DNA from: Rhodospirillaceae bacterium
GTDB taxonomy: Bacteria > Pseudomonadota > Alphaproteobacteria > Rhodospirillales > Rhodospirillaceae
Direction: 5' to 3'
DNA: 64,000 bases
Assembly: GCA_009693785.1 (NCBI GenBank)
Contig: SHWP01000010.1
Coordinates: forward strand, 1-64,000
The translations under genes and the position numbers were made by a program. Positions within the stretch are counted from its first letter, which is position 1. Every line of letters begins with the position of its first letter. This document shows, piece by piece, positions 1-64,000 of this stretch. The notes beneath the pieces were generated by a model, which searched no databases, was not told where the DNA came from, and was given only the letters and a program-made list of their open reading frames with translations.

Positions 1-91
1 GGAGGCTCAGCGTGAACCTGAGATACAGCCAAATAGCCCGCTGGATGAGTTCAGGAGGGAAACGATAGCCGGAATACCTAGTTTTGTTCAT
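1..91 (-). mobile_element. IS6-family transposase, 5' end only (runs off the left edge)
   Basis: Reading leftwards from an ATG at 91, the frame is open to the window edge and encodes about 30 residues including GYRFPPELIQRAIWLYLRF. This matches the start of IS6/IS240-type DDE transposases, where an R-F-P-P-E-x-I motif is followed by A-x-W-L-Y-x-R-F-x-L-S. The catalytic DDE part lies outside the window. The stretch from 92 to about 150 should contain the element's terminal inverted repeat, but I cannot define its end. The element abuts the 3' end of the MFS gene. The family call rests on only 30 residues. Confidence 0.7.
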
Positions 92-153
92 CCATTTGGC
101 TAACGGATGGCTAGATTGGTCGCAAGCCCGCCATCAATGTGACAATGCCTTCG

Positions 154-1377
154 TCAGTGTGCCGGGCGCGTTTGCACTGGGTAGCGTCCCAGAAAGAGCA
201 CCATGATCGCGCCCACCACCAACGCGGCGGCGGAGATGTTGAGGATCAGCGTATAGTTATGGGTAGTGTCGAACGCCTTGCCGAAAAGACCCGGGGCGAA
301 GCCCGAGGCGCTGATGAAGAAGGCGTACAGTACGCCATAGAGCGACCCAAAGTGCTTCAACCCGAAGTAACGGGCGGTGAGGAACGCGACCATGTCGAAT
401 TCGGCACCGGCGGCAAAGCCGACCAAAATGACGGACCCGAGCATCACCGGCGTGCTTTGGACACCGCCACCGAGGACGAGGCACGATATGATCGGCAGCA
501 CGATTACAATCGCCGCCAGCGCCGGGCCCCAAAATTTATCGAGGAGATATCCCGTAACCCCGCGCCCGGCGATGACAGCCAAGCCTTGCGCGCCCGCGAT
601 CCAGGCGGCGGTCTGCAGATCGTAGCCGCGATCGGTCATCATCGGCACGAGATGAGCGACAATGCCGCCCGTTGCGAAGCTGGCCAAGAAGAAGCCAATA
701 CCGATCAGCCAGAAGCGAAATCCACGCACCGCCTCGCGCAGGCTGACGCCGGTTTCAGCTTCGCGCCGCGTTGCCGCCAACACCTTTTCAGACGGCGGCT
801 TCAGCAGGAAGTAGCTGAGCGGCAGGGAGAGCACGAGCGGCAGGAGGCCGATGCCGACATAACCGATGCGCCATCCAAACTGGGTGAGTAGCCATGCCGC
901 GTATGACGGAAGGATGAAGGCCGCAAAGCCGCTGCCCATCAAGGCAAGCCCCAGGGCAAGGCCTCGTTGCACCGAGAACCAGTCGAAGATTGCGCGGCTC
1001 CACGTGACCGGCAGGGTGCCGGAGCCGACCACCGAACACAGGAAGGCGAGGGCATAGAACGACACGAGCGAATCAGTCAGCGGACCGATCAGTGCGAAGG
1101 TGACTCCGAAGGCAATGGTCGAGGCAAGAATCAGTGAACGTAACCTCCAACGGTCCATCAATTGACCGACGATCGGAGATGCCAATAGAACGCCGAGAGT
1201 CGCGAAGGCGAGCATGGATTGCACATCGCCACGGCCCCATCCGAACTCTGCTCCGATTGGCTTGGTAAAAACACCGGTGGAAAAAACGAACAAGGCCGTG
1301 CGTCCCGTGCCAACGCCGACGGAAGCCGTGAGCACCATCGGCCATCCGCGCCGAAGTTCAGAACTCTCTGCAGTCAT
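154..1377 (-). CDS. MFS transporter (monocarboxylate / OFA-like)
   Basis: A 407-residue polytopic protein, the usual size for a 12-helix major facilitator. Hydrophobic helices run through its whole length, with a long cytoplasmic loop near residues 195-215 (K-P-P-S-E-K, A-T-R-R-E-A-E) separating the two six-helix halves. The loop after helix 2 has a motif-A-like G-Q-L-M-D-R-W-R-L-R. The overall pattern resembles transporters of monocarboxylates or related organic acids, but the substrate cannot be read from sequence. It is transcribed leftwards towards the IS6 remnant, whose boundary lies about 30-60 bases after the stop codon. The gene looks complete, so the insertion did not truncate it. 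The 248 bases upstream hold no obvious gene. Confidence 0.85.
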   Translation of the reverse strand: MTAESSELRRGWPMVLTASVGVGTGRTALFVFSTGVFTKPIGAEFGWGRGDVQSMLAFATLGVLLASPIVGQLMDRWRLRSLILASTIAFGVTFALIGPLTDSLVSFYALAFLCSVVGSGTLPVTWSRAIFDWFSVQRGLALGLALMGSGFAAFILPSYAAWLLTQFGWRIGYVGIGLLPLVLSLPLSYFLLKPPSEKVLAATRREAETGVSLREAVRGFRFWLIGIGFFLASFATGGIVAHLVPMMTDRGYDLQTAAWIAGAQGLAVIAGRGVTGYLLDKFWGPALAAIVIVLPIISCLVLGGGVQSTPVMLGSVILVGFAAGAEFDMVAFLTARYFGLKHFGSLYGVLYAFFISASGFAPGLFGKAFDTTHNYTLILNISAAALVVGAIMVLFLGRYPVQTRPAH

Positions 1378-1625
1378 TTCATCCCCGCTTGTTCGCCGCT
1401 GTGATTAACCAGCACCCCTCAGCGCACGATACCGTTGATAGATGCCGAAAGGGAAGGTGCCAGCCCGAAAAAAAGCCCCGTTAGCCGCTTGTTTCCGCCC
1501 GCCATCTCCTAGTCAGGGTCGGGAGCTTTCGTGTAGGCTGCGCCTTCGATCACCCACGCCCTCTCACACTGGCGCGCCGGCAATCACAACAGGCATGATC
1601 TAGGACAGTCTTCAGGAGACAATCG

Positions 1626-2327
1626 ATGACCGAATTCGCTTATGAGCTCTTTGTCATTTTGCATATCTTGGGCTTTGTTTATTGGCTCGGCGGCGACGTG
1701 GGCGTCTTTTACTCCAGCGGCTTTGTCGTCAATCCCAAGTACTCGGCGGAAACGCGCATGGTCGCGTCGAAGATCATGATGGATCTCGATCTCATTCCCA
1801 GAATTTGCATGACGCTGATGCTGACCATTGGCGGCACTTTGGCCAGCATGCAAGGCATCGATCACTATCCGGGACAGATGATCGCCCTTTGGCTTCTGGC
1901 GCCCGTGTGGTGTTTCATGGTGATCTACATGCACTTTAGCCACGGCAGCGCACTGTCCAAAACCTTGGGCACAGTCGACTACTGGCTACGGCGCATCTTG
2001 ATCGCGGGAATTGCCGCCTCCGTGATCTATACGCTCGCTACCGGAAGGCTCGTCGACACACCGTGGCTGACAGCGAAAGTGGCCCTGTTTGCCTATTTGA
2101 TTTTTGCTGGCGTCATGATCCGCAGCCACTTGCCGGGCTTTATTGTCGGCCTGCAAGCGCTGGCGAAGGGCTCCATTACCGACGAGCAGAATGTTCTCAT
2201 GAACAAAGGACTGAATGGAGCGCGGCCTTGGGTTTTATCGATTTGGGCTGTGGTCTTTGTGGAAGCGGTCTTAGGTATCGTTAAGCCAGGCAACGAATTG
2301 GTGCTAAAGTTTGCCGCCGTTTTTTAG
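1626..2327 (+). CDS. Polytopic membrane protein, CopD/DUF2269-like
   Basis: A 233-residue membrane protein with about six hydrophobic segments. It starts with a helix bearing H-I-L-G-F-V-Y-W-L-G-G-D, followed by further segments near residues 60-75, 83-103, 118-137, 147-167 and 205-220. Histidines lie in or beside helices (HILGF; MHFSHG near residue 105), which in related families (CopD, DUF2269/DUF2214-like) are proposed haem or metal ligands. I do not recognise a specific function. The start at 1626 follows AGGAGACAATCG, a good ribosome-binding site. The gene stands alone, with the damaged DUF488 gene 45 bases downstream. Confidence 0.6.
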   Translation: MTEFAYELFVILHILGFVYWLGGDVGVFYSSGFVVNPKYSAETRMVASKIMMDLDLIPRICMTLMLTIGGTLASMQGIDHYPGQMIALWLLAPVWCFMVIYMHFSHGSALSKTLGTVDYWLRRILIAGIAASVIYTLATGRLVDTPWLTAKVALFAYLIFAGVMIRSHLPGFIVGLQALAKGSITDEQNVLMNKGLNGARPWVLSIWAVVFVEAVLGIVKPGNELVLKFAAVF

Positions 2328-2372
2328 GGAATCGACAGCGTAAAGCTCTGTCAACGGCCACTTTCAGGCGAC

Positions 2373-2726
2373 ATGCCGATCAAGATCAAGCGCGTGTATG
2401 CACCCGCAAGCCCGGGTGATGGCCTGCGGGTTCTGGTCGACCGCCTCTGGCCGCGCGGCATGACCAAGAAGGCGGCGAAGGTCGACCTGTGGGTAAAGGA
2501 CATTGCGCCTTCGCACGCCTTGCGGACGTGGTATGCGCACGATCCTAAACGGTGGCTCGAGTTCTAGAAACGTTACGCCGCCGAGATCAAGGAGCAATGC
2601 GAGGCTTTGACGCAATTGCGCAGCGCGGCAAAACAGGGGCCGGTGACGCTGCTATTTAGCTCACGCGAAGAAAAACTGAACAACGCCGCGGCCTTGAAAA
2701 AAATACTCAGCGGCCGCGCCCGCTAA
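2373..2726 (+). pseudogene. DUF488 (YeaO-like) gene interrupted by an in-frame amber codon
   Basis: The first 64 codons encode a typical DUF488/YeaO start: I-K-R-V-Y-A, then [12 protein letters not shown], then the [12 protein letters not shown] segment. A TAG at 2565-2567 stops translation. The same frame then continues for 52 codons (K-R-Y-A-A-E-I-K-E, later V-T-L-L-F-S-S-R-E-E-K-L-N-N-A-A-A-L) to TAA at 2724-2726, which is exactly the remaining half of the family. Homologues have a residue such as R, Q, E or K at the TAG position, so a single base change explains it. The total of about 117 residues is the normal family length. Either a nonsense mutation or a base-call error; the family's function is poorly known. 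Confidence 0.8.
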
Positions 2727-2763
2727 TGTAGCCACCAGCTTGAACGGGGGGCAGTGCAATCAC

Positions 2764-3594
2764 ATGGACAATTTTTCGATTAAAGAGTTTGCTAAAAAGC
2801 CCGTGCCGATTTGGATTTCAGCGCCGGTGATCGGGCTTGCGATTTTGTACGGCGTCTTTCTTGTCGGCGATATGGTTGATGTCCAAGACGTCGTGTTGAC
2901 CGCGCGCAATGAGATGGGCTGGCCTGCCCGGCCTGGTGATGTGCCCACCCAACGCATGACCCTCGCCGCCGAAGATGGAAACGCAGCCGCGCAAGTTCGT
3001 TTGGGCATGATGTACATGCACGGCCGGGGCGGTTTGTCCAAGGACGAGCCCAAGGCAATGCAGTGGTTTGCGCAAATCGCTGCAGCGGGCGATGCGAGAG
3101 CCCAGCAAATTCTAGGAAATGCCTACGCCGAAGGGATTGGCGGGCTTGAGAAGAACAATGCGCAGGCGGTGCATTTCACCAAACTCGCAGCCGACCAAGG
3201 CATGGGCCGCGCGCAAGTCGACCTGGCGCACTGGAACGTGCATGGCGAGATGGGAATGGCCGCCGATGTGGCCGAAGGGTTGCGGCTGTACAAGCTCGCC
3301 GCTGATAACGGCAACGTCCGCGCGGTCGTCGATCTTGGCGTACTTTACCAAACCGGCAGGCCGGTCGAGCCTAACCTGATCTTGGCGGTGGACTATTATA
3401 CCAAGGCCATTGCGAGCCGGAATCATCCTCTTGCGCTCATGAACCTTGGCCAGATGTACGAGCGCGGGCAGGGCGTGCCCGAAAACAAAACCGAAGCCCT
3501 GCGCCTGTACAAACTTGCCGCCGCACGCGGTAACACGGATGCCACTGAGGCATTGCGCCGGCTCGCGCCACAGGAACCGCCTGCCACGCGATGA
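2764..3594 (+). CDS. Membrane-anchored Sel1-repeat protein
   Basis: A 276-residue protein starting at the ATG at 2764; an upstream TTG at 2740 is less likely. Residues about 14-38 form one hydrophobic segment (W-I-S-A-P-V-I-G-L-A-I-L-Y-G-V-F-L-V), so the rest is probably periplasmic and anchored to the inner membrane. From residue 70 on there are five or so Sel1-type TPR repeats, seen as A-x-x-G-x-x-x-A-Q-x-x-L-G-x-x-Y-x-x-G units: V-R-L-G-M-M-Y-M-H-G-R-G-G, I-L-G-N-A-Y-A-E-G, L-G-V-L-Y-Q-T-G, L-G-Q-M-Y-E-R-G-Q-G. Such repeats serve as protein-protein scaffolds. No partner is suggested by the neighbours. Confidence 0.85.
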   Translation: MDNFSIKEFAKKPVPIWISAPVIGLAILYGVFLVGDMVDVQDVVLTARNEMGWPARPGDVPTQRMTLAAEDGNAAAQVRLGMMYMHGRGGLSKDEPKAMQWFAQIAAAGDARAQQILGNAYAEGIGGLEKNNAQAVHFTKLAADQGMGRAQVDLAHWNVHGEMGMAADVAEGLRLYKLAADNGNVRAVVDLGVLYQTGRPVEPNLILAVDYYTKAIASRNHPLALMNLGQMYERGQGVPENKTEALRLYKLAAARGNTDATEALRRLAPQEPPATR

Positions 3595-3629
3595 GAGCTA
3601 GCCTTCCTCGCGGCCGCTCCAAAGAAAAT

Positions 3630-4103
3630 TCATTGCCCGGCCGGAAGCGCCAGTGAGGCCTGCCCGAAAAAATACCGCCAGCCCGCCGGCGTACGCACAT
3701 AGGTATCGCTGAACCACAATTTGCGATCGAAGGGTTTTCCCCCTTGCGTGCCCTTCAGCCACAATTTGGCTGTGGCGACCGCCGTATCGCCCAACACACG
3801 CACCTTTTGCGTCCCGGCTTCCTCGTCTTGTTGCTCATAGACGAATCGTTTCTCGCGTGCCGATAGCAATAAATCGGCCTTCGAAGCGGTTGTGCCATTG
3901 CCTAGGACCAAGGTGAATCGATCGTGAAGAATTTTGCCCATCGTTTCGGCGTCATTGGCTTTGACGGCCGCTTGATATTGCGTGTCCATGTCCGCAACGG
4001 CCTTAGCATCATCAGCCTCGCTCGCAATCACCATGTTGGGCATTAGCGCCAACACAACGCAAAGAAAAACTCTCTTCAATCGTAATTTCCAAAATTCGGC
4101 CAT
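3630..4103 (-). CDS. Secreted DUF4440 / SnoaL-like (NTF2-fold) protein
   Basis: A 157-residue protein with a signal peptide (basic start, hydrophobic V-F-L-C-V-V-L-A-L-M, cleavage near residue 28, I-A-S-E). The mature part fits the DUF4440 NTF2-like fold: A-K-A-V-A-D-M-D-T-Q-Y-Q-A-A-V-K-A-N-D at the first helix, I-L-H-D-R-F-T-L-V-L-G-N-G in the first strand, and a C-terminal G-W-R-Y-F-F-G-Q-A. This family holds small cavities used for binding or non-specific catalysis and rarely has a known substrate. The ATG at 4103 has GGAGG seven bases upstream, supporting the start. It is divergent from the hydrolase gene that follows. Confidence 0.75.
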   Translation of the reverse strand: MAEFWKLRLKRVFLCVVLALMPNMVIASEADDAKAVADMDTQYQAAVKANDAETMGKILHDRFTLVLGNGTTASKADLLLSAREKRFVYEQQDEEAGTQKVRVLGDTAVATAKLWLKGTQGGKPFDRKLWFSDTYVRTPAGWRYFFGQASLALPAGQ

Positions 4104-4264
4104 GGTCGGCCTCCATCATATTCCTGCGCTCGAGTATACGCCCCCGGCCCCTTGAATCTTCAAGCAATTCTTGCCCCAGGCTCGTGATAGGCAAATCTAG
4201 CAAAGAGCGATAGAGTTTATGATTGAGAGTGCCGTTAGGCACTCGTGGCACAGGGAGAGGAACC

Positions 4265-5149
4265 ATGACCAACAGCATTGATCGCACATCATCGACCGGC
4301 GAGACCCGGGACACGAACGATTTATCGCGCCGTGATTTTGGCGCCATCTCAATTGCGGCCGGCGCCGTCGCCGCATCTTCGGCATTGGCTGCTGACCTGC
4401 TGCCCGTTGTCGAGAAAGATGTCGAGATTAAAACCCCCGACGGCGTGAGCGACTCGGTCATTGTTCATCCGGCCACGGGCGCGCACCCCGGCGTGTTGAT
4501 TTGGACCGATGCCTTGGGCTTGCGCCCGGCGTTTCGCGACATGGCCAAACATATAGCAGCTCAAGGCTACACGGTGTTGGTGCCTAATCCGTTTTACCGC
4601 TCAGCCAGGGTGCCGGTGATGCGCCCCGGTTTTGATTTTCAAAACACCGAGGATCGCGCGCGCCTGACGCAGCTGATGGGCGTGTTGACCGCCCCCGGTG
4701 CAGCCGAGCGCGATGCAGCCGCATTCGTGGCGTTTCTCGATGCCCATGACTCCGTGAAAAAGACCAGCAAGATCGGCACCAACGGCTATTGCATGGGCGG
4801 GCCCTTGACCATGCGTACAGCCGCCTCGCTGCCCAACCGGATTGCCGCGGCCGGATCGTTTCATGGCGGCGGCCTGGTCACCGACAAGCCCGAAAGCCCG
4901 CACTTGATGGTGCCAAAAATGAAGGCGAGCTACTACTTCGGTATCGCCACCAATGACGATAAGGCACAGCCGGAAGCCAAGGACGTGCTGAAGGCGGCTT
5001 TTGCAGCGGCCAAGTTGCCCGCTAAAATCGAGGTGTACGAAGGCGCCAACCATGGCTGGTGCATGCCCGACAGCCAAATATACAACAAGCCGCAAGCCGA
5101 GCGCGCCATGGCCGAGCTGCTAGCGTTGTACAAATCAGTGCTGGTGTAG
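4265..5149 (+). CDS. Exported dienelactone-hydrolase-family protein
   Basis: A 294-residue protein starting at the ATG at 4265, preceded by GGGAGAGGAA; a longer frame from 4223 lacks this site. The N-terminus carries S-R-R-D-F-G followed by a hydrophobic Ala-rich stretch, a twin-arginine signal, so the enzyme is probably folded before export to the periplasm. The nucleophile elbow is N-G-Y-C-M-G-G with Cys near residue 174, as in dienelactone hydrolases, and the triad His lies in A-N-H-G-W-C-M near residue 261. These enzymes hydrolyse lactones or esters, classically in chlorocatechol breakdown, but the substrate here is unknown. An inverted repeat follows the gene at 5189. Confidence 0.85.
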   Translation: MTNSIDRTSSTGETRDTNDLSRRDFGAISIAAGAVAASSALAADLLPVVEKDVEIKTPDGVSDSVIVHPATGAHPGVLIWTDALGLRPAFRDMAKHIAAQGYTVLVPNPFYRSARVPVMRPGFDFQNTEDRARLTQLMGVLTAPGAAERDAAAFVAFLDAHDSVKKTSKIGTNGYCMGGPLTMRTAASLPNRIAAAGSFHGGGLVTDKPESPHLMVPKMKASYYFGIATNDDKAQPEAKDVLKAAFAAAKLPAKIEVYEGANHGWCMPDSQIYNKPQAERAMAELLALYKSVLV

Positions 5150-5188
5150 CCAGCTCTGATTTGCCGGACGACTGACATCAAACTGTTT

Positions 5189-5219
5189 CATCGTGCCCCG
5201 CAATTGCGGGTGCACGATG
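5189..5219. terminator. Long stem-loop, possible terminator after the hydrolase gene
   Basis: The arms CATCGTGC and GCACGATG enclose CCCGCAATTGCGGG, so the whole element can fold into one long hairpin with a single unpaired T. No run of T follows on either strand, so it may act as a weak terminator, an mRNA 3' stabiliser or a binding site. Confidence 0.45.
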
Positions 5220-5275
5220 CTTTGCAAACACGGCAAGTTCTAGTGACAGACTGCGTTATATAAAGGGAGGCTCAC

Positions 5276-6640
5276 ATGATTGGACGCCGCACTGCGATCG
5301 AAGGATTAGGCTTGGGGTTAGCCGCTGGAATTGGCGCTGCGACCACAGCAAATGCCGCCGAGATTGCCGCTATAGCCGCGAAGCTGCCCAAGCCTATCGT
5401 GGGCCCGCGCATGAATTTCGCCCAAGCCGAAAAAATCATGACGCAATTGGGCTTAGATGCGCTGGTGCTCGGCGCTGGCGTGAACTTGTATCACGCCACG
5501 GGCCTAGATCTGACCACCACGCGCATGGGCCACGCGCCCCCGGTGTTCGTGATTATCACGCGCAGTGAAAAACAACGGCTTTCCATCGTTGCGCCTGCGT
5601 TCCTGTATTACTACACCATCGCTCAAGACGTGCGTGACCAAGACTTGCCGGCCTATGTTTACACGGCACCCGCCGCGGGCATGACCGCAGATGGCGAGCC
5701 CAATGCGCAACCGTTGGAAATTTTTTCCGACCGTGGCGTGAGCCCGCTGGATGCGATCGAAAGCATGCGGGCCAACGTGGTGAAACGCACCATGGCCGCC
5801 CGTGCCGCGCGCGCAGAGTTGAAATACGCGCTGCGCAAGGCCCTGAAAGATGTGGGCGTGCATAAGGGCCGCATCGCGGTAGATCTGCCCTCGGTGATGC
5901 GCTCGACCGCTGAGGCGGCACCCGAGGCAACTTTGGTGGACGCCGATGATGCGTTGCGGCGCATTCGCCCGGTTAAATCGGATGTTGAAATCGCCTTGAT
6001 GCGCTATGCGGCGCAAGCCAATGCCGAGGCGGCACTGGAAGCAGTGCAAACGGTACGCGCCGGCGGTGATGTACGCGATTTGCGCGCAAGCTACTTCGCG
6101 GCCGGAGCGCGGCGCGGATTACGCGGCGTGTTCATGGTCATCGACCGGGTCAGCTCGCCGACCTTCGAGGCCAATTTCCACGACGGACAGTGCTTCTCGA
6201 TTGATTGCGTGAGCGAGTATGCGGGTTATCACGGTGATTACGCGCGCGCGGTGTTCGTGGGCGAACCGCCACGCCACATGAAAGACGTGACCAAAGCTAC
6301 TGGTCAAGCCTGGGAGGTGGTGCGGTCAATGTTAAAGCCCGGCGTGAAATTCGCCGACATCATTGCCAAAGGCAAAGGCGCGCTGAAGGGCATGAAAGTC
6401 GATTACAACATCTCCTTCACACCGCACAGCGTGGGGTTGTTCCACAATGACCATGATGGCAGCTCAGGACTGCCGCCGCGTCAGGACATGGTATTGGAAA
6501 AGGGCATGGTGCTGAGTGTCGACTGCCCGTTACTTGAAGCAGGCAACGGCGGCTCATCGCACCTTGAGGACCTCACGCTGATCACCGCTGATGGGTCGGA
6601 ACCCATCCACGATATCGGTCACAAAACGATTACGGTTTAA
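5276..6640 (+). CDS. Tat-exported M24-family metallopeptidase (Xaa-Pro peptidase-like)
   Basis: A 454-residue protein. The first 27 residues (M-I-G-R-R-T-A-I-E-G then a Gly/Ala-rich stretch ending A-N-A-A) look like a twin-arginine signal. Next comes a creatinase/prolidase-type N-terminal domain (residues about 40-215) and the pita-bread M24 domain. Metal ligands are recognisable: two Asp in S-I-D-C and H-G-D-Y-A-R (about 308-322), His in P-H-S-V-G-L (about 383), and acidic residues in C-P-L-L-E-A-G (about 419) and S-H-L-E-D-L (about 430). The usual E-P-G motif is E-A-G. Members cleave Xaa-Pro bonds or creatine-like compounds; export is unusual. AGGGAGG precedes the ATG. Confidence 0.85.
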   Translation: MIGRRTAIEGLGLGLAAGIGAATTANAAEIAAIAAKLPKPIVGPRMNFAQAEKIMTQLGLDALVLGAGVNLYHATGLDLTTTRMGHAPPVFVIITRSEKQRLSIVAPAFLYYYTIAQDVRDQDLPAYVYTAPAAGMTADGEPNAQPLEIFSDRGVSPLDAIESMRANVVKRTMAARAARAELKYALRKALKDVGVHKGRIAVDLPSVMRSTAEAAPEATLVDADDALRRIRPVKSDVEIALMRYAAQANAEAALEAVQTVRAGGDVRDLRASYFAAGARRGLRGVFMVIDRVSSPTFEANFHDGQCFSIDCVSEYAGYHGDYARAVFVGEPPRHMKDVTKATGQAWEVVRSMLKPGVKFADIIAKGKGALKGMKVDYNISFTPHSVGLFHNDHDGSSGLPPRQDMVLEKGMVLSVDCPLLEAGNGGSSHLEDLTLITADGSEPIHDIGHKTITV

Positions 6641-6651
6641 ATGGGTACGGC

Positions 6652-6897
6652 TTAAGGAACCGGAGTGGCGGTATCTAAATCAACCGCCTCAAGCCAGGCT
6701 TCCAAGTTAGCCAAGCCTTTTCTGGAATGCACGAGTGGCGTGGCTTGACGCTGCAACGCATTGAGCCAGTCATCGAGATCGGGTGTTTCGGAATCGGGAT
6801 AAATGGCGGCGTCGCGGCGCTGACGCGCGAGATCGTCGACAATCAATGTCAACGAACTGCCTGACGCTTGCGCAATTTTCTCAACACTAGGGCTCAT
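6652..6897 (-). CDS. Small hypothetical protein, 81 aa
   Basis: Starting at the ATG at 6897, which has GGGAG eight bases upstream, this encodes an acidic, soluble protein of 81 residues with no signal peptide or membrane segment. Visible features are a S-L-T-L-I-V-D-D-L-A-R-Q-R-R-D segment and a D-L-D-D-W-L-N-A-L helix. I do not recognise the family. It lies tail-to-tail with the M24 peptidase (12 bases between stops) and may be cotranscribed with the upstream ppnN, 108 bases away. The upstream frame extension to 6927 lacks a ribosome-binding site. Confidence 0.5.
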   Translation of the reverse strand: MSPSVEKIAQASGSSLTLIVDDLARQRRDAAIYPDSETPDLDDWLNALQRQATPLVHSRKGLANLEAWLEAVDLDTATPVP

Positions 6898-7005
6898 CGC
6901 CCGCTCCCGCCCAGGGGGTACAAACACGCTCTCGAGTCTGACCTATACGCCAAACTTGGTTAATATTCCCTAAACACTCGATTTTTGTGCTTGTTTTCCG
7001 GGGGG

Positions 7006-8412
7006 TTAGGAGACGATTTGGTAAACCGGCTTGTACTCGCCCGAGAGCTTCATGCGCTTTTGTTCCACAAACTGTGCCAGCAAGGCATCGAGCGCCTGCA
7101 TTAGCCGGGCATCGCCGTGAATCTTGAAGGGCCCGCGCGCCTGGATTTGCCGGATGCCGCCCTCTTTGATGTTGCCAGCCACTAGGGCTGAGAACATGCG
7201 CCGCAAATTGGCTGCGCACACATGGACGGGTTGGTCGAGATGTAAATCCAGTGCGGCGACACTGTCGTGGGTCACCTCGAAGGGCAGCTGGAAGTCGCGT
7301 GGAATTTTCAGCATCCAGTTAAAGTTATAAGCATCGCCCGTGTCCTTACGGTGATGATACACGCGGCTAAGGCCCGTGGTCATGGAGCGCGCCACCTCCA
7401 CTGGGTCGTCGATAATGATGCGATAGCGTGCTCGTGCCGCCTCTCCCAATGTAAGACCGACAAATTCATCAAGCCGCTGGAAATAGGCCGCCGATGAAGC
7501 CGGCCCCGTCCAAATCAAAGGAAGCGGCTGTTTAGCGTTGGCTGGATCGAGCAGTACGCCCAGCAAATAAAGAATTTCTTCAGCCGTGCCCACACCGCCT
7601 GGAAACACAATGATGCCGTGGCCAAGCCTGACAAACGCCTCTAGGCGTTTTTCGATATCGGGCATGATGACGAGGTGGCTAACGATGGGGTTGGGCGGCT
7701 CGGCGGCGACAATGCTGGGTTCTGTTAGCCCAATATAGCGGCCGTTTTGAATGCGTTGTTTGGAATGGCCGATGGTCGCGCCCTTCATGGGCCCCTTCAT
7801 GGCGCCAGGGCCGCAACCGGTGCAGACGTTGTGTCCGCGCAGGCCCAGCTCGTAGCCCACCTTCTTGGTGTACTCGTATTCCTCACGCGAGATGGAATGG
7901 CCACCCCAGCACACAACCAAATCGGGCCTGCCCTTGGTGTCGAGCATGCGCGCATTGCGCAGGATGCAGAACACCGCGTTGGTGATGCTTTCGGGCTCGA
8001 GCAAATTGAACCGCCCGCTCTCGACGATTTCGTTGGCGAGATAGACGATGTCGCGCAAGACGGCGAATAGGTGTTCGCGCACGCCCCGAATCATCTTGCC
8101 GTCGACAAACGCCACGGCGGGGGCATGCGTCAATTCCAGCTTGATGCCCCAGGATTGCTGCACGATACGCAGGTCGAATTCGCGGTGCTTTTCGAACAGT
8201 TCGACAGCATCATCGCTGTGACTGCCAGAATTGAGCACGGCCAGTGCGCAGTTGCGAAACAGCGGATAAAGGCCGCCCTGGCCACGGTCGAGCAGCTTAG
8301 CGACCTCCTCATGTGACAAGGTTTCGAGACTGCCCTGGGGGGTAACCCGGGCATCGACGAATTCTTCGGCTTCAATGATGGCCTGGGGTTGGGTGATCGG
8401 CTTATTTTTCAA
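7006..8412 (-). CDS. ppnN: Pyrimidine/purine nucleotide 5'-monophosphate nucleosidase
   Basis: A 468-residue protein, close to the 454 residues of E. coli PpnN (YgdH). The central domain is of the LOG/lysine-decarboxylase-like Rossmann type: C-W-G-G-H-S-I near residue 167, G-L-R-G-H-N-V-C-T-G-C-G-P-G-A-M-K-G near 190-207, and the signature F-P-G-G-V-G-T-A-E-E near 270. The N- and C-terminal extensions found in PpnN but not in short LOG proteins are both present. PpnN splits NMPs into base and ribose 5-phosphate and is stimulated by (p)ppGpp in E. coli. Whether this protein keeps that control is inference. It is a cytoplasmic, single-gene unit. Confidence 0.88.
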   Translation of the reverse strand: MKNKPITQPQAIIEAEEFVDARVTPQGSLETLSHEEVAKLLDRGQGGLYPLFRNCALAVLNSGSHSDDAVELFEKHREFDLRIVQQSWGIKLELTHAPAVAFVDGKMIRGVREHLFAVLRDIVYLANEIVESGRFNLLEPESITNAVFCILRNARMLDTKGRPDLVVCWGGHSISREEYEYTKKVGYELGLRGHNVCTGCGPGAMKGPMKGATIGHSKQRIQNGRYIGLTEPSIVAAEPPNPIVSHLVIMPDIEKRLEAFVRLGHGIIVFPGGVGTAEEILYLLGVLLDPANAKQPLPLIWTGPASSAAYFQRLDEFVGLTLGEAARARYRIIIDDPVEVARSMTTGLSRVYHHRKDTGDAYNFNWMLKIPRDFQLPFEVTHDSVAALDLHLDQPVHVCAANLRRMFSALVAGNIKEGGIRQIQARGPFKIHGDARLMQALDALLAQFVEQKRMKLSGEYKPVYQIVS

Positions 8413-8574
8413 GGGACATCTCGATTCTGTTGAAACGGTTTAGACAAGCATAACCCGATTTCAACACCGGATGCACGGCCAGATCACATCCCAGACCAGC
8501 GCTGAAAAGCCTGCCCTCGCGGTTGGTCGCGGAATTGGCTATGCTTGGGGATCAGTCATTTATTGAAGATCCCG

Positions 8575-9603
8575 ATGCACAAACCTCTCATCGACGGCAC
8601 CGATACCACCAAACTTGAAGCCACCTCGCTCGTCTTCGCCGCACTTGGACTCTACGCGATACTGAAGTTTGGGCTGTTGGTGGCGTTGCTGTCGGGCCTT
8701 TTGATCTACCAACTAGTGCAGTTCGCAGCCCCCGTACTGCTGCGTGCAGGCGTGAACCGGAACCTGGGCACCACAGTGGCGGTGACGATTATCGGCGGCT
8801 TGATCGGCCTGGCCATTAGCTTTGGCATCGTCGAGTTGGTGAGCGTTCTGCGTAACGGGTTCAACAACCTTGCGGTGTTATTGCAACGGATGGCCGAGGT
8901 CATCAGTACCGCGCGTACTCAAGTTCCCGCGTGGGCCTTGGAATATCTGCCCACCAATATCGACGAATTACAAACTGGCGCAGCGCAGTTGCTCAGCGAA
9001 AACGCCGGGCAGCTAGGTGTGATTAGCCAAGATGTTGGAAAGTTCCTATTTCACCTGATCATTGGCCTGGTCATTGGCGGCATTGTTGCATTTCAGGCCG
9101 GTGTGCGCGACCAGGAGCCAGGCCCCCTCGCCCGCGCGCTGATCGAGCGTGTGCGCACATTGAGCGGGGCCTTTCGCAGTGTTGTGTTTTCGCAAGTGCG
9201 AATCTCGGCCCTAAACACCACGCTCACCTCGATTTATCTGGCGGTTGTCCTGCCGCTGTTTGGCGTGGAGCTGCCATTCGTCAAAACCATGATCGCAGTG
9301 ACGTTTTTTGCAGGGCTGCTCCCGGTCCTGGGTAACTTGATTTCCAACACTGTCATCGTGGTCGTGAGTTTAAGCATATCGCCCGTGGTTGCAGCCAGTT
9401 CGCTGGCTTATTTGGTGATCATTCACAAACTCGAGTATTTCGTGAACGCTCGCATCATCGGCACGCGCATCCGGGCCAAGGCTTGGGAAATTCTTGTAGC
9501 CATGCTGGCCATGGAGGCTTTTTTCGGTTTACCGGGCCTGATCGCCGCTCCGATTTATTACGCGTACGTCAAAGATGAGTTGTATTCACGCAAACTAATT
9601 TAA
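8575..9603 (+). CDS. AI-2E family transporter (PerM/YdiK-like)
   Basis: A 342-residue inner-membrane protein counted from the ATG at 8575; the in-frame TTG at 8545 is a weaker start. It has paired helices near the N-terminus (Y-A-I-L-K-F-G-L-L-V-A-L-L-S-G-L-L-I-Y), a soluble region around residues 110-150, and the helix-rich C-terminal half typical of the family, including the conserved G-L-L-P-V-L-G-N-L-I-S-N and a late H-K-L-E-Y-F-V-N-A-R-I-I-G-T-R-I. Family members include putative AI-2 exporters and Na+/H+ antiporters, so substrate is not predictable. It may be monocistronic. Confidence 0.85.
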   Translation: MHKPLIDGTDTTKLEATSLVFAALGLYAILKFGLLVALLSGLLIYQLVQFAAPVLLRAGVNRNLGTTVAVTIIGGLIGLAISFGIVELVSVLRNGFNNLAVLLQRMAEVISTARTQVPAWALEYLPTNIDELQTGAAQLLSENAGQLGVISQDVGKFLFHLIIGLVIGGIVAFQAGVRDQEPGPLARALIERVRTLSGAFRSVVFSQVRISALNTTLTSIYLAVVLPLFGVELPFVKTMIAVTFFAGLLPVLGNLISNTVIVVVSLSISPVVAASSLAYLVIIHKLEYFVNARIIGTRIRAKAWEILVAMLAMEAFFGLPGLIAAPIYYAYVKDELYSRKLI

Positions 9604-9652
9604 CCATCAGCGGCGTACCGCGCCACGATTCACCCAAACCACGAGACTACCC

Positions 9653-10021
9653 ATGCCGTAAATACCCGCGTATTTAACGCCGATTCTTCTTCTATTCGCA
9701 TCGAATGTGTTCATGACAATTGCCTGGTATGGGCATTTGAAATTCAAAGCCGCGCCTTTGTTTTTGGCCATCGCGATCAGGTGGGGCATTGCTTTTATCG
9801 AGTATTGTCTGGCTGTGCCTGCCAACCGTTACGGCCATGCCGTTTACTCGGCTGCTCAGCTGAAAACCATGCAAGAAATCATTACCTTGATCGTCTTCGC
9901 AGTTTTTTCAGTGGTTTATTTAGGCGAAAGCCTGCGATGGAATCACGCCGTGGGCTTTTGTTTGTTGATTGGCGCAGCATTCTTTATTTTCTACGAACCG
10001 GGAAAGGCTGCATCCCTTTAA
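9653..10021 (+). pseudogene. DMT/DUF486 small membrane protein with a stop at the third codon
   Basis: From 9662 the frame encodes I-P-A-Y-L-T-P-I-L-L-L-F-A-S-N-V-F-M-T-I-A-W-Y-G-H-L-K, a typical DUF486 (DMT-superfamily) start, and continues through four helices to the TAA at 10019-10021, about 120 residues in all. The only good start, ATG at 9653, is separated from this by CCG and a TAA at 9659-9661. Translation could begin instead at GTG 9707 or ATG 9713, but that would remove most of helix 1. A point nonsense mutation or base error at the third codon is therefore likely. The stop overlaps that of arsC on the other strand. Confidence 0.6.
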
Positions 10022-10521
10022 TCGGGGATTTTCTTTCCAATTTCTGAAAGACGGCGCTTGAGTTCATGCGGTTTCATGGAATCAAGTGGTAACGTACAAA
10101 ATTGCCGCACCCGATATTCGATTGTTGAATAGGCAGCTTGAAATGCTGCCATGCGAGCGGCATCCGACCCCACAACCTCGGCAGGGTCAGGCAATCCCCA
10201 ATGAGCGGAAATCGGTGCGCCTGGCCAAATCGGGCATGTCTCGTTGGCGGCGTTGTCGCAAACGGTGATGACGATATCCATTCGCGGCGCAGATTGATCG
10301 GCGAATTCATCCCAGCTTTTGCTGCGCAAATTTTCCGTAGCGAAACCCTTGCGTTGCAACAGCGCGATGGAGTCGGGGTTGACTTGACCGCGCGGATGGC
10401 TGCCGGCGCTAAAGGCCCGCAAGCGCCCCTGGCCACGCGCATTCAATAGCACTTCGGCCAGAATGCTTCTGGCCGAGTTCCCGGTGCAAAGGACAAGAAT
10501 GTTGAAAATTCTATCACCCAT
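10018..10521 (-). CDS. arsC: Arsenate reductase, LMW-protein-tyrosine-phosphatase type
   Basis: A 167-residue cytoplasmic protein. The phosphatase loop C12-T-G-N-S-A-R-S lies right after the first strand, and the general-acid segment W-G-L-P-D-P-A is near residue 110, as in thioredoxin-coupled ArsC. The C-x-G-N-S-A-R form of the loop and P-x-x-R-M-D-I-V-I-T-V-C-D-N-A give the arsenate reductase rather than the tyrosine phosphatase subgroup; the second cysteine of the relay is C-D-N (about residue 87) followed by C-P-I-W (about 94). The reaction is arsenate to arsenite. No arsenite exporter or ArsR is adjacent, so this is an isolated copy. Confidence 0.85.
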   Translation of the reverse strand: MGDRIFNILVLCTGNSARSILAEVLLNARGQGRLRAFSAGSHPRGQVNPDSIALLQRKGFATENLRSKSWDEFADQSAPRMDIVITVCDNAANETCPIWPGAPISAHWGLPDPAEVVGSDAARMAAFQAAYSTIEYRVRQFCTLPLDSMKPHELKRRLSEIGKKIPD

Positions 10522-10625
10522 GCGTCAGTGATATACGAATCTTGGGGAAGAGAAATCCGTCGGGTTGAATTGTGAGCGTATTTTCTTTTTTGATTCCGGT
10601 CAAAGAAGGTGCGCTACAGACCCGT

Positions 10626-10640
10626 CATGATTCCATCATG
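10626..10640. repeat. Perfect 6-bp inverted repeat upstream of a small ORF
   Basis: CATGAT-TCC-ATCATG, 20 bases before the start of the 33-residue ORF. It could be an operator or a chance palindrome. Confidence 0.3.
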
Positions 10641-10660
10641 GAAGCGCAAGAAGGTGTCCC

Positions 10661-10762
10661 ATGGCAACAGGCGAAATGATGTATCTGGGAATGGTCATTA
10701 CGGCGGCGGCTGTTTTTGCATTGGCTTTGGCTTACGCGGCATCGACGGTATCGAAGCGATAA
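10661..10762 (+). CDS. Single-span membrane microprotein, 33 aa
   Basis: ATG at 10661 with AGAAGGT at seven bases gives a 33-residue peptide: a short polar start (M-A-T-G-E-M-M-Y), one hydrophobic helix of about 20 residues (L-G-M-V-I-T-A-A-A-V-F-A-L-A-L-A-Y-A) and a basic end (S-K-R), then TAA. The layout, N-out or N-in single helix with a basic tail, is that of bacterial small membrane proteins that join larger complexes. No homologue is recognised. It sits in a 420-base gap between arsC and the response-regulator gene; the remaining sequence to 10941 shows only a weak GGCGCG-TTC-CGCGCC hairpin (10829-10843). Confidence 0.5.
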   Translation: MATGEMMYLGMVITAAAVFALALAYAASTVSKR

Positions 10763-10941
10763 TGCCCGATACCACCAAAGCGGCATTTGTAATAATTTAT
10801 CTTTTAAGCCACAGCACGGGCGCGAATCGGCGCGTTCCGCGCCTTATAGGCTGGCGATTCTGGACGATTTCTTACAGTTTTGGTCCGGATTTCCGGCACG
10901 CTTTGCGTAATAATCCCCAAACGACATGACTATTGGTGTGA

Positions 10942-11666
10942 ATGGGGATGGACCGGTTAGCGCACGTTTTAGTGGTCGATGATGCTCGCGATATTCGCGA
11001 GCCCCTAGCCCAATTTCTGAAAGCCAATGGATTTGCCGTGTCCGTGGCCGAAAGCGCGGCCGTCGCGCGGCGTCAGTTAAAGGGGGTAGCGTCGATATCG
11101 TCGTCCTCGATATCATGATGCCGGGCGAAGATGGCCTAAGCCTATGCCGCGAACTGCGCGCCACCACCAAGACCCCTGTCATCCTGCTGACGGCCAAAGC
11201 CGAGGAAACCGACCGTATTGTCGGGCTTGAAATCGGCGCCGACGACTATGTCACCAAGCCATTTAGCGCGCGTGAGCTCGTGGCGCGCATCAAGGCAGTG
11301 TTGCGCCGGGGCACCATGACCGTCGACGAAACCAAGGTCGAGAAAGGCAATGTGTTCGCTTTTGAGGGTTGGAAACTGATGATTGCCGAACGTGAGTTGC
11401 GCGACCCGCATGATGTTTTGATTCCCCTGAGCACCGCTGAATTTCATTTGCTCACAGCTTTCCTGACCCGCCCCAAGGCCGTGCTCAACCGCGATCAATT
11501 GTTGGACTTAGCCTATGGCCGTCAGGCTGGCGTGTTTGACCGAACGATCGATAACCAGGTCAGCCGATTGCGCCGCAAAATCGAAGAAGACGCAAAGAAT
11601 CCGCGGTTGATTAAGACCGTGTGGGGTGGCGGGTACACGTGGACCGCCGAGGTTAAGCGCTCGTGA
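10942..11666 (+). pseudogene. OmpR-family response regulator, split by a -1 frameshift
   Basis: The receiver domain starts at ATG 10942 or 10948: H-V-L-V-V-D-D-A-R-D with its acidic pocket, then E-P-L-A-Q-F-L-K-A-N-G-F. After R-R-Q-L-K-G the frame breaks at a G5 run (11082-11086); the frame shifted by -1 resumes with S-V-D-I-V-V-L-D-I-M-M-P-G-E-D-G, which holds the phospho-acceptor Asp, then the Thr and Lys sites (I-L-L-T-A-K-A and T-K-P-F) and a winged-helix DNA-binding domain ending R-L-R-R-K-I-E-E-D, V-W-G-G-G-Y-T-W. One extra G would restore one reading frame of about 241 codons. The stop overlaps the kinase start (GTGA at 11663), as in a normal two-gene operon. Confidence 0.88.
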
Positions 11667-13193
11667 AATATTTAGGTCTGAATACGCTGGCGGGGCGGCT
11701 TATCGCATTGCTACTCGGCGCGGTGTTGCTATCACAAATCATCAGCGTCTTTTTATTTGCCGACATCGAGCGCAATCAGTTGAGCTTAGGCCGTCAGGAC
11801 CAATTCTTCCGCCAAGCCACGTTTTGATCGACGCGATCATCGATGAAACCCGTGCGATGCGCCCCGCCGAGTTGCGCCGATCTAGCTCACCCGAGCAACG
11901 ATACTGGATCGCCGATCGCAGCAGCATTGCCGAGACTCATCAGAACGAGTTCCTCGTTCCGCCTGCGGAACTTTTTATCTCGGTTGTGACGCAACGCGGT
12001 CTGCGCGAACCCTTAGTCGCCTTTGACGATGACCCGCGCACGATTTTTGACCGCTTGTTCGATTTCCAAACCCCGCCAGGTGCAGGTGATGACCGGCGGG
12101 CACGGCGGCCCCGTGAAGATGACTCGCCAAGAGACAGACCAAGGCCGCCGCCCGATCGCGAAACCGGGCTTCGTGGCCCCGATGGCCCCATGGGTGCGCC
12201 ACCCGGGCCGGAAGGGCCGCCCCGGTTTAGCGGGCCACAACCGCGCGACCCAGTGCAATGGCGCATCGCCGCTCAGCTGCCCGATGGGCGTTGGTTCAAT
12301 GCGGAGATGATTTGGCCGCGATCAAACCAATGGACCCAGCCACTGTGGGGCCAAGTAGCGCTGATGGCGCTTGCGACGGTGCTGATCGTAGTCATGGTTG
12401 TCAGGCGGGCCACGCAAGGTCTGCGGCAATTGGCCACGGCTGCCGATAAGCTTGGCCGCGGCGAAAGCATCGAGCCGTTGCCTGAGCAGGGCCCGACGAG
12501 GTCAAGCGCACCACAACCGCCTTCAATGTGATGAACGAGCGGTTGCAGCGCTTCATCGAAAGTCGCACACGCATGCTAGCCGCCATTAGCCACGATCTGC
12601 GCACCCCCATCACCGCCTTGCGTATTCGTGCGGAGCTGGTGCCCGATGAGGAAAACCGCACGCGCATGCTGGCAACCTTGCAGGAGATGCAAGAACTAGC
12701 CGAGGCGACGCTTGCGATGATTCGCGAGGACGCCACGCGCGAAGATTCTAACACCGTCGAGCTGAACGCCCTGGCCGAAAGCGTGTGCGACGACTTAGCT
12801 GACATGGGCACAGAGGTGAGTTTCGAGGGCAGCGCGCGGCTGCCCTATCGCTGCCGAGCCAATGGCCTTAAGCGCGCGTTGCGCAATTTGATTGAGAATG
12901 CTGTGAAGTACGGACAGCGGGCTCGGGTGCGCTTAGAAGGCAGCGCGAGCAATATCACGTTTACCATCGACGATGATGGTCCGGGGATCCCTGCAAAAGA
13001 TATCGACCGCGTGTTTCAACCGTTTGTGCGGTTGGAAGAATCGCGTAGCAGAGCAACCGGGGGATTTGGGCTTGGGCTGTCGATCACGCGGTCTATTGTG
13101 CGTAGTCATAGCGGCGACCTGATATTATCAAACCGGCCTGAAGGCGGTCTGCGCGCGATAATTCAGCTGCCGCTGAGCGCGGTCGAAGCGTAA
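11663..13193 (+). pseudogene. EnvZ-like sensor histidine kinase, split by two -1 frameshifts
   Basis: Begins at GTG 11663 with a first membrane helix (L-I-A-L-L-L-G-A-V-L-L-S-Q-I-I-S-V-F-L-F) and R-Q-A-T-F, stopping at 11825-11827. The frame shifted by -1 continues V-L-I-D-A-I-I-D-E-T-R through the periplasmic domain, a Pro/Gly-rich tract, membrane helix 2 (about 12345-12400) and the HAMP domain, then breaks again at CCC (12492-12494). The third frame gives the dimerisation box A-A-I-S-H-D-L-R-T-P-I-T-A-L-R with the phospho-His, an N-box (N-L-I-E-N-A-V-K-Y), and G-boxes (D-D-D-G-P-G-I-P and G-F-G-L-G-L). All domains of a full kinase of about 510 residues survive, so the damage is small or artefactual. 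Confidence 0.87.
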
Positions 13194-13213
13194 AACCAGC
13201 AGCAGGAAAATAT

Positions 13214-13747
13214 TCAAGCCGCGAGCTTTTGCGGTGGTTCGGCGATTTTGAGTTGCTCGGCTGCTTTGGCTGCCACCCGGGCACGGCCCTCGGCGGCACG
13301 CATTTCTAAATATGGCACCCAGTGCATCCATTTTTTGGTAGTGTCGGGGATAAAGCCCCAGGCGCGAATTTTTGGGCCCATCATAAATATGGTCCAAACT
13401 TCCGAGCCGTCGTTGGGAATCACGATGCGGTGTTGCGTCCAGGCATGGCGAAGACGGAATGCACCCGGCGAGCGTTGAACCACCTTGCCGCCGGGAAGAT
13501 GTTCGAGGTAACCGCCCTCGAGAATGCAAGACCCCCAGAACAGCCACGGGTGATCGTGCAGGCCGCCGTCGTCGTCGGATTTCCAGAACCGGTGAATGGC
13601 GATTTGGAATATGCCGGGAATTTTGATGAGCGAAATGCGTTCCAAATACGGCTCATCGGTGTGCCGTTCGCTGATGATTTTCGTCGGCCACCATGCTTGC
13701 CGACGCCGCCATGCGGCGAAGCGCTTATACCAAGGCTCGCGACCCAT
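13214..13747 (-). CDS. Cupin-fold protein of unknown role
   Basis: A 177-residue protein from the ATG at 13747 (GAGGG just upstream; a longer frame to 13798 is poorly supported). It has a beta-rich core with H-D-H-P-W-L-F-W-G and, about 40 residues later, R-H-A-W-T-Q-H-R-I-V-I-P, which look like the two metal-binding motifs of a cupin; G-G-Y-L-E-H-L-P-G-G lies between them. The N-terminus is basic and Trp-rich (W-Y-K-R-F-A-A-W-R-R-R-Q-A-W-W). Resembles small cupin proteins often annotated as hypothetical or phage-related. It converges with the kinase gene (20 bases between stops). Confidence 0.6.
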   Translation of the reverse strand: MGREPWYKRFAAWRRRQAWWPTKIISERHTDEPYLERISLIKIPGIFQIAIHRFWKSDDDGGLHDHPWLFWGSCILEGGYLEHLPGGKVVQRSPGAFRLRHAWTQHRIVIPNDGSEVWTIFMMGPKIRAWGFIPDTTKKWMHWVPYLEMRAAEGRARVAAKAAEQLKIAEPPQKLAA

Positions 13748-13916
13748 TGTGTCCCTCGTACCTCCGGCGATTGATCGCCGGGCTCTTATGCCCAGCAAAA
13801 TAATCCAAGGAAGGTTACGAATCTATGGAAACCGCAGGATTTCCGCGGGTTTGCGCTTGCCCCTGCCGAATGTGGCAAAGCGATTCAATCGCGTACAACA
13901 TGTTGTGGTGGACACA

Positions 13917-13949
13917 AAAGCTAAAGGGCGAGGCCAAATTGCCCCGCCC
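13917..13949 (-). terminator. Probable rho-independent terminator of the small secreted-protein gene
   Basis: On the minus strand, GGGCGGGGC and GGCCTCGCCC pair around a short A/T loop, and TTTAGCTTTT follows. It lies 22 bases beyond the stop of the 68-residue gene. Confidence 0.6.
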
Positions 13950-13970
13950 TTCGCAGATCGGTGGTGCGGA

Positions 13971-14177
13971 CTATTTGCCCGTGGTGCTGGCCACTTGGCC
14001 GTCTTGCATCAGGGCCTGTTTGCGAGCTTTGTACTCTTTTGACGACATCTCGCCTGCGCCATAGGCGTTCATCAGCTTGCGGAGTTCCTTGGCCACATCT
14101 TTCTGTTCCATGGCGACTGCCGCCGCAGGTTCGGCGGCGGATGCGGTCGTGGATAGGGCGGCGATAAAGCGGGTCAT
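13971..14177 (-). CDS. Small secreted protein with a SHOCT-like tail, 68 aa
   Basis: The ATG at 14177 has AAGGAG six bases upstream, a strong ribosome-binding site, which is why I reject the longer in-frame start at 14555. The first 15 or so residues (M-T-R-F-I-A-A-L-S-T-T-A-S-A-A) form a short, weak signal-like stretch. The rest, K-E-L-R-K-L-M-N-A-Y-G-A-G-E-M-S-S-K-E-Y then K-A-R-K-Q-A-L-M, resembles the SHOCT pattern (L-x-x-L-x-x-L-x-x-x-G-x-I-x-x-x-E-F-x-x-x-K-x-x-L-L). SHOCT modules are found on small membrane or regulatory proteins; function unknown here. Confidence 0.6.
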   Translation of the reverse strand: MTRFIAALSTTASAAEPAAAVAMEQKDVAKELRKLMNAYGAGEMSSKEYKARKQALMQDGQVASTTGK

Positions 14178-14265
14178 AGGAAACTCCTTGATTGATTTAA
14201 TGCTTCTTCTACGCAGACAGCCATGACTTGGTTCACAGCGATTTTTAGAAAATGACGGCGGAACT

Positions 14266-14970
14266 TTGAGTGCTGTTCTGATCAATGAGAAAAAGCCAAC
14301 ACGGCGCTGGCGCAGCTGGATCGTGCGCATGCTGTTGGTCATCTTGGCATTGCCGGCGCTCATCACCCTGAGCTTCGCGGTTGTGCCAATACCCCTCACG
14401 CCATTGATGGTATTGCGCTGGGTCGATGGCGCGCCCGTGCAAAAAGACTGGGTGAGCCTTGATGAGATCGCCCCACACCTGGCGCGTGCCGTGATCGCCG
14501 CCGAGGATGCGACGTTCTGCGAGCATTTCGGCTTTGAACCTGAGGCCCTGCGCAAGGCCTGGCGCAGTTATCAACGAGGCGGGCGGCTGCGAGGCGGCAG
14601 CACCATTTCGATGCAGACTGCCAAGAATGTTTTTTTGTGGCCGGGCCGCACCTTTGTGCGCAAGGCGCTGGAGGCGTGGCTGACGGTTTATATCGAGGCG
14701 TTGTGGACCAAGCGGCGTACGCTGGAGGTCTATCTCAACGTTGTCGAATGGGGCCCGGGAATTTATGGCGCCGAGGCTGCGGCCCAATACCATTTTCATA
14801 AATCGGCGGCCAACCTCACGGCGCGGGAGTCGGCCTTGCTGGCCGCTGTCTTGCCGAGCCCGCGGCGCTGGTCGGCGTCCAAGCCTGGGCCCTATGTGCG
14901 AACCCGGGCCGAGACGATTAGCACTCGCGCGGAGCGGTTAGGAGTGTTGGGGGCTTGTATTGCGCACTAA
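14266..14970 (+). CDS. mtgA: Monofunctional biosynthetic peptidoglycan transglycosylase
   Basis: A 234-residue protein, normal MtgA length, apparently starting at TTG 14266 since no better in-frame start exists. One N-terminal membrane anchor (residues about 19-42) is followed by a GT51 domain: the catalytic-Glu motif [15 protein letters not shown], then [17 protein letters not shown], the segment [15 protein letters not shown], and [13 protein letters not shown]. It polymerises lipid II glycan strands in the periplasm without transpeptidase activity. Monocistronic, divergent from the small secreted-protein gene. Confidence 0.93.
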
Positions 14971-15132
14971 CCCCACCTTAAATTTTTTACTGCTGCCTGT
15001 GGATTGCGGGAAAATTGCTTCACGTGGAACAGTTGGGCGAGTCGAAAACGACACCGACGCGGTATAGTGCGCTGCAAAAAAATCGGTCGCCTGTTCCGCC
15101 GGTTATATCAGGTTTTTTATCAGGCTGGCGTT

Positions 15133-15166
15133 ATACCGCTGCGGTATTTTTATGCAGCGGCGGTAT
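15133..15166. repeat. Imperfect hairpin between mtgA and nadX
   Basis: ATACCGCTGC and GCAGCGG-CGG-TAT can pair with a three-base bulge. It lies between convergent genes and may aid 3' end formation, although no clear T-run follows. Confidence 0.35.
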
Positions 15167-15185
15167 GACGCAGTGCAATATTTCG

Positions 15186-15971
15186 CTAGATCACGATGGC
15201 CGCAGCTTCGTGTTCCAACAAACGCATGATGCTGAGCGCGGCCATATGCGAAGTCTTGGGATTATCGGGCGAGGGATTGGCGAAAATCTCCAACCGCAGC
15301 GAGCCAAACGCCCCATCGGCTTCGAGCCGGTGCACGTTTTGAGTGACACCCGGATCGGCGATCAACGTCACCCGGGTTTTTTCAAAACCAATTCCGGCCA
15401 GTGCTGCGGTGGCGGCAACATTGGCGTTCTTGGGAAACGCCAGGGCAGCCTCGCGGGCACTGCCGGAGAAAATCACCGTGGGCGCGGTAATCTTGCCGAG
15501 GTCATGGGTTTTTTCGGCCGGAGTTCCAGCCCACGCCTTGGGCGGCTTGGAGGATTTCAGCTCTACCCGGTCGATACCTGCGAGCTTGCCTGCGGCCAAG
15601 GAATCTACTCCCGGCAAGGCGCCTGCAGGCAGTTTGAGCTGGGCCGTGGATTTTTCTGCCGCCGCCTTGATCTCGTCCCACAGCGCTTGGTCAGCCAAGC
15701 TGCCCGTCGACACGACAATCAGGTTAATGCCTGCATTCAGTACCGCCGCGCCATAGGCTTTCACGGCACTGTGGCCGGCACACTCCACTACCAAATCTGG
15801 CTTGAAGGCCAGCAATTCGGGCAAACTGCGCACAATGGGATGTGTGCCAACGGACGTCATATCGGCAGGCAGCCCCAAGGCCGCGACGACATTATATATG
15901 TCCGCGCGAACCGAGCAGAATTGGGCGACCAGTTTGGCGATGGCGCCATTGCCAATAAGCGCGATTTTCAT
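15186..15971 (-). CDS. nadX: L-aspartate dehydrogenase-like enzyme
   Basis: A 261-residue protein, the usual size for NadX. The Rossmann motif is I-A-L-I-G-N-G-A-I-A at the start. V-V-E-C-A-G-H-S-A-V follows near residue 62 and I-V-V-S-T-G-S-L-A-D near 85, then L-P-A-G-A-L-P-G-V-D-S-L near 115, and a C-terminal segment with P-x-x-T-x-N-V-H-R-L-E-A-D, A-F-G, F-A-N-P-S-P-D-N-P-K-T-S, the usual end of aspartate dehydrogenases. The reaction is L-aspartate to iminoaspartate with NAD(P)+, feeding NAD synthesis with NadA and NadC, or reductive amination of oxaloacetate. nadA and nadC are not nearby, so a role in another pathway is possible. Confidence 0.85.
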   Translation of the reverse strand: MKIALIGNGAIAKLVAQFCSVRADIYNVVAALGLPADMTSVGTHPIVRSLPELLAFKPDLVVECAGHSAVKAYGAAVLNAGINLIVVSTGSLADQALWDEIKAAAEKSTAQLKLPAGALPGVDSLAAGKLAGIDRVELKSSKPPKAWAGTPAEKTHDLGKITAPTVIFSGSAREAALAFPKNANVAATAALAGIGFEKTRVTLIADPGVTQNVHRLEADGAFGSLRLEIFANPSPDNPKTSHMAALSIMRLLEHEAAAIVI

Positions 15972-16133
15972 GGCGATCCCTTAGGATAGTTCTCGGAGGT
16001 AATCCGAAACGGGGCCGCGCGCAACGCCATTTAGCGTAACCCTTCTATTCGGAAGGCGAAAGCCGCTCGCATCATGGGATAGACCTCGCGAAGCAGCACA
16101 CTATGATGCGGTTCTCTCGCAAAAGGATCCGTC

Positions 16134-16925
16134 ATGGCCAAACGCAAGTCCACCAAAGCCAAGCCCGCCGCAAAAACAGCCAAGAAAACCATGAAGCTGT
16201 TTTATTCGCCCATCCATGGCTTCATTCATAAGGCCCTGGTGGTGGCGCACGAAGCAGGTGTGTGGGACCAAATCGAGTTCGTGCCGATTTACCCCATGCG
16301 CGATGGCTACTCGGTGGCCGCCATCAATCCCCTGCACAAGGTGCCAACGCTTGCCCTGAAAGACGGCACTGTTCTTTATGGCAGCCAGACGATTGTCGAG
16401 TATCTCGATTCCTTGAGTAAGAATAAGAAACTTTACCCAAAATCTGGCCCGGCGCGCTGGAATGCCCTGCGCCGGCTGGCCTTGGCCGATACGGTGTTTG
16501 AAGTTGCGGTGGTGATGGCGCTGGAGAAAAACGAAAACCCGCCCCGTGCGAGTGTGTTCGCCTGGCATTGGCCCAAGGTGGAACGCGCACTCGACCAAAT
16601 GGAAGCTGACGCGGGCAAACTGAAGGGCTTCGATGTGGGCCAGGCTTCGACCTTGCATGCCTTGAGTTATTTGGACCGGCAATTAAATAAGGGGCTGATG
16701 GCCCCGGTGCCCGATGGCTACGATTGGCGCAACGGGCGGAGCAAACTAACGGCTTGGTGGAACAAAGTACTCAAGCGGCCCTCGGTGAAGGCGCACTTCA
16801 ATAAAGACTATGTTGGCGTCGGCACGGCCGAGTTCGCCCAGCAACAAATCGCCGAAGTGTTGCGGGCCCAAGGCAAAAAGGTTGCGGCAGCCGCATCGCA
16901 AAAAGTCGATTACCAAGTGAATTAA
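16134..16925 (+). CDS. Glutathione S-transferase family protein
   Basis: A 263-residue protein. A Lys/Ala-rich leader of 19 residues precedes the thioredoxin-like domain M-K-L-F-Y-S-P-I-H-G-F-I-H-K; the cis-Pro motif is H-K-V-P-T-L-A-L-K-D-G, and the glutathione-binding S-Q-T-I-V-E-Y-L follows. The all-helical C-terminal domain ends with A-W-W-N-K-V-L-K-R-P-S-V, as in GSTs with a T-A-W-x-x-x-x-x-x-R-P-S signature. The C-terminus carries a further 35-residue Gln/Lys/Ala-rich tail. The start at 16134 has AAGGAT seven bases upstream, so the basic leader is probably real. The next gene follows within 30 bases, suggesting cotranscription. Confidence 0.82.
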   Translation: MAKRKSTKAKPAAKTAKKTMKLFYSPIHGFIHKALVVAHEAGVWDQIEFVPIYPMRDGYSVAAINPLHKVPTLALKDGTVLYGSQTIVEYLDSLSKNKKLYPKSGPARWNALRRLALADTVFEVAVVMALEKNENPPRASVFAWHWPKVERALDQMEADAGKLKGFDVGQASTLHALSYLDRQLNKGLMAPVPDGYDWRNGRSKLTAWWNKVLKRPSVKAHFNKDYVGVGTAEFAQQQIAEVLRAQGKKVAAAASQKVDYQVN

Positions 16926-16951
16926 ACATGTCTTATCCGCAGGGGGTTCTT

Positions 16952-17902
16952 ATGAAACTAATCATGTCGATGACAGTCGTGGCGCTTGCTACCATCGTGA
17001 CTGCGCCAAGCATCGCCGCAGACGCGCCCACAAAACCGGGCTCGGTATTCAAGGATTGCCCCACCTGCCCCGAGATGGTGGTGATTGCCCCAGGCAGTTT
17101 CACCCAAGGCCGCGAAGCGCGGGATGTGGCCGAGCCGGTGCGTTACGAAGGCCCACCGCATCGCGTGAGCATCAAATATTCCTTCGCTGTCGGAAAAACC
17201 GAGGTGATCACCGGACAATTCAAGGAATTCGCCGATGCGACCGGTTATGTCGCCAACGATGTGTGCAACATTTGGGACGGCACCACCGCGACCAAGGCAC
17301 CGAAAACCGGCTGGCGCAATCCACAATACGGCCGGCCGCCCGCTGACAACGAGCCTGGCGCGTGTCTCAGTTGGGATGACGCCAAGGCTTATATTAAGTG
17401 GCTGAACGCAAAGACCGGCGCGTCTTACCGGCTGCTTTCGGAATCGGAATGGGAGTATGTCGCGCGCGCGGGCGACACGGCCACCAGATACACCTGGGGC
17501 GATAACCCCGACGATGCCTGCAAGACAGCCAATGTGGGCGACCTCTCGACCAAAGATTTGAAGCCGCCCTTCACACCCCGCAAATTGAACGTCGCCAATT
17601 GCAACGATGGCTACCCGTTCATCGCGCCTGCGGGCGCGCTGAAGCCTAACGCTTTTGGCGTTTACGACATGATCGGCAGTATTTGGGAGTGGGTGGAGGA
17701 TTGTTACGTATTGCCCTATCCGGCCAATACGCCCACCGATGGCTCACCTTATATAGGGCCTGAGGGTTGCGACCGCCGCGCTTCGAAAGGCGGCAGTTGG
17801 GCTTCAAGCATCGACCGGCAAACCCCGACGTTCCGGGGCCGTGACCCATCTACGCTGACGTCACAAGTTTTTGGGTTCCGCATCGCGCGGGATTTGAAAT
17901 AA
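16952..17902 (+). CDS. Secreted formylglycine-generating-enzyme-like (SUMF1-fold) protein
   Basis: A 316-residue protein starting at ATG 16952 with AGGGGGT upstream. A signal peptide (M-K-L-I-M-S-M-T-V-V-A-L-A-T-I-V, cleavage near A-A-D) precedes a SUMF1/FGE domain: M-V-V-I-A-P-G-S-F-T-Q-G, the central Y-R-L-L-S-E-S-E-W-E-Y-V-A-R-A-G, N-A-F-G-V-Y-D-M-I-G-S-I-W-E-W-V-E-D and the final R-A-S-K-G-G-S-W and F-G-F-R-I-A-R. These are the hallmarks of the fold. True FGEs need two cysteines in the C-terminal part to act on sulfatases; the pattern here is not clearly that of an FGE, so a different secreted activity is possible. Probably exported with the GST-gene transcript. Confidence 0.8.
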   Translation: MKLIMSMTVVALATIVTAPSIAADAPTKPGSVFKDCPTCPEMVVIAPGSFTQGREARDVAEPVRYEGPPHRVSIKYSFAVGKTEVITGQFKEFADATGYVANDVCNIWDGTTATKAPKTGWRNPQYGRPPADNEPGACLSWDDAKAYIKWLNAKTGASYRLLSESEWEYVARAGDTATRYTWGDNPDDACKTANVGDLSTKDLKPPFTPRKLNVANCNDGYPFIAPAGALKPNAFGVYDMIGSIWEWVEDCYVLPYPANTPTDGSPYIGPEGCDRRASKGGSWASSIDRQTPTFRGRDPSTLTSQVFGFRIARDLK

Positions 17903-17926
17903 CAGCGGCACCAGCCACCCCCCAGC

Positions 17927-17989
17927 GTTGCAAATAAGCAACACTGCGTTTCGTCTGCCGACCACTCCAAGGCGTTGCCTTGACGCAAC
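17927..17989. promoter_or_regulatory. Two identical inverted repeats upstream of the TonB receptor gene
   Basis: GTTGC-N6-GCAAC occurs at 17927-17942 and again at 17974-17989, with centres 47 bases apart, in the 160-base leader of the receptor gene. The second copy contains TTGACG, which could serve as a -35 element. The paired, same-spacer layout suggests binding sites for a dimeric regulator. Confidence 0.45.
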
Positions 17990-18062
17990 AGAATGTAGAT
18001 AACACGATCAATGTATTCATGGGGTTAGTCGCCAGTCTGGGCCGCCATAGGGGGAGTAGTGA

Positions 18063-20564
18063 ATGTCACATTTTCATCGCCTAACGATGCTGTCGACGGT
18101 GAGCGCATTAGCGTTGTCGTTCGGGGCAGCGCCGGTGGCTTACGCGCAAGACGCCAGACAATCGGCCCAAGCGCCGACGTTGGAAGAAATCATCGTCACT
18201 TCGCGCAAACGCGCAGAAGCCTTGCTTGATATTCCGGTGGCCATCACGGCGTTCACGGCGGCTGACATTGAAAAAGCCGATGTGTTCGACATCCGCGATG
18301 TCACCAAATTCTCGCCGGGCTTTACGTTTCAGGCGGTGGGCGGCAACGGTGGCGGTGGGCGCTCGAACCCCTTTGTCGTCTTCCGCGGCATGACCATGTC
18401 ATCGACCCTGCCGCGCCAGTCCACTGGCGCGGTGTTCATTGACGGTGTGTATGTGCTGGGCGGCACCAACTCGGTCAATACCGTCGACGTGGAACGCGTT
18501 GAGGTGATCAAGGGTCCGCAAAACGCTTACTTTGGCCGCAACACCTTTGGCGGCGCGGTCAACTTCATCACCAAGACGCCGGGCGATGAATTCAAGGGCG
18601 AGGTTTCGGGCGAAGGGTCGACACGCGGATCACACGACCTCAACCTCAGCCTTGAAGGCCCCTTGGTTGAAAGCAAGCTGGCTGGCCGCGTGACCACGAT
18701 TTTGCATAAGAAGGGCGCGCACTACACCGCCAACGATGGCGGAGAGCTGGGCGAAGAGACTTCTGAATCGATTACCGGCACTTTATATGCGACGCCCACC
18801 GACAATTTCTGGATCAAGCTGCGCACGCACTACCAGGAAGATGACGACAGCGCGCCGGCAAGTTCGCATTTGTACTCGCCCATTCATGGCAACGCCTCGA
18901 ATTCATGCGCCGGGCTGCTGTTCAAAGGCGCGGATGTCGTTACCAAACAGGCGCGGCAATTTGCGGTTTCACTGCCCTACTTCTGTAACAACATTCCCAC
19001 TATCAAGGACATCGGCGAAAAAAATATTGTCACGCAGAACACCAAGCTGCTCAGCCCGCGCTTGGTTGGCCTGGGCAATCCGAATGGCCTGATCGATGGT
19101 TTCATCAACAACATTCTCAACGATCCGTTGGTCGCGCGCGCCCCCAAAATCGACCATTTCGGTTTGATCCGTCACAATTTGCGCCTCAATGGGCAAACCG
19201 AATACACCTTCGATGGCGGCATCTCGACCGCGTTGAACGTCGGCTACGATTCGACCAAACAAAACTCGATCTTCGACCAAGACCGCAGCGACGTAGAAAA
19301 CCTTTACACCACAGTTCCGGCGATCTTCCGAGTGGTCACGGTCGAAGGCCGCGTTCAATCCGCGCAAGATCAAGCTTTCCGTTGGATGGTGGGCGGCACC
19401 TATTACGACGGCGATTTCGACGGCCACTTCAATGGCGAGTTAATGTACCAAGTGCGCACCACGCCCACCGCGCCCATTGCGCGGGCGGTGGTAGCGAACG
19501 TTCCCGTCAACCGCGACGGCGAGCGAGCGCAAGTAAAGGCCGGTTTTGCCTCGTTGCAATACGATGTGACCGACCAATTGGAACTGAACGGTGAAATTCG
19601 CTATCAGAAAGACACGTCAAAAACAGCGCCCTCTAACCCCGCCTCGCTGACGGCAAGTTTCACCGATTGGCTGCCGCGCCTGATCGTGAACTACAAACCG
19701 ATGGAAGACTGGACGTTGTACGGTAGTTGGGCACGCGGCGTTCTGCCCGGCCAGTTTAACCAATCCTACATCTCGGCCACCGCGCCCGAGCGCCGCGATA
19801 TTGAAGCGGTCTTTCCGGGCATTGCCGACGTCGTTCCCTCCGAGGGCGTCGATAGCTATGAACTCGGCTCGAAACAGCAGTTGTTCGACAACCGCGTGCA
19901 GTACACGTTGGCCGCCTACTACATGAAGTGGTCGAACATTAAAGCCGGTGCAGCCTTCATCACGCCGTCCACGGGGCGCACGATCACCGGATTGCTCACG
20001 CCTGGTAACGCCACGCTAAAGGGCATCGAATGGGATGGCACGGTCGCCATCACCGATAAATTCGATGTCAATGTGCGCGGTGCTCGGCAAACTGGCAAAT
20101 ACACCAACTTCATCCAGCCCTTCTTGGCGCAGCTGACCAGCAACGTCACGCGCTTCGATGGCAACCACCTACCGCGCGTGCCCGACTGGAGCGGATCGGC
20201 CACGTTGAATTACGAAGACAGCTTTGTGGGTGATTGGAATTGGTTTGGCCGCTTTGACGCTGCTTACACCGGCAAGGCCTGGGACAGCGAAGCCAATATT
20301 GTGAAGTTCAACGATTACTGGCGCTTCAATGCCCGCATGGGCGTTGAGAACGACAACTTGCGCGTCGAGTTGTACGTCAAGAACCTGTTCAACGATAAGA
20401 ACTGGGACTTCGGTTTCCGCAACGTCTATCAGGGCAATCCGGTCGGTAATGCGATCTTCATTGCTCTGCCACCGCAGTTCGGCGGTTTTGGCTTCCCGCA
20501 GGCGATTATCGCCCAGCCGCCCGACAAGCGCGATTTTGGCCTCCGGGCACGCTACAACTTCTAA
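18063..20564 (+). CDS. TonB-dependent outer-membrane receptor
   Basis: An 833-residue protein preceded by GGGGGAG. It has a signal peptide (cleavage near A-Y-A-Q, residue about 29), then L-E-E-I-I-V-T-S-R-K-R as the TonB-box-like entry to the plug, plug motifs (V-E-R-V-E-V-I-K-G-P-Q-N-A-Y-F-G-R-N-T-F, G-G-A-V-N-F-I-T-K-T-P) and a beta-barrel of about 650 residues ending L-R-A-R-Y-N-F, a typical C-terminal aromatic outer-membrane signal. It takes up a large or scarce substrate using TonB energy; the substrate is unknown. No TonB-ExbBD is in the window. A strong terminator follows 26 bases after the stop. Confidence 0.92.
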   Translation: MSHFHRLTMLSTVSALALSFGAAPVAYAQDARQSAQAPTLEEIIVTSRKRAEALLDIPVAITAFTAADIEKADVFDIRDVTKFSPGFTFQAVGGNGGGGRSNPFVVFRGMTMSSTLPRQSTGAVFIDGVYVLGGTNSVNTVDVERVEVIKGPQNAYFGRNTFGGAVNFITKTPGDEFKGEVSGEGSTRGSHDLNLSLEGPLVESKLAGRVTTILHKKGAHYTANDGGELGEETSESITGTLYATPTDNFWIKLRTHYQEDDDSAPASSHLYSPIHGNASNSCAGLLFKGADVVTKQARQFAVSLPYFCNNIPTIKDIGEKNIVTQNTKLLSPRLVGLGNPNGLIDGFINNILNDPLVARAPKIDHFGLIRHNLRLNGQTEYTFDGGISTALNVGYDSTKQNSIFDQDRSDVENLYTTVPAIFRVVTVEGRVQSAQDQAFRWMVGGTYYDGDFDGHFNGELMYQVRTTPTAPIARAVVANVPVNRDGERAQVKAGFASLQYDVTDQLELNGEIRYQKDTSKTAPSNPASLTASFTDWLPRLIVNYKPMEDWTLYGSWARGVLPGQFNQSYISATAPERRDIEAVFPGIADVVPSEGVDSYELGSKQQLFDNRVQYTLAAYYMKWSNIKAGAAFITPSTGRTITGLLTPGNATLKGIEWDGTVAITDKFDVNVRGARQTGKYTNFIQPFLAQLTSNVTRFDGNHLPRVPDWSGSATLNYEDSFVGDWNWFGRFDAAYTGKAWDSEANIVKFNDYWRFNARMGVENDNLRVELYVKNLFNDKNWDFGFRNVYQGNPVGNAIFIALPPQFGGFGFPQAIIAQPPDKRDFGLRARYNF

Positions 20565-20590
20565 AAAGATTTCAGATCGCAAAAATGAAA

Positions 20591-20616
20591 GGCCCGGAGA
20601 AATCCGGGCCTTTTTT
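20591..20616. terminator. Strong bidirectional rho-independent terminator
   Basis: GGCCCGGA-GAAA-TCCGGGCC followed by TTTTTT on the plus strand; on the minus strand the hairpin is followed by TTTCATTTTT. It lies between the convergent stops of the receptor and the methyltransferase genes. Confidence 0.9.
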
Positions 20617-20628
20617 CATGGGCGCGCG

Positions 20629-22269
20629 TTATGCCGGTTTGTGCAAGATCACCGGATACATGGCGGCAAAAGTTTGGGGGAATTCCCGCTCGAAGGCGGT
20701 GATCTTAGCCACGTCGCGCACATAGCGGTCGGCAGGATTGCGCGCCGCATAAAGCCTTGCTGCTTTCGCATCGACAATGCCAAACCCCAAGAGAGTAAGC
20801 CCCGCGCCGAGCGCGAGGGTCAAAATTTCTTTGGGGCGGAATTGATGTTCTTGAACATGAAATGCCAAGTCACGGCACATAGAGATGGAATAGAAATCGA
20901 TGAAATGCGCGAGCGGGCGCAACTTGCGCGCCTGATCGCCGGGATGGCCGATGGATTGCATCACGCGTTTGCGAAATTCGCGAATCCCCACCGCCGTGGG
21001 CGCCAGGCCATGCTGTGCGATCAGTTTTCGCCCGGCGATAATCGATGAGCGCGCCGTGGCGCTATAGACGCCCAGATATATTAGCCCGCCAGGCCGCAGA
21101 CACTTAGCGAGTGATTGGAGCCCACGGCTGGGATCGGCGAGATGATGCAGCACGCCCAGGCATTCGACAAAATCGAAGCGGCCCTGAAACTCTGGCAAGT
21201 CGGCCAAATGTAGCAGATCGGCCTGGACGTAATTGATATTCGAAAGTTGATGTTCGTGCGTTTTACGCAAGGCATAGGCGAGGCTCGGGCGCGACAGATC
21301 TATCGCCGTGATCGCGGCATCGGTATATTGGCTGGCGCATTGAATGGCTTGCATGCCCGTGCCGCAACCGGCGATGAGAATTTCCGGTTTTGAATTTGTG
21401 TGTGATGGTGTTGAGGGCACCGCATAGTTGCGTTTCATAGCCATGGCAAAATCGGAAAATGCCATGGGAGATTCACGCGCGCACGTGACCCAACGCGGAT
21501 AAGGGTTCTCCTCGTACTGGCGTTGCACATGCTCGGACGTGACGTTGCCAGGCGCTGTAAGTGTGAGAATATCTGTTGCGCTCTCAGTTTCCATTTTCGG
21601 TTGGTCGATGAAGATGGCTTTGAGTTGGTTCAGGCCGGCAGTGTTAGCGGTAAAAGCCGGCTGCGCCCAATCGAGTCGGTCAAGCGGGCGATAGGCTGCA
21701 AGAATGGCCAGTGCATAATCATCCACGGCAAGACCGTCTTGAACAGCCTTGCGTACATTTGCCTCGAGGTTTTTCACCCAAGCCGATTCTTCGGCGGTTT
21801 CTTCGAAGACATACTCGTTGAGGAAACACTGCATCGCCAGCGCGAGGCACAGATCGCGCGGAACCGGATCAATCGACGACGGAGCATTGCTGACAGACCG
21901 TAAAAGGTGGCGGCGCAACCGTGTTAGCAGGCGTTCGATCTCGGGCGATGTCATCAGGCAGTGGCCCAGCAGCGCGGTGAACAGGGGGTGGGACAATTTT
22001 TCGATGACCGCGCGCTCGCCAACCGCCTGATCGACCTGATCGAGCGAGCCGGTGGCGGCAGTGTGTAACGCTGATTCGAATTGAGGTTCGCGGGCGAGCA
22101 GCCGTAGGCCGACTCGGAACGCCAATTCCGTCGGCACCCAGCCCTGACGCAATGCGGCGATCACAGATTGCGCCGTGGCCTCACCCGGCGGCGGGCCCGC
22201 CTGCGACTCGAGCCAGGAGCCGAGCAGATTGCGCCAAGAGCTTGGATTTTGGGCGTTTTGGGAGTTCAT
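20629..22269 (-). CDS. Class I SAM-dependent methyltransferase with a helical N-terminal domain
   Basis: A 546-residue protein. The first about 245 residues are alpha-helical, with no recognised domain. Y-E-E-N-P-Y-P-R-W marks the linker typical of a group of such enzymes, followed by a Rossmann methyltransferase domain: motif I I-L-I-A-G-C-G-T-G-M-Q-A-I (about 305), motif II A-I-D-L-S-R-P-S-L-A, the V-Q-A-D-L-L-H motif, and F-D-F-V-E-C-L-G-V-L-H-H-L. The acceptor is not predictable. Homologues with the N-P-Y-P-R-W signature commonly appear near TPR and peptide-modifying genes, but nothing here supports one substrate. Monocistronic, tail-to-tail with the receptor gene. Confidence 0.83.
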   Translation of the reverse strand: MNSQNAQNPSSWRNLLGSWLESQAGPPPGEATAQSVIAALRQGWVPTELAFRVGLRLLAREPQFESALHTAATGSLDQVDQAVGERAVIEKLSHPLFTALLGHCLMTSPEIERLLTRLRRHLLRSVSNAPSSIDPVPRDLCLALAMQCFLNEYVFEETAEESAWVKNLEANVRKAVQDGLAVDDYALAILAAYRPLDRLDWAQPAFTANTAGLNQLKAIFIDQPKMETESATDILTLTAPGNVTSEHVQRQYEENPYPRWVTCARESPMAFSDFAMAMKRNYAVPSTPSHTNSKPEILIAGCGTGMQAIQCASQYTDAAITAIDLSRPSLAYALRKTHEHQLSNINYVQADLLHLADLPEFQGRFDFVECLGVLHHLADPSRGLQSLAKCLRPGGLIYLGVYSATARSSIIAGRKLIAQHGLAPTAVGIREFRKRVMQSIGHPGDQARKLRPLAHFIDFYSISMCRDLAFHVQEHQFRPKEILTLALGAGLTLLGFGIVDAKAARLYAARNPADRYVRDVAKITAFEREFPQTFAAMYPVILHKPA

Positions 22270-22372
22270 GGGCCTCTAAATCAACCTTGCCCCCAATCAT
22301 GCCAGGTCTTAAGGCGGACACCAGACGAGCGCGTTCACTTGACGAACACGGCGTTGCGTTGGAAAGTTAGTC

Positions 22373-23179
22373 ATGGGCACGCCAGCCCCACGCCGCCCCG
22401 ATTCGTTTTCCGTCCGCTCGCTTAAGCGGGGCCTGGATATTTTACGCCTGCTCAACCGTCACAATGGCCTGACCGTGACCGAAACGGCCGACCAACTGAA
22501 CCTGCCACGGCCCACGGCGTTCCGCTTGCTGCGCACACTGGAACGGCTTGGCTACATCTTCCGTGACGAGGCCGACAAGAAATACCGCCTGACCGATCAA
22601 GTCCGCAGCCTGAGCCATGGCTATGACCAGGAAGAATGGCTGCCGAAGGTGGCCCGGCCGATCATGGTCGAGATCTGCAAGAAAATTCTCTGGCCGCTGA
22701 CGATTGCCACCAACATGGGTTCGCACATGCTGGTGCGCGATTCCACCCACGACGTCAGCCCCTTTGCGATGTGGCGCCATCGCGGCGGGTTTAGTGTTCC
22801 GTTGCTACATACAGCCGCTGGGCAAGTTTACCTGGCGTTCTCGAACAAAGATGTGCGCCAAGCCTTGATCGAGCAAGCACTCTCCGAGGATTCGCAATCC
22901 TTGGCCAAGGCCAGCACAATGATGCAAACGTTCCAACGCGGGCTGGAAAAAGTCGCCGCTGACGGACATGCCGCTATCAAAGTGCCCGATCAAAACCATT
23001 GCGCTTTCTCGGTGCCCATCATGGTGGACGGTGAAATCTTCGCGGTGTTGAGTGTGTCGTTTTACCCGACGACCATGTCGCTTAAACAAGCGATTGATAC
23101 GTTCGCGGCCCCCCTGAAAGATGGCGCGGCACGCATTGGCAAGAGCCTGTCGGCCTGGCGCGCCGAGCGCGGCGGCTAA
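22373..23179 (+). CDS. IclR-family transcriptional regulator
   Basis: A 268-residue protein with an N-terminal winged helix: S-V-R-S-L-K-R-G-L-D-I-L-R-L-L-N near residue 14, helix-turn-helix T-V-T-E-T-A-D-Q-L-N-L-P-R-P-T-A-F-R-L-L-R-T-L, then G-Y-I-F-R-D and a ligand-binding GAF-like domain ending near 245. The ligand domain has P-L-L-H-T-A-A-G-Q-V-Y-L-A-F, close to the usual H-x-T-A-x-G-R-A-x-L-A. It probably senses a small aromatic or carboxylic acid and regulates an adjacent gene, most plausibly the alpha/beta hydrolase whose stop lies three bases beyond its own. Divergent from the 546-residue methyltransferase gene (103-base gap), which could also be a target. Confidence 0.9.
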   Translation: MGTPAPRRPDSFSVRSLKRGLDILRLLNRHNGLTVTETADQLNLPRPTAFRLLRTLERLGYIFRDEADKKYRLTDQVRSLSHGYDQEEWLPKVARPIMVEICKKILWPLTIATNMGSHMLVRDSTHDVSPFAMWRHRGGFSVPLLHTAAGQVYLAFSNKDVRQALIEQALSEDSQSLAKASTMMQTFQRGLEKVAADGHAAIKVPDQNHCAFSVPIMVDGEIFAVLSVSFYPTTMSLKQAIDTFAAPLKDGAARIGKSLSAWRAERGG

Positions 23180-23181
23180 AG

Positions 23182-24023
23182 TTAACTTTCGATAGACTTG
23201 AGATAAGCCAGCACCGGGTCCACCAGGGCGGTTAGCTGCTCGGGCTTGGCCATCATCGGATCACCCTCGAACCCCGGTACCCAGGTTTTTGCCCCTGGAA
23301 CGAAGGCCGCCGTTTCCGCTCGGCACAGGGTAGGCACCTTAAGGCCGCTCAGTTTGTCGGCGATGGGATAATTCCAATACGCGGTGAAGGCCTTGTGTGA
23401 CGTCGCGCACATTTTCATATGCTCGACGAACGACGCATGCATGACTTCGGGCGGCGGCAAATCGACTTTGCGCATATGCGCGCCGTCTTGTTTGAACCAC
23501 GGAAAATAGGTGATCAGGCTGCGCATGCGATGCCACACGAACCACACATAAGCACCCGATTGATCGGGCAGCACCTCGGGGCCGTGCTTAGCTTTCATCT
23601 CGGTCAAATCCTCACCGGCGATCATCATGATGCGGTTGAGGATCAGGCCTTTGACCCCCCGGCCGGGCTGCTGCAGCGCCATGTCCACGGCCGTGCGCCC
23701 GCCCAAGGACGAGCCCATCAGCACGCACTGCGACACATTAATCGAATCGAGAAAGCGCCAGACAGCGCCGGCAAAGTAATCCATGCCAGGGTCGGCCAAT
23801 GTTGCAGGCGGCGGGGCCGAATCGCCCATGCCCATGATATCGGGGGCGATGACGCGCACGGATTCCGCAAACAGGTTCAACAACGGCACCTGATGGCGCG
23901 CTGTGCCGGGCCCTGGGTGCAAATAAACCAACGGGCGTCGCTGTAACGGATATGGCGCGGCTCGCCATGCCAGTAATGGACCTGGCCCTCGGCGATGTCG
24001 GCGAATGCGCGTTTGACAGGCAT
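23182..24023 (-). pseudogene. Alpha/beta hydrolase, 5' end displaced by a -1 frameshift
   Basis: The ATG at 24023 (AGAAGG upstream) starts M-P-V-K-R-A-F-A-D-I-A-E-G-Q-V-H-Y-W-H-G-E, typical of these hydrolases, and runs to H-I-R-Y; the frame then shifts near 23930-23945 and resumes as R-R-P-L-V-Y-L-H-P-G-P-G. The remaining 245 or so residues are intact: oxyanion H-P-G-P-G, nucleophile elbow M-G-S-S-L-G-G with Ser near residue 115, and a C-terminal His is less clear. One added base near 23940 restores a protein of about 280 residues. The longer frame that starts at 24270 reads through the wrong phase and is not a gene start. Confidence 0.78.
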
Positions 24024-24158
24024 GGACCTTCTCATGGTGTGCGGGTGCGTTCAGAATAGGTAGATTGCCGCGCGGGGCCCGCCTCGGGCTAGCAAAATCG
24101 CTCGGATCGAGCGCATTGTCTGCTAAGATTGCGCCGCACGCTTGAGGGAGAGATACGC

Positions 24159-25328
24159 ATGCAAAACCAATCGCACTTGCACGGCATGACGCCCGAGCTA
24201 ACCCATGATGAAATCGCGCGTGAACATGCGGTGCGTGCCATGCGCTTTCATGTCTATGCTCAAGTTTCACAAGGCACGCGCGGTTATTTCACCAATGTCG
24301 TGGCCCCAGAGTTTGAAAAATCCCAGGGGCGCGCCCTGAACGACCGCCAAGAAGTGCGCCGGGTGATGGAAGAACGGCCCTATGTGCAGTTGCATCTCTC
24401 GCTGCAACGCAGCGTACAAGAAGTAATGTGGAACACGGTCGTCGAGAACATCGAGCGCCAGTTGCCCGAATTGAATGCCCGGGCCAAGGGCTGCGAGCGC
24501 AACCTCGGCAGCCTGACGCTCAATGAGGCCTTCGAAATCCCGCGTTATGTATCCAATGTCGATATTCACTGCATGCCGGGTGGCTACGGCTATGACGGCG
24601 GCGAGCCCCAGAGCGTTGCCGCCGGGGCAATTTATGACCGCGGCATATCGATGTATCAGCGCGGCCAGGAAGGAAATCTTGGCGCCTCGGTGATTGGCTA
24701 CCTGAAGAAGAATTTTCCTAACTTAAAGCCAGCCAGAATTCTCGATCTCGGCTGCACGGTCGGCATGAGCACGCTGCGCTATTGCGACGCCTACCAGGAC
24801 GCCGAGATTTATGCGCTTGATGTGGCCGCTCCCTGCTTGCGCTATGGCCATGCCCGTGCGGAGTCGTTGGGCAAAAAGGTGCACTTCAGCCAGCAGAACG
24901 CCGAGCGCACCAATTTCACAGAGGGCACGTTTGACCTGGTGGTCTCGACCATTCTGGCCCATGAGACCTCCACCACCGCCTGGCAAAATATTTTGAAGGA
25001 GTGCCGCCGCCTGTTGAAGCCGGGTGGCGTGATGGCTCATGCCGACCTGCCGCAATTCGCCGACATCGACACCTACACCCAATTCATGTTCGGCAACGAA
25101 ACGCGCTACAATAACGAACCCTTCTGGAGCACGTTCCGCGCGATGGACTTGAAGGCCGCCATGGAAGCGGCAGGCTTCGCGCCCGATCAATGTTTCCTCG
25201 ATTTGGCCGACATGGTCGACCGCGACGCTAAGGTCTTCACCAATACCAAGATCAGCGCCGACGCGCGTACCCGCAATGCTAAGGGCCCGGCGGGCTTTGG
25301 CTGGGGCGTACAGATCGGCATTAAATAA
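24159..25328 (+). CDS. Class I SAM-dependent methyltransferase with an N-terminal extension
   Basis: A 389-residue protein from ATG 24159, preceded by GAGGGAGAGA. The first about 160 residues are helical, with no recognised domain; A-M-R-F-H-V-Y-A-Q-V-S-Q-G-T-R-G-Y-F is near the start. The SAM domain is clear: I-L-D-L-G-C-T-V-G-M-S-T-L-R-Y (motif I, about 195), Y-A-L-D-V-A-A-P, then F-D-L-V-V-S-T-I-L-A-H-E, and C-R-R-L-L-K-P-G-G-V-M-A-H-A-D-L. Motif I has T-V-G where most enzymes have G-x-G-x-G, a tolerated variant. The substrate is unknown. The next gene starts 22 bases later. Confidence 0.82.
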   Translation: MQNQSHLHGMTPELTHDEIAREHAVRAMRFHVYAQVSQGTRGYFTNVVAPEFEKSQGRALNDRQEVRRVMEERPYVQLHLSLQRSVQEVMWNTVVENIERQLPELNARAKGCERNLGSLTLNEAFEIPRYVSNVDIHCMPGGYGYDGGEPQSVAAGAIYDRGISMYQRGQEGNLGASVIGYLKKNFPNLKPARILDLGCTVGMSTLRYCDAYQDAEIYALDVAAPCLRYGHARAESLGKKVHFSQQNAERTNFTEGTFDLVVSTILAHETSTTAWQNILKECRRLLKPGGVMAHADLPQFADIDTYTQFMFGNETRYNNEPFWSTFRAMDLKAAMEAAGFAPDQCFLDLADMVDRDAKVFTNTKISADARTRNAKGPAGFGWGVQIGIK

Positions 25329-25349
25329 TCAAACACGACGGCATTGAAC

Positions 25350-25679
25350 ATGACCGAGGCAGCGCCCCGGAAAAAACTGACGCGGGTGGCCAAGGGCAAG
25401 CGCCCAAAGATGTTCGACGATTGGACAGACGACGTGTTCATGTCGATGATCACGGCGCTGACCACCGAAATGCTGGTGATGCGCGACCGTGTCGATACCA
25501 TCGAACGCATTGCCGCCAAAAAAGGCGTGATTCTCAAAGCCGAGATCGACGCCTATGAATTCGACGAGGCCGAGTTAGCCGAGCGCGATGCCGCCCGCAA
25601 GGCGCTGGCCGATCGCATTTTTTACCTGGTGCTGCAGCAAGCCGAGCGCAACAAGACGCCAAAGCAAAAAAAGGCATAG
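25350..25679 (+). CDS. Hypothetical acidic/basic helical protein, 109 aa
   Basis: ATG 25350 (an in-frame TTG at 25344 is also possible) encodes a soluble protein. The N-terminus is basic (P-R-K-K-L-T-R-V-A-K-G-K-R-P-K), followed by F-D-D-W-T-D-D-V-F-M-S-M-I-T-A-L and a long charged helix, L-V-M-R-D-R-V-D-T-I-E-R-I-A, possibly a coiled coil. It ends with a Lys-rich tail. I do not recognise it. It sits between the methyltransferase and the serine hydrolase, 4 bases from the latter, so it is likely part of the same transcript. Confidence 0.55.
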   Translation: MTEAAPRKKLTRVAKGKRPKMFDDWTDDVFMSMITALTTEMLVMRDRVDTIERIAAKKGVILKAEIDAYEFDEAELAERDAARKALADRIFYLVLQQAERNKTPKQKKA

Positions 25680-25682
25680 ACC

Positions 25683-26966
25683 ATGATGTCTGCCACGAAA
25701 ACCACGGCAACCGCCCTTGTCATCGCGGGGATCACATTAGGAAGCGCTGTCATGGCGAAAGATTTGGAAAAGGCCGATCCGGCGTCAGTTGGCATGTCAG
25801 TGGCAAAGCTCGCCAAACTGTCCGCCGATATGAAGGCTTTTGTGGATCAGAATCGCCGCGCGGGCGTGGTCTATGGCGTTATACGGCGCGGCAAGCTGGT
25901 GGCCTTGGAAAGCTTCGGCCAGCGCAGTGTCGAGAAAAACCTGCCCATGACGCCCGACACCGCCTTTCGTCTGTACTCACAAAGCCGTGCCGTCACGGGC
26001 GCGGCCATACTGACGCTGCTCGATGAGGGCAAATTCAAACTTGATGATCCGGTGGCGAAATACATCCCCGAAATCGCCGCCATGCCGGTGATCAAGGAGA
26101 TCAAAGACGGTCAGGTCAGCGCCACCGAGCCGCAAAAAAGCCCCATGACGATTCGCCATCTTTTCACCTACACCTCTGGCTTAGGCTATGCCGCCGATTG
26201 GCCCAAGTCGGTGGGCATCAATCAGCGTGATATTTTATCGCTCGATGGCTCTATATCAGACAGTGTGAAGAAACTCAGTAAATACCCCCTGCTCTATCAG
26301 CCCGGCGCCAAGTGGTATTACGGATTTTCCTCGGACGTGCTGGGCCGTGTGGCCGAAGTGGCTTCGGGCCAAAATTTAAACGTGTTCTTGCAGCAACGCC
26401 TGTTCGATAAAATCGGCATGCCCAATACCGGCTTTTGGGTAAAAGACCCAGCCCAGTTGGCCGAAGTGTATGGCCCCGATGAGGCCGGCAAGCTCGTGCC
26501 GCGCAATGCTCCGCCATCCTCTAGCTACACCAAACCCGGCACATTGTTCTCGGCAGGCGGCGGGCTGGTCTCGACCGCGCCCGATTATTTACGCTTCTTG
26601 CAAATGCTGTTGAACGGCGGCGAGTTAGACGGCGCACGCGTGCTGAAGCCCGAGACCGTGAAGATGATGCTGACCCGCCAGACCACCCCCGACCAGGGAT
26701 TGGTCTATTGGTACAACCACTCCGCAACGCCTGTGTTCCGGGGTTATGCGTGGGGATTAGCCATTGGCGTGCGCGCCGCCGAAGGCCCCCATGCCGCACC
26801 CGGCTCGGATGGCGATGCGGCCTGGGGCGGGCTTGCCAACACAGCGTATTTTATTGACCCCAAGGAACAAATCGCCGCCGTCGCCATGACGCAATACTTA
26901 GGCCCCGATGAACCTGCATTGCCGCTTGTTTTGCGCAATGGCGTGTATGGCGCGATTGAGAAATAG
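25683..26966 (+). CDS. Secreted beta-lactamase-family serine hydrolase with SxxR in place of SxxK
   Basis: A 427-residue protein with a signal peptide ending near residue 22 (V-M-A-K). The class C beta-lactamase/EstB-like fold is clear: F-R-L-Y-S-Q-S-R-A-V-T-G at the position of the nucleophile motif, H-L-F-T-Y-T-S-G-L-G-Y, the Tyr motif Y-Y-G-F-S-S-D-V-L-G, and a late H-A-A-P-G-S-D-G-D-A-A-W-G-G region. The Ser is present but the general base Lys of S-x-x-K is Arg here (S-Q-S-R). That substitution would weaken or change catalysis unless the family uses another base. It is followed by the DUF1838 gene, whose start overlaps it. Confidence 0.82.
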   Translation: MMSATKTTATALVIAGITLGSAVMAKDLEKADPASVGMSVAKLAKLSADMKAFVDQNRRAGVVYGVIRRGKLVALESFGQRSVEKNLPMTPDTAFRLYSQSRAVTGAAILTLLDEGKFKLDDPVAKYIPEIAAMPVIKEIKDGQVSATEPQKSPMTIRHLFTYTSGLGYAADWPKSVGINQRDILSLDGSISDSVKKLSKYPLLYQPGAKWYYGFSSDVLGRVAEVASGQNLNVFLQQRLFDKIGMPNTGFWVKDPAQLAEVYGPDEAGKLVPRNAPPSSSYTKPGTLFSAGGGLVSTAPDYLRFLQMLLNGGELDGARVLKPETVKMMLTRQTTPDQGLVYWYNHSATPVFRGYAWGLAIGVRAAEGPHAAPGSDGDAAWGGLANTAYFIDPKEQIAAVAMTQYLGPDEPALPLVLRNGVYGAIEK

Positions 26967-27804
26967 TTTGACCCCGACGCTGACCCGGCGAGGTGCGCTC
27001 GCTGCATTGGGTGCTGACTCAATCGCGGCGGGTATAACAGCCGCCGAGGCCGCTTCATTAGACTGGAACGACCCCGCAGTGCGGCTGGATGCGATTATCC
27101 GCATGACGGGGCGAACCGACACAGGCATCGCCGTACGCTGGACCGATGGCATTTTAGCCGCGCGGATTGACGCGCAGACCACGCCGCTATTCCGTGCGTT
27201 GTCTCAAATCTACTCGCGCCATCGCAAACGCGCGGACGGTGGTTACGACGCTGTGATCGTGGAAATTGTGTATTTCGTGGATCTGATCACGCGGGAATTG
27301 CTCGAGACATGGCGCAACCCATTCACCAGCGAGACCGTCCCTGTCCCCCAGATGACTTTAGGGCCCACCTCGTTCGTGGTGCCCTTATCATTAGTCATCG
27401 CGCGAGAGCCTGCCGGCGATGCAGGGGCAAGACCTGAACACCGATTTGATATCGAAGGCTTGTTTGGCGGCGATGTTTGGATCACCGAGCGAAATGACAG
27501 CATTACGCCGCCGCTAGTTGCCGGCGCCCCGCCATTCGGCTTCCACGAAAACTTTACTTTCCACGCCAGCCAGCGTGCATTGAGCAAACGAACGCAAGCC
27601 CACGTTCCGACTGTGGTATAAAAGTTCAATGTCCTGAGCTGGCGGCCCTGGATGCAAATGGGTGATCGCCCCGGCACGACGCTGACGCAGGGCTACGGGC
27701 GCGTGATAGACGACGTCTCAACTCTACCGCCAGTTTTCGCTTCTCTAAATCGAGATCACAGCCGCAGTGTTCTTGACGATCTCGACAACTATCTGGCTTT
27801 GTAG
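26947..27804 (+). pseudogene. DUF1838 gene interrupted by an in-frame TAA
   Basis: Starting at about 26947, inside the 3' end of the hydrolase gene, the frame encodes a Tat-type leader (L-T-R-R-G-A-L-A-A-L-G-A) and a DUF1838 body (P-A-V-R-L-D-A-I-I-R-M-T-G-R-T, later F-T-F-H-A-S). It stops at TAA 27619-27621 after H-V-P-T-V-V. The frame then goes on for 60 codons, K-F-N-V-L-S-W-R-P-W-M-Q-M-G-D-R-P-G, the usual conserved end of the family, to a stop at 27802-27804. A one-base change (for example to TAT or TAC) would restore about 285 residues. DUF1838 proteins are exported and of unknown function. Confidence 0.78.
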
Positions 27805-27891
27805 GGACCTCAATCGTTATCGCAGGGTTCACTGAAACCGGCCCACGCGAGTAACCATGTTTAATCGCACTCACTGGACGGAGAAGGCAAT

Positions 27892-28617
27892 ATGACTGGG
27901 CGCGAAAAACTGCGCAGTGAGTTATTGAGTATCATTGCGACTCATAAAGAGGGATTTAAATCGGGAACTCCCGAATCCGCGCGGATTGACGCCCTGATCG
28001 ACGAACTAACGCCTTTGACGGTCTACACAAAGCCGCTTGACCATCCGGAAACTTTCCGTGGGCATTGGGGCGGCGACTATTTCAACTTAGGCAAGCTCGT
28101 CTGTGGAGCGTCTGCCCAAAATCAAGGCGTGGGCGTGACTACATCTTTGAAAACATTTTCCATGGGCCGGCTGCCCGATATTCCCGCGACGTTTCTTGGC
28201 TCCGGACTCGAGATCGATCCCGGTACGGGCGCTTACAATTTCTTTTCCCATTTCGCCCTCGGTGAAAAACAGGTTCCCGCATACCACTTCTCATTGGCCA
28301 GCTATGAGCGGCGCGAGGAGAACCTGGCGCGGTTCCTTGTCGAATTTGAAGGCTTCAAGATCGTCCCGGTCGATCACAATATGTCCATGGCCAGCTTTGC
28401 CGCCGCAATCGGTATCGGTGACGTAGCGCTATTATCGGCTGAAATGAGCCCGCGGCCCAAGTTATGGTCGGACATCGCTTATATGGACGACGACCTTCGT
28501 ATTCAACTCGGCCAACTTGGCGGACACTACATTTTATTCCGCACCGACAGGCCGATGTATTCCATTGAGTACTGGAAGAACAAGCCACCCAGCTCGTCAA
28601 ACGCTGCTGTAGGGTAA
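27892..28617 (+). CDS. PAP/fibrillin-like lipid-associated protein
   Basis: A 241-residue soluble protein without a signal peptide, preceded by GGAGAAGG. The start, L-L-S-I-I-A-T-H-K-E-G-F, then A-R-I-D-A-L-I-D-E-L-T-P-L, resembles the start of plastid-lipid-associated/fibrillin (PAP) proteins, where L-L-x-x-I-x-x-x-x-R-G and I-x-x-L-V-x-x-L-E occur, and G-H-W-G-G-D-Y-F-N-L-G could match the G-x-W-x-x-x-Y strand. The body is beta-rich, and the C-terminus has a G-G-H-Y-I-L-F-R-T-D-R-P stretch. The fit is loose; a hypothetical protein is the safe label. It stands alone after the DUF1838 gene. Confidence 0.45.
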   Translation: MTGREKLRSELLSIIATHKEGFKSGTPESARIDALIDELTPLTVYTKPLDHPETFRGHWGGDYFNLGKLVCGASAQNQGVGVTTSLKTFSMGRLPDIPATFLGSGLEIDPGTGAYNFFSHFALGEKQVPAYHFSLASYERREENLARFLVEFEGFKIVPVDHNMSMASFAAAIGIGDVALLSAEMSPRPKLWSDIAYMDDDLRIQLGQLGGHYILFRTDRPMYSIEYWKNKPPSSSNAAVG

Positions 28618-28673
28618 AGTGCGGTGGTGAACATCATCGCCAAACTCAGAAATGCGGCGCGACGTTGACACGC

Positions 28674-29582
28674 TTACGAGTCTAAAAACTTCCGTGTCTC
28701 GCGAGCGATGACATGCGAGCCCACCGAGAATACCCCGTGATCAAGCTCGGGTAGGTCGACAAGCTTGGCCCCCTTGATCATCGGTGCCGCCGCCAGCGTT
28801 TCCTTGTAAAGGACCCCGTGCGGGTTCAATAGCGCCGTGGGTTGGGTGATCAGCGGAAACCGATTCTTGCTGTCGTAACTGAACACCGCCTCATAGGCCC
28901 ACCATTCCTTATCGCCGGGGCGCATGCGCTCTAAGAATTGATCAATGGACTGTTCCAGTGTCACGCCTTTCGCGCGGCGTTTGACGGTGACATCCCACAT
29001 CTGGACAGCTTTGTCGGGCTCTTCGCCGTAGGGCCGCCGGTCGAGCCCGGCCAATTGTTTCTGTTGACGCTCGACGCTATCGTAATAGGGCACAGCGACC
29101 AGAACCAGTTTCCGAATCAAATCGGGGCGGCGGATGGCGAGATCAACCGCGATCAAACATCCGGTGTGATAACCCAACAGATCGGCCTTCTTGCCGCTTT
29201 TTCCGTATCCCAAATTCTCGAGCGCGTCGGCGAACGCGCCAGAGTAACCTTCCATCGGTGGCGGTTTGTTCGGTGGCCGGTCGGATTCGCCATAGCCCGG
29301 CGTATCGGCTGCCATGGCGATACGGTCTTTGCCGAGATCGCCAATCAAATCGAGGTAATAGCGCCCGCTGGCGGGGCTAGGGTGCATGCACAGAATCGCG
29401 TTCTTTACGGCCCTTGCCGTGTCTTTTGGTTCGGCCACCTGTATGTGCAGTTGGCCATAGCGACAATCGACATACTGGCGTTTGCGCATGACGGTGTCGT
29501 CAGCGCGCGCCTGTATCGCCGGAAGGAAAGACGAAACGGCGGCGGTTGCCAGCAACCACCGCCGTGAAACATGCGCCATCAT
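28674..29582 (-). CDS. Exported alpha/beta hydrolase with His in the nucleophile elbow
   Basis: A 302-residue protein from ATG 29582 (or 29579) with a signal-like start (M-M-A-H-V-S-R-R-W-L-L-A-T-A-A-V), perhaps Tat. The alpha/beta fold is seen in C-M-H-P-S-P-A-S-G-R-Y-Y and A-D-T-P-G-Y-G-E-S-D-R-P. The elbow that normally reads G-x-S-x-G is L-L-G-Y-H-T-G-C-L-I, with His at the nucleophile position. The late acidic/His pair is P-E-L-D-H-G-V-F. A set of homologues shares G-x-H-T-G, so this may be a distinct, possibly non-serine branch. Lies downstream of the DUF1499 and cox genes on the same strand. Confidence 0.78.
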   Translation of the reverse strand: MMAHVSRRWLLATAAVSSFLPAIQARADDTVMRKRQYVDCRYGQLHIQVAEPKDTARAVKNAILCMHPSPASGRYYLDLIGDLGKDRIAMAADTPGYGESDRPPNKPPPMEGYSGAFADALENLGYGKSGKKADLLGYHTGCLIAVDLAIRRPDLIRKLVLVAVPYYDSVERQQKQLAGLDRRPYGEEPDKAVQMWDVTVKRRAKGVTLEQSIDQFLERMRPGDKEWWAYEAVFSYDSKNRFPLITQPTALLNPHGVLYKETLAAAPMIKGAKLVDLPELDHGVFSVGSHVIARETRKFLDS

Positions 29583-29604
29583 GTGCAGGATTAGTGCGCC
29601 CGGC

Positions 29605-30408
29605 TTAGTGCGAACGCGCGCCCGTGAGATTGAGAACGTAGGCGCGGATACGCTTGGCGTTCTTGCCAACATCACCAAACCCGATGCGCGAGACCGAACG
29701 CACATCCACCCGGCTGCCAGCGCCATCGGGTTGCACGCGGATCACCACATCATCAATGAAACCGAACCATGCGGTTTTATCCGAGGCTTCGATTCGGCCT
29801 TCGCCGGGTTTATCGGCGATGATGGTCCACTTCATTTTTTTCACCGCAGCCATTGCCTTGGCATAGGCTTCGGCCGGGGGCACATCCATCTTCACTGGTT
29901 GAATGTCGGGGAAGGCCTTTTGCTGCAACTCAGGGACGTTCAATTCGGTGCCGTTGGGACGCTTCACCACCCGCACGTATTCAGCCACGTTTGTGGCACC
30001 GGTGGATTGACGCAACGCAAGGGCATCGACAAAAGCTGGCGGGTTTTCAATGTCGGTGGTGACGTCGTGAATGGGCGGGAAACCGCCGCGCGACATGGAG
30101 AAGGGAACATAGAACACAACGAGGCCCACGACGATGGCTACCAGCGCTTGCGGATTGCGCGTGAAAGCTTGGCCGCCCTCCTTGGACAACGAGATGACGA
30201 GCGAGAGCAAACCAACCGCCGCGCCCACCGCACAAGCGATGACGCCTGCTCGCAGAACGCCAAAGGCAGGAAACAGCGCAATCAGCTTGGCTTGATAGAG
30301 CGGCCCCGCGAGCATCGCGATCACGGTTCCAAGCACAACGATGCCAAGCCCGATGGCGGCAATGCGCGCGTTGTTTCGGACGAACCAATTGGGTGTTGCG
30401 TCGGTCAT
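29605..30408 (-). CDS. DUF1499 membrane protein
   Basis: A 267-residue protein. Three hydrophobic segments lie at about residues 15-37, 52-72 and 85-104. The remaining C-terminal half matches DUF1499: F-P-P-I-H-D-V-T-T-D, then A-Y-A-K-A-M-A-A-V-K-K-M-K-W-T-I-I-A, R-I-E-A-S-D-K-T-A-W-F-G-F-I-D-D-V-V-I-R-V and S-R-V-D-V-R-S-V-S-R-I-G. The family is of unknown function; the soluble part probably faces the periplasm. It starts 12 bases after the isomerase gene, on the same run as the cox genes. Confidence 0.85.
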   Translation of the reverse strand: MTDATPNWFVRNNARIAAIGLGIVVLGTVIAMLAGPLYQAKLIALFPAFGVLRAGVIACAVGAAVGLLSLVISLSKEGGQAFTRNPQALVAIVVGLVVFYVPFSMSRGGFPPIHDVTTDIENPPAFVDALALRQSTGATNVAEYVRVVKRPNGTELNVPELQQKAFPDIQPVKMDVPPAEAYAKAMAAVKKMKWTIIADKPGEGRIEASDKTAWFGFIDDVVIRVQPDGAGSRVDVRSVSRIGFGDVGKNAKRIRAYVLNLTGARSH

Positions 30409-30420
30409 GAGTGTCTCTCC

Positions 30421-31020
30421 TTATCGCTTGCCGGATAAGCGCCAATCGAGCTGGTCAAGCCGGTCGGCGCCCCAGAATGCTTCCCCATCCACCACGAAGA
30501 ATGGCGCGCCAATCATACCGTCCGCCACGGCGCCGTCCAAGGCATTGACGACGGCCTTCTTGGCGGCCGAATCGCTGCCCGCAGCGTCGATGGCGGCTTC
30601 GGTCAGGCCAAGGCTGCCACAGGCTTGGGCAAGCTGGGCTGCCGTGGCCATATCCTCGCCCCGGCCAAAAATAGCCGCCGAGACCAGCTTGGAGAAGCGA
30701 TGGGATAGCCCCTCGTCCTTGGCTTTGAGGTGCCAAAACACGTAGCGGGCAAGCCGCACATCGGGCGGAAAGGACGCTGGCATTTTGCACGGCAAGCCAA
30801 CCATGGCGCAACTGCGCGGGAAATCAACCGAGAGGTATTTGAATTTCGCCGGAAGACTAGGTGGCGGGGTGATGTTTTGAGCCTGAAACAAGTGCCCGAG
30901 GGAAATCGCCCGCCAATCGACATTGCGGCCGTGCTTGGCGGCAAGTTCGTCAATGCGTTGAATCGCGATGTAAGAAAACGTCGAGTTAAAGTCGAAATAG
31001 AATTTGATGGGCTCGGCCAC
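30421..31020 (-). CDS. 2-hydroxychromene-2-carboxylate-isomerase-like (DsbA-fold) protein
   Basis: A 199-residue protein starting at GTG 31020. The N-terminus K-F-Y-F-D-F-N-S-T-F-S-Y-I-A carries the conserved Ser of the kappa-GST-like isomerases where the DsbA C-x-x-C motif would be. It also has L-F-Q-A-Q-N-I-T-P, Y-L-S-V-D-F, G-M-I-G-A-P-F-F-V-V-D-G-E-A-F-W-G-A-D-R-L and a final L-D-W. The family (NahD-like) isomerises an intermediate in naphthalene breakdown using glutathione, but many members act elsewhere. Starts 5 bases after coxM, so it is likely in that operon, which suggests aromatic metabolism. Confidence 0.85.
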   Translation of the reverse strand: MAEPIKFYFDFNSTFSYIAIQRIDELAAKHGRNVDWRAISLGHLFQAQNITPPPSLPAKFKYLSVDFPRSCAMVGLPCKMPASFPPDVRLARYVFWHLKAKDEGLSHRFSKLVSAAIFGRGEDMATAAQLAQACGSLGLTEAAIDAAGSDSAAKKAVVNALDGAVADGMIGAPFFVVDGEAFWGADRLDQLDWRLSGKR

Positions 31021-31025
31021 GGTTT

Positions 31026-31820
31026 TTACGCGATCGCAGCGATGGCACGCTTGGCCATCACACCCACCAAATGTGCGCGGTATTCTGCCGTGGCGTGCAT
31101 ATCGTTGTTCATATCACTCACAGGAACGGTGATATTCTTGATGGCATCGGCGCTGAATGATTTTGCCAGCGCTGCTTCCATGGCGGGGATACGAAACGCG
31201 CATGCGCCAGCGCCTGTGACGGCCACGCGAATGCCAGTTGCCGTCTCGGCCACCATCACGCCCACCACTGCATAGCGCGAAGCGGGGTTGGGGAATTTCA
31301 TATAGGCCGCGCGCTTCGGCGTGGGAAATGAAACCTTCACGATCAATTCACCAGGTTCCAACGCGGTTTCAAACAGACCTTTGAAAAATTGATCGCCCGA
31401 AATCTGGCGCTTGTTGGTGTGCACCGTTGCACCAAGGCCGACGACGGCGGCAGGGTAATCAGCCGAGGGATCGCTGTTGGCGATGGAGCCACCTAGCGTA
31501 CCGCGATCGCGCACTTGCGGATCGCCAATGGACCCCGCCAACACGGCCAACGCGGGAATGGATTTTTTTACATCGCTCGAAGCGGCAACGTCGGCATGAC
31601 TGGTCATGGCGCCAACAGTAAGCACGCCATCTTTCAGCGTAATGCCTTTTAGTTCGGTAATGCCGCCGAGATCGAGCAGCTGAGAGGGTTGTGCCAGGCG
31701 CTGCTTTAAAGTCGGGATCAGCGTCATGCCGCCAGCAAGATAGGTGGAGTCATCGTTGGCGCTACGCTTGGCTGCCGCATCGGCAACCGAGGCCGGGCGA
31801 ATATATTCGAATGCGTGCAT
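31026..31820 (-). CDS. coxM: Molybdenum-hydroxylase FAD subunit (CoxM-like)
   Basis: A 264-residue protein from ATG 31820, close to the 280 or so residues of CoxM. The FAD-binding loop L-A-G-G-M-T-L-I-P (residues about 31-39) and the T-L-G-G-S-I-A-N-S-D-P-S-A-D motif (about 110) are typical, followed by the C-terminal domain with the late A-G-A-C-A-F-R-I-P and H-A-T-A-E-Y-R-A-H. It transfers electrons from the iron-sulfur subunit to quinone or NAD. It starts 2 bases beyond coxS. A catalytic large subunit is missing from the window. Confidence 0.9.
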   Translation of the reverse strand: MHAFEYIRPASVADAAAKRSANDDSTYLAGGMTLIPTLKQRLAQPSQLLDLGGITELKGITLKDGVLTVGAMTSHADVAASSDVKKSIPALAVLAGSIGDPQVRDRGTLGGSIANSDPSADYPAAVVGLGATVHTNKRQISGDQFFKGLFETALEPGELIVKVSFPTPKRAAYMKFPNPASRYAVVGVMVAETATGIRVAVTGAGACAFRIPAMEAALAKSFSADAIKNITVPVSDMNNDMHATAEYRAHLVGVMAKRAIAAIA

Positions 31821-31822
31821 GG

Positions 31823-32305
31823 TCAGACCACCTTCACGCCCAGGGCCTTGGCGCCCATCAACACAGCGTTGACGATGCCTTGATAACCCGTGCACCGGCA
31901 GAGGTTGCCTTCAAGCTCGTGGCGCACGACGGCTTCACTCAGCTGATCGGCCTTGTGACGCTCGACGATGCCCAACGCGCTCATCACCATGCCCGGCGTA
32001 CAGAAGCCGCATTGCAAACCATGACATTCCTTAAAAGCGGCCTGCATGGGGTGCAGTACATCGCCTTTGGCAACGCCCTCAATGGTGGTGACCTGCTGGC
32101 CATCGGCCTGCAAAGCCAACATGGTGCATGACTTCACCGGTTTGCCATTGAGATGAACCGTGCAGGCGCCGCATTGGCTGGTGTCGCAACCCACGTGCGT
32201 TCCGGTAAGACCCAGCCCGACGCGAAGGAACTCAACCAATAATGTCCGTGGCTCAACTTCGCCCGAACGGGCCGCACCATTTACCGTCACAGAAACCTTG
32301 GTCAT
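31823..32305 (-). CDS. coxS: Molybdenum-hydroxylase 2[2Fe-2S] subunit (CoxS-like)
   Basis: A 160-residue protein from ATG 32305. Both clusters' ligands are present: [13 protein letters not shown] with a fourth Cys in V-K-S-C-T-M (plant-type ferredoxin domain), and [12 protein letters not shown] with [11 protein letters not shown] (C-terminal helical domain). It passes electrons from the Mo centre to FAD. One base separates it from coxG upstream and 2 from coxM downstream, so this is a tight operon coxG-coxS-coxM. Confidence 0.93.
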
Positions 32306-32306
32306 C

Positions 32307-32924
32307 TTAAAACCCAACAACCACAATCAAACCGACAACTAAAACCAAAGCCATCAACGCGAGAATCATCAAGATCAGCGGTGTGGGCTTCGCGGCGGGC
32401 GCGACCGTAGCCGAAGGTTTCGCCGAAGTCATGGGGGTTTGAGGGCCCGATGGGGCCCCCGACGCCGCAACTTCTGGAGCCTTGGCAGCAGCCAATTCGC
32501 TGAACTTCGCAAAAAATTCATCGGCGAGTTTTTTGGCGGTCGAGTCGATCAGCCGCCCGCCAATTTGGGCGAGCTTGCCGCCGACGGAGGCATCGACCAC
32601 GTAGTTCAAGCTTGTGCCCCCTTCGGCAGCATCGGCCAGCCGGACCTTGGCCCCACCCTTGGCGAACCCCGCAGGCCCGCCCTTACCCTCGCCGCGGATG
32701 GTGTAGCCATTGGGGGGATCAATCTCGGACAGCGTGACCAGGCCCTTGAATGAGGCTTTCACCGGGCCGATTTTGGCGGTGACCGTGGCCTCGATTTCGG
32801 TTTCAGATAAACGGAAAATAGTGTCGCAGCCAGGAATGGCAGCCTTGAGCACCTCAAGATCATTGAGTGCGGCCCATACCACTGTGCGCGGCGCAGGAAT
32901 GCGGTATTCGCCTTTCATATCCAT
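32307..32924 (-). CDS. coxG: CoxG-like (SRPBCC) protein with a C-terminal membrane anchor
   Basis: A 205-residue protein from ATG 32924. The SRPBCC/CoxG fold shows [32 protein letters not shown], and [20 protein letters not shown], as in the CoxG family, and a Pro/Ala-rich linker leads to one hydrophobic helix ending the protein ([16 protein letters not shown]). In Oligotropha, CoxG anchors CO dehydrogenase to the membrane, so a similar role is likely. It begins the three-gene cox run. Confidence 0.9.
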
Positions 32925-33027
32925 GGGAAACGCTTCCGAGTCATTACACGCCTGACGGCAAATGCTAGCGCGGTGGGTTTGCCCGGCAATGGACAAAAAA
33001 GCAACGCCCGTGGCGCCGGTAATAGGA

Positions 33028-34314
33028 CTATTTGGTGGGCACAGCCCGGCCCTTTTTGATCGCGGTACGTCCGAATTTCGCCCGCACTGCATCCATGGCT
33101 TTTTCCACACCCGCATGATGGCGTGGACCATCGTTGAGCAGATCGGGCGGGTCGGCCAGGGCCGCTTCGCACAGATCATCGGCACCAACCCCGATGAGGC
33201 GATAGCGCGTGCCCTTGGCCTCTTTGATTAAAAGGCCCTCGCTGGTGCGGAAAATCATTTCCGCCAACTGTGTGGGGGCCTGGAGGCGGCGGCTGCGCGT
33301 GACTAATTTGAATCGCGACGTCTTGAGCTTGAGCACCACTGTATGACCCGCCAGCGCGTTTTTCTTCAAGCGCTCGGAGACCCGTTCGGCTTGCAGCCAT
33401 AACAGGCGGCGCAACTCAGCCGCATCAGAAACGTCAGTATCGAATGTGGTTTCCGATGAGACGCTTTTGGACTCACGATCATTGTGGATGGCGCGGCTGT
33501 CTTCGCCGCGTGCGCGCCGCGCTAAGTGCGCGCCGGTCTCACCGTATCTGATGGTCAATTCTTCTTCGGATTTTGCTTGCAAATCGGCGATGGTGAACAA
33601 GCCATCGACTTTCAAGCGATCAGCAAGAGATGGACCGACGCCGGGAATTTTTGTGATCGGCATGTCGTGCAGCCGCGCTACCGCATCGGCCTTGCCGATT
33701 ACTGCAAAGCCGCGCGGCTTGTCTAGGTCCGAGGCGATCTTGGCTAAGAATTTATTATAGCTGAGTCCAATTGATACCGTGATGCGCACCTGGCGTTCGA
33801 TTTCGCGCGCCACATAAGCCAGCGTGGCGGCGGGGCTGCGTTGAAATAAAGTCGCCGTGCCCGCCAAATCCAAGAACGCTTCATCAAGCGAGAGCGGTTC
33901 GACCACGGGCGTGACGCTGTCGAATATGGCGCGCACTAAACGGCTGGCTTCGGCGTACTTTGCCATGTTGGGTTTGATCACCACGGCGTGGGGGCACATT
34001 TTCAACGCCTTGAACATGGGCATGGCCGAGCGCGGCCCAAACTTGCGCGCGACGTAACAAGCTGTCGAGACAACGCCACGTTTGCCCCCGCCGACAAGGA
34101 CGGGTTTATCGATCAGCTCGGGGTTATCGCGTTTTTCAATGGCAGCATAGAAGGCATCGCAGTCAATGTGCGCAGTCGAGAGTTGCCCCAATTCAGGATG
34201 GAAAATAATGCGCGAGGAACCACAGGCCGGGCATTGACGAATGTCATGGTCGAACTCCGCAAGACAATCGCGGCATAAGCAAACAACGTGTTTGGAGGCT
34301 GCGGGGCTGGCCAT
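33028..34314 (-). CDS. dinB: DNA polymerase IV with an N-terminal Cys4 extension
   Basis: A 428-residue Y-family polymerase from ATG 34314. Unlike E. coli DinB, it has a leader of about 45 residues with C14-x2-C17 and C28-x2-C31, a likely zinc ribbon. Then come the palm motifs H-I-D-C-D-A-F-Y-A-A-I-E and S-L-D-E-A-F-L-D (about 143), the fingers K-R-G-V-V-S-T-A-C-Y-V-A-R, the helix-hairpin-helix I-P-G-V-G-P-S-L-A-D-R-L, and the little-finger domain. It copies damaged templates by translesion synthesis. The Cys-rich leader is seen in a group of alphaproteobacterial DinB proteins. No LexA box is obvious upstream. Confidence 0.92.
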   Translation of the reverse strand: MASPAASKHVVCLCRDCLAEFDHDIRQCPACGSSRIIFHPELGQLSTAHIDCDAFYAAIEKRDNPELIDKPVLVGGGKRGVVSTACYVARKFGPRSAMPMFKALKMCPHAVVIKPNMAKYAEASRLVRAIFDSVTPVVEPLSLDEAFLDLAGTATLFQRSPAATLAYVAREIERQVRITVSIGLSYNKFLAKIASDLDKPRGFAVIGKADAVARLHDMPITKIPGVGPSLADRLKVDGLFTIADLQAKSEEELTIRYGETGAHLARRARGEDSRAIHNDRESKSVSSETTFDTDVSDAAELRRLLWLQAERVSERLKKNALAGHTVVLKLKTSRFKLVTRSRRLQAPTQLAEMIFRTSEGLLIKEAKGTRYRLIGVGADDLCEAALADPPDLLNDGPRHHAGVEKAMDAVRAKFGRTAIKKGRAVPTK

Positions 34315-34448
34315 GGCCAAAGAATAGGCCCTGACAGGGCCTTCTACCAAGTCGTCCAGGGGGTGACAAATCGTGGTAGAAACCTTAGCTATCTAAGATA
34401 CGGCGCAACGGGCCTTGAACCAGGCCCAATCAAACGGGGCGGTTACAA

Positions 34449-36290
34449 TTGAGCGATCATCCTCATGGCGGGCGTGGCGGCGGCCCTAATCGCTGGTCGA
34501 TGCCCGACCGGCCCACTAGCAAAAATTATGCGTACTTGAAGCGCACCTGGGGCTTCATGCGGCCCTATACCAATAAGCTGATCTATGCGGGGTTGGCGCT
34601 GATCGTCACCTCGCTGGCCACACTGAGTATCGGCATGGGCCTCAAGTTCATGATCGACCGGGGCTTGAGCGCGGGCGATCAACAATTCCTCAATCTCGGG
34701 TTTCTTGGCTTGGTCGCGATCATCTTGGTGATCAGCGCTGGAACCTATTGCCGGTTCTACTTTATCTCGTGGGTGGGCGAGCGCGTGGTGGCCGATGTGC
34801 GCCGCGCGGTGTTCGATCAAGTTATTAAACAAAGCCCGGGGTTTTACGAAGTCACCAAGACCGGTGAAATCCTCTCGCGTCTGACCTCGGACACGACGCT
34901 GCTGCAAACCGTGGTCGGATCGTCTCTCTCAATCGCCTTGCGCAATGTGCTCAGCGTCATGGGCGGTATCACCATGATGATAATCACCAATGTCTCGCTG
35001 ACGGGCTTGGTGTTGCTGGTGGTGCCCGCCGTGGTGGTGCCGATCATTTGGTACGGCCGGCGCGTACGCAAACTCTCGCGCGAAAGCCAAGACCGGGTGG
35101 CCGATGTGGGCTCTTACGGCGAGGAAACACTCAACGCCATTCGCACCGTGCAAGCTTTCACGCACGAAGATCACGACAAGTCACGCTTTGGGACGGAAGT
35201 GGAGAACGCTTTCCTGGTGGCGATGAAGCGCATCTTCGCGCGCGGTATGCTGGGCTCGGTCGTGATTCTGCTGGTGTTTGGCGCCATCGCGGTTGTGCTG
35301 TGGGCGGGTGGGCGCGGCGTGATTACCGGCACAATTACGCCGGGCGATTTATCCGCATTTATTTTTTACGCAGTCACCGTGGCCGGTGGCGTGGGTGCAC
35401 TAAGCGAAGTGTTGGGCGATTTGCAACGTGCGGCTGGCGCGACCGAACGGCTAGTGGAATTGTTGGAGACGGAGCCCGCGATTCAACCCCCCGCCAACCC
35501 CAAGCCGATGCCATCGCCCGCGCGTGGTGAAGTGTCGTTTGAAAACGTGACTTTCCATTACCCCTCGCGGCCCGATACCGCTGCGCTGAATGGATTGTCT
35601 TTGCGCGTGAACCCCGGCGAGCACGTCGCCTTGGTGGGGCCGTCTGGCGCGGGCAAGAGCACGGTGTTTCAGTTGCTGCTGCGCTTCTACGATCCGCAAA
35701 CGGGTGTTGTGCGCATCGACGGCATGAATTTGACCGAGGTTGACCAACGCCAAGCACGCATGCGCATTGGCCTGGTACCCCAAGACCCGGTGATTTTCGG
35801 CACCAGCGCGCTTGAGAATATCCGCTATGGCCGCCCTGGCGCATCCGATGACGATGTGCGTGCGGCCGCCGAAGCCGCCCAGGCCATGGAGTTCATTTCC
35901 AAGCTGCCGGACGGCATGACGAGTTTTCTGGGCGAGAAAGGCGTACGGTTGTCGGGCGGTCAAAGGCAACGCATCGCCATCGCGCGTGCCATTTTGCGCG
36001 ACCCTGCCGTGCTGTTGCTGGACGAAGCCACCAGCGCGCTTGATGCCGAGAACGAACGGCTTGTGCAAAAAGCGTTGGAGCTGTTGATGGTGGGCCGCAC
36101 CACCATGGTGATTGCGCACCGCCTGGCCACTGTGGTCAGTGCCGACCGCATTGCCGTGATCGACAATGGTCAGCTGATCGACACGGGCACGCACGATCAA
36201 CTGTTACGATCAAACCCGCTGTATGCCCGCTTGGCCGCCTTGCAATTCTCGGCCGATGCCGGTCCATTGGCCCTGCAAGCCGCGCAGTAG
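34449..36290 (+). CDS. ABC exporter, MsbA/ABCB-type half-transporter
   Basis: A 613-residue half-transporter from TTG 34449 (alternative ATG 34500). About six membrane helices (residues about 40-330) precede the nucleotide-binding domain: Walker A G-P-S-G-A-G-K-S-T (about 398), Q-loop Q-D-P-V-I-F, signature L-S-G-G-Q-R-Q-R (about 500), Walker B V-L-L-L-D-E-A-T-S-A-L-D (about 520) and H-loop I-A-H-R. A homodimer would export a lipid, drug or peptide from the inner membrane. It lies after dinB on the opposite strand, alone, so substrate cannot be inferred. Confidence 0.9.
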   Translation: MSDHPHGGRGGGPNRWSMPDRPTSKNYAYLKRTWGFMRPYTNKLIYAGLALIVTSLATLSIGMGLKFMIDRGLSAGDQQFLNLGFLGLVAIILVISAGTYCRFYFISWVGERVVADVRRAVFDQVIKQSPGFYEVTKTGEILSRLTSDTTLLQTVVGSSLSIALRNVLSVMGGITMMIITNVSLTGLVLLVVPAVVVPIIWYGRRVRKLSRESQDRVADVGSYGEETLNAIRTVQAFTHEDHDKSRFGTEVENAFLVAMKRIFARGMLGSVVILLVFGAIAVVLWAGGRGVITGTITPGDLSAFIFYAVTVAGGVGALSEVLGDLQRAAGATERLVELLETEPAIQPPANPKPMPSPARGEVSFENVTFHYPSRPDTAALNGLSLRVNPGEHVALVGPSGAGKSTVFQLLLRFYDPQTGVVRIDGMNLTEVDQRQARMRIGLVPQDPVIFGTSALENIRYGRPGASDDDVRAAAEAAQAMEFISKLPDGMTSFLGEKGVRLSGGQRQRIAIARAILRDPAVLLLDEATSALDAENERLVQKALELLMVGRTTMVIAHRLATVVSADRIAVIDNGQLIDTGTHDQLLRSNPLYARLAALQFSADAGPLALQAAQ

Positions 36291-36462
36291 TTGGCCTCAG
36301 CAAAGGCGAATCAGCTTTGACTCGATAAAATGTTTCGGGCAAAAACTATGCTCGAATTGGGGTCTATGGCCCCTTACGGAAGCTCAATGGTCCGCGAGCA
36401 ACAGGCGGAACAAGCTGTCAAAAGATTGCACGATTTCGTTCCATCGCTGCGGTTGGGAACAG

Positions 36463-38429
<1,967 letters not shown>

Positions 38430-38446
38430 CCGCCGCTGCTGATCGA

Positions 38447-38884
38447 CTAATCGCCATCCCAATCGGCAACTCGCCGCGTGGATTTAACCCCGGCGCGGCG
38501 TTTTTTGCTTTTCAGTCGCCGCTCCTGAGACCCGCGCGTGGCCCTAGTTGCCACCCGCGGCTTGGGAAGGATTGATGCCCGGCGAATTAAATCGATCAGC
38601 CGCGTCAAGGCTTCATCGCGGTTACGCTCTTGACTGCGGTGCTCGTGGGCCGTGAAGACAATCACGCCAGCCTTGGTCGCGCGCTTTCCGGCCTGCATCA
38701 CAAGCCGCCGCCGCACGCCTGCAGGCAGCGAGGGGGAATTGACCGCATCGAAACGGAGCTGGGCAGCCGTGGCCACCTTATTGACGTTCTGTCCACCCGG
38801 GCCACCCGAGCGAATATACGTCATCGATACCTCGGCAGGATCAAGCGAGATCGCGGGCGTGATGAAAATGCGGTTATCGGTCAC
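38447..38884 (-). CDS. arfB: Ribosome-rescue peptidyl-tRNA hydrolase ArfB
   Basis: From GTG 38884 (AAGGG eight bases upstream) this is 145 residues, close to the 140 of E. coli ArfB (YaeJ); the longer frame to 38944 is unlikely. The catalytic G-G-Q lies in R-S-G-G-P-G-G-Q-N-V-N-K-V, and the C-terminal tail, T-R-G-S-Q-E-R-R-L-K-S-K-K-R-R, is basic as needed to enter the empty mRNA channel. It releases nascent chains on stalled ribosomes lacking a stop codon. Convergent with the broken kinase gene, 17 bases apart. Confidence 0.92.
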   Translation of the reverse strand: MTDNRIFITPAISLDPAEVSMTYIRSGGPGGQNVNKVATAAQLRFDAVNSPSLPAGVRRRLVMQAGKRATKAGVIVFTAHEHRSQERNRDEALTRLIDLIRRASILPKPRVATRATRGSQERRLKSKKRRAGVKSTRRVADWDGD

Positions 38885-38930
38885 GTGAGGGGCCCTTGCG
38901 CACAACTTCAGAAGCATTAGCTTACGGTCT

Positions 38931-39410
38931 ATGTCCGCGTCCACAAGCGAACCTGTAGCGCCTACAACTGTCGCCTCCGCACCAATTATGATCGTGCCGG
39001 AGATGACCTTTACGGACCTAAAAGGAAATTTCGCCTTATTCGACGATTGGGAAGACCGTTACCGCTACTTGATCGACTTGGGCCGCAAACTACCAGCTTT
39101 TCCGCCCACCTTGCAGACCGATGCCTATAAGGTGCGCGGCTGTATGAGCCAAGTGTGGCTCGTGCCCGGCCACCCGGCCGACAATCCAAAGTCATTTGCG
39201 TTTGCAGCCGATAGCGATGCTCATATCGTCAAGGGATTGATCGCGGTGCTGGGTGTTCTGTTTTCGGGACAGCCCGCAGAGGCCGTCGCCAAGATAGACC
39301 CCGAGGCCGCGTTTCATGAGCTGGGCCTGGACCAGCACCTCAGTCCCAGCCGGCGCAATGGCCTGGTGGCCATGGTCCAGAAGATCAAACAATACGCAGC
39401 AGCAGGGTAA
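38931..39410 (+). CDS. sufE: SufE-family sulfur acceptor
   Basis: A 159-residue protein with a 20-residue Ala/Pro-rich leader, then the SufE domain: F-A-L-F-D-D-W-E-D-R-Y-R-Y-L-I-D-L-G, K-V-R-G-C-M-S-Q-V-W-L with the sulfur-accepting Cys near residue 71, H-I-V-K-G-L-I-A-V-L and a C-terminal L-S-P-S-R-R-N-G-L-V-A-M. It accepts persulfide from a SufS cysteine desulfurase during Fe-S assembly. No other suf gene is near; standalone sufE copies are common in alphaproteobacteria. Divergent from arfB. Confidence 0.92.
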   Translation: MSASTSEPVAPTTVASAPIMIVPEMTFTDLKGNFALFDDWEDRYRYLIDLGRKLPAFPPTLQTDAYKVRGCMSQVWLVPGHPADNPKSFAFAADSDAHIVKGLIAVLGVLFSGQPAEAVAKIDPEAAFHELGLDQHLSPSRRNGLVAMVQKIKQYAAAG

Positions 39411-39414
39411 GCGT

Positions 39415-41067
39415 TTATCGCTTGGTGTCAGCAAACAAGCGCCGGTCGAGTTTCTTGATGAATTGCCAGGGGTCGGCATCGGGTTTGCCGAACAAGAACC
39501 CCTGCACGTACTCGACACCGCAATCTCGCACGAATTCCAAGGTCTCGCGGGTATCGACCATCTCGGCGATGGTTTCCACTTCCATGGTCTTACACAGGGT
39601 CGTTAGCGCCTTCAGGAACGCGCGGCCCTTGGGTGCGCTTTGTGCGTTTTTCACCGCGCTGCCATCAAGCTTCACGACATCGACTTCCAGCACGCTGAGG
39701 TATTGGAAGCTCGCCGCGCCAGCGCCAAAGTCATCGAGGCAAACGTGGAAGCCGCGCGAGCGCAGGCCTTGCACAAAGGTGTTGGCTTTTTTCAGGTCGG
39801 CCACACGCGCCGATTCGGTGATTTCAAACAACAAGAAATTACGCAGCCAGGTATCGGCATCCAACAGCGCATGCAGATCTTTGGTGTACTGCGCGTTATC
39901 GACCGACATGCCCGAGATATTGACCGCCAGCGAAACTTTGTCGCCTTTGTGTTTGCGCAGCCATTCAACGCACTTGCGCGCCATGGCGATGTCGAACTCG
40001 TTGATGAGGCCGGTTTCCTCGGCGAAGGTAATGTATTTGTACGGCGACTGCTCGAAGTTGTCGTTAAACCGCACCAAGGCTTCGTAGTGATGCACCGCGC
40101 CCGTGCGCACACCCAAAATCGGATGGAACGCCACCTGGAAATCCGACGCACCGACAAGTGTGCGGAACGTTTTCAAGGAATTCACCGCTTCCTTGTCCAG
40201 GTTGTTCATGTTGCTGGCGATATCCTTGACGTTGAACTTCGCGCCAGCCTGATCCTTGAAATGATTGATGGTGTAGACCAGGCCCTTGGTGAGATCGTCC
40301 TCGGAAATATTGGCAAGGTCGATATCGAGTGTGCCCGCCTGCACATTGATGCCCTTGCCGGTGGGGTCGAAGGCGCGCGTGGCCTCGGCGATCTTGTCTT
40401 CCAAGGCCTTCACATCAAGGCCCTTATCGTGCACGACGCCGAACTTACCGTCGCCGATCTCGCCCGCCGAATCGCCATCAAGCGAGTTGGCGCGCAACGT
40501 CGTGCCAACCGTGTTGAGCAGGGTCTGCTTTTCCTCGGGCGACAGGCTATCGGTCAGCGCCTGGAAATTGGGGAGATTGACCAGTGTCATCTCCACTGGC
40601 TTGGCCCCAGCCTCACGCTCTTTTAGTTTTTCGCCGCTAGTTCAGTGAAGGAATCGCCTGTGAGCAAACCAGTGTTCAAATCCCGCGGTTTGCCCTCGAC
40701 GTTACCCTTGGCGTCGACGCGAACCGAGGTGCGTAAAGCGATAAAATAGTGATCCTTCAGGTCAGGCAGCATGTAGCTAGCGACCTTGAGGGGCTGGGTC
40801 ATGCCCTTCTCGCCGACAAGGCGGATTGTAAGGTTGTCGATACGGCCCTTGCGCGCCGTGACTTCCAATAATTGATCAAGTAGCAGGCGGTCCTTGGGCG
40901 AGACTAATTCGATAAAATTACGCCCCAGGAGTTTTTCGGCGCCAAAGCCGAGGTAAAGAATTGGTCGCGCCCACCGCGAACAGCACCTTACGGTTTTGGT
41001 CGAGCTCGACCAAAAGGTCGGCCCAACAAAAGGCAAAGGCTACAAAACGGTCGCGATCAGACGTCAT
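39415..41067 (-). pseudogene. PAS-degenerate GGDEF-EAL protein, split by two frameshifts
   Basis: From ATG 41067 the protein begins M-T-S-D-R-D-R-F and a PAS-like L-V-E-L-D-Q-N-R-K-V-L-F-A-V-G-A-T. The frame changes at a GG doublet (40952-40953), then continues through the PAS core to T-E-L-A-A-K; at the T5 run (A5 on the coding strand, 40627-40631) it breaks again. One more A restores K-K-L-K-E-R-E-A-G-A-K-P-V. A degenerate GGDEF follows (E-I-G-D-G-K-F-G-V-V in place of G-G-D-E-F), then an EAL domain with E-A-L-V-R-F, N-I-S-G, D-D-F-G-A-G and the Q-G-F of the active site (about 39500-40150). It would hydrolyse c-di-GMP if repaired; the EAL half alone can still be made. Confidence 0.85.
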
Positions 41068-41285
41068 TTGAAAGTCATATAACCCATAGCAAGAACGCAA
41101 AAAACCCGGGGGTTCCGGATTATCCACTCATCATTAACGGGACACTTCATCGCACTCAAGGGTGCTGAGAGCACAGGGCCCTGAAGTAGCCTTTTGGCCG
41201 CGATTCGATGACTTTTCACCCCGTTTCATGGGCTGAAGGGCGTAGATTTCTATGGGGTGCATGGCATGATGGCCTTGGAGGGGCC

Positions 41286-42137
41286 ATGGCACGACCACAT
41301 ATCGAATTCGTTCAATCGCAAGTCATTCCGTTCGAATCGTGGCGTTATGACGGTGTCAGGACCGGGACTTTGTGCCGCATTCTCGGCCACGATAGCGAGA
41401 CTGGGGCATGTAGCACGGTCATGCGTTATCCGGTTGGGTGGCGATACGATGAGTCATTTGTCTTGGGCGTCGATGAGGAAATTTTTGTCCTCGAAGGTGC
41501 GTTGACAATTAATGGGCAGACCTACGGCAAGCATTGTTACGGACACTTGCCGGGCGGCTATTTACGCCGTGGCATGACAAGCACGGCGGGCGCAGTGGTG
41601 TTGACATTTTTCTCGGGCGAACCCCTTGCAAAAAATTTGAGCGAATCGACATGGGATCAACGCCGTACCGTGGAATGCCTTGATACACGCATGCTGGCTG
41701 GCATTGCAGGAAAGCGCCAACACATGAACAGCGGCGATTGGGACCCCAGCGGAACAGTGCATAAAACGCTTTATGTCGATCCCGATAGCGGCGAACGGAC
41801 TTGGTTGATTGGCATGATGCCTTATTGGTCATCGAACAAGGCCGAGATTCATCCCGTCGTGGAGGAAGAATTTGCCATTCTCGGCGACATCTGTTTTCCC
41901 TTAGGAACCATGCGTGCGGGTGGCTATTTTTGGCGGCCCCCCGGTATTGCGCATGGCCCCTTTGCCAGTTGGGGCGGCGCGCTTCACTTATGCCGCTGTA
42001 AGGGCGGCCCTTTCGCCACACAATGGGTTGAGACCAATGGCCCCGATTGGAACCCCGCCGATAAGCTGATCTTGCCTGAACCCTATGCCACCTGGACCAA
42101 AGCCGCGCAGGACGCCCATCGCGAGCCAAATTATTGA
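41286..42137 (+). CDS. Two-domain cupin protein (DUF4437-like)
   Basis: A 283-residue soluble protein from ATG 41286, chosen for the GGAGG six bases upstream over the frame's earlier starts at 41208 and 41253. Two cupin-like halves can be seen: first V-M-R-Y-P-V-G-W-R-Y-D-E-S-F-V, E-E-I-F-V-L-E-G-A-L-T-I-N-G; then E-I-H-P-V-V-E-E-E-F-A-I-L-G-D and F-W-R-P-P-G-I-A-H-G-P-F. Bicupins of this type include anti-sigma partners, dioxygenases and sugar-binding proteins. Nothing ties it to a pathway. It begins the intact right-hand region. Confidence 0.65.
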   Translation: MARPHIEFVQSQVIPFESWRYDGVRTGTLCRILGHDSETGACSTVMRYPVGWRYDESFVLGVDEEIFVLEGALTINGQTYGKHCYGHLPGGYLRRGMTSTAGAVVLTFFSGEPLAKNLSESTWDQRRTVECLDTRMLAGIAGKRQHMNSGDWDPSGTVHKTLYVDPDSGERTWLIGMMPYWSSNKAEIHPVVEEEFAILGDICFPLGTMRAGGYFWRPPGIAHGPFASWGGALHLCRCKGGPFATQWVETNGPDWNPADKLILPEPYATWTKAAQDAHREPNY

Positions 42138-42251
42138 ATACAAACCGCTATTTCTGAGGCCCAATTGACGGCGCTTTCGCGGTGATGCTAGGCCTTGATG
42201 ACGAAGCGCTTACACGAGCGCGGCCATAACATCCGAATACAGGAACAGCCT

Positions 42252-42839
42252 ATGCAACGACTCATTCCAAGAAAGTGGTTTGGCTGTTTCGCGGCCTTCC
42301 TGGCGCTGACGGTTACATTAGATGCTGTGGCCCAAGAACGCTCCGGTGCTTTTCAGGCGCCAGCCGTACGGCGCACGACGCTGCTGGTCGAGAATCTCGA
42401 CAAGTCCATCGACTTTTACCAGCGTCTAGGACTGACAAAGTGGTATGACGCCGCCAGCACCGACGCCGACCCCGGCGGCGTGATCGGCGCGTCCGATTTG
42501 CCGTTGACCTCGAATCCAAAGACAGGCCGCATCGTCATTATGCGCGGCAACGACGATCGGATCGGAATGATTGGGCTACTGGCGTACGACCGCCCGCCAT
42601 TGGCCAGCGCGCGTAGCAATTTAGTGGGCATTGGCACCAGTGACATGATCATCATGCTTGAAGTGCCAGACATTCAGGGCGTGTATAGCCGCCTGCAACA
42701 AGCCGGTGTGCGCTTTCACCGCACGCCCTATAAATTCACTGTGGACCGCCCCGATGGCACGAAAAGCACAGGCTCGCGGATGTTTGCCTACGATCCTGAC
42801 GGCCACTTGATCGAGATCGCGCAGCCAGATCCGAAATAG
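42252..42839 (+). CDS. Exported VOC (glyoxalase/dioxygenase-fold) protein
   Basis: A 195-residue protein from ATG 42252 (AGGAACA upstream) with a signal peptide (F-G-C-F-A-A-F-L-A-L-T-V-T-L-D-A, cleavage near V-A-Q). It has a vicinal oxygen chelate fold: V-R-R-T-T-L-L-V-E-N-L-D-K-S-I-D-F-Y-Q-R-L-G-L at the first strand, a mid-protein E-V-P-D-I-Q-G-V, and G-S-R-M-F-A-Y-D-P-D-G-H-L-I-E-I at the end, with the late Glu of the metal site. The first metal His is not obvious, so the metal chemistry is uncertain. Export of a VOC protein is unusual. Convergent with the gamma-glutamyltransferase gene. Confidence 0.75.
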   Translation: MQRLIPRKWFGCFAAFLALTVTLDAVAQERSGAFQAPAVRRTTLLVENLDKSIDFYQRLGLTKWYDAASTDADPGGVIGASDLPLTSNPKTGRIVIMRGNDDRIGMIGLLAYDRPPLASARSNLVGIGTSDMIIMLEVPDIQGVYSRLQQAGVRFHRTPYKFTVDRPDGTKSTGSRMFAYDPDGHLIEIAQPDPK

Positions 42840-42852
42840 CTACTCGGCGGCT

Positions 42853-44580
42853 TTACTCGCCGCCCACTGTTCCCTCGCGGCGTGGGTCGGCGGCGCCAAG
42901 CAAACCTTTTTTCGTGACGCGCACCGCGTGAATGCCCGAGGGGAATTCGCCGATGCGCACCTCATGGCCGAGGGCTTTGAGTTCCGGAACGATCTCGGCA
43001 AGTTCTGGCTCGACCGTAACGCCCCGTCCGAAAACAATCACATGAGGCGCAGAAATAGCCTCCTGAGGGCTCATATCCCAGTCGAGCATCGCCACTAAGG
43101 TTTGCGCGACAAAGCCGACGATTGCCGGACCGCCGGGTGAGCCCGCTACAATTTCAAGCTTACCACCTTTATCAAATACAATGGTCGGCGCCATGGAACT
43201 GCGCGGGCGCTTGTTGGGCCCCACAGCATTGGCCACAACCTTGCCTTCGGCAACATCGGCGTAGGAAAAATCCGTAAGCGTATTATTCAGCAAAAACCCG
43301 CGCACCATCACCCGCGAGCCAAACCCTGCTTCAATGGACGTTGTCATCGCCACGGCATTGCCCCACTGGTCGATGATGGAAAAGTGACTGGTGGACATGA
43401 TTTCGGGGCTTGGCGCAGGAACCCAGTTCACCGCAGCCTTGCGCGGCAGCACACCAGGTTCGGCGACGGGCAGGCGCTTATCCAATCCAATCAACGCTGA
43501 GCGGCCCGAGAGATAATCTGTCGACAACAATTCAGCCGTTGGAATCGGCAGCACATCAGGATCAGCAATGTAAATGCCGCGATCAGCGAATACCAAGCGG
43601 CCCGCCTCGATGATGGCGTGCTGCGACTTGGCTGAATGCGGGCCGAGCCCCCTAAGATCGAAGCGTTCCAACAAACTAATGGTTTGCAGCACCCCGATAC
43701 CGCCCGATGTGGGCGGGCCCATGCTGCAAACTTTGTGCTCATGATACGGCAGGCAGACTGGCGCGCGCTCAACGGCCCTGTAGCCCTTCAGGTCGGCGAG
43801 TGACAGATCGCCGGGATAGGGCGAGGATGTATTGACCGCCCGCACGATATCTTCGGCGATGGGGCCTTCGTAAAAGGCATCGACACCTTTTGCCGCGATG
43901 GCTTTTAGCGTGTCGGCAAACAACGGATTTTTGATGGTCGTGCCAACGGGCTTGGCTTCACCATTGTCTTGATAGAAGAAGGCACCAGCTGGCTGGATGG
44001 CATTCAGCGAACGGTCAGATTCAAGCAGTTCATGCAGGCGTGGGGAAAGAGCAAAGCCCCCTGTCGCGATTTTGAGGGCGGGCTCGAATAGTTTCGACCA
44101 TGCAAGCTTGCCATGCTTTTTATGGGCTAATTCCAGCACCCGCAACGTGCCTGGTACGCCGACGGAATGACCACCCACGACGGCCGTCATGCGATCCATG
44201 GCCTTGCCAGAGCTATCGACAAACCGTTTATCGGTGGCCGCAGCAGGCGCGGTTTCACGGCCATCATAGGTGGTGAGTTTTTTTGTGCCCTCGTCCCAAT
44301 GAACGATGAACGACCCCCCGCCAATGCCCGAGGACTGCGGCTCGACCATGTTGAGCACCAGTTGCACTGCCACGGCGGCATCGACCGCGCTGCCACCGGC
44401 CTTCATAATCTCGACGCCGGCTTGAACCGCCAACGGATTGGCCGCCGCGATGATGAATTTATGGGCCTCACCACCGGATTTTTGATAACGCCCGGTTGCA
44501 GCCTCGGGCGACACGTAATCCTGGGCCAGAGCAACCGGCGTCAGAAGCCCGAGGAAAAGTCCTAAAACCGTACGTTTCAT
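42853..44580 (-). CDS. ggt: Gamma-glutamyltransferase
   Basis: A 575-residue protein, the usual length for the bacterial enzyme, with a Sec signal (M-K-R-T-V-L-G-L-F-L-G-L-L-T-P-V-A-L-A-Q). It self-cleaves before the nucleophilic Thr in M-S-T-S-H-F-S-I-I-D (near residue 395) to give large and small subunits. Other family motifs are G-I-G-G-G-S-F-I-V-H, D-G-R-E-T-A-P-A, and G-S-P-G-G-P-A-I-V-G. It transfers or hydrolyses gamma-glutamyl groups from glutathione in the periplasm. It may help recycle glutathione for amino acid uptake. Monocistronic. Confidence 0.93.
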   Translation of the reverse strand: MKRTVLGLFLGLLTPVALAQDYVSPEAATGRYQKSGGEAHKFIIAAANPLAVQAGVEIMKAGGSAVDAAVAVQLVLNMVEPQSSGIGGGSFIVHWDEGTKKLTTYDGRETAPAAATDKRFVDSSGKAMDRMTAVVGGHSVGVPGTLRVLELAHKKHGKLAWSKLFEPALKIATGGFALSPRLHELLESDRSLNAIQPAGAFFYQDNGEAKPVGTTIKNPLFADTLKAIAAKGVDAFYEGPIAEDIVRAVNTSSPYPGDLSLADLKGYRAVERAPVCLPYHEHKVCSMGPPTSGGIGVLQTISLLERFDLRGLGPHSAKSQHAIIEAGRLVFADRGIYIADPDVLPIPTAELLSTDYLSGRSALIGLDKRLPVAEPGVLPRKAAVNWVPAPSPEIMSTSHFSIIDQWGNAVAMTTSIEAGFGSRVMVRGFLLNNTLTDFSYADVAEGKVVANAVGPNKRPRSSMAPTIVFDKGGKLEIVAGSPGGPAIVGFVAQTLVAMLDWDMSPQEAISAPHVIVFGRGVTVEPELAEIVPELKALGHEVRIGEFPSGIHAVRVTKKGLLGAADPRREGTVGGE

Positions 44581-44783
44581 TACAGCCCCTGTGCCGGAAA
44601 GGTTCTTGGCGATCTCGATAACATAGCACAGCCTCGGAGCAACAGCAGACTTGCCGAATCAATGCGCACTGGCGCCCTTTATGATCATACAATGTCCGGC
44701 TAAAAGCATGGGAATGGCAGTTTGGCCGAACTCAGTTGAGCTGGCCGTTTGGCAGGGCATTATTTTCAAAACGGGGGCCTCTC

Positions 44784-45644
44784 GTGGCAGGATTTATCGA
44801 TATTGTTTGTAACGTCTACACCCCCGAAGCCGTGCGCGAAAACCGCACCGGCATCGATGAGGCGTTCAAGACCCAAGTCCGCATGCCCCCCGCCATGCGC
44901 CCAGGTGTGAGCACGGACGATTACCTCAAAAAAATGGATAAGGCAGGAATTGAACGCTCGCTGCTGATTGCGGTTCGTGCCGGTGATTTGCGTGTACGCG
45001 GCTCGTTCGAAATTCCCTACGAGATGGTAGCCAACATGTGCCGCCAATACCCTGACCGGTTTTCAGGACTGGCTGGTGTTGATACGACCCGTGGAATGCA
45101 AGGTTTGCGTGACCTTGAACACGCGGTGAAAAGCTTGGGCTTTGTCGGCGCCCACTGGTATCCGCATTGGTTTGGCATTCCACCCGATGCGCCGCAGATT
45201 TATCCTTATTATGCGAAGTGCTGCGAACTCGATATTCCGATCATGATGCAGGTGGGCCACAACTTGGTTTACCAAAAAGACCGCCGCCTGCCCTCCGTCG
45301 CCAAGCCCATCTTGCTCGATCAAGTGGCGATTGATTTTCCCGAGCTGGCTTTGATTGGTATTCACATCGGCGTGCCCTGGACCGACGAAATGATTTCGAT
45401 GTGTTGGAAACATGAAAATATTTACACGGCGGGCGATGCCTATGCACCGAAACACTGGCCCGAGCAGTATGTGCACTACGCCAACAGTTTTGGGATGAGT
45501 AAGGTCTTGTTTGGCACCGACTGGCCGGTGATCGACCCTGAGCGCGCCGTAAAAGAGGTCGGCGAGCTGGGCCTTAAGCCTGAAGCACACAAGCTATTAA
45601 TGCGCGACAATGCGTTGCGCATTTTCAAGAAAATCCCGCGCTAA
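44784..45644 (+). CDS. Amidohydrolase_2 (ACMSD-like) fold protein lacking the usual HxH
   Basis: A 286-residue protein from GTG 44784 (GGGGGC upstream; the earlier TTG 44736 has no site). The TIM-barrel amidohydrolase-2 family is shown by F-S-G-L-A-G-V-D-T-T-R-G-M-Q, G-A-H-W-Y-P-H-W-F-G, H-I-G-V-P-W-T-D-E-M and F-G-T-D-W-P-V near the end, where the family's metal-binding Asp lies. The first strand reads F-I-D-I-V-C-N-V-Y-T-P-E where related decarboxylases such as ACMSD have H-x-H, so the metal site is incomplete or differs. The family includes aromatic decarboxylases and lactonases. It is 13 bases upstream of the ligase gene, in the same operon. Confidence 0.78.
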   Translation: MAGFIDIVCNVYTPEAVRENRTGIDEAFKTQVRMPPAMRPGVSTDDYLKKMDKAGIERSLLIAVRAGDLRVRGSFEIPYEMVANMCRQYPDRFSGLAGVDTTRGMQGLRDLEHAVKSLGFVGAHWYPHWFGIPPDAPQIYPYYAKCCELDIPIMMQVGHNLVYQKDRRLPSVAKPILLDQVAIDFPELALIGIHIGVPWTDEMISMCWKHENIYTAGDAYAPKHWPEQYVHYANSFGMSKVLFGTDWPVIDPERAVKEVGELGLKPEAHKLLMRDNALRIFKKIPR

Positions 45645-45657
45645 AGCGATTTCACAT

Positions 45658-47202
45658 ATGACCACGCACGGCGGAAGAACAGTCACACTGCCAATGGGCT
45701 ATCAGCCCATGACTATGGCGCGCGGCCTGCACGCGGCGATGTTGCGCGCGCCCGAAAAAGTCGCCGTCCGGCATAATGAGGTACAGCGCACGTACCGCGA
45801 GCTCGTGCGCCGGATTGATTTGGCTGCCAATGCCGCCATCAACGACCTCAAACTAGTCAAAGGCGACAACGCCGCCATCGTGTCACGCAATTGTATCGAG
45901 TATGTCGAAATTGTTTGCGGCTTACCTGAGGCTGGCGTGGCTATGGCCACGATCAACCAGCGCCTCACGCCCGCCGAGATCACTGCCATTTGCGATGACG
46001 CTGCGGCCAAGGTTGTGTTTTGCGATTCGGGCGTAGCTGCCTCGATACGCGCGTGCGCCTTCAAGACCGTCAAGCGCGTGATTGAAATTGGTCCGGAATA
46101 CGAGGCCTGGTTAAAAACTGGCGCGGCGCCCGCCGCACGCCCGATTGTTGACGGGTGGGATGTGTGGACGATTCCCTATACCTCAGGCACCACGGGCAAG
46201 CCCAAGGGCGTGTTGGTGTCGCACCGCTCGCGCATTCTCACCTTCATGAGCATGGCGCTGGAATACGGCTGTTACGGCCCTGACGATAGATTCTTGGGCA
46301 CCACACCGATGAATCATGGCGCTGGAATTTGTTTTCCAATGGCCACGCTATACGGCGGTGGGTACATGGAGTTCATGGACAAATTCGATGCCGAAGTTTT
46401 GTTGCGGCGTTTAAAGTCCGGCGCGTTTTCTGGCGTGTTCATGGTGCCCACACAGTTTCATCAACTTTTTAGTCTTGATCAAAAAATTATCGATGAATGC
46501 CGTGGCGCATCGATCAAGACCATTATCTCCAACGCGGCACCGCTGCCTCAAGCGATGAAGCACAAAATCGTTACCTACTTTGGCGAGGGTAAGCTGCACG
46601 AAACTTATGGGTCCACGGAAGGCGGAATAGTGACAAACCTGCGGCCACCCGATCAACTGCGCAAACAGCAGTGTGTTGGCACGCCTTTCCTGAATACCAT
46701 GGTCAAGGTCGTCGATGACGATGGCAAAGAATGCCCGCCTGACGTGCCGGGCGAATTGTTCAGCCTGTCGCCCCATCTGTTCAACGGCTATTGGAACCGG
46801 CCCAAGGAAACCGCAGAGACCTTTAAGGATGGATGGGTATCGGTGGGCGATGTCGCCAAGAAGGATGCCGAGGGATTCATTTATATCGTCGATCGCAAGA
46901 AAGACATGGTCATCTCAGGCGGGGTTAACATCTACCCGCGTGAGATCGAAGAAGTTTTATTTCAACACCCCGCCATTGCCGAGGCCGCCGTGGTGGGCGT
47001 TCCCGATGAAAAGTGGGGCGAGCGGCTGAAGGCCTTTGTGGTTTTGCGTCCGGGACAATCGTTGAATGCCGATGGACTCGTGGCATTCTGTGAAGGCAAA
47101 CTGGCAGGCTACAAAACGCCCAAGGAGATGGCCGTGGTCACCACCCTACCCCGGAATGCCAACGGCAAAGTGCTCAAAACCGAACTGCGGAAGGCCGGAT
47201 GA
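45658..47202 (+). CDS. Acyl-CoA ligase-like AMP-forming enzyme
   Basis: A 514-residue protein from ATG 45658. The adenylate-forming signatures are clear: P-loop Y-T-S-G-T-T-G-K-P-K-G-V (about 173), Y-G-S-T-E-G-G (about 316), Y-W-N-R-P-K-E-T and G-W-V-S-V-G-D-V, the hinge I-V-D-R-K-K-D-M-V-I-S-G-G-V-N-I-Y-P, and a C-terminal N-A-N-G-K-V-L-K with the catalytic Lys. It forms an acyl-AMP and then an acyl-CoA from a carboxylic acid. In this operon it may trap the imported substrate as a CoA ester. Its TGA overlaps the next gene's ATG (ATGA at 47199). Confidence 0.9.
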   Translation: MTTHGGRTVTLPMGYQPMTMARGLHAAMLRAPEKVAVRHNEVQRTYRELVRRIDLAANAAINDLKLVKGDNAAIVSRNCIEYVEIVCGLPEAGVAMATINQRLTPAEITAICDDAAAKVVFCDSGVAASIRACAFKTVKRVIEIGPEYEAWLKTGAAPAARPIVDGWDVWTIPYTSGTTGKPKGVLVSHRSRILTFMSMALEYGCYGPDDRFLGTTPMNHGAGICFPMATLYGGGYMEFMDKFDAEVLLRRLKSGAFSGVFMVPTQFHQLFSLDQKIIDECRGASIKTIISNAAPLPQAMKHKIVTYFGEGKLHETYGSTEGGIVTNLRPPDQLRKQQCVGTPFLNTMVKVVDDDGKECPPDVPGELFSLSPHLFNGYWNRPKETAETFKDGWVSVGDVAKKDAEGFIYIVDRKKDMVISGGVNIYPREIEEVLFQHPAIAEAAVVGVPDEKWGERLKAFVVLRPGQSLNADGLVAFCEGKLAGYKTPKEMAVVTTLPRNANGKVLKTELRKAG

Positions 47203-50200
47203 TTGCGCGCTTTCGCGCCATCGGCCTTGCGCTTGGCATGACCAGCGCACTCGCGGCAAATGGCTATGCACAGGAAGCCTCCAACGAGATCATCATCGGC
47301 GCCACGTGCGCTGTAACTGGCCAGTTGGCCGCGACGGGCCTGACCGTCGTGCGCGCCTTAGAGATGGCCGTAGAGGACATCAATGCCGCGGGCGGCGTGA
47401 ACGGCAAGAAGCTGCGTTTAGTCAATGAAGATGCAGGTTCGTCCAATTCCGGCGCCGTGACGGCCTATGTGAAACTGGTTCAGCAACACAAAACACCTTT
47501 CGTTTTTATTTCCAGCTACTCGACGCAAATTTTAGCCCAGGCCACCGAAGTCGCGCGCGCGGGCATTGGTGCCATGCACGCCGGTGGGGCTACGGAAATC
47601 GAGGAACTGGGTAACCCGTGGCTGTTTCGCATTAAGCCGCCGGACCAGCTTAATACGCGGGCTGTTGCTAGCGTTGTTCTGGATGATTTGAAAAAATCAA
47701 AGCCCGGACTGATTTACGTTCAAAACGATTACGGCCAAGGCTTCGCGCGTCAATTGGACGCGTTGTTTGCCGCCAAGGGCATTACGTTGCTCAAAGAATC
47801 CTATGGCCCTGGCGACAACGATATGTCGGCGCAATTGCAAAGCCTGGTCGATCAAGGCGCTGATGTATTGCTGACGGCGGGATTCAACCGCGATTCGGCG
47901 CTGGTGCTGCGCGCCCGCAAGGCCTTAGGGATCACATTGCCCGTCGCCGGACAACAGGCCCTAGGGGTATGGGCGACGACAGACCTATTGGAGGCCGATG
48001 AACTCAAGGGCATATACGCGCTGTCCGATGCGATGCTGAACGAGCGGACTGCCTTCGATAAGGCCGCTTTTATCCGCCGTTACGAAGAGCGCTATAATCT
48101 CAAGCCCGACCCATCTTTCATCACTAATTACTACGATGGCGTTTGGATCGTGGCCGAGGCCATTCGCCAAGTCGGCGAAGACCCCGCCAAGGTGCGCGAC
48201 TTCATCGCGAATTTGAAAGATTTCAACGGCATTACCCGCGCCTACACGGCTGATGCCAAAGGCAACATGACCAACAGTGTGGTGATCGTGCGCTATGGCG
48301 AGGACAAGCAGCAGATTCCGGTGCGCGTCTTCACCGACGCGCCCGCACCAGCAGGCACAAACGCGCAGGACGGCCGCAAAGAAAAAGAAATTATCATCGG
48401 CGCCACTATTCCCATCACCGGCGCAAGCGCCAGTTCTGGCTTGCTATACTACAAGGCGTTGCAGATGGCCGAAGAGGACATTAACGCCGCTGGCGGCATT
48501 CACGGAACACCAGTCAAATTTGTCTTTGAAGATGCACAAACCGCAAATTCAGCGGCGGTATCGGCCTACGTCAAAGTCGCGCAAGATTATAAGCCTGCGG
48601 CAATCTTTGTTTCGAGTTTCACGGTTCAAAATTTTGCCGTTGAGCCCGAGGTTCGCCGTGCGGGCATTCCCACGCTCTATGCCGGTGGCGCCGACGGCCT
48701 GGATAAACTAGGCAATCCTTGGATCTTTCGCATTAAACAGCCCGACAGCGTGGTTGGCGCGGCCATGGTCGACATCGTGCTCAATGATATCAAACGCTCG
48801 CGCCCCGCCATTATCTACGCCCAGAACGACTATGGCCAAGGCGTAGCGACGGAAATGACCAGATTGTTCCGCGCCGTAGGCATCGAACCCATTTTGGAAT
48901 CTTATCCGGTCGAAGAAAACGATTTTGCCTCTCATCTGCTCAGTGCGGCCAATCAAGATGCCGATGCCTTGATCGCGGTGAGTTTCATTCGCGATATGGG
49001 GTTGATGTTAAGCACACGGCGAGCCTTGGGCTTGACCATGCCCATCGTTGCCAACCCAACGCTGGCATTGTCTTCGGCGCAAGCGCTGCTATCGGCAGAA
49101 GATATCGACGGCGCCTATGCGGTGACGGATGCCTATCTGCCCAATCGCACAGCCTACGACCCCAGCAACTTTTTGGGCCGGTATGCCGAGCGCACAGGAG
49201 CGCCCGCCGATGCCTCGTTCGTGACAAACTATTATGATATGGCGATGATCCTGGCCGATGGATTGCGTGCCGTAGGGCCCGATCGCGCGGCGTTGCGCGA
49301 CTACTTCGCCACGCTCAAAGACCGTCAGGGCATTACCCGCACCTACACTGCCGATGCGTTTGGGAACCTTGGTCATTCGGTAGCAATAATAAAGTTCACG
49401 CCCGGTACCAAGAACTTCACACACGCGCGCGATTTTGAAATCAAGCCTGAGGGCGTTGCCACAACCGCACAAGTCGTTGCCACAACCAGCGCACCCCAGG
49501 AACGCCCATCACGATTGAAGGGGCTGTTTCAAACCATCTTCAATGGCCTTGCCATCGGTTGCATCTATGCTCTGTTGGCCTTGGGCTTTGTGCTGGTTTA
49601 CGAAGCCACCGGGGTCGTGAACTTCGCCAATGGGCAGTTCGTGGTGATCGGAGCGTTCCTGGGCATCTCGGGCATCTCGGCCATGGGCGCAACGCTTCCC
49701 GGAACCCTGCTTGCGCTTGTGGCCATGATTGGCCTTGGCATTTTATTTTTCGTGGTGGTCTACCGCCCCTTACAGCAGAGCCCCGTGGTGACGGTGATCG
49801 TGGGCACCATCGCAGTCGGCATCATCGTGCAGAACATTGGACTGCTGATTTGGGGGCCGTTGCCGCAGCGCCTGCCCTCGCCTTTCGGCGTGGCACCGGT
49901 TTCGATCGGTGGTGTCGTGGTGTCGGCGCACATTTTGGCCGTGATCGCCATTACGATGGCGATTGTGGCAGGCCTTTATGTGCTGCTGTACCGCACGATC
50001 TTGGGTGCGCGTATGCGAGCTGTGGCCCAAGACGCCGAAGCGGCACGGTTGATGGGTATCAACGTCGCAGGCATCTACGCGCTAACATGGGCGCTTGCGG
50101 GCGGCCTTGCCGGACTTGGCGGGTTGTTGATGGGCCCGGTGTGGTTCGTCGATTCCAGCATGGGTGATGCGCTGGCGTTAAAAAGTTTCGCAGCCACGAT

Positions 50201-50387
50201 TATTGGCGGCTTTGGCAACGTGCCCGGCGCGATTGTCGGCGGCGTGATTGTGGGCTTGGCTGAGTCCTTGGGTGCTGCTTATGTGTCGTCGACATATAAA
50301 GATGCATTGGTATTTCTACTGATGGTCGGATTTTTGGTGAAACGGCCCCAAGGGCTGTTTGGTGAATTCGGCGGAGACCGTGGATGA
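47199..50387 (+). CDS. Triple fusion: two tandem Leu/Ile/Val-type binding proteins plus LivH-type permease
   Basis: A single 1062-residue frame. Residues 1-25 form a signal peptide (A-I-G-L-A-L-G-M-T-S-A-L-A, cleavage near Y-A-Q). Residues about 28-385 are one type I periplasmic binding protein (E-I-I-I-G-A-T-C-A-V-T-G; A-L-E-M-A-V-E-D-I-N-A-A-G-G-V-N-G). A short linker (A-P-A-P-A-G-T-N-A-Q-D-G) leads to a second such domain, about 397-745 (E-I-I-I-G-A-T-I-P-I-T-G; A-E-E-D-I-N-A-A-G-G-I-H-G). The two share many blocks, including N-P-W-x-F-R-I-K and Q-N-D-Y-G-Q-G, so they came from a duplication. From about 775 a full LivH-type permease of some 287 residues follows (G-L-A-I-G-C-I-Y-A-L-L-A-L-G-F). 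Fits an amino-acid or aromatic-acid importer with membrane-tethered receptors. Confidence 0.92.
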   Translation: MIARFRAIGLALGMTSALAANGYAQEASNEIIIGATCAVTGQLAATGLTVVRALEMAVEDINAAGGVNGKKLRLVNEDAGSSNSGAVTAYVKLVQQHKTPFVFISSYSTQILAQATEVARAGIGAMHAGGATEIEELGNPWLFRIKPPDQLNTRAVASVVLDDLKKSKPGLIYVQNDYGQGFARQLDALFAAKGITLLKESYGPGDNDMSAQLQSLVDQGADVLLTAGFNRDSALVLRARKALGITLPVAGQQALGVWATTDLLEADELKGIYALSDAMLNERTAFDKAAFIRRYEERYNLKPDPSFITNYYDGVWIVAEAIRQVGEDPAKVRDFIANLKDFNGITRAYTADAKGNMTNSVVIVRYGEDKQQIPVRVFTDAPAPAGTNAQDGRKEKEIIIGATIPITGASASSGLLYYKALQMAEEDINAAGGIHGTPVKFVFEDAQTANSAAVSAYVKVAQDYKPAAIFVSSFTVQNFAVEPEVRRAGIPTLYAGGADGLDKLGNPWIFRIKQPDSVVGAAMVDIVLNDIKRSRPAIIYAQNDYGQGVATEMTRLFRAVGIEPILESYPVEENDFASHLLSAANQDADALIAVSFIRDMGLMLSTRRALGLTMPIVANPTLALSSAQALLSAEDIDGAYAVTDAYLPNRTAYDPSNFLGRYAERTGAPADASFVTNYYDMAMILADGLRAVGPDRAALRDYFATLKDRQGITRTYTADAFGNLGHSVAIIKFTPGTKNFTHARDFEIKPEGVATTAQVVATTSAPQERPSRLKGLFQTIFNGLAIGCIYALLALGFVLVYEATGVVNFANGQFVVIGAFLGISGISAMGATLPGTLLALVAMIGLGILFFVVVYRPLQQSPVVTVIVGTIAVGIIVQNIGLLIWGPLPQRLPSPFGVAPVSIGGVVVSAHILAVIAITMAIVAGLYVLLYRTILGARMRAVAQDAEAARLMGINVAGIYALTWALAGGLAGLGGLLMGPVWFVDSSMGDALALKSFAATIIGGFGNVPGAIVGGVIVGLAESLGAAYVSSTYKDALVFLLMVGFLVKRPQGLFGEFGGDRG

Positions 50388-51382
50388 GCCAAAGCCAACG
50401 CCAATTCATGTGGCTATTGGCTGCGGGGGTGGCGCTGGCCATCGCTGGCGCAACCCTAGAGGGCTACAGCCTTCGACTGCTCAATTTAGCGCTGCTTAAT
50501 GTGATCGCCGTGATCGGCCTTAATTTCGCTTATGGCTATTGCGGTGTGATTCACTTGGGCCAAGCCGCCTTTGTTGGCATCGGGGCTTATGTAAGTGCCT
50601 TGTTGAGTGTGAAATTGGGCTGGTCATTGTGGTTGAGCATGCCCATTGCACTCGTTTGCGCAGGCGCCTTCGCGCTTGTGGTGAGTGTTCCCTTGACCCG
50701 GCTAAAGGGGCATTACCTGGCGCTTGCGACCGTCGGCGTAAATGTGATCTTGGAACTCATCGCCAAGAATTGGGTAGAGGTGACCAACGGTTATAACGGG
50801 GTCACCGGCATTCCCCGCTTAACCGACCTGTTGCCCACAATAGCGCCAGAAAAGGCGTTTTTACCCATAGCGAGCGCGGCAACTCTAGTTCTGGTTTGGA
50901 TGGCGCTGCGGCTTCGCGACTCACATCTGGGCCGGGCGATGATCGCCGTGCGCGATGATGAGACAGCTGCGGTCAGTGTGGGCATCAGCCTTGCCCGCAC
51001 GAAGGTGATTGCATTTGCGCTGTCGGGTGTGATCGGCGCGGGCAGTGGCGTGTTGTACGCACATTATACTGGTTTTATCTCGCCGTCCGACTTCGCGGTA
51101 TCACAGTCGATTTTGTTCCTCATGATGCTGGTCGTGGGTGGCGAGGCCTCGGTGATCGGCGCGATTCTGGGTGCCATCGCGCTGACATTCCTGCCGGAGT
51201 TGATGCGCGATTTAGCGGCGGGCTACATCGCTTCGGGCGGAAGCGAGAAAGACATTATCGCCCGGTTGTTGAAAGACGGTTATTTGGCTGTTTACGGGCT
51301 AATCACCTTGCTGGTGTTGATGGCCTTGCCTAAGGGCCTGGCTGGTTTGATCTGGCGCAAACAAGCCGGGACAGCGCCATGA
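50384..51382 (+). CDS. livM: LivM-type inner-membrane permease
   Basis: A 332-residue permease; its ATG overlaps the fusion gene's TGA (ATGA). It has eight or so membrane helices, with the family's N-F-A-Y-G-Y-C-G-V-I-H-L-G-Q-A-A-F-V-G-I-G-A-Y near residue 50, and G-R-A-M-I-A-V-R-D-D-E-T-A-A in the ATPase-contact loop (about 185-198). It pairs with the permease part of the fusion to form the transport channel. Its own stop overlaps livG. The lack of a separate substrate-binding-protein gene in the operon fits the fused receptor. Confidence 0.93.
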   Translation: MSQSQRQFMWLLAAGVALAIAGATLEGYSLRLLNLALLNVIAVIGLNFAYGYCGVIHLGQAAFVGIGAYVSALLSVKLGWSLWLSMPIALVCAGAFALVVSVPLTRLKGHYLALATVGVNVILELIAKNWVEVTNGYNGVTGIPRLTDLLPTIAPEKAFLPIASAATLVLVWMALRLRDSHLGRAMIAVRDDETAAVSVGISLARTKVIAFALSGVIGAGSGVLYAHYTGFISPSDFAVSQSILFLMMLVVGGEASVIGAILGAIALTFLPELMRDLAAGYIASGGSEKDIIARLLKDGYLAVYGLITLLVLMALPKGLAGLIWRKQAGTAP

Positions 51383-52152
51383 CCGTCGTGTTGGAAACCC
51401 TGGAGCTCACAAAAAAGTTCGGCGGATTGGTGGCCGTGAATGCCGTGTCGTTGTCGGTGAACGCAGGGGAGGCCTTCGCGATCATTGGGCCCAATGGAGC
51501 TGGCAAAAGCACGTTCTTGAATCTTCTTTCAGGCCTGATGCCCCCCAGTTACGGCGACATATTCTTGAATGGCGAAGCTGTTACCCGCAACGCCCCCCAT
51601 GCCTTGCGCAAACAAGGCATGGCCCGCACGTTTCAGAATGGCCGTTTGTTCCCGCGTTTGACAGTGCTTGAAAATGTCATGGCCGGAGCATGCCCAGGAG
51701 AGCGCGCGCATTTGTTGGAAATTTTCATGCGCCGCAAGATTTACGATAAATGGCAAGCAACCATCGCAGGTCGTGCCGAGGCGGCGCTCAGGCGTCTGAA
51801 CTTATGGGGCTTGCGCGACAAGTTCGTGAAAGAGCTGCCGTTTGGCGTGCAGCGCAATGTCGAGATTGCACGGGCCTTGGCAGCCGATGCCAGGATTGTG
51901 TTGTTGGACGAACCGGCGGCGGGCCTGAACAGCGCAGAGCGCGTTGCGCTGGTAAAAACACTTAATGATCTCAAAAACCAAGGCTTGGCGGTGGTTTTGA
52001 TCGAGCATGACATGAGCTTGGTCATGGCCTGGTCGGACAGAATCGCCGTTTTGAACTTCGGCGAGAAAATTGCCGAGGGTGCGCCCCAAGAGGTTCGCGC
52101 CAACCCTCGCGTCATCGAAGCTTATCTTGGCACCGAGGACGGCCATGCTTGA
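51379..52152 (+). CDS. livG: LivG-type ATP-binding subunit
   Basis: A 257-residue ATPase. Walker A G-P-N-G-A-G-K-S-T, a R-T-F-Q-N segment, Walker B I-V-L-L-D-E-P-A-A-G-L and the H-loop I-E-H-D-M are normal. The signature reads L-P-F-G-V-Q-R-N-V-E-I-A-R-A-L, a little different from the usual L-S-Y-G-Q-Q-R, which is tolerated in LivG members. It powers uptake with LivF. Its 3' end overlaps the livF start by eight bases. Confidence 0.93.
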   Translation: MTVVLETLELTKKFGGLVAVNAVSLSVNAGEAFAIIGPNGAGKSTFLNLLSGLMPPSYGDIFLNGEAVTRNAPHALRKQGMARTFQNGRLFPRLTVLENVMAGACPGERAHLLEIFMRRKIYDKWQATIAGRAEAALRRLNLWGLRDKFVKELPFGVQRNVEIARALAADARIVLLDEPAAGLNSAERVALVKTLNDLKNQGLAVVLIEHDMSLVMAWSDRIAVLNFGEKIAEGAPQEVRANPRVIEAYLGTEDGHA

Positions 52153-52855
52153 GGTGGGTCACCTTTCGGTACGTTACGGCGCAGTCGAGGCCCTAACCGA
52201 CGTAAGCCTGTCGATCGCGGCAGGCGAGACCGTGGCGCTGCTCGGGGCAAATGGCGCTGGCAAAACCACTTTGCTGCGCACGCTCTCGGGTTTAGTGAAC
52301 CCTGTTTCAGGCGCCATGACGGTGGCTGCAAAAAATATCGCTGCTCTGAGCGCTGAGTCCCGAGTGCAAATGGGCTTGGTGCATGTGCCCGAGCGGCGGC
52401 GCATTTTCGGTGGCTTGACCGTCGAGGAAAACCTGAAAGTCGCCGCCAGTGCTTGGGCCGGACTCAATGCCGATATCAGCCCAGATTTAAAAGGTGTGTA
52501 TGCCTTTTTACCCCGTTTGGATGAGCGCCGCGATCAACGCGGTTGGTCATTGTCGGGCGGCGAACAGCAGATGCTGGCCATTGGCCGGGCATTGATGGCC
52601 CGGCCCAAGGTGCTTTTGCTGGACGAGCCGAGCCTGGGGCTAGCCCCTAAGATCGCGCTTGATGTGTTTGCGCGCATTGCCGATATCGCCTCGCGCGGCG
52701 TGACCGTGTTGGTGGTAGAACAAAACACCGCATTGGCCTTAAAGGTCGCAACGCGCGGTTATGTTTTGGAAACAGGGCGAATCGTTGCTGCGGGAACAAG
52801 TGCTGCGTTACTCAGCGATCCCAAAGTGCGAGAAGCCTATTTAGGACGTTCATGA
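52145..52855 (+). CDS. livF: LivF-type ATP-binding subunit
   Basis: A 236-residue ATPase from ATG 52145, which overlaps the livG stop; the longer frame from 52070 is not needed. Walker A G-A-N-G-A-G-K-T-T, the V-P-E-R-R-R-I-F motif typical of LivF, signature L-S-G-G-E-Q-Q-M-L-A-I-G-R-A-L and Walker B V-L-L-L-D-E-P-S-L-G-L are all present. It is the second ATPase of the importer. The stop overlaps the FAD-oxidase start, so the transporter and an enzyme are translationally linked. Confidence 0.93.
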   Translation: MLEVGHLSVRYGAVEALTDVSLSIAAGETVALLGANGAGKTTLLRTLSGLVNPVSGAMTVAAKNIAALSAESRVQMGLVHVPERRRIFGGLTVEENLKVAASAWAGLNADISPDLKGVYAFLPRLDERRDQRGWSLSGGEQQMLAIGRALMARPKVLLLDEPSLGLAPKIALDVFARIADIASRGVTVLVVEQNTALALKVATRGYVLETGRIVAAGTSAALLSDPKVREAYLGRS

Positions 52856-54504
52856 GCAACGCGGCATCGATTCCTGCTTCGCTGATTGCCGACCTGCACG
52901 ACGTGGTGGGCACAGACCGCGTCATCACTGACGCCACGGCTCTTGCGTATTATGCGGCCGATATTTCTGGCGAAGCGGCCGTGCGGCCTGGGGTTGCGAT
53001 ACGGCCAGACACGGTTGATCATCTCTGCCGGGTTGTCGCTTTTCTCACAAGCGCGGGCGTTGCCGTCATTCCGCGGGGTGCTGGATTTTCTTATACGCGC
53101 GGATATCTCGCCACGCGCGCCAAGAGCGCGATCATCGACACCACGGGTCTTGATCGGATCGTCGAGATCAATGAGGCCGACCGTTATGTAACCGTCGAGG
53201 CGGGCTGTACATGGGGGGCGCTCTACGATGCGCTCAAGGCCAAGGGCCTGCGCACACCTTATTTCGGGCCATTGTCGGGTCATTCCTCGACCATAGGGGG
53301 AGCAGCCAGCAACAATGGCGCGTTCTTCGGCTCTGGGGCCCATGGCACCATGTCCGACAATGTGCTGGGCCTTGATGTCGTGCTGGCCGACGGATCGTTA
53401 GTGGAAACGGGCGCGGCAGCCGCCGAAGGCCGCACACCATTCTTTCGGCATTTTGGCCCTGATTTGACTGGCATGTTCTTGGGCGATTGCGGCGCCTTTG
53501 GCGTCAAGGCGCGCATTAGTTTGCCATTGATCGCCCACCCGGCGGCAGAAGATTACCTCTCGTTCGCCTTTGAGCGCTTCGAAGATATCGCCGAGGCCCA
53601 CGTGGCCTTGGCGCGGGAAAACATTGTCGCCGAACAATGGGGGATCGACCCACAGGGTAATGACAATCTCGCAGCGCGGGGCTTCAAGTTCCTCGAAGGC
53701 TTAGCGTTTTTGCGTGAAGTCGCGGCTGTCAAGAATAGCATGGGGCAAAAAGTCGCGACGCTTGCGCGCACGCTGGTGGACGGGCACCGCTCGGTCATCC
53801 GCGGCGGGTATTCATTGCATGTCGTGGTCGAAGGTCATTCGCCCAAAGATGTAGAGATGAAAATTGGCCGGGCCCGGCGCATCCTGGTACCCATGGCAAT
53901 GAAAGAATTGCCCAATACCATTCCACAAGTCACTCGCGCCAAACCCTTCAGACAGATCAAACAGCTGTTGGGCCCGGAAGGTGAGAACTGGCTGCCCGTG
54001 CACGGCATTTTTCCCTACTCGCGGGCATCGGAAATCGCGGCCGTGACCGATGAGTATTTCATGCGTCATCGCGAGCACATGCAAAAAAACGGAATTAAGG
54101 TGTCTTATCTGACGGGCACGGTGGGTAATGGCTTTACCATTGAACCAATGTTTTTTTGGAAGGACCGCCTGAACGCATTCCATCAGCGGCACGTCACCGA
54201 CGAGCAGCGCCGCGACTTTTCTGCATTGCCGCCCAATCTTGCAGTGCGTGAGATGGTCGCGACGTTGCGGCGGGATTTGGCCCTCTTATGGGGCGCTTTC
54301 GGCGCCACGCATTTCCAGATGGGCAAGTTCTATGGATATGCTGATGCCCTGTCATCGGCGGCCCTGGCCTTTGTGAAAAGCCTGAAAGCCGCCGTGGACC
54401 CCAACGGCTTGATGAATCCGGGGGCCTTGCAGTTAGGCGGCAAGACTGTGCCAACAAAGGCCAAATTCGCGGAATTTCCACAATTCTTGTTGGATGACCG
54501 CTAA
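52852..54504 (+). CDS. FAD-linked oxidase (VAO/GlcD type)
   Basis: A 550-residue flavoprotein without a signal peptide. The PCMH-type FAD domain has V-I-P-R-G-A-G-F-S-Y-T-R-G-Y (about 82), G-P-L-S-G-H-S-S-T-I-G-G-A-A-S-N-N and L-G-D-C-G-A-F-G-V-K-A-R-I; the C-terminal substrate cap ends A-A-V-D-P-N-G-L-M-N-P-G-A-L, the usual end of the FAD-oxidase_C family. Relatives include 4-cresol dehydrogenase, vanillyl-alcohol oxidase and D-lactate dehydrogenase, so oxidation of an aromatic alcohol or hydroxy acid is plausible. Its start overlaps livF, and a terminator follows about 30 bases after the stop, ending the operon. Confidence 0.85.
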   Translation: MSNAASIPASLIADLHDVVGTDRVITDATALAYYAADISGEAAVRPGVAIRPDTVDHLCRVVAFLTSAGVAVIPRGAGFSYTRGYLATRAKSAIIDTTGLDRIVEINEADRYVTVEAGCTWGALYDALKAKGLRTPYFGPLSGHSSTIGGAASNNGAFFGSGAHGTMSDNVLGLDVVLADGSLVETGAAAAEGRTPFFRHFGPDLTGMFLGDCGAFGVKARISLPLIAHPAAEDYLSFAFERFEDIAEAHVALARENIVAEQWGIDPQGNDNLAARGFKFLEGLAFLREVAAVKNSMGQKVATLARTLVDGHRSVIRGGYSLHVVVEGHSPKDVEMKIGRARRILVPMAMKELPNTIPQVTRAKPFRQIKQLLGPEGENWLPVHGIFPYSRASEIAAVTDEYFMRHREHMQKNGIKVSYLTGTVGNGFTIEPMFFWKDRLNAFHQRHVTDEQRRDFSALPPNLAVREMVATLRRDLALLWGAFGATHFQMGKFYGYADALSSAALAFVKSLKAAVDPNGLMNPGALQLGGKTVPTKAKFAEFPQFLLDDR

Positions 54505-54534
54505 AAATGCATTCCGCACCTCGGACGCCCAAAA

Positions 54535-54573
54535 ACGCCCCGTTGGCCTGACCTAAACGGGGCGTATGTTTTT
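54535..54573 (+). terminator. Rho-independent terminator ending the transporter operon
   Basis: ACGCCCCGTT (54535-54544) and AACGGGGCGT (54556-54565) form a ten-base perfect stem with an 11-base loop, followed by ATGTTTTT. It separates the FAD-oxidase gene from the next start at 54595. Confidence 0.88.
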
Positions 54574-54594
54574 GAGATATGAGGAGAGATGACC

Positions 54595-55287
54595 ATGGCG
54601 CTGAATACCGATATTGCCGCAAGGCTTGAAACAGTCACCACCACAATCGGTGGGCGAACGATCTCTGCCGTGATGGCACGGCCCACGACATTGCCCGCGC
54701 CGAGCTTAGTCATATTTCATGCCTTCAAAGGCCTCACCGATGAATTCAAAACGCTGGCCGCGACCAATGCCAACCAAGGCTATCTGACCATCGCCGCGGA
54801 TTTGATGGAAGGCAAGACAGCCGGCGGGTTTTTATCGGCGATGCTGCGCATGATGTTTCTGAACAAGACCAGGGTGGAAGAAACCGCCGTGGCGTGGGTG
54901 AAGTGGCTGCGAGCAAACAAAGATTGCACGGGCAAAGTTGGTACCGTGGGTTGGTGCTTCGGCGGGCGATGGTCGTTGAACACCTCCATCGCGACACCGG
55001 TGGATGCGACCGTGGTTTATTATGGTGGCGTTGATCGGGCGCCAGAAGATTTATCCAAGCTTAAGGGCCCAGTATTAGGCCATTTTGGAAATTTAGACCG
55101 GATCGTTAAAAAAGATTCTGTTGAGCGTTTCGCCGCCAACATGAAAACAATTGGCAAGCCATTAGATTTGAATTTTTATGAGGCCAATCACGCTTTTGCC
55201 AATCCCGGCGGAAATTGGTTCGATGCGTCTTGCGCCAAACAGGCCGATGAGCGCACCTTGGCGTTCCTAGCCAAACATCTGCGCTAG
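54595..55287 (+). CDS. Dienelactone-hydrolase-family protein (cytoplasmic)
   Basis: A 230-residue protein from ATG 54595, eight bases beyond GAGGAG; an ATG at 54589 is too close to the site. The elbow is V-G-W-C-F-G-G with a Cys nucleophile, the acid/His part is near Y-E-A-N-H-A-F-A-N-P, as in dienelactone hydrolases, and there is no signal peptide. Unlike the exported homologue at 4265, this copy is cytoplasmic and lies with the aldehyde dehydrogenase and the monooxygenase, a grouping that fits breakdown of a ring compound via a lactone. Confidence 0.85.
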   Translation: MALNTDIAARLETVTTTIGGRTISAVMARPTTLPAPSLVIFHAFKGLTDEFKTLAATNANQGYLTIAADLMEGKTAGGFLSAMLRMMFLNKTRVEETAVAWVKWLRANKDCTGKVGTVGWCFGGRWSLNTSIATPVDATVVYYGGVDRAPEDLSKLKGPVLGHFGNLDRIVKKDSVERFAANMKTIGKPLDLNFYEANHAFANPGGNWFDASCAKQADERTLAFLAKHLR

Positions 55288-55305
55288 CAACAAGGATCGG
55301 TCAGA

Positions 55306-56757
55306 ATGGGCCACCACTTCGGCGACCGGCCGATGCTGATCGGCGGTGTGTTCACTGCCGCCAGTAGCAAGGAATGGATCACCTCGGTTAATCCCGCAAC
55401 CGAGGACGAGATCGGCCGTGCGCCTGCCGGAACGAAAGAGGATGTCGGCCGCGCGGTCGATGCCGCAGCCCAAGCGCAGCCCGGTTGGAACGCCAAGTCG
55501 ATTTGGGAACGGGCAGCGTTGCTGCGCAAAGCGGCGGCGGGCTTTCGCGCCAGAGCGCAGGAAATCCTGGTCATGGAGGCCACAGATACGGGCAACACGA
55601 TTGCTAAATTGCGCGCCGATGTGGAGATCGCCGCTGGGTACTTGGAATACTTTGCGGGGCTTGGCACCGAGATGAAGGGCGATACGGTTCCAGCCACATC
55701 CACGGGCCTTCATTTTACATTACGTGAGCCCTATGGCGTGGTGGCGCGCATCGTGCCCTTCAACCATCCCTTTATGTTCGCAGGCGCCCACTTGGCCGCG
55801 CCACTGATGGCGGGAAACACGGTGGTGTTGAAAACCCCAGAGACCAGCCCGCTTTCTGGGCACCTTTTGGGGCAGGTCTGTGCCGAGGTTTTGCCGCCGG
55901 GCGTAGTGAATATTGTTTCGGGCTACGGCATGCCCGTGGGCGATGCCTTGGTGCGCCACCCTAACGTCAGGCGCATTGGGTTCACAGGCTCGGTGGCCAC
56001 GGGCCTTGCGATCCAACGCGCAGCCGCCGAGACATCTGTCAAGCACGTAAGTTTAGAATTGGGCGGAAAGAACCCCCTGCTCGTCTTCCCTGACGCCGAT
56101 GTGGAAAAAGCCGTTACCGCGGCGGTGTCAGGTATGAACTTCTCGTGGGCAGGGCAAAGTTGCGGCTCTACAAGCCGGCTCCTGGTGCATGAATCGCTCT
56201 ATGCCCGGGCGGTTGAACTCACTCGCGCTAAGGTGGCAGCCTTAAAACTGGGCGATCCCTTGGATCCCTCTTCCGAGATGGGCCCGGTGAATTCGGCTGG
56301 CCATTACAAGCGCGTGATGAGCTTCATCGACAAAGGAAGGAATGAAGGCGCCAAACTTGTGACCGGTGGCGGGCGGCCCAAGAGTGAAGCGTTCAAGCGC
56401 GGCTATTGGATAGAGCCCACGGTCTTTGCCAATGTCAGCCCAGATATGACCGTGGGCCGCGAGGAAATATTTGGCCCCGTGATGGCGATCAGCAAGTGGA
56501 AAACCACCGAAGAGGCTATTGCCATGGCCAATGCGACGCAATACGGCCTTACCGCAGGGATTTTCACCAATGACATTACTGTGGCACTGAATACCGCAAA
56601 ACGGATTGAATCTGGTGTGGTCGCCATCAACGGCTCGGTCATGCACTTTGTTGGGCTGCCCTTTGGGGGTGTGAAAAACTCAGGCCTTGGCGGCGAGGAA
56701 GCTTTGGAAGAACTGCTGAGCTATACTCAATCCAAAGCTATTCATGTTTTGATGTAA
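55306..56757 (+). CDS. NAD(P)+-dependent aldehyde dehydrogenase
   Basis: A 483-residue enzyme. It has R-I-V-P-F-N-H-P-F-M near residue 147, the Gly loop F-T-G-S-V-A-T-G, catalytic Glu in L-E-L-G-G-K-N-P (about 250) and catalytic Cys in G-Q-S-C-G-S (about 286), and E-E-I-F-G-P-V-M near 385. It oxidises an aldehyde to an acid. It starts 18 bases after the dienelactone hydrolase gene. In this context the substrate is probably the aldehyde made by the FAD-linked oxidase upstream; that is inference. Confidence 0.92.
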   Translation: MGHHFGDRPMLIGGVFTAASSKEWITSVNPATEDEIGRAPAGTKEDVGRAVDAAAQAQPGWNAKSIWERAALLRKAAAGFRARAQEILVMEATDTGNTIAKLRADVEIAAGYLEYFAGLGTEMKGDTVPATSTGLHFTLREPYGVVARIVPFNHPFMFAGAHLAAPLMAGNTVVLKTPETSPLSGHLLGQVCAEVLPPGVVNIVSGYGMPVGDALVRHPNVRRIGFTGSVATGLAIQRAAAETSVKHVSLELGGKNPLLVFPDADVEKAVTAAVSGMNFSWAGQSCGSTSRLLVHESLYARAVELTRAKVAALKLGDPLDPSSEMGPVNSAGHYKRVMSFIDKGRNEGAKLVTGGGRPKSEAFKRGYWIEPTVFANVSPDMTVGREEIFGPVMAISKWKTTEEAIAMANATQYGLTAGIFTNDITVALNTAKRIESGVVAINGSVMHFVGLPFGGVKNSGLGGEEALEELLSYTQSKAIHVLM

Positions 56758-56760
56758 CCC

Positions 56761-57978
56761 ATGACTAAATCCAATTGCGTCATCATTGCCGGAGCAGGCC
56801 CCGTTGGCAGCATCACGGCGTTGGCCTTGTCGCGGCAAGGTATTCCGGTATTGCAGTTCGAGACCGACAAAGAAACGCCCACGGCGCACCGCGCAGCCAC
56901 CACTCATTCCTCGACTCTCGATTTACTCGATAGCGTGGGCATGACGCCCGTGATTATCGAGCAGGGATTGAAAGCCCAATACTTCCAATATCGATACCGT
57001 GAAACCAACGAGGTATTCGCAGAGTTCGATTTTGGCCGACTGGTAGGCGAGACCAATCACCCTTACGCGGTGCAACTGGAACAACACAAAACTGTCGCCA
57101 TTGCACAGGACATGCTGAAGGCTTTCCCTGATTTTGCGCTCCGCCGCGAACATAAGATTGTCGCTATCGACAATGGAGCTGACCAAGTGCGTGTTGTCAC
57201 CGAAACGCCGGACGGCGCTCGGCAGGATTGGAGCGGACGTTATGTTATCGGCTGCGATGGCGGGCGCAGTTTCGTGCGCAAATCGCAAGAGATTGATTTT
57301 CCCGGGTTCACGTGGGAGGAGCGTTTTATTATTGTCGCCACTTTGTTCGATTTTGAAAAGGCCGACAATTATCGCTACCGCAACTACATCGCCGACTCTG
57401 AACAATGGTGCTCGGTGTTTAAGATTCCAGGGCCCGACGGCAAGGGGATGTGGCGCAATCTCTTTCCCGTGATGGGCAGCGAGCCAGAAGAAGTCGTGAC
57501 ATCAGACGATTGGATTCGCGCCCGCTACGACTATTGCTTTCCCTACGCGCGCGATACCGCGATTGTTCACCGTAATCTCTACACCGTGCATCAGCGCGTC
57601 GCGGCGGCGTTCCGTAAAGGCCGGGCCATGCTGGCGGGCGATGCGGCGCATATCAACAATCCCCTGGGCGGTATGGGCATGAATTCAGGTATCGGTGACG
57701 GGCTTAACTTAGCCGAAAAGGTTGGCAAGGTTTGGCGAGGCGAGGCGGATGAGTCGATCTTTGACCGCTATGACCGCCAGCGCCGGCCGCTCGCGCAAAA
57801 ATACGTGCAGGCGCAATCCATTCAAAACAAGGAAACACTACAGGCGAAGGATAAGGCTGCCGCCAACGCCCGTTTCGAGGAACTCCGCCGCACTGCCGAG
57901 GACCCTAAGCGCCACAAGGCGTTCTTGATGAACTCGTCGCTGATCACCATGGCCCGCGAGGCTGCGGCCATCGCGTAA
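56761..57978 (+). CDS. FAD-dependent aromatic-ring-type monooxygenase (PHBH fold)
   Basis: A 405-residue class A flavin hydroxylase. Its FAD-binding G-A-G-P-V-G-S-I-T-A-L-A-L lies at residues 11-23, the D-G motif V-I-G-C-D-G-G-R-S-F-V near 160 and the G-D motif M-L-A-G-D-A-A-H-I-N-N-P-L-G-G-M-G near 289. Such enzymes use NAD(P)H and oxygen to hydroxylate an aromatic acid or phenol. It follows the aldehyde dehydrogenase by three bases and ends this set of three genes. The following gene is on the other strand, with three bases between the stops. Confidence 0.9.
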   Translation: MTKSNCVIIAGAGPVGSITALALSRQGIPVLQFETDKETPTAHRAATTHSSTLDLLDSVGMTPVIIEQGLKAQYFQYRYRETNEVFAEFDFGRLVGETNHPYAVQLEQHKTVAIAQDMLKAFPDFALRREHKIVAIDNGADQVRVVTETPDGARQDWSGRYVIGCDGGRSFVRKSQEIDFPGFTWEERFIIVATLFDFEKADNYRYRNYIADSEQWCSVFKIPGPDGKGMWRNLFPVMGSEPEEVVTSDDWIRARYDYCFPYARDTAIVHRNLYTVHQRVAAAFRKGRAMLAGDAAHINNPLGGMGMNSGIGDGLNLAEKVGKVWRGEADESIFDRYDRQRRPLAQKYVQAQSIQNKETLQAKDKAAANARFEELRRTAEDPKRHKAFLMNSSLITMAREAAAIA

Positions 57979-57981
57979 GAC

Positions 57982-58341
57982 TCAGTCGGCTTTCTTGGTT
58001 GGCCCATCTTCCGGCTTCATCATCAGACGCGCGACGCGCTCGCCTTTTTTGACGTGCGTTTCCAAGATTTCGTCGACCTCGGCTTGGCTGGTGTAGCGGT
58101 ACCATACGCCATCAGGGTAGATCACCATGCTTGGGCCCAATTCGCAGCGATCCAAGCACCCCGATGCATTGATGCGGATACCCTTAAGGCCCAATGCTTT
58201 GGCTTTGTCTTTCATATAGTCGCGCAACTCGACGGAATTCTTGCGCGCACAACTTCCGCGAGGATGGCCCTCGGGGCGCACATTGGTGCAGCAAAACACG
58301 TGGCTGGAATAGTAGAGCGGCGGATCATCAGCGGGAGTCAT
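57982..58341 (-). CDS. Thioredoxin-fold [2Fe-2S] ferredoxin
   Basis: A 119-residue protein from ATG 58341, overlapping the TGA of the upstream ATPase gene (ATGA). Cluster ligands follow the thioredoxin-like ferredoxin pattern: C18-x12-C31 (C-T-N-V-R-P-E-G-H-P-R-G-S-C) and C62-L-D-R-C66, then G-P-S-M-V-I-Y-P. This family (Aquifex ferredoxin, NuoE-like) carries electrons for varied redox enzymes. It is the last gene of the peptide-type transporter operon, an odd place for a ferredoxin. A longer frame to 58452 is an artefact. Confidence 0.9.
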   Translation of the reverse strand: MTPADDPPLYYSSHVFCCTNVRPEGHPRGSCARKNSVELRDYMKDKAKALGLKGIRINASGCLDRCELGPSMVIYPDGVWYRYTSQAEVDEILETHVKKGERVARLMMKPEDGPTKKAD

Positions 58342-59342
58342 ATTCTGTTTTCCAAAGTATTGCGCCAATGGTGGCAGGATACTTCGTGGCCTACCGAGGC
58401 TGTTTCGAGCAACGGAATTTCTTGTACACAGCGTTCGTTTGCTTGGCCACATCTCGTACGAAATACACAGCCCGATGGCGGGTTGAGCGGTGATGGCGGA
58501 TCGCCAGTGAGAATCACGCGCTTTTTGGCGCGTTCCTTGTCAGGATCGGGTATGGGCACCGCTGCCATGAGGGCCTGGGTGTAAGGATGACGCGGCGCGC
58601 GATAAAGCGATTCGCGTTCGGCCAGTTCCATCACCTTGCCCAGATACAGCACCAAGACCCGGTGGCTGATATGGCGCACCACGGCAAGGTCATGGCTTAT
58701 GAAAATCAGCGAAAGGTTAAAGTCTTTCTGTAAATCCATGAGCAGATTGATCACCTGCGCGCGGATCGATACATCCAAGGCCGAGACTGGCTCATCGCAA
58801 ACGATAAGCTTGGGTTTCAGAATCATCGCGCGCGCAATACCGATCCGCTGGCATTGCCCGCCAGAGAATTCATGAGGGTAGCGATTAACCATGCCGGGCA
58901 GAAGCCCGACCTTGGCCATCATGTCTTGCACTTTGGCGGTGCGCTCGGAATTGGACATGGCTGGGAAGTAATTGCGTAAGGGCTCGGCAATGATATCGCC
59001 AGCCGTCATACGCGGGTCGAGACTGGCGAGAGGGTCTTGAAACACGATTTGCAGTTCTTGGCGGCATTTCTTGATTTCGTTTTTGTCCTGTTGGGTCAGG
59101 TCGCAGCCCAGCCATGACACCGCGCCTGACGTGGCAGGCACAAGCTGCAGCACGGCGCGGCCGAGCGTTGATTTGCCGCACCCCGACTCGCCAACGACAC
59201 CTAGTGTCTCGCCCGCTTTAAGGTCAAAGCTGATGCCATCGACGGCTTTGAGTGCCGTGTAGTCGCCAAAAAATAGGCCTCCCGTGCGGACAGGAAAATG
59301 CACCTTCAAGTCGCGAATTTGCAGGAACGGCTGGGTCATCAT
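58338..59342 (-). CDS. Oligopeptide/dipeptide ABC transporter ATPase, DppF/OppF type
   Basis: A 334-residue ATPase. Walker A G-E-S-G-C-G-K-S-T, the signature F-S-G-G-Q-C-Q-R-I-G and Walker B L-I-V-C-D-E-P-V-S-A-L-D are normal. The C-terminal oligo_HPY domain (about 240-325) has the Pro-Ser-Gly-Cys motif P-P-S-G-C-V-F-R-T-R-C with further Cys (E-R-C-V-Q, S-C-H-H). Its start overlaps the stop of the partner ATPase gene, and its stop overlaps the ferredoxin gene. It energises uptake of a peptide or similar ligand. Confidence 0.92.
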   Translation of the reverse strand: MMTQPFLQIRDLKVHFPVRTGGLFFGDYTALKAVDGISFDLKAGETLGVVGESGCGKSTLGRAVLQLVPATSGAVSWLGCDLTQQDKNEIKKCRQELQIVFQDPLASLDPRMTAGDIIAEPLRNYFPAMSNSERTAKVQDMMAKVGLLPGMVNRYPHEFSGGQCQRIGIARAMILKPKLIVCDEPVSALDVSIRAQVINLLMDLQKDFNLSLIFISHDLAVVRHISHRVLVLYLGKVMELAERESLYRAPRHPYTQALMAAVPIPDPDKERAKKRVILTGDPPSPLNPPSGCVFRTRCGQANERCVQEIPLLETASVGHEVSCHHWRNTLENRI

Positions 59343-60307
59343 GCCGCTTTCAAGTCTTTGAAACACGCCCTGGCACGGCCCTGCCCATAGATTTCGAGTG
59401 CGGGGCGTTCATTCGCGCAGCGCTCTGCTGCGTACGAGCAGCGCGGATGAAACGAACAGCCCGATGGTAAGCGTTGTAAATTCGGCGGCTGACCTTGAAT
59501 CGTCGTCATAATGCCTTGCCGTGCATCGTCTAACCGGGGCGTGCAGGCCAACAGACCCTTGGTGTAGGGGTGGCGCGGATCGCTGAAAATACTGCCCACA
59601 TCGCCAACCTCGACAATGCGCCCGGCATACATCACAGCAACGCGGTCGGCCAAACCTGCGACCACGCCCAGATCGTGGGTGATCAAGACCACAGCGGTTT
59701 TCAGGCGCTCCTTCACATCATGAATAATATCGAGAATCTGGGCTTGTACGGTCACATCGAGCGCGGTGGTGGGCTCGTCAGCGATGATCACCTCGGGGCT
59801 GCAGAGCAGCGCCATGGCAATCATCACGCGCTGGCGCAAACCTCCCGACAGTTCGTGGGGATACATATCGAGCCGCCGTTCGGCCTCGGGGATTTGCACA
59901 CGCTTGAGCATGGCAAGCGACTGAATACGCGCCTCGACTACACTCGCCCCACGATGATGAACGAGCACCTCGGCTAATTGCCGGCCGATCTTCATGTGCG
60001 GCGTCAGCGAGGTCATGGGGTCTTGGAAGATCATACTCATGCGGTTGCCGCGCACCGTGTTAAACGCATCTTCACTGGCGCCCACTAAATTTGCGCCATC
60101 AAAGAGAATCTCACCGTTCGCGCGGCCATTAGCGGCCAGCAACCCCATGGCGGCCATGAAGGTTTGGCTTTTGCCTGACCCGGACTCGCCCACAATGCCT
60201 AGACACTCGCCCTTTTCAACGCTCAAGGAGACATCATTGACGGCCGAGACCTCGCCATCTTGCGTGGCGAAGCGCACATTGAGATTACGAATATCGAGAA
60301 TGGGCAT
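59339..60307 (-). CDS. Oligopeptide/dipeptide ABC transporter ATPase, DppD/OppD type
   Basis: A 322-residue ATPase. Walker A G-E-S-G-S-G-K-S-Q-T, signature L-S-G-G-L-R-Q-R-V-M, Walker B V-I-I-A-D-E-P-T-T-A-L-D and a C-terminal P-S-G-C-S-F-H-P-R-C with A-E-R-C and a last Cys in R-A-C-F. In E. coli DppD, the C-terminal cysteines hold a [4Fe-4S] cluster in the solved structure; the same spacing is seen here, so a cluster is likely but unproven. Begins six bases after the permease gene. Confidence 0.92.
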   Translation of the reverse strand: MPILDIRNLNVRFATQDGEVSAVNDVSLSVEKGECLGIVGESGSGKSQTFMAAMGLLAANGRANGEILFDGANLVGASEDAFNTVRGNRMSMIFQDPMTSLTPHMKIGRQLAEVLVHHRGASVVEARIQSLAMLKRVQIPEAERRLDMYPHELSGGLRQRVMIAMALLCSPEVIIADEPTTALDVTVQAQILDIIHDVKERLKTAVVLITHDLGVVAGLADRVAVMYAGRIVEVGDVGSIFSDPRHPYTKGLLACTPRLDDARQGIMTTIQGQPPNLQRLPSGCSFHPRCSYAAERCANERPALEIYGQGRARACFKDLKAA

Positions 60308-60313
60308 GAAACT

Positions 60314-61225
60314 TTAGCGCTCTTTGGGGTCGAGGGCATCGCGCAAGCCGTCGCCCAGGAAGTTGAAACAAAACAGCGCCAAGGTCATCAGCCCCGCGGG
60401 AACCAACAAACTGCGTGGTGTCGACTCCATTTCCGCAGCGCCTTCGTTGATAAGCATACCCCAGCTTGTCATGGGTTCTTGAATGCCAAGACCAAGAAAG
60501 CTGAGAAAGCTTTCAATCAAGATCACCTGGGGAATGGTGAGCGTGACATAGACGATCACGACGCCTAGCACGTTGGGTAAAATGTGACGCGCAATGATCG
60601 ACGACGTAGAGCCCCCTGCCGCGCGGGCGGCCTCGATGAATTCTTTATTTTTTAGGGTAAGGGTTTGGCCGCGCACGATACGCGCCATGGTCAGCCATTC
60701 GATGCAGCCGATGGCCAAAAACATAAGGATGAAATTTCGCCCGAACAAGACCATCAAGATGATCACAAAGAATGTCAGCGGTACGGCGTACATCAGGTCA
60801 ACAAAGCGCATCAGGACTTGATCGACACGCCCGCCAATAAAGCCTGCCACAGCCCCAATCATGACACCGATCAGCAATGCGACCGACGTTGCGAGAAGGC
60901 CCACAGTCAAGGAGATCTGGCCGCCAAAGAGTACTCGGGCCAAGAGGTCACGCCCCAGTGTATCGGTGCCAAGGTAATGGCCCGTTTCAATACTGGGCGG
61001 GTTGGCTTCCATCCGCTCCCAGTCGATTTGCTCGTAGCTCCAGGGCAGAAACGACGGCAGGATGAAGCATGCCAGCGCGACGACTATCAATACGATCAAA
61101 CTGGCCAAAGCCGCGCGATTGGCAAGCAAGCGGCGCCAGGCATCTTGCCACAGACTGCGGCCCTCAACATCTTGCGCAGCCGTTAGTGCGGCGCCGTGGG
61201 GTGATGCAAGATTTATCCCGCTCAT
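60314..61225 (-). CDS. Oligopeptide/dipeptide ABC permease, DppC/OppC type
   Basis: A 303-residue permease. An N-terminal cytoplasmic piece (A-W-R-R-L-L-A-N-R-A-A-L-A-S) is followed by the first helix; the conserved G-T-D-T-L-G-R-D-L-L-A-R-V-L-F-G periplasmic segment lies near residue 94, and E-A-A-R-A-A-G-G-S, the ATPase-contact loop, near 205. It is the second permease of the pair. There are 9 bases between it and the upstream permease gene. Confidence 0.92.
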   Translation of the reverse strand: MSGINLASPHGAALTAAQDVEGRSLWQDAWRRLLANRAALASLIVLIVVALACFILPSFLPWSYEQIDWERMEANPPSIETGHYLGTDTLGRDLLARVLFGGQISLTVGLLATSVALLIGVMIGAVAGFIGGRVDQVLMRFVDLMYAVPLTFFVIILMVLFGRNFILMFLAIGCIEWLTMARIVRGQTLTLKNKEFIEAARAAGGSTSSIIARHILPNVLGVVIVYVTLTIPQVILIESFLSFLGLGIQEPMTSWGMLINEGAAEMESTPRSLLVPAGLMTLALFCFNFLGDGLRDALDPKER

Positions 61226-61234
61226 GATGCGCCC

Positions 61235-62170
61235 TCAGTCATAGCGCACTCGGGGGTCGAGAAAGCCATAAACCACATCGACAACAATATTCATGAGAAT
61301 GATCAGGGAGGCGCTGAGAATGGTAACGCCCATGACAAGCGTATAGTCGCGGTTGAGCGCGCCCTGAACGAAATACCGACCGATACCTGGCAATTGGAAG
61401 ATTGTCTCGATCACCATGGAGCCGGTCAATAAGAAGGCGATGCCGGGGCCAAGGAATGTCACCACCGGCACAAGCGCGGTTTTCAGCGCATGGCGCACTA
61501 CGACCTGGCGGAATGGAAGGCCCTTGGCGCGCGCGGTACGCACATAGTTTTGGCGCAAGGCCTCGATCATACTGGCGCGGGTAATGCGTGCGAGGTAAGC
61601 GATATAAACTAGCGATAAACAGAAGACCGGTAAGATGCGGTGTTTAATCGCGCCCCCTTCCCACGTTCCGGCGGGAAGTTGGAAGGGTGTGTCTTTCAGG
61701 CCGATGGCGAAGATTAAAATCAAGATCGGTGCCATGACAAAGCTGGGCACAACAATGCCCGTCATGGCCACGCCCATGATCGAGTAATCGCTGGCACTGT
61801 TTTGCCGAAGCGCTGCCAAAATTCCAAACGGGACGCCGATAAAAATAGCCAGCAAAATTGCCGAAAGCCCGTTTTGCGCGGAAATGGGAAACCCCTGAGC
61901 AATCAGTTCGGTGACTGTGAAGTCTTTGTATTTAAACGACGGTCCGAAATTCCCGTGCGCCAAATCAGCTATGTACGAGATGTACTGTTGCATGACGGGC
62001 TTATCGAGGTGGTAGGCCGCCCGTAGATTAGCCAGAATTTCGGGAGGCACAGGGGCCTCGCCATCAAAGGGCCCGCCAGGAGCCGCGCGCATGAGGAAGA
62101 AACATACGGTGATGATCGCCCATAATGTGGGAATGGCGATCAGCAACCGCCGCGCGACGAACGATAGCAT
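61235..62170 (-). CDS. Oligopeptide/dipeptide ABC permease, DppB/OppB type
   Basis: A 311-residue permease from ATG 62170 (GGGAGGG upstream); the frame from 62221 is longer than needed. It has R-R-L-L-I-A-I-P-T-L near the start, P-G-G-P-F in the first periplasmic loop, the R-T-A-R-A-K-G-L-P-F-R-Q-V contact loop (about 220) and L-T-G-S-M-V-I-E-T-I-F-Q-L-P-G-I-G near 255. First permease gene after the binding-protein gene. These five genes form one transport operon on the minus strand. Confidence 0.92.
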   Translation of the reverse strand: MLSFVARRLLIAIPTLWAIITVCFFLMRAAPGGPFDGEAPVPPEILANLRAAYHLDKPVMQQYISYIADLAHGNFGPSFKYKDFTVTELIAQGFPISAQNGLSAILLAIFIGVPFGILAALRQNSASDYSIMGVAMTGIVVPSFVMAPILILIFAIGLKDTPFQLPAGTWEGGAIKHRILPVFCLSLVYIAYLARITRASMIEALRQNYVRTARAKGLPFRQVVVRHALKTALVPVVTFLGPGIAFLLTGSMVIETIFQLPGIGRYFVQGALNRDYTLVMGVTILSASLIILMNIVVDVVYGFLDPRVRYD

Positions 62171-62277
62171 GAGCCCTCCCCTTCCCTTATCATGGGCCTC
62201 CAGCCAATAGACTGGCCGCAACGCTAGACCATAGTGACCTGTTCAAGGAACGCCAAGAGGAGCCTCAGCTAAAATTT

Positions 62278-63834
62278 TTAGTGGCTTGGCGGTGCGATAA
62301 AGCGAAGGGGGTGTATGCCCGAAGTGTTCACGACAAGCCCAGGAAAGGCCTCGGATGCAATAACAGCGGCTGGATAAAAAAACATGGGCCAAACAGCCTG
62401 GTCCTCGATCAAAACGCCTTCCGCCTCACGAAGCTGGCTGAGGTAATGCTCTTGATTGATCTCGATATCGGCTGCGACCAACCGCTCATCGAATTCTAAT
62501 TCGCGATAACGTGCGGCATGCCAAGGGCCAGCCCCTTGACTAAAGGGAAATAAATAAGCCTCGACCCCCGTACTACTACGCCAATCAGGGGCAACCGCAA
62601 CGTCGAAGTCGCCATTTAAAACGGCTTGCTCGTGATCTGCGTCTGCGCGTGCAATCAGATCGACGGCAAAGCCTAGTTCTTTCCATGTCTTCGCGATTGA
62701 TTCCGCGAGTGCCGCGTGAACCTTGCCGACTGGGTGGGCAAATCGAATCGGTGCGGCACCGTGTGCATCGGTATCCAATAACAATGCTTCGGCGACGATC
62801 CGGCGGGCTGCCGGTTCAAGTTTTGCATAGGGCGCACGATATGGCGAATACGCTGGCGCAGGAACCACGTTGTACGCCGGTTGTGCATCGGTGAGACGGT
62901 GTGATTTGATTAAATCATCACGATCGATTGCCATGCCCAACGCGTGGCGCACCTCGCGTTTATCAAACGGCGCCTGGCTCGTATTCATCAGCAAACTATA
63001 CGTTTGCAAAATATCTCCAGTCATCAGTCCTCGATCCTTCGTGCGAGAATCGTGGGGTTCGGCAGCAAAACCCAATGCAAGAGCGACTTTGTCATGTTGT
63101 ACGGCATCCAGCGCCCGGGGAACCGTGGCAATGACGTCAATATCAATACGGTCAGAAATGACATTGCGCGCATCGAAGAATCGCGGGTTGCGTTTGAGCG
63201 CATATCGATCGCCACGAGGTGAAATCATGAAGGGGCCATTTCCCGTCACAATAAATGGGCTTGCCCATGCGTCTTGAAGCTCTGCGATGCGATGAAGCGG
63301 GAGCGGCGCAGCCAGTGGTTGCGCCAACACGTGCAAGAAACGTTGCGATGGCGCGATCAGTTGAATCTCGACTGTGCGCCGGTCGCGCGCAATGACGCCC
63401 AAGACTTCGCCATGCGGCAACGTGCCCAACCGGAACAAGTCAGCATTCTTGATGATCAGTAGTTGCGCGACGAATGGAACAAGATGGGCAGGATCTAGCG
63501 CGTGTTCAAAACCTTTGACGATGGTTGTGGCGTCGATCTGCTTACCGTCGGACCACTCAAGGCCAGAACGCAAAATGAATGCATAGGTGCGGCCATCGGC
63601 GCTCACCGTCCAACTTTCGGCAAGGCCTGGCACCAAGTTGCCCGCGGCATCATAAGTGACAAGGCCAACAAACAATTCTCGTGCCAATATATGCTCTGCT
63701 ACGCGGACAGCTTGATGGGGATCGAGCTTCGCCGGCAGCTCAGGTAATGCTAGTTGCAAAATACTTTCGGCGCGGCTTGGCATGATCCATGCCAGCGCCG
63801 CAAAGAGTGGTATGAGAAGTCGATAACGGCCCAT
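62278..63834 (-). CDS. Peptide-type ABC transporter substrate-binding protein (SBP_bac_5)
   Basis: A 518-residue protein with a Sec signal (L-L-I-P-L-F-A-A-L-A-W-I-M, cleavage near S-R-A-E). The family start L-D-P-H-Q-A-V-R, then A-E-S-W-T-V-S-A-D-G-R-T-Y-A-F, L-R-S-G-L-E-W-S-D-G-K and the central I-S-P-R-G-D-R-Y are typical. It binds a peptide, nickel chelate, or sugar-acid ligand in the periplasm and delivers it to DppBC. No substrate can be called. It begins the five-gene transporter run, 107 bases before the DppB-type start. Confidence 0.9.
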   Translation of the reverse strand: MGRYRLLIPLFAALAWIMPSRAESILQLALPELPAKLDPHQAVRVAEHILARELFVGLVTYDAAGNLVPGLAESWTVSADGRTYAFILRSGLEWSDGKQIDATTIVKGFEHALDPAHLVPFVAQLLIIKNADLFRLGTLPHGEVLGVIARDRRTVEIQLIAPSQRFLHVLAQPLAAPLPLHRIAELQDAWASPFIVTGNGPFMISPRGDRYALKRNPRFFDARNVISDRIDIDVIATVPRALDAVQHDKVALALGFAAEPHDSRTKDRGLMTGDILQTYSLLMNTSQAPFDKREVRHALGMAIDRDDLIKSHRLTDAQPAYNVVPAPAYSPYRAPYAKLEPAARRIVAEALLLDTDAHGAAPIRFAHPVGKVHAALAESIAKTWKELGFAVDLIARADADHEQAVLNGDFDVAVAPDWRSSTGVEAYLFPFSQGAGPWHAARYRELEFDERLVAADIEINQEHYLSQLREAEGVLIEDQAVWPMFFYPAAVIASEAFPGLVVNTSGIHPLRFIAPPSH

Positions 63835-63852
63835 GGCCGGAGTGAAAACGAT

Positions 63853-64000
63853 CTAGGCGACTTCGGCAATCACTGTATTGGAGAGAATGCCGATACGCTC
63901 GATTTCCACCTCAACCCGGTCGCCCGCCTTCAGCCACGGCGGCGGGTTGCGGCCCGCAGCCACGCCTGCGGGCGTTCCAGTGGCGATAACGTCACCGGGC
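63853..64000 (-). CDS. Fumarylacetoacetate-hydrolase-family protein, C-terminal part only
   Basis: The frame enters from the right edge and ends at 63853. Its last 49 residues include [13 protein letters not shown] and, near the end, [17 protein letters not shown], which are the conserved end of the FAH family. Those enzymes cleave a C-C bond in diketo acids, decarboxylate or hydrate them, often in aromatic catabolism. The rest lies outside the window. It is 18 bases upstream of the binding-protein gene and probably cotranscribed with it. Confidence 0.88.

Follow-up and report, generated by a model that had tools for sequence, protein, structure and literature searches.

Three one-base frame changes in an OmpR/EnvZ-type two-component operon of a Rhodospirillaceae genome assembly

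A two-component operon in pieces

The window analysed here is a stretch of 64,000 nucleotides from the genome assembly of a Rhodospirillaceae bacterium. At positions 10942-13193 it carries a two-component pair, an OmpR-like response regulator followed by an EnvZ-like sensor kinase, which is laid out in five pieces:

10942..11086, + strand: regulator, first piece, frame +2; start of the receiver, where relatives also align in frame +2
11087..11666, + strand: regulator, second piece, frame +1; remainder of the receiver and the winged-helix DNA-binding domain, with the stop TGA at 11664-11666
11663..11821, + strand: kinase, first piece, frame +3; first membrane helix (assigned by eye)
11822..12495, + strand: kinase, middle piece, frame +2; proline-rich region, second membrane helix (by eye) and start of HAMP
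12496..13193, + strand: kinase, last piece, frame +1; remainder of HAMP, HisKA with SHDLRTP, HATPase_c, stop TAA at 13191-13193

The receiver, DNA-binding and kinase motifs had been predicted to survive, and their domains were indeed recovered across the separate pieces, HAMP weakly. The first regulator piece matches positions 1-39 of the 111 of Pfam Response_reg with 24 bits, under the cut-off of 30.2, and the second matches positions 43-111 of the same model together with Trans_reg_C. The order typical of OmpR-type regulators, Response_reg then Trans_reg_C, is present though in two pieces, and neither translation nor the alignment of relatives gives the window's regulator as one open reading frame. 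The Asp encoded at 11109-11111, picked out by eye, is presumably the phospho-acceptor. The GTG start of the kinase at 11663 overlaps the TGA of the regulator. A Pfam search with the first kinase piece (11663..11821) gave no match, and the middle piece matches HAMP 2-30 below the cut-off (E 0.075), because the third break falls inside this domain. HisKA, with its H-box, and HATPase_c score over their cut-offs in the last piece, which with the weak HAMP makes up the domain set of an EnvZ-type kinase; both intact genus relatives that were scanned carry HAMP, HisKA and HATPase_c.

The best NCBIfam model for the regulator is PRK09468 OmpR (220 bits for the larger piece, curated cut-off 331) and for the kinase PRK09467 EnvZ (171 bits for the last piece, curated cut-off 415). 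Two intact relatives are likewise under these values, with 229 and 241 bits for OmpR and 207 and 189 bits for EnvZ, and we therefore name the operon no further than OmpR/EnvZ-type. It resembles such systems in its order, common to its relatives too, in which a receiver with winged helix comes first and then a kinase that has HAMP, HisKA and HATPase_c, and it differs from them in the three frame breaks and in scoring under the OmpR and EnvZ cut-offs.

The frame breaks and the operon in relatives

The pieces are separated by three breaks:

11079..11087, + strand: break 1, net one-base loss at AAAGGGGG, overlapping an in-phase X_XXY_YYZ heptamer (A AAG GGG)
11800..11826, + strand: break 2, net one-base loss near a T4
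12489..12497, + strand: break 3, net one-base loss in GGGCCC, overlapping an in-phase X_XXY_YYZ heptamer (G GGC CCG)

The original prediction of three -1 frame changes was confirmed by translation and by tblastn with the single open reading frames of relatives, whose unbroken proteins cross the window from frame +2 to +1 in the regulator and from +3 to +2 to +1 in the kinase. The positions given at that time were also good: the G5 at 11082-11086, a site near 11820, which lies at the T4, and 12492-12494 inside GGGCCC. At break 1 all 27 relative-to-window tblastn pairs are in -1 phase, and in frameshift-aware alignment 38 relatives place a -1 and 12 a +2 there (50 calls in all), two readings with one and the same net phase. 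At break 3 the 22 tblastn pairs are all -1, as is every call of the frameshift-aware alignment, at 12485-12497. Poor conservation of the sensor region leaves break 2 with a single outright call, from the kinase of the genus mate G004; further support comes from the tblastn pieces of relatives, which lie in frame +3 before and +2 after the break. Single-relative calls inside the sensor region (+1 at 12136 with L091, -1 at 12246 with L032) were left out of the count. Among the 24 receiver matches of this genome, a break interrupts only the one in this operon. At two of the breaks a start and a stop codon overlap by 4 bases; we considered and rejected translational coupling as its meaning, since most TGA stops that follow a one-base loss give this overlap.

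Comparison with related genomes had been proposed as a check. We searched 60 relatives, four of them genus mates, and examined 105 related loci, 47 of which have a regulator of at least 52% identity (42 distinct places, five occurring twice). The regulator reads on upstream in one frame in 47/47 of these nearest loci. A kinase in one frame stands beside it in 44 (the locus ends inside the kinase in seven of the 44); two of the other three loci end within 632 bases of the regulator, and at the third, L050, no kinase was detected. On the assembled sequence, then, the operon has what defines a pseudogene, disabling lesions in genes that are unbroken in relatives. The closest regulators of genus mates are 64% identical, so that no near relative is at hand to show whether the breaks are shared.

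At columns that are 90% conserved among relatives the regulator piece differs at 1/37 and the kinase piece at 0/36, and in agreement with the consensus they rank 11th of 59 and 6th of 37, respectively. Relaxed constraint was consequently not seen at the conserved columns of the operon pieces, a result with little power for a recent loss, because a kinase on contig C51 that carries a nonsense codon (see below) is still 76% identical to its G004 counterpart.

Lesions across the genome

The genome (G000; 2.95 Mb, 72 contigs, 86.4% complete) was compared over 788 kb (482 kb covered) with genes of G004 and others by tblastn, followed by frameshift-aware alignment of 745 of the 996 query-place pairs (all those from G004 and all on the contig of the window). 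Within the covered 482 kb, 27 lesions were kept, of which 22 are one-base losses, 3 are gains and 2 are nonsense codons. With 22/25 kept indels being losses and 2/27 lesions nonsense, the spectrum is more one-sided than would be expected of pseudogenes. Rows near gene ends, compensating pairs, gene junctions, and rows with weak flanks or apparent antisense queries were dropped (C51:60599/60643, C38:12905, C38:108263, C40:34257/35063, C4:46235, C4:52149, C4:59333, C40:74801; stops at C10:1419 and C40:2177/2285; +1 rows at C42:573, C46:7172, C5:699 and C40:49766); with the four +1 rows included, the ratio of losses to gains would be 22 to 7. The tally of two nonsense codons is drawn from the stronger stop rows among the matches listed. 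Six kept lesions (C11:10350, C40:4108, C40:66910, C40:22077, C40:22304, C4:37779) are outside the alignment table and rest on tblastn pieces and on frames read by eye. An early frame scan in which gene overlaps were disallowed reported many gene junctions as shifts and was replaced by this homology approach. Reassignment of TAG was also considered, since TAG is one of the in-frame stops met in homologous stretches, and was rejected: among called genes whose stop codon is complete, TAG ends 164/578 in G000 and 344/1277 in G004, as an ordinary stop would.

Two of the kept lesions lie elsewhere in the window:

36760..38429, + strand: PAS-PAS-HisKA-HATPase kinase, comparison case, -1 break at ~37779 next to an A6
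23185..24023, - strand: hydrolase-like gene (a name we gave by eye), comparison case, -1 break near the N-terminus at ~23920-23965

The first, which is not in the frameshift-aware alignment table, splits the HisKA model into 1-30 and 37-66 and is -1 in all of 34 tblastn pairs; the second rests on one relative (G004), 72% identical. Two genes on other contigs combine frame breaks with a nonsense codon, namely a histidine kinase of the 888-aa type at 71.7-74.3 kb of C51 (L111), where a TAA accompanies three -1 breaks, and a GGDEF-EAL gene on C38, which has a TAA and a +1. Both are compound pseudogenes, and for this reason real decay very probably occurs in this genome. Well-conserved genes carry single -1 breaks as well, among them a COX15/CtaA-type heme A synthase (79%) and an HtrA-type trypsin-PDZ protease (74%), which weighs against real decay; the essentiality of heme A synthase is uninformative here, because the genome has three COX1-family matches.

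When G000 genes were in turn compared with 609 kb of G004, about five lesions were believable: one +1 at C4:51133, three in-frame stops (C6:63953, C6:108555 and C8:95145) and a possible -1 at C5:88194. The query sets of the two directions are unequal, so this is a rough contrast of lesion rates. Other in-frame stops in G004 are mostly in apparent antisense gene calls, and some frame calls mirror the lesions of G000.

The lesions are not spread evenly. When 26 of them (all except C4:23965) were placed at random on the covered bases 20,000 times, as many close pairs were obtained in 0.7% of placements and as many close triples in 1.4% (5% and 9% with the window operon left out). Frame-broken genes account for about 6% of the DNA compared, and both kept nonsense codons fall in them. 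In a set of 336 orthologous genes, which holds 10 of the 18 genes with a loss and leaves out C4:23965, 1/97 genes of at least 84% identity is lesioned, by nonsense and +1. The ten -1 genes have a mean identity of 0.669 against 0.761 expected (P 0.011; 0.06 without the window operon), and low identity can itself breed false lesion calls. Kinases are lesioned in 3/5 cases against 10/331 other genes (length-aware P 0.003; 0.025 without the window operon). The kinase and conservation tests were both conceived after seeing the data, and both weaken without the operon. A census of histidine kinases gave 4/15 broken in G000 and 1/28 in G004; G002 has 11 in total, one of them with a short frame (C32). 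Kinases outside the alignments were judged in it by open-frame length alone, so that the C38:45135 kinase, with one TAG inside the match, counts as intact at 467 aa against 468 in the G004 kinase; four HATPase_c matches per genome were set aside as what we take, from their size, to be GyrB, ParE, HtpG and MutL.

The 21 one-base losses used for the run-length test (C4:23965 excluded) are nearer to short homopolymers than random coding positions (P 0.002-0.004), and a run of at least 4 lies within 8 nt of 9/21 losses, against 15% expected (P 0.002). This nearness is predicted both by real decay and by assembly error.

Origin of the frame changes

The original prediction had offered two explanations: either the assembly had dropped bases from homopolymers, or a real system had decayed. 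This alternative was supported in part: both keep a substantial probability, and the nearness to homopolymers fits both. Both are ordinary. We lean towards recent real decay, with a probability of roughly 0.55 that the operon decayed recently in this lineage by three one-base deletions. A chromosomal OmpR/EnvZ-type operon would then have lost its function through one deletion in the regulator and two in the kinase, each in or beside a short homopolymer run, presumably of independent origin and present in the DNA of the organism itself. Translation of the regulator would run out of frame after break 1 and end at the TGA at 11116-11118, and a restart at the ATG at 11115 would give a fragment that lacks the acceptor Asp. 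The kinase would end at the TGA at 11825-11827, past the first membrane helix, and initiation at the GTG at 12528 could yield at most a soluble kinase core with no partner, so that probably no full-length protein is made.

The clustering, the nonsense codons in frame-broken genes, the sparing of conserved genes and the excess of kinases speak against random sequence error. The one-sided spectrum, the nearness to homopolymers and the unrelaxed pieces speak, in turn, against old decay. The operon is like recent multi-lesion bacterial pseudogenes in having several disabling lesions where relatives are unbroken, as in the C51 kinase, and unlike them in that it has no nonsense codon, that its three lesions are all of one sign and that its constraint is not relaxed.

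Nearly as serious a candidate is that the assembly consensus is wrong at all three sites, the errors clustering where coverage would have been thin, and that the living cell has a normal OmpR/EnvZ-like system. The common -1 sign of the three breaks, shared with most kept indels, the homopolymer context and the unrelaxed pieces are all in its favour, and so is the incompleteness of the assembly. The searches gave no match for rpoB or rpoC in it, while the same searches were positive in 14/14 control genomes, and at least one essential stretch seems to be missing. Furthermore, for one long-read assembly described in Kastor (PMC12007338), indels were most of the errors and mostly false deletions, and deletion errors accompanied runs 2-8 bases long, chiefly those of 4-5. 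This error pattern fits the lesion contexts here equally well, with one-base losses at short runs; it differs in that the lesions here are clustered and uneven between gene classes. The thin coverage is our supposition. Sequence error should, moreover, neither avoid conserved genes nor prefer kinases, and it has to accommodate the two other multi-lesion genes that carry a nonsense codon too. A general homopolymer compression of the assembly was rejected, run-length counts showing long homopolymers to be no scarcer than in G004. The matches to dnaE, alaS, ileS and gyrA, and further open frames matched by those models, are all unbroken, a point for real decay, though they are too few to exclude sequence error by themselves.

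A ribosome that shifts frame could also reconcile the breaks with a working protein, and programmed or 'savior' -1 frameshifting, giving some full-length product across at least one break, would be suggested by the heptamers at breaks 1 and 3 (background 831 in 227,795 codons). In an E. coli study, A_AA.G_GG.G is among the most efficient motifs, but G_GG.C_CC.A, the sister of the motif at break 3, fell below the paper's threshold (PMC4066793). Slippery heptamers are found at two of the three breaks, break 2 having none, and 0/47 of the nearest regulator loci are broken here, so that the frame change is not conserved in relatives. Of the 14 other -1 calls examined, a heptamer in the upstream frame is present within 18 nt at 2 and absent at 12. 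When 16 distinct -1 calls, including the dropped row C51:60643, were re-examined, a heptamer lay at most 2 codons away in three (breaks 1 and 3 and C9:16578); at C51:45175 heptamers lie at 15 and 18 nt from the break. The 73 nt after each break show unremarkable folding at break 1 (z -0.7), and at breaks 2 and 3 the folding is modest (z -2.3 and -2.0); successive shifts would give almost no kinase. Across 1106 complete genomes the GeneTack survey reports 4010 clusters of pseudogenes and 146 of recoding (PMC3711429), and recoding is therefore a rare cause of such frame changes. We thus regard frameshifting as exceedingly improbable and take the heptamers at two breaks as chance, because one-base losses favour runs and 47/47 of the nearest relatives show no frame change here. 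It is very improbable, too, that the breaks are real and partly rescued, with slippage at A_AAG_GGG and G_GGC_CCG giving traces of full-length protein in a lineage whose sensor kinases would be selectively switched off by slippage in short runs.

With either origin, gene callers will split the operon into several short proteins or overlook some of it. Should the losses be errors, several kinases are missing from counts of this genome's regulatory genes; should they be real, the genome offers a small case in which sensor kinases disappear before genes that are better conserved.

The Pfam match of a DUF486/DMT_6 gene elsewhere in the window (9650-10021, + strand) starts only at model position 10, and no ATG, GTG or TTG is present that would supply the missing N-terminus. 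In G004, in addition to the five lesions given above, an apparent decayed remnant of a DUF486 gene is found near C12:41369, where it adjoins an AI-2E transporter gene.
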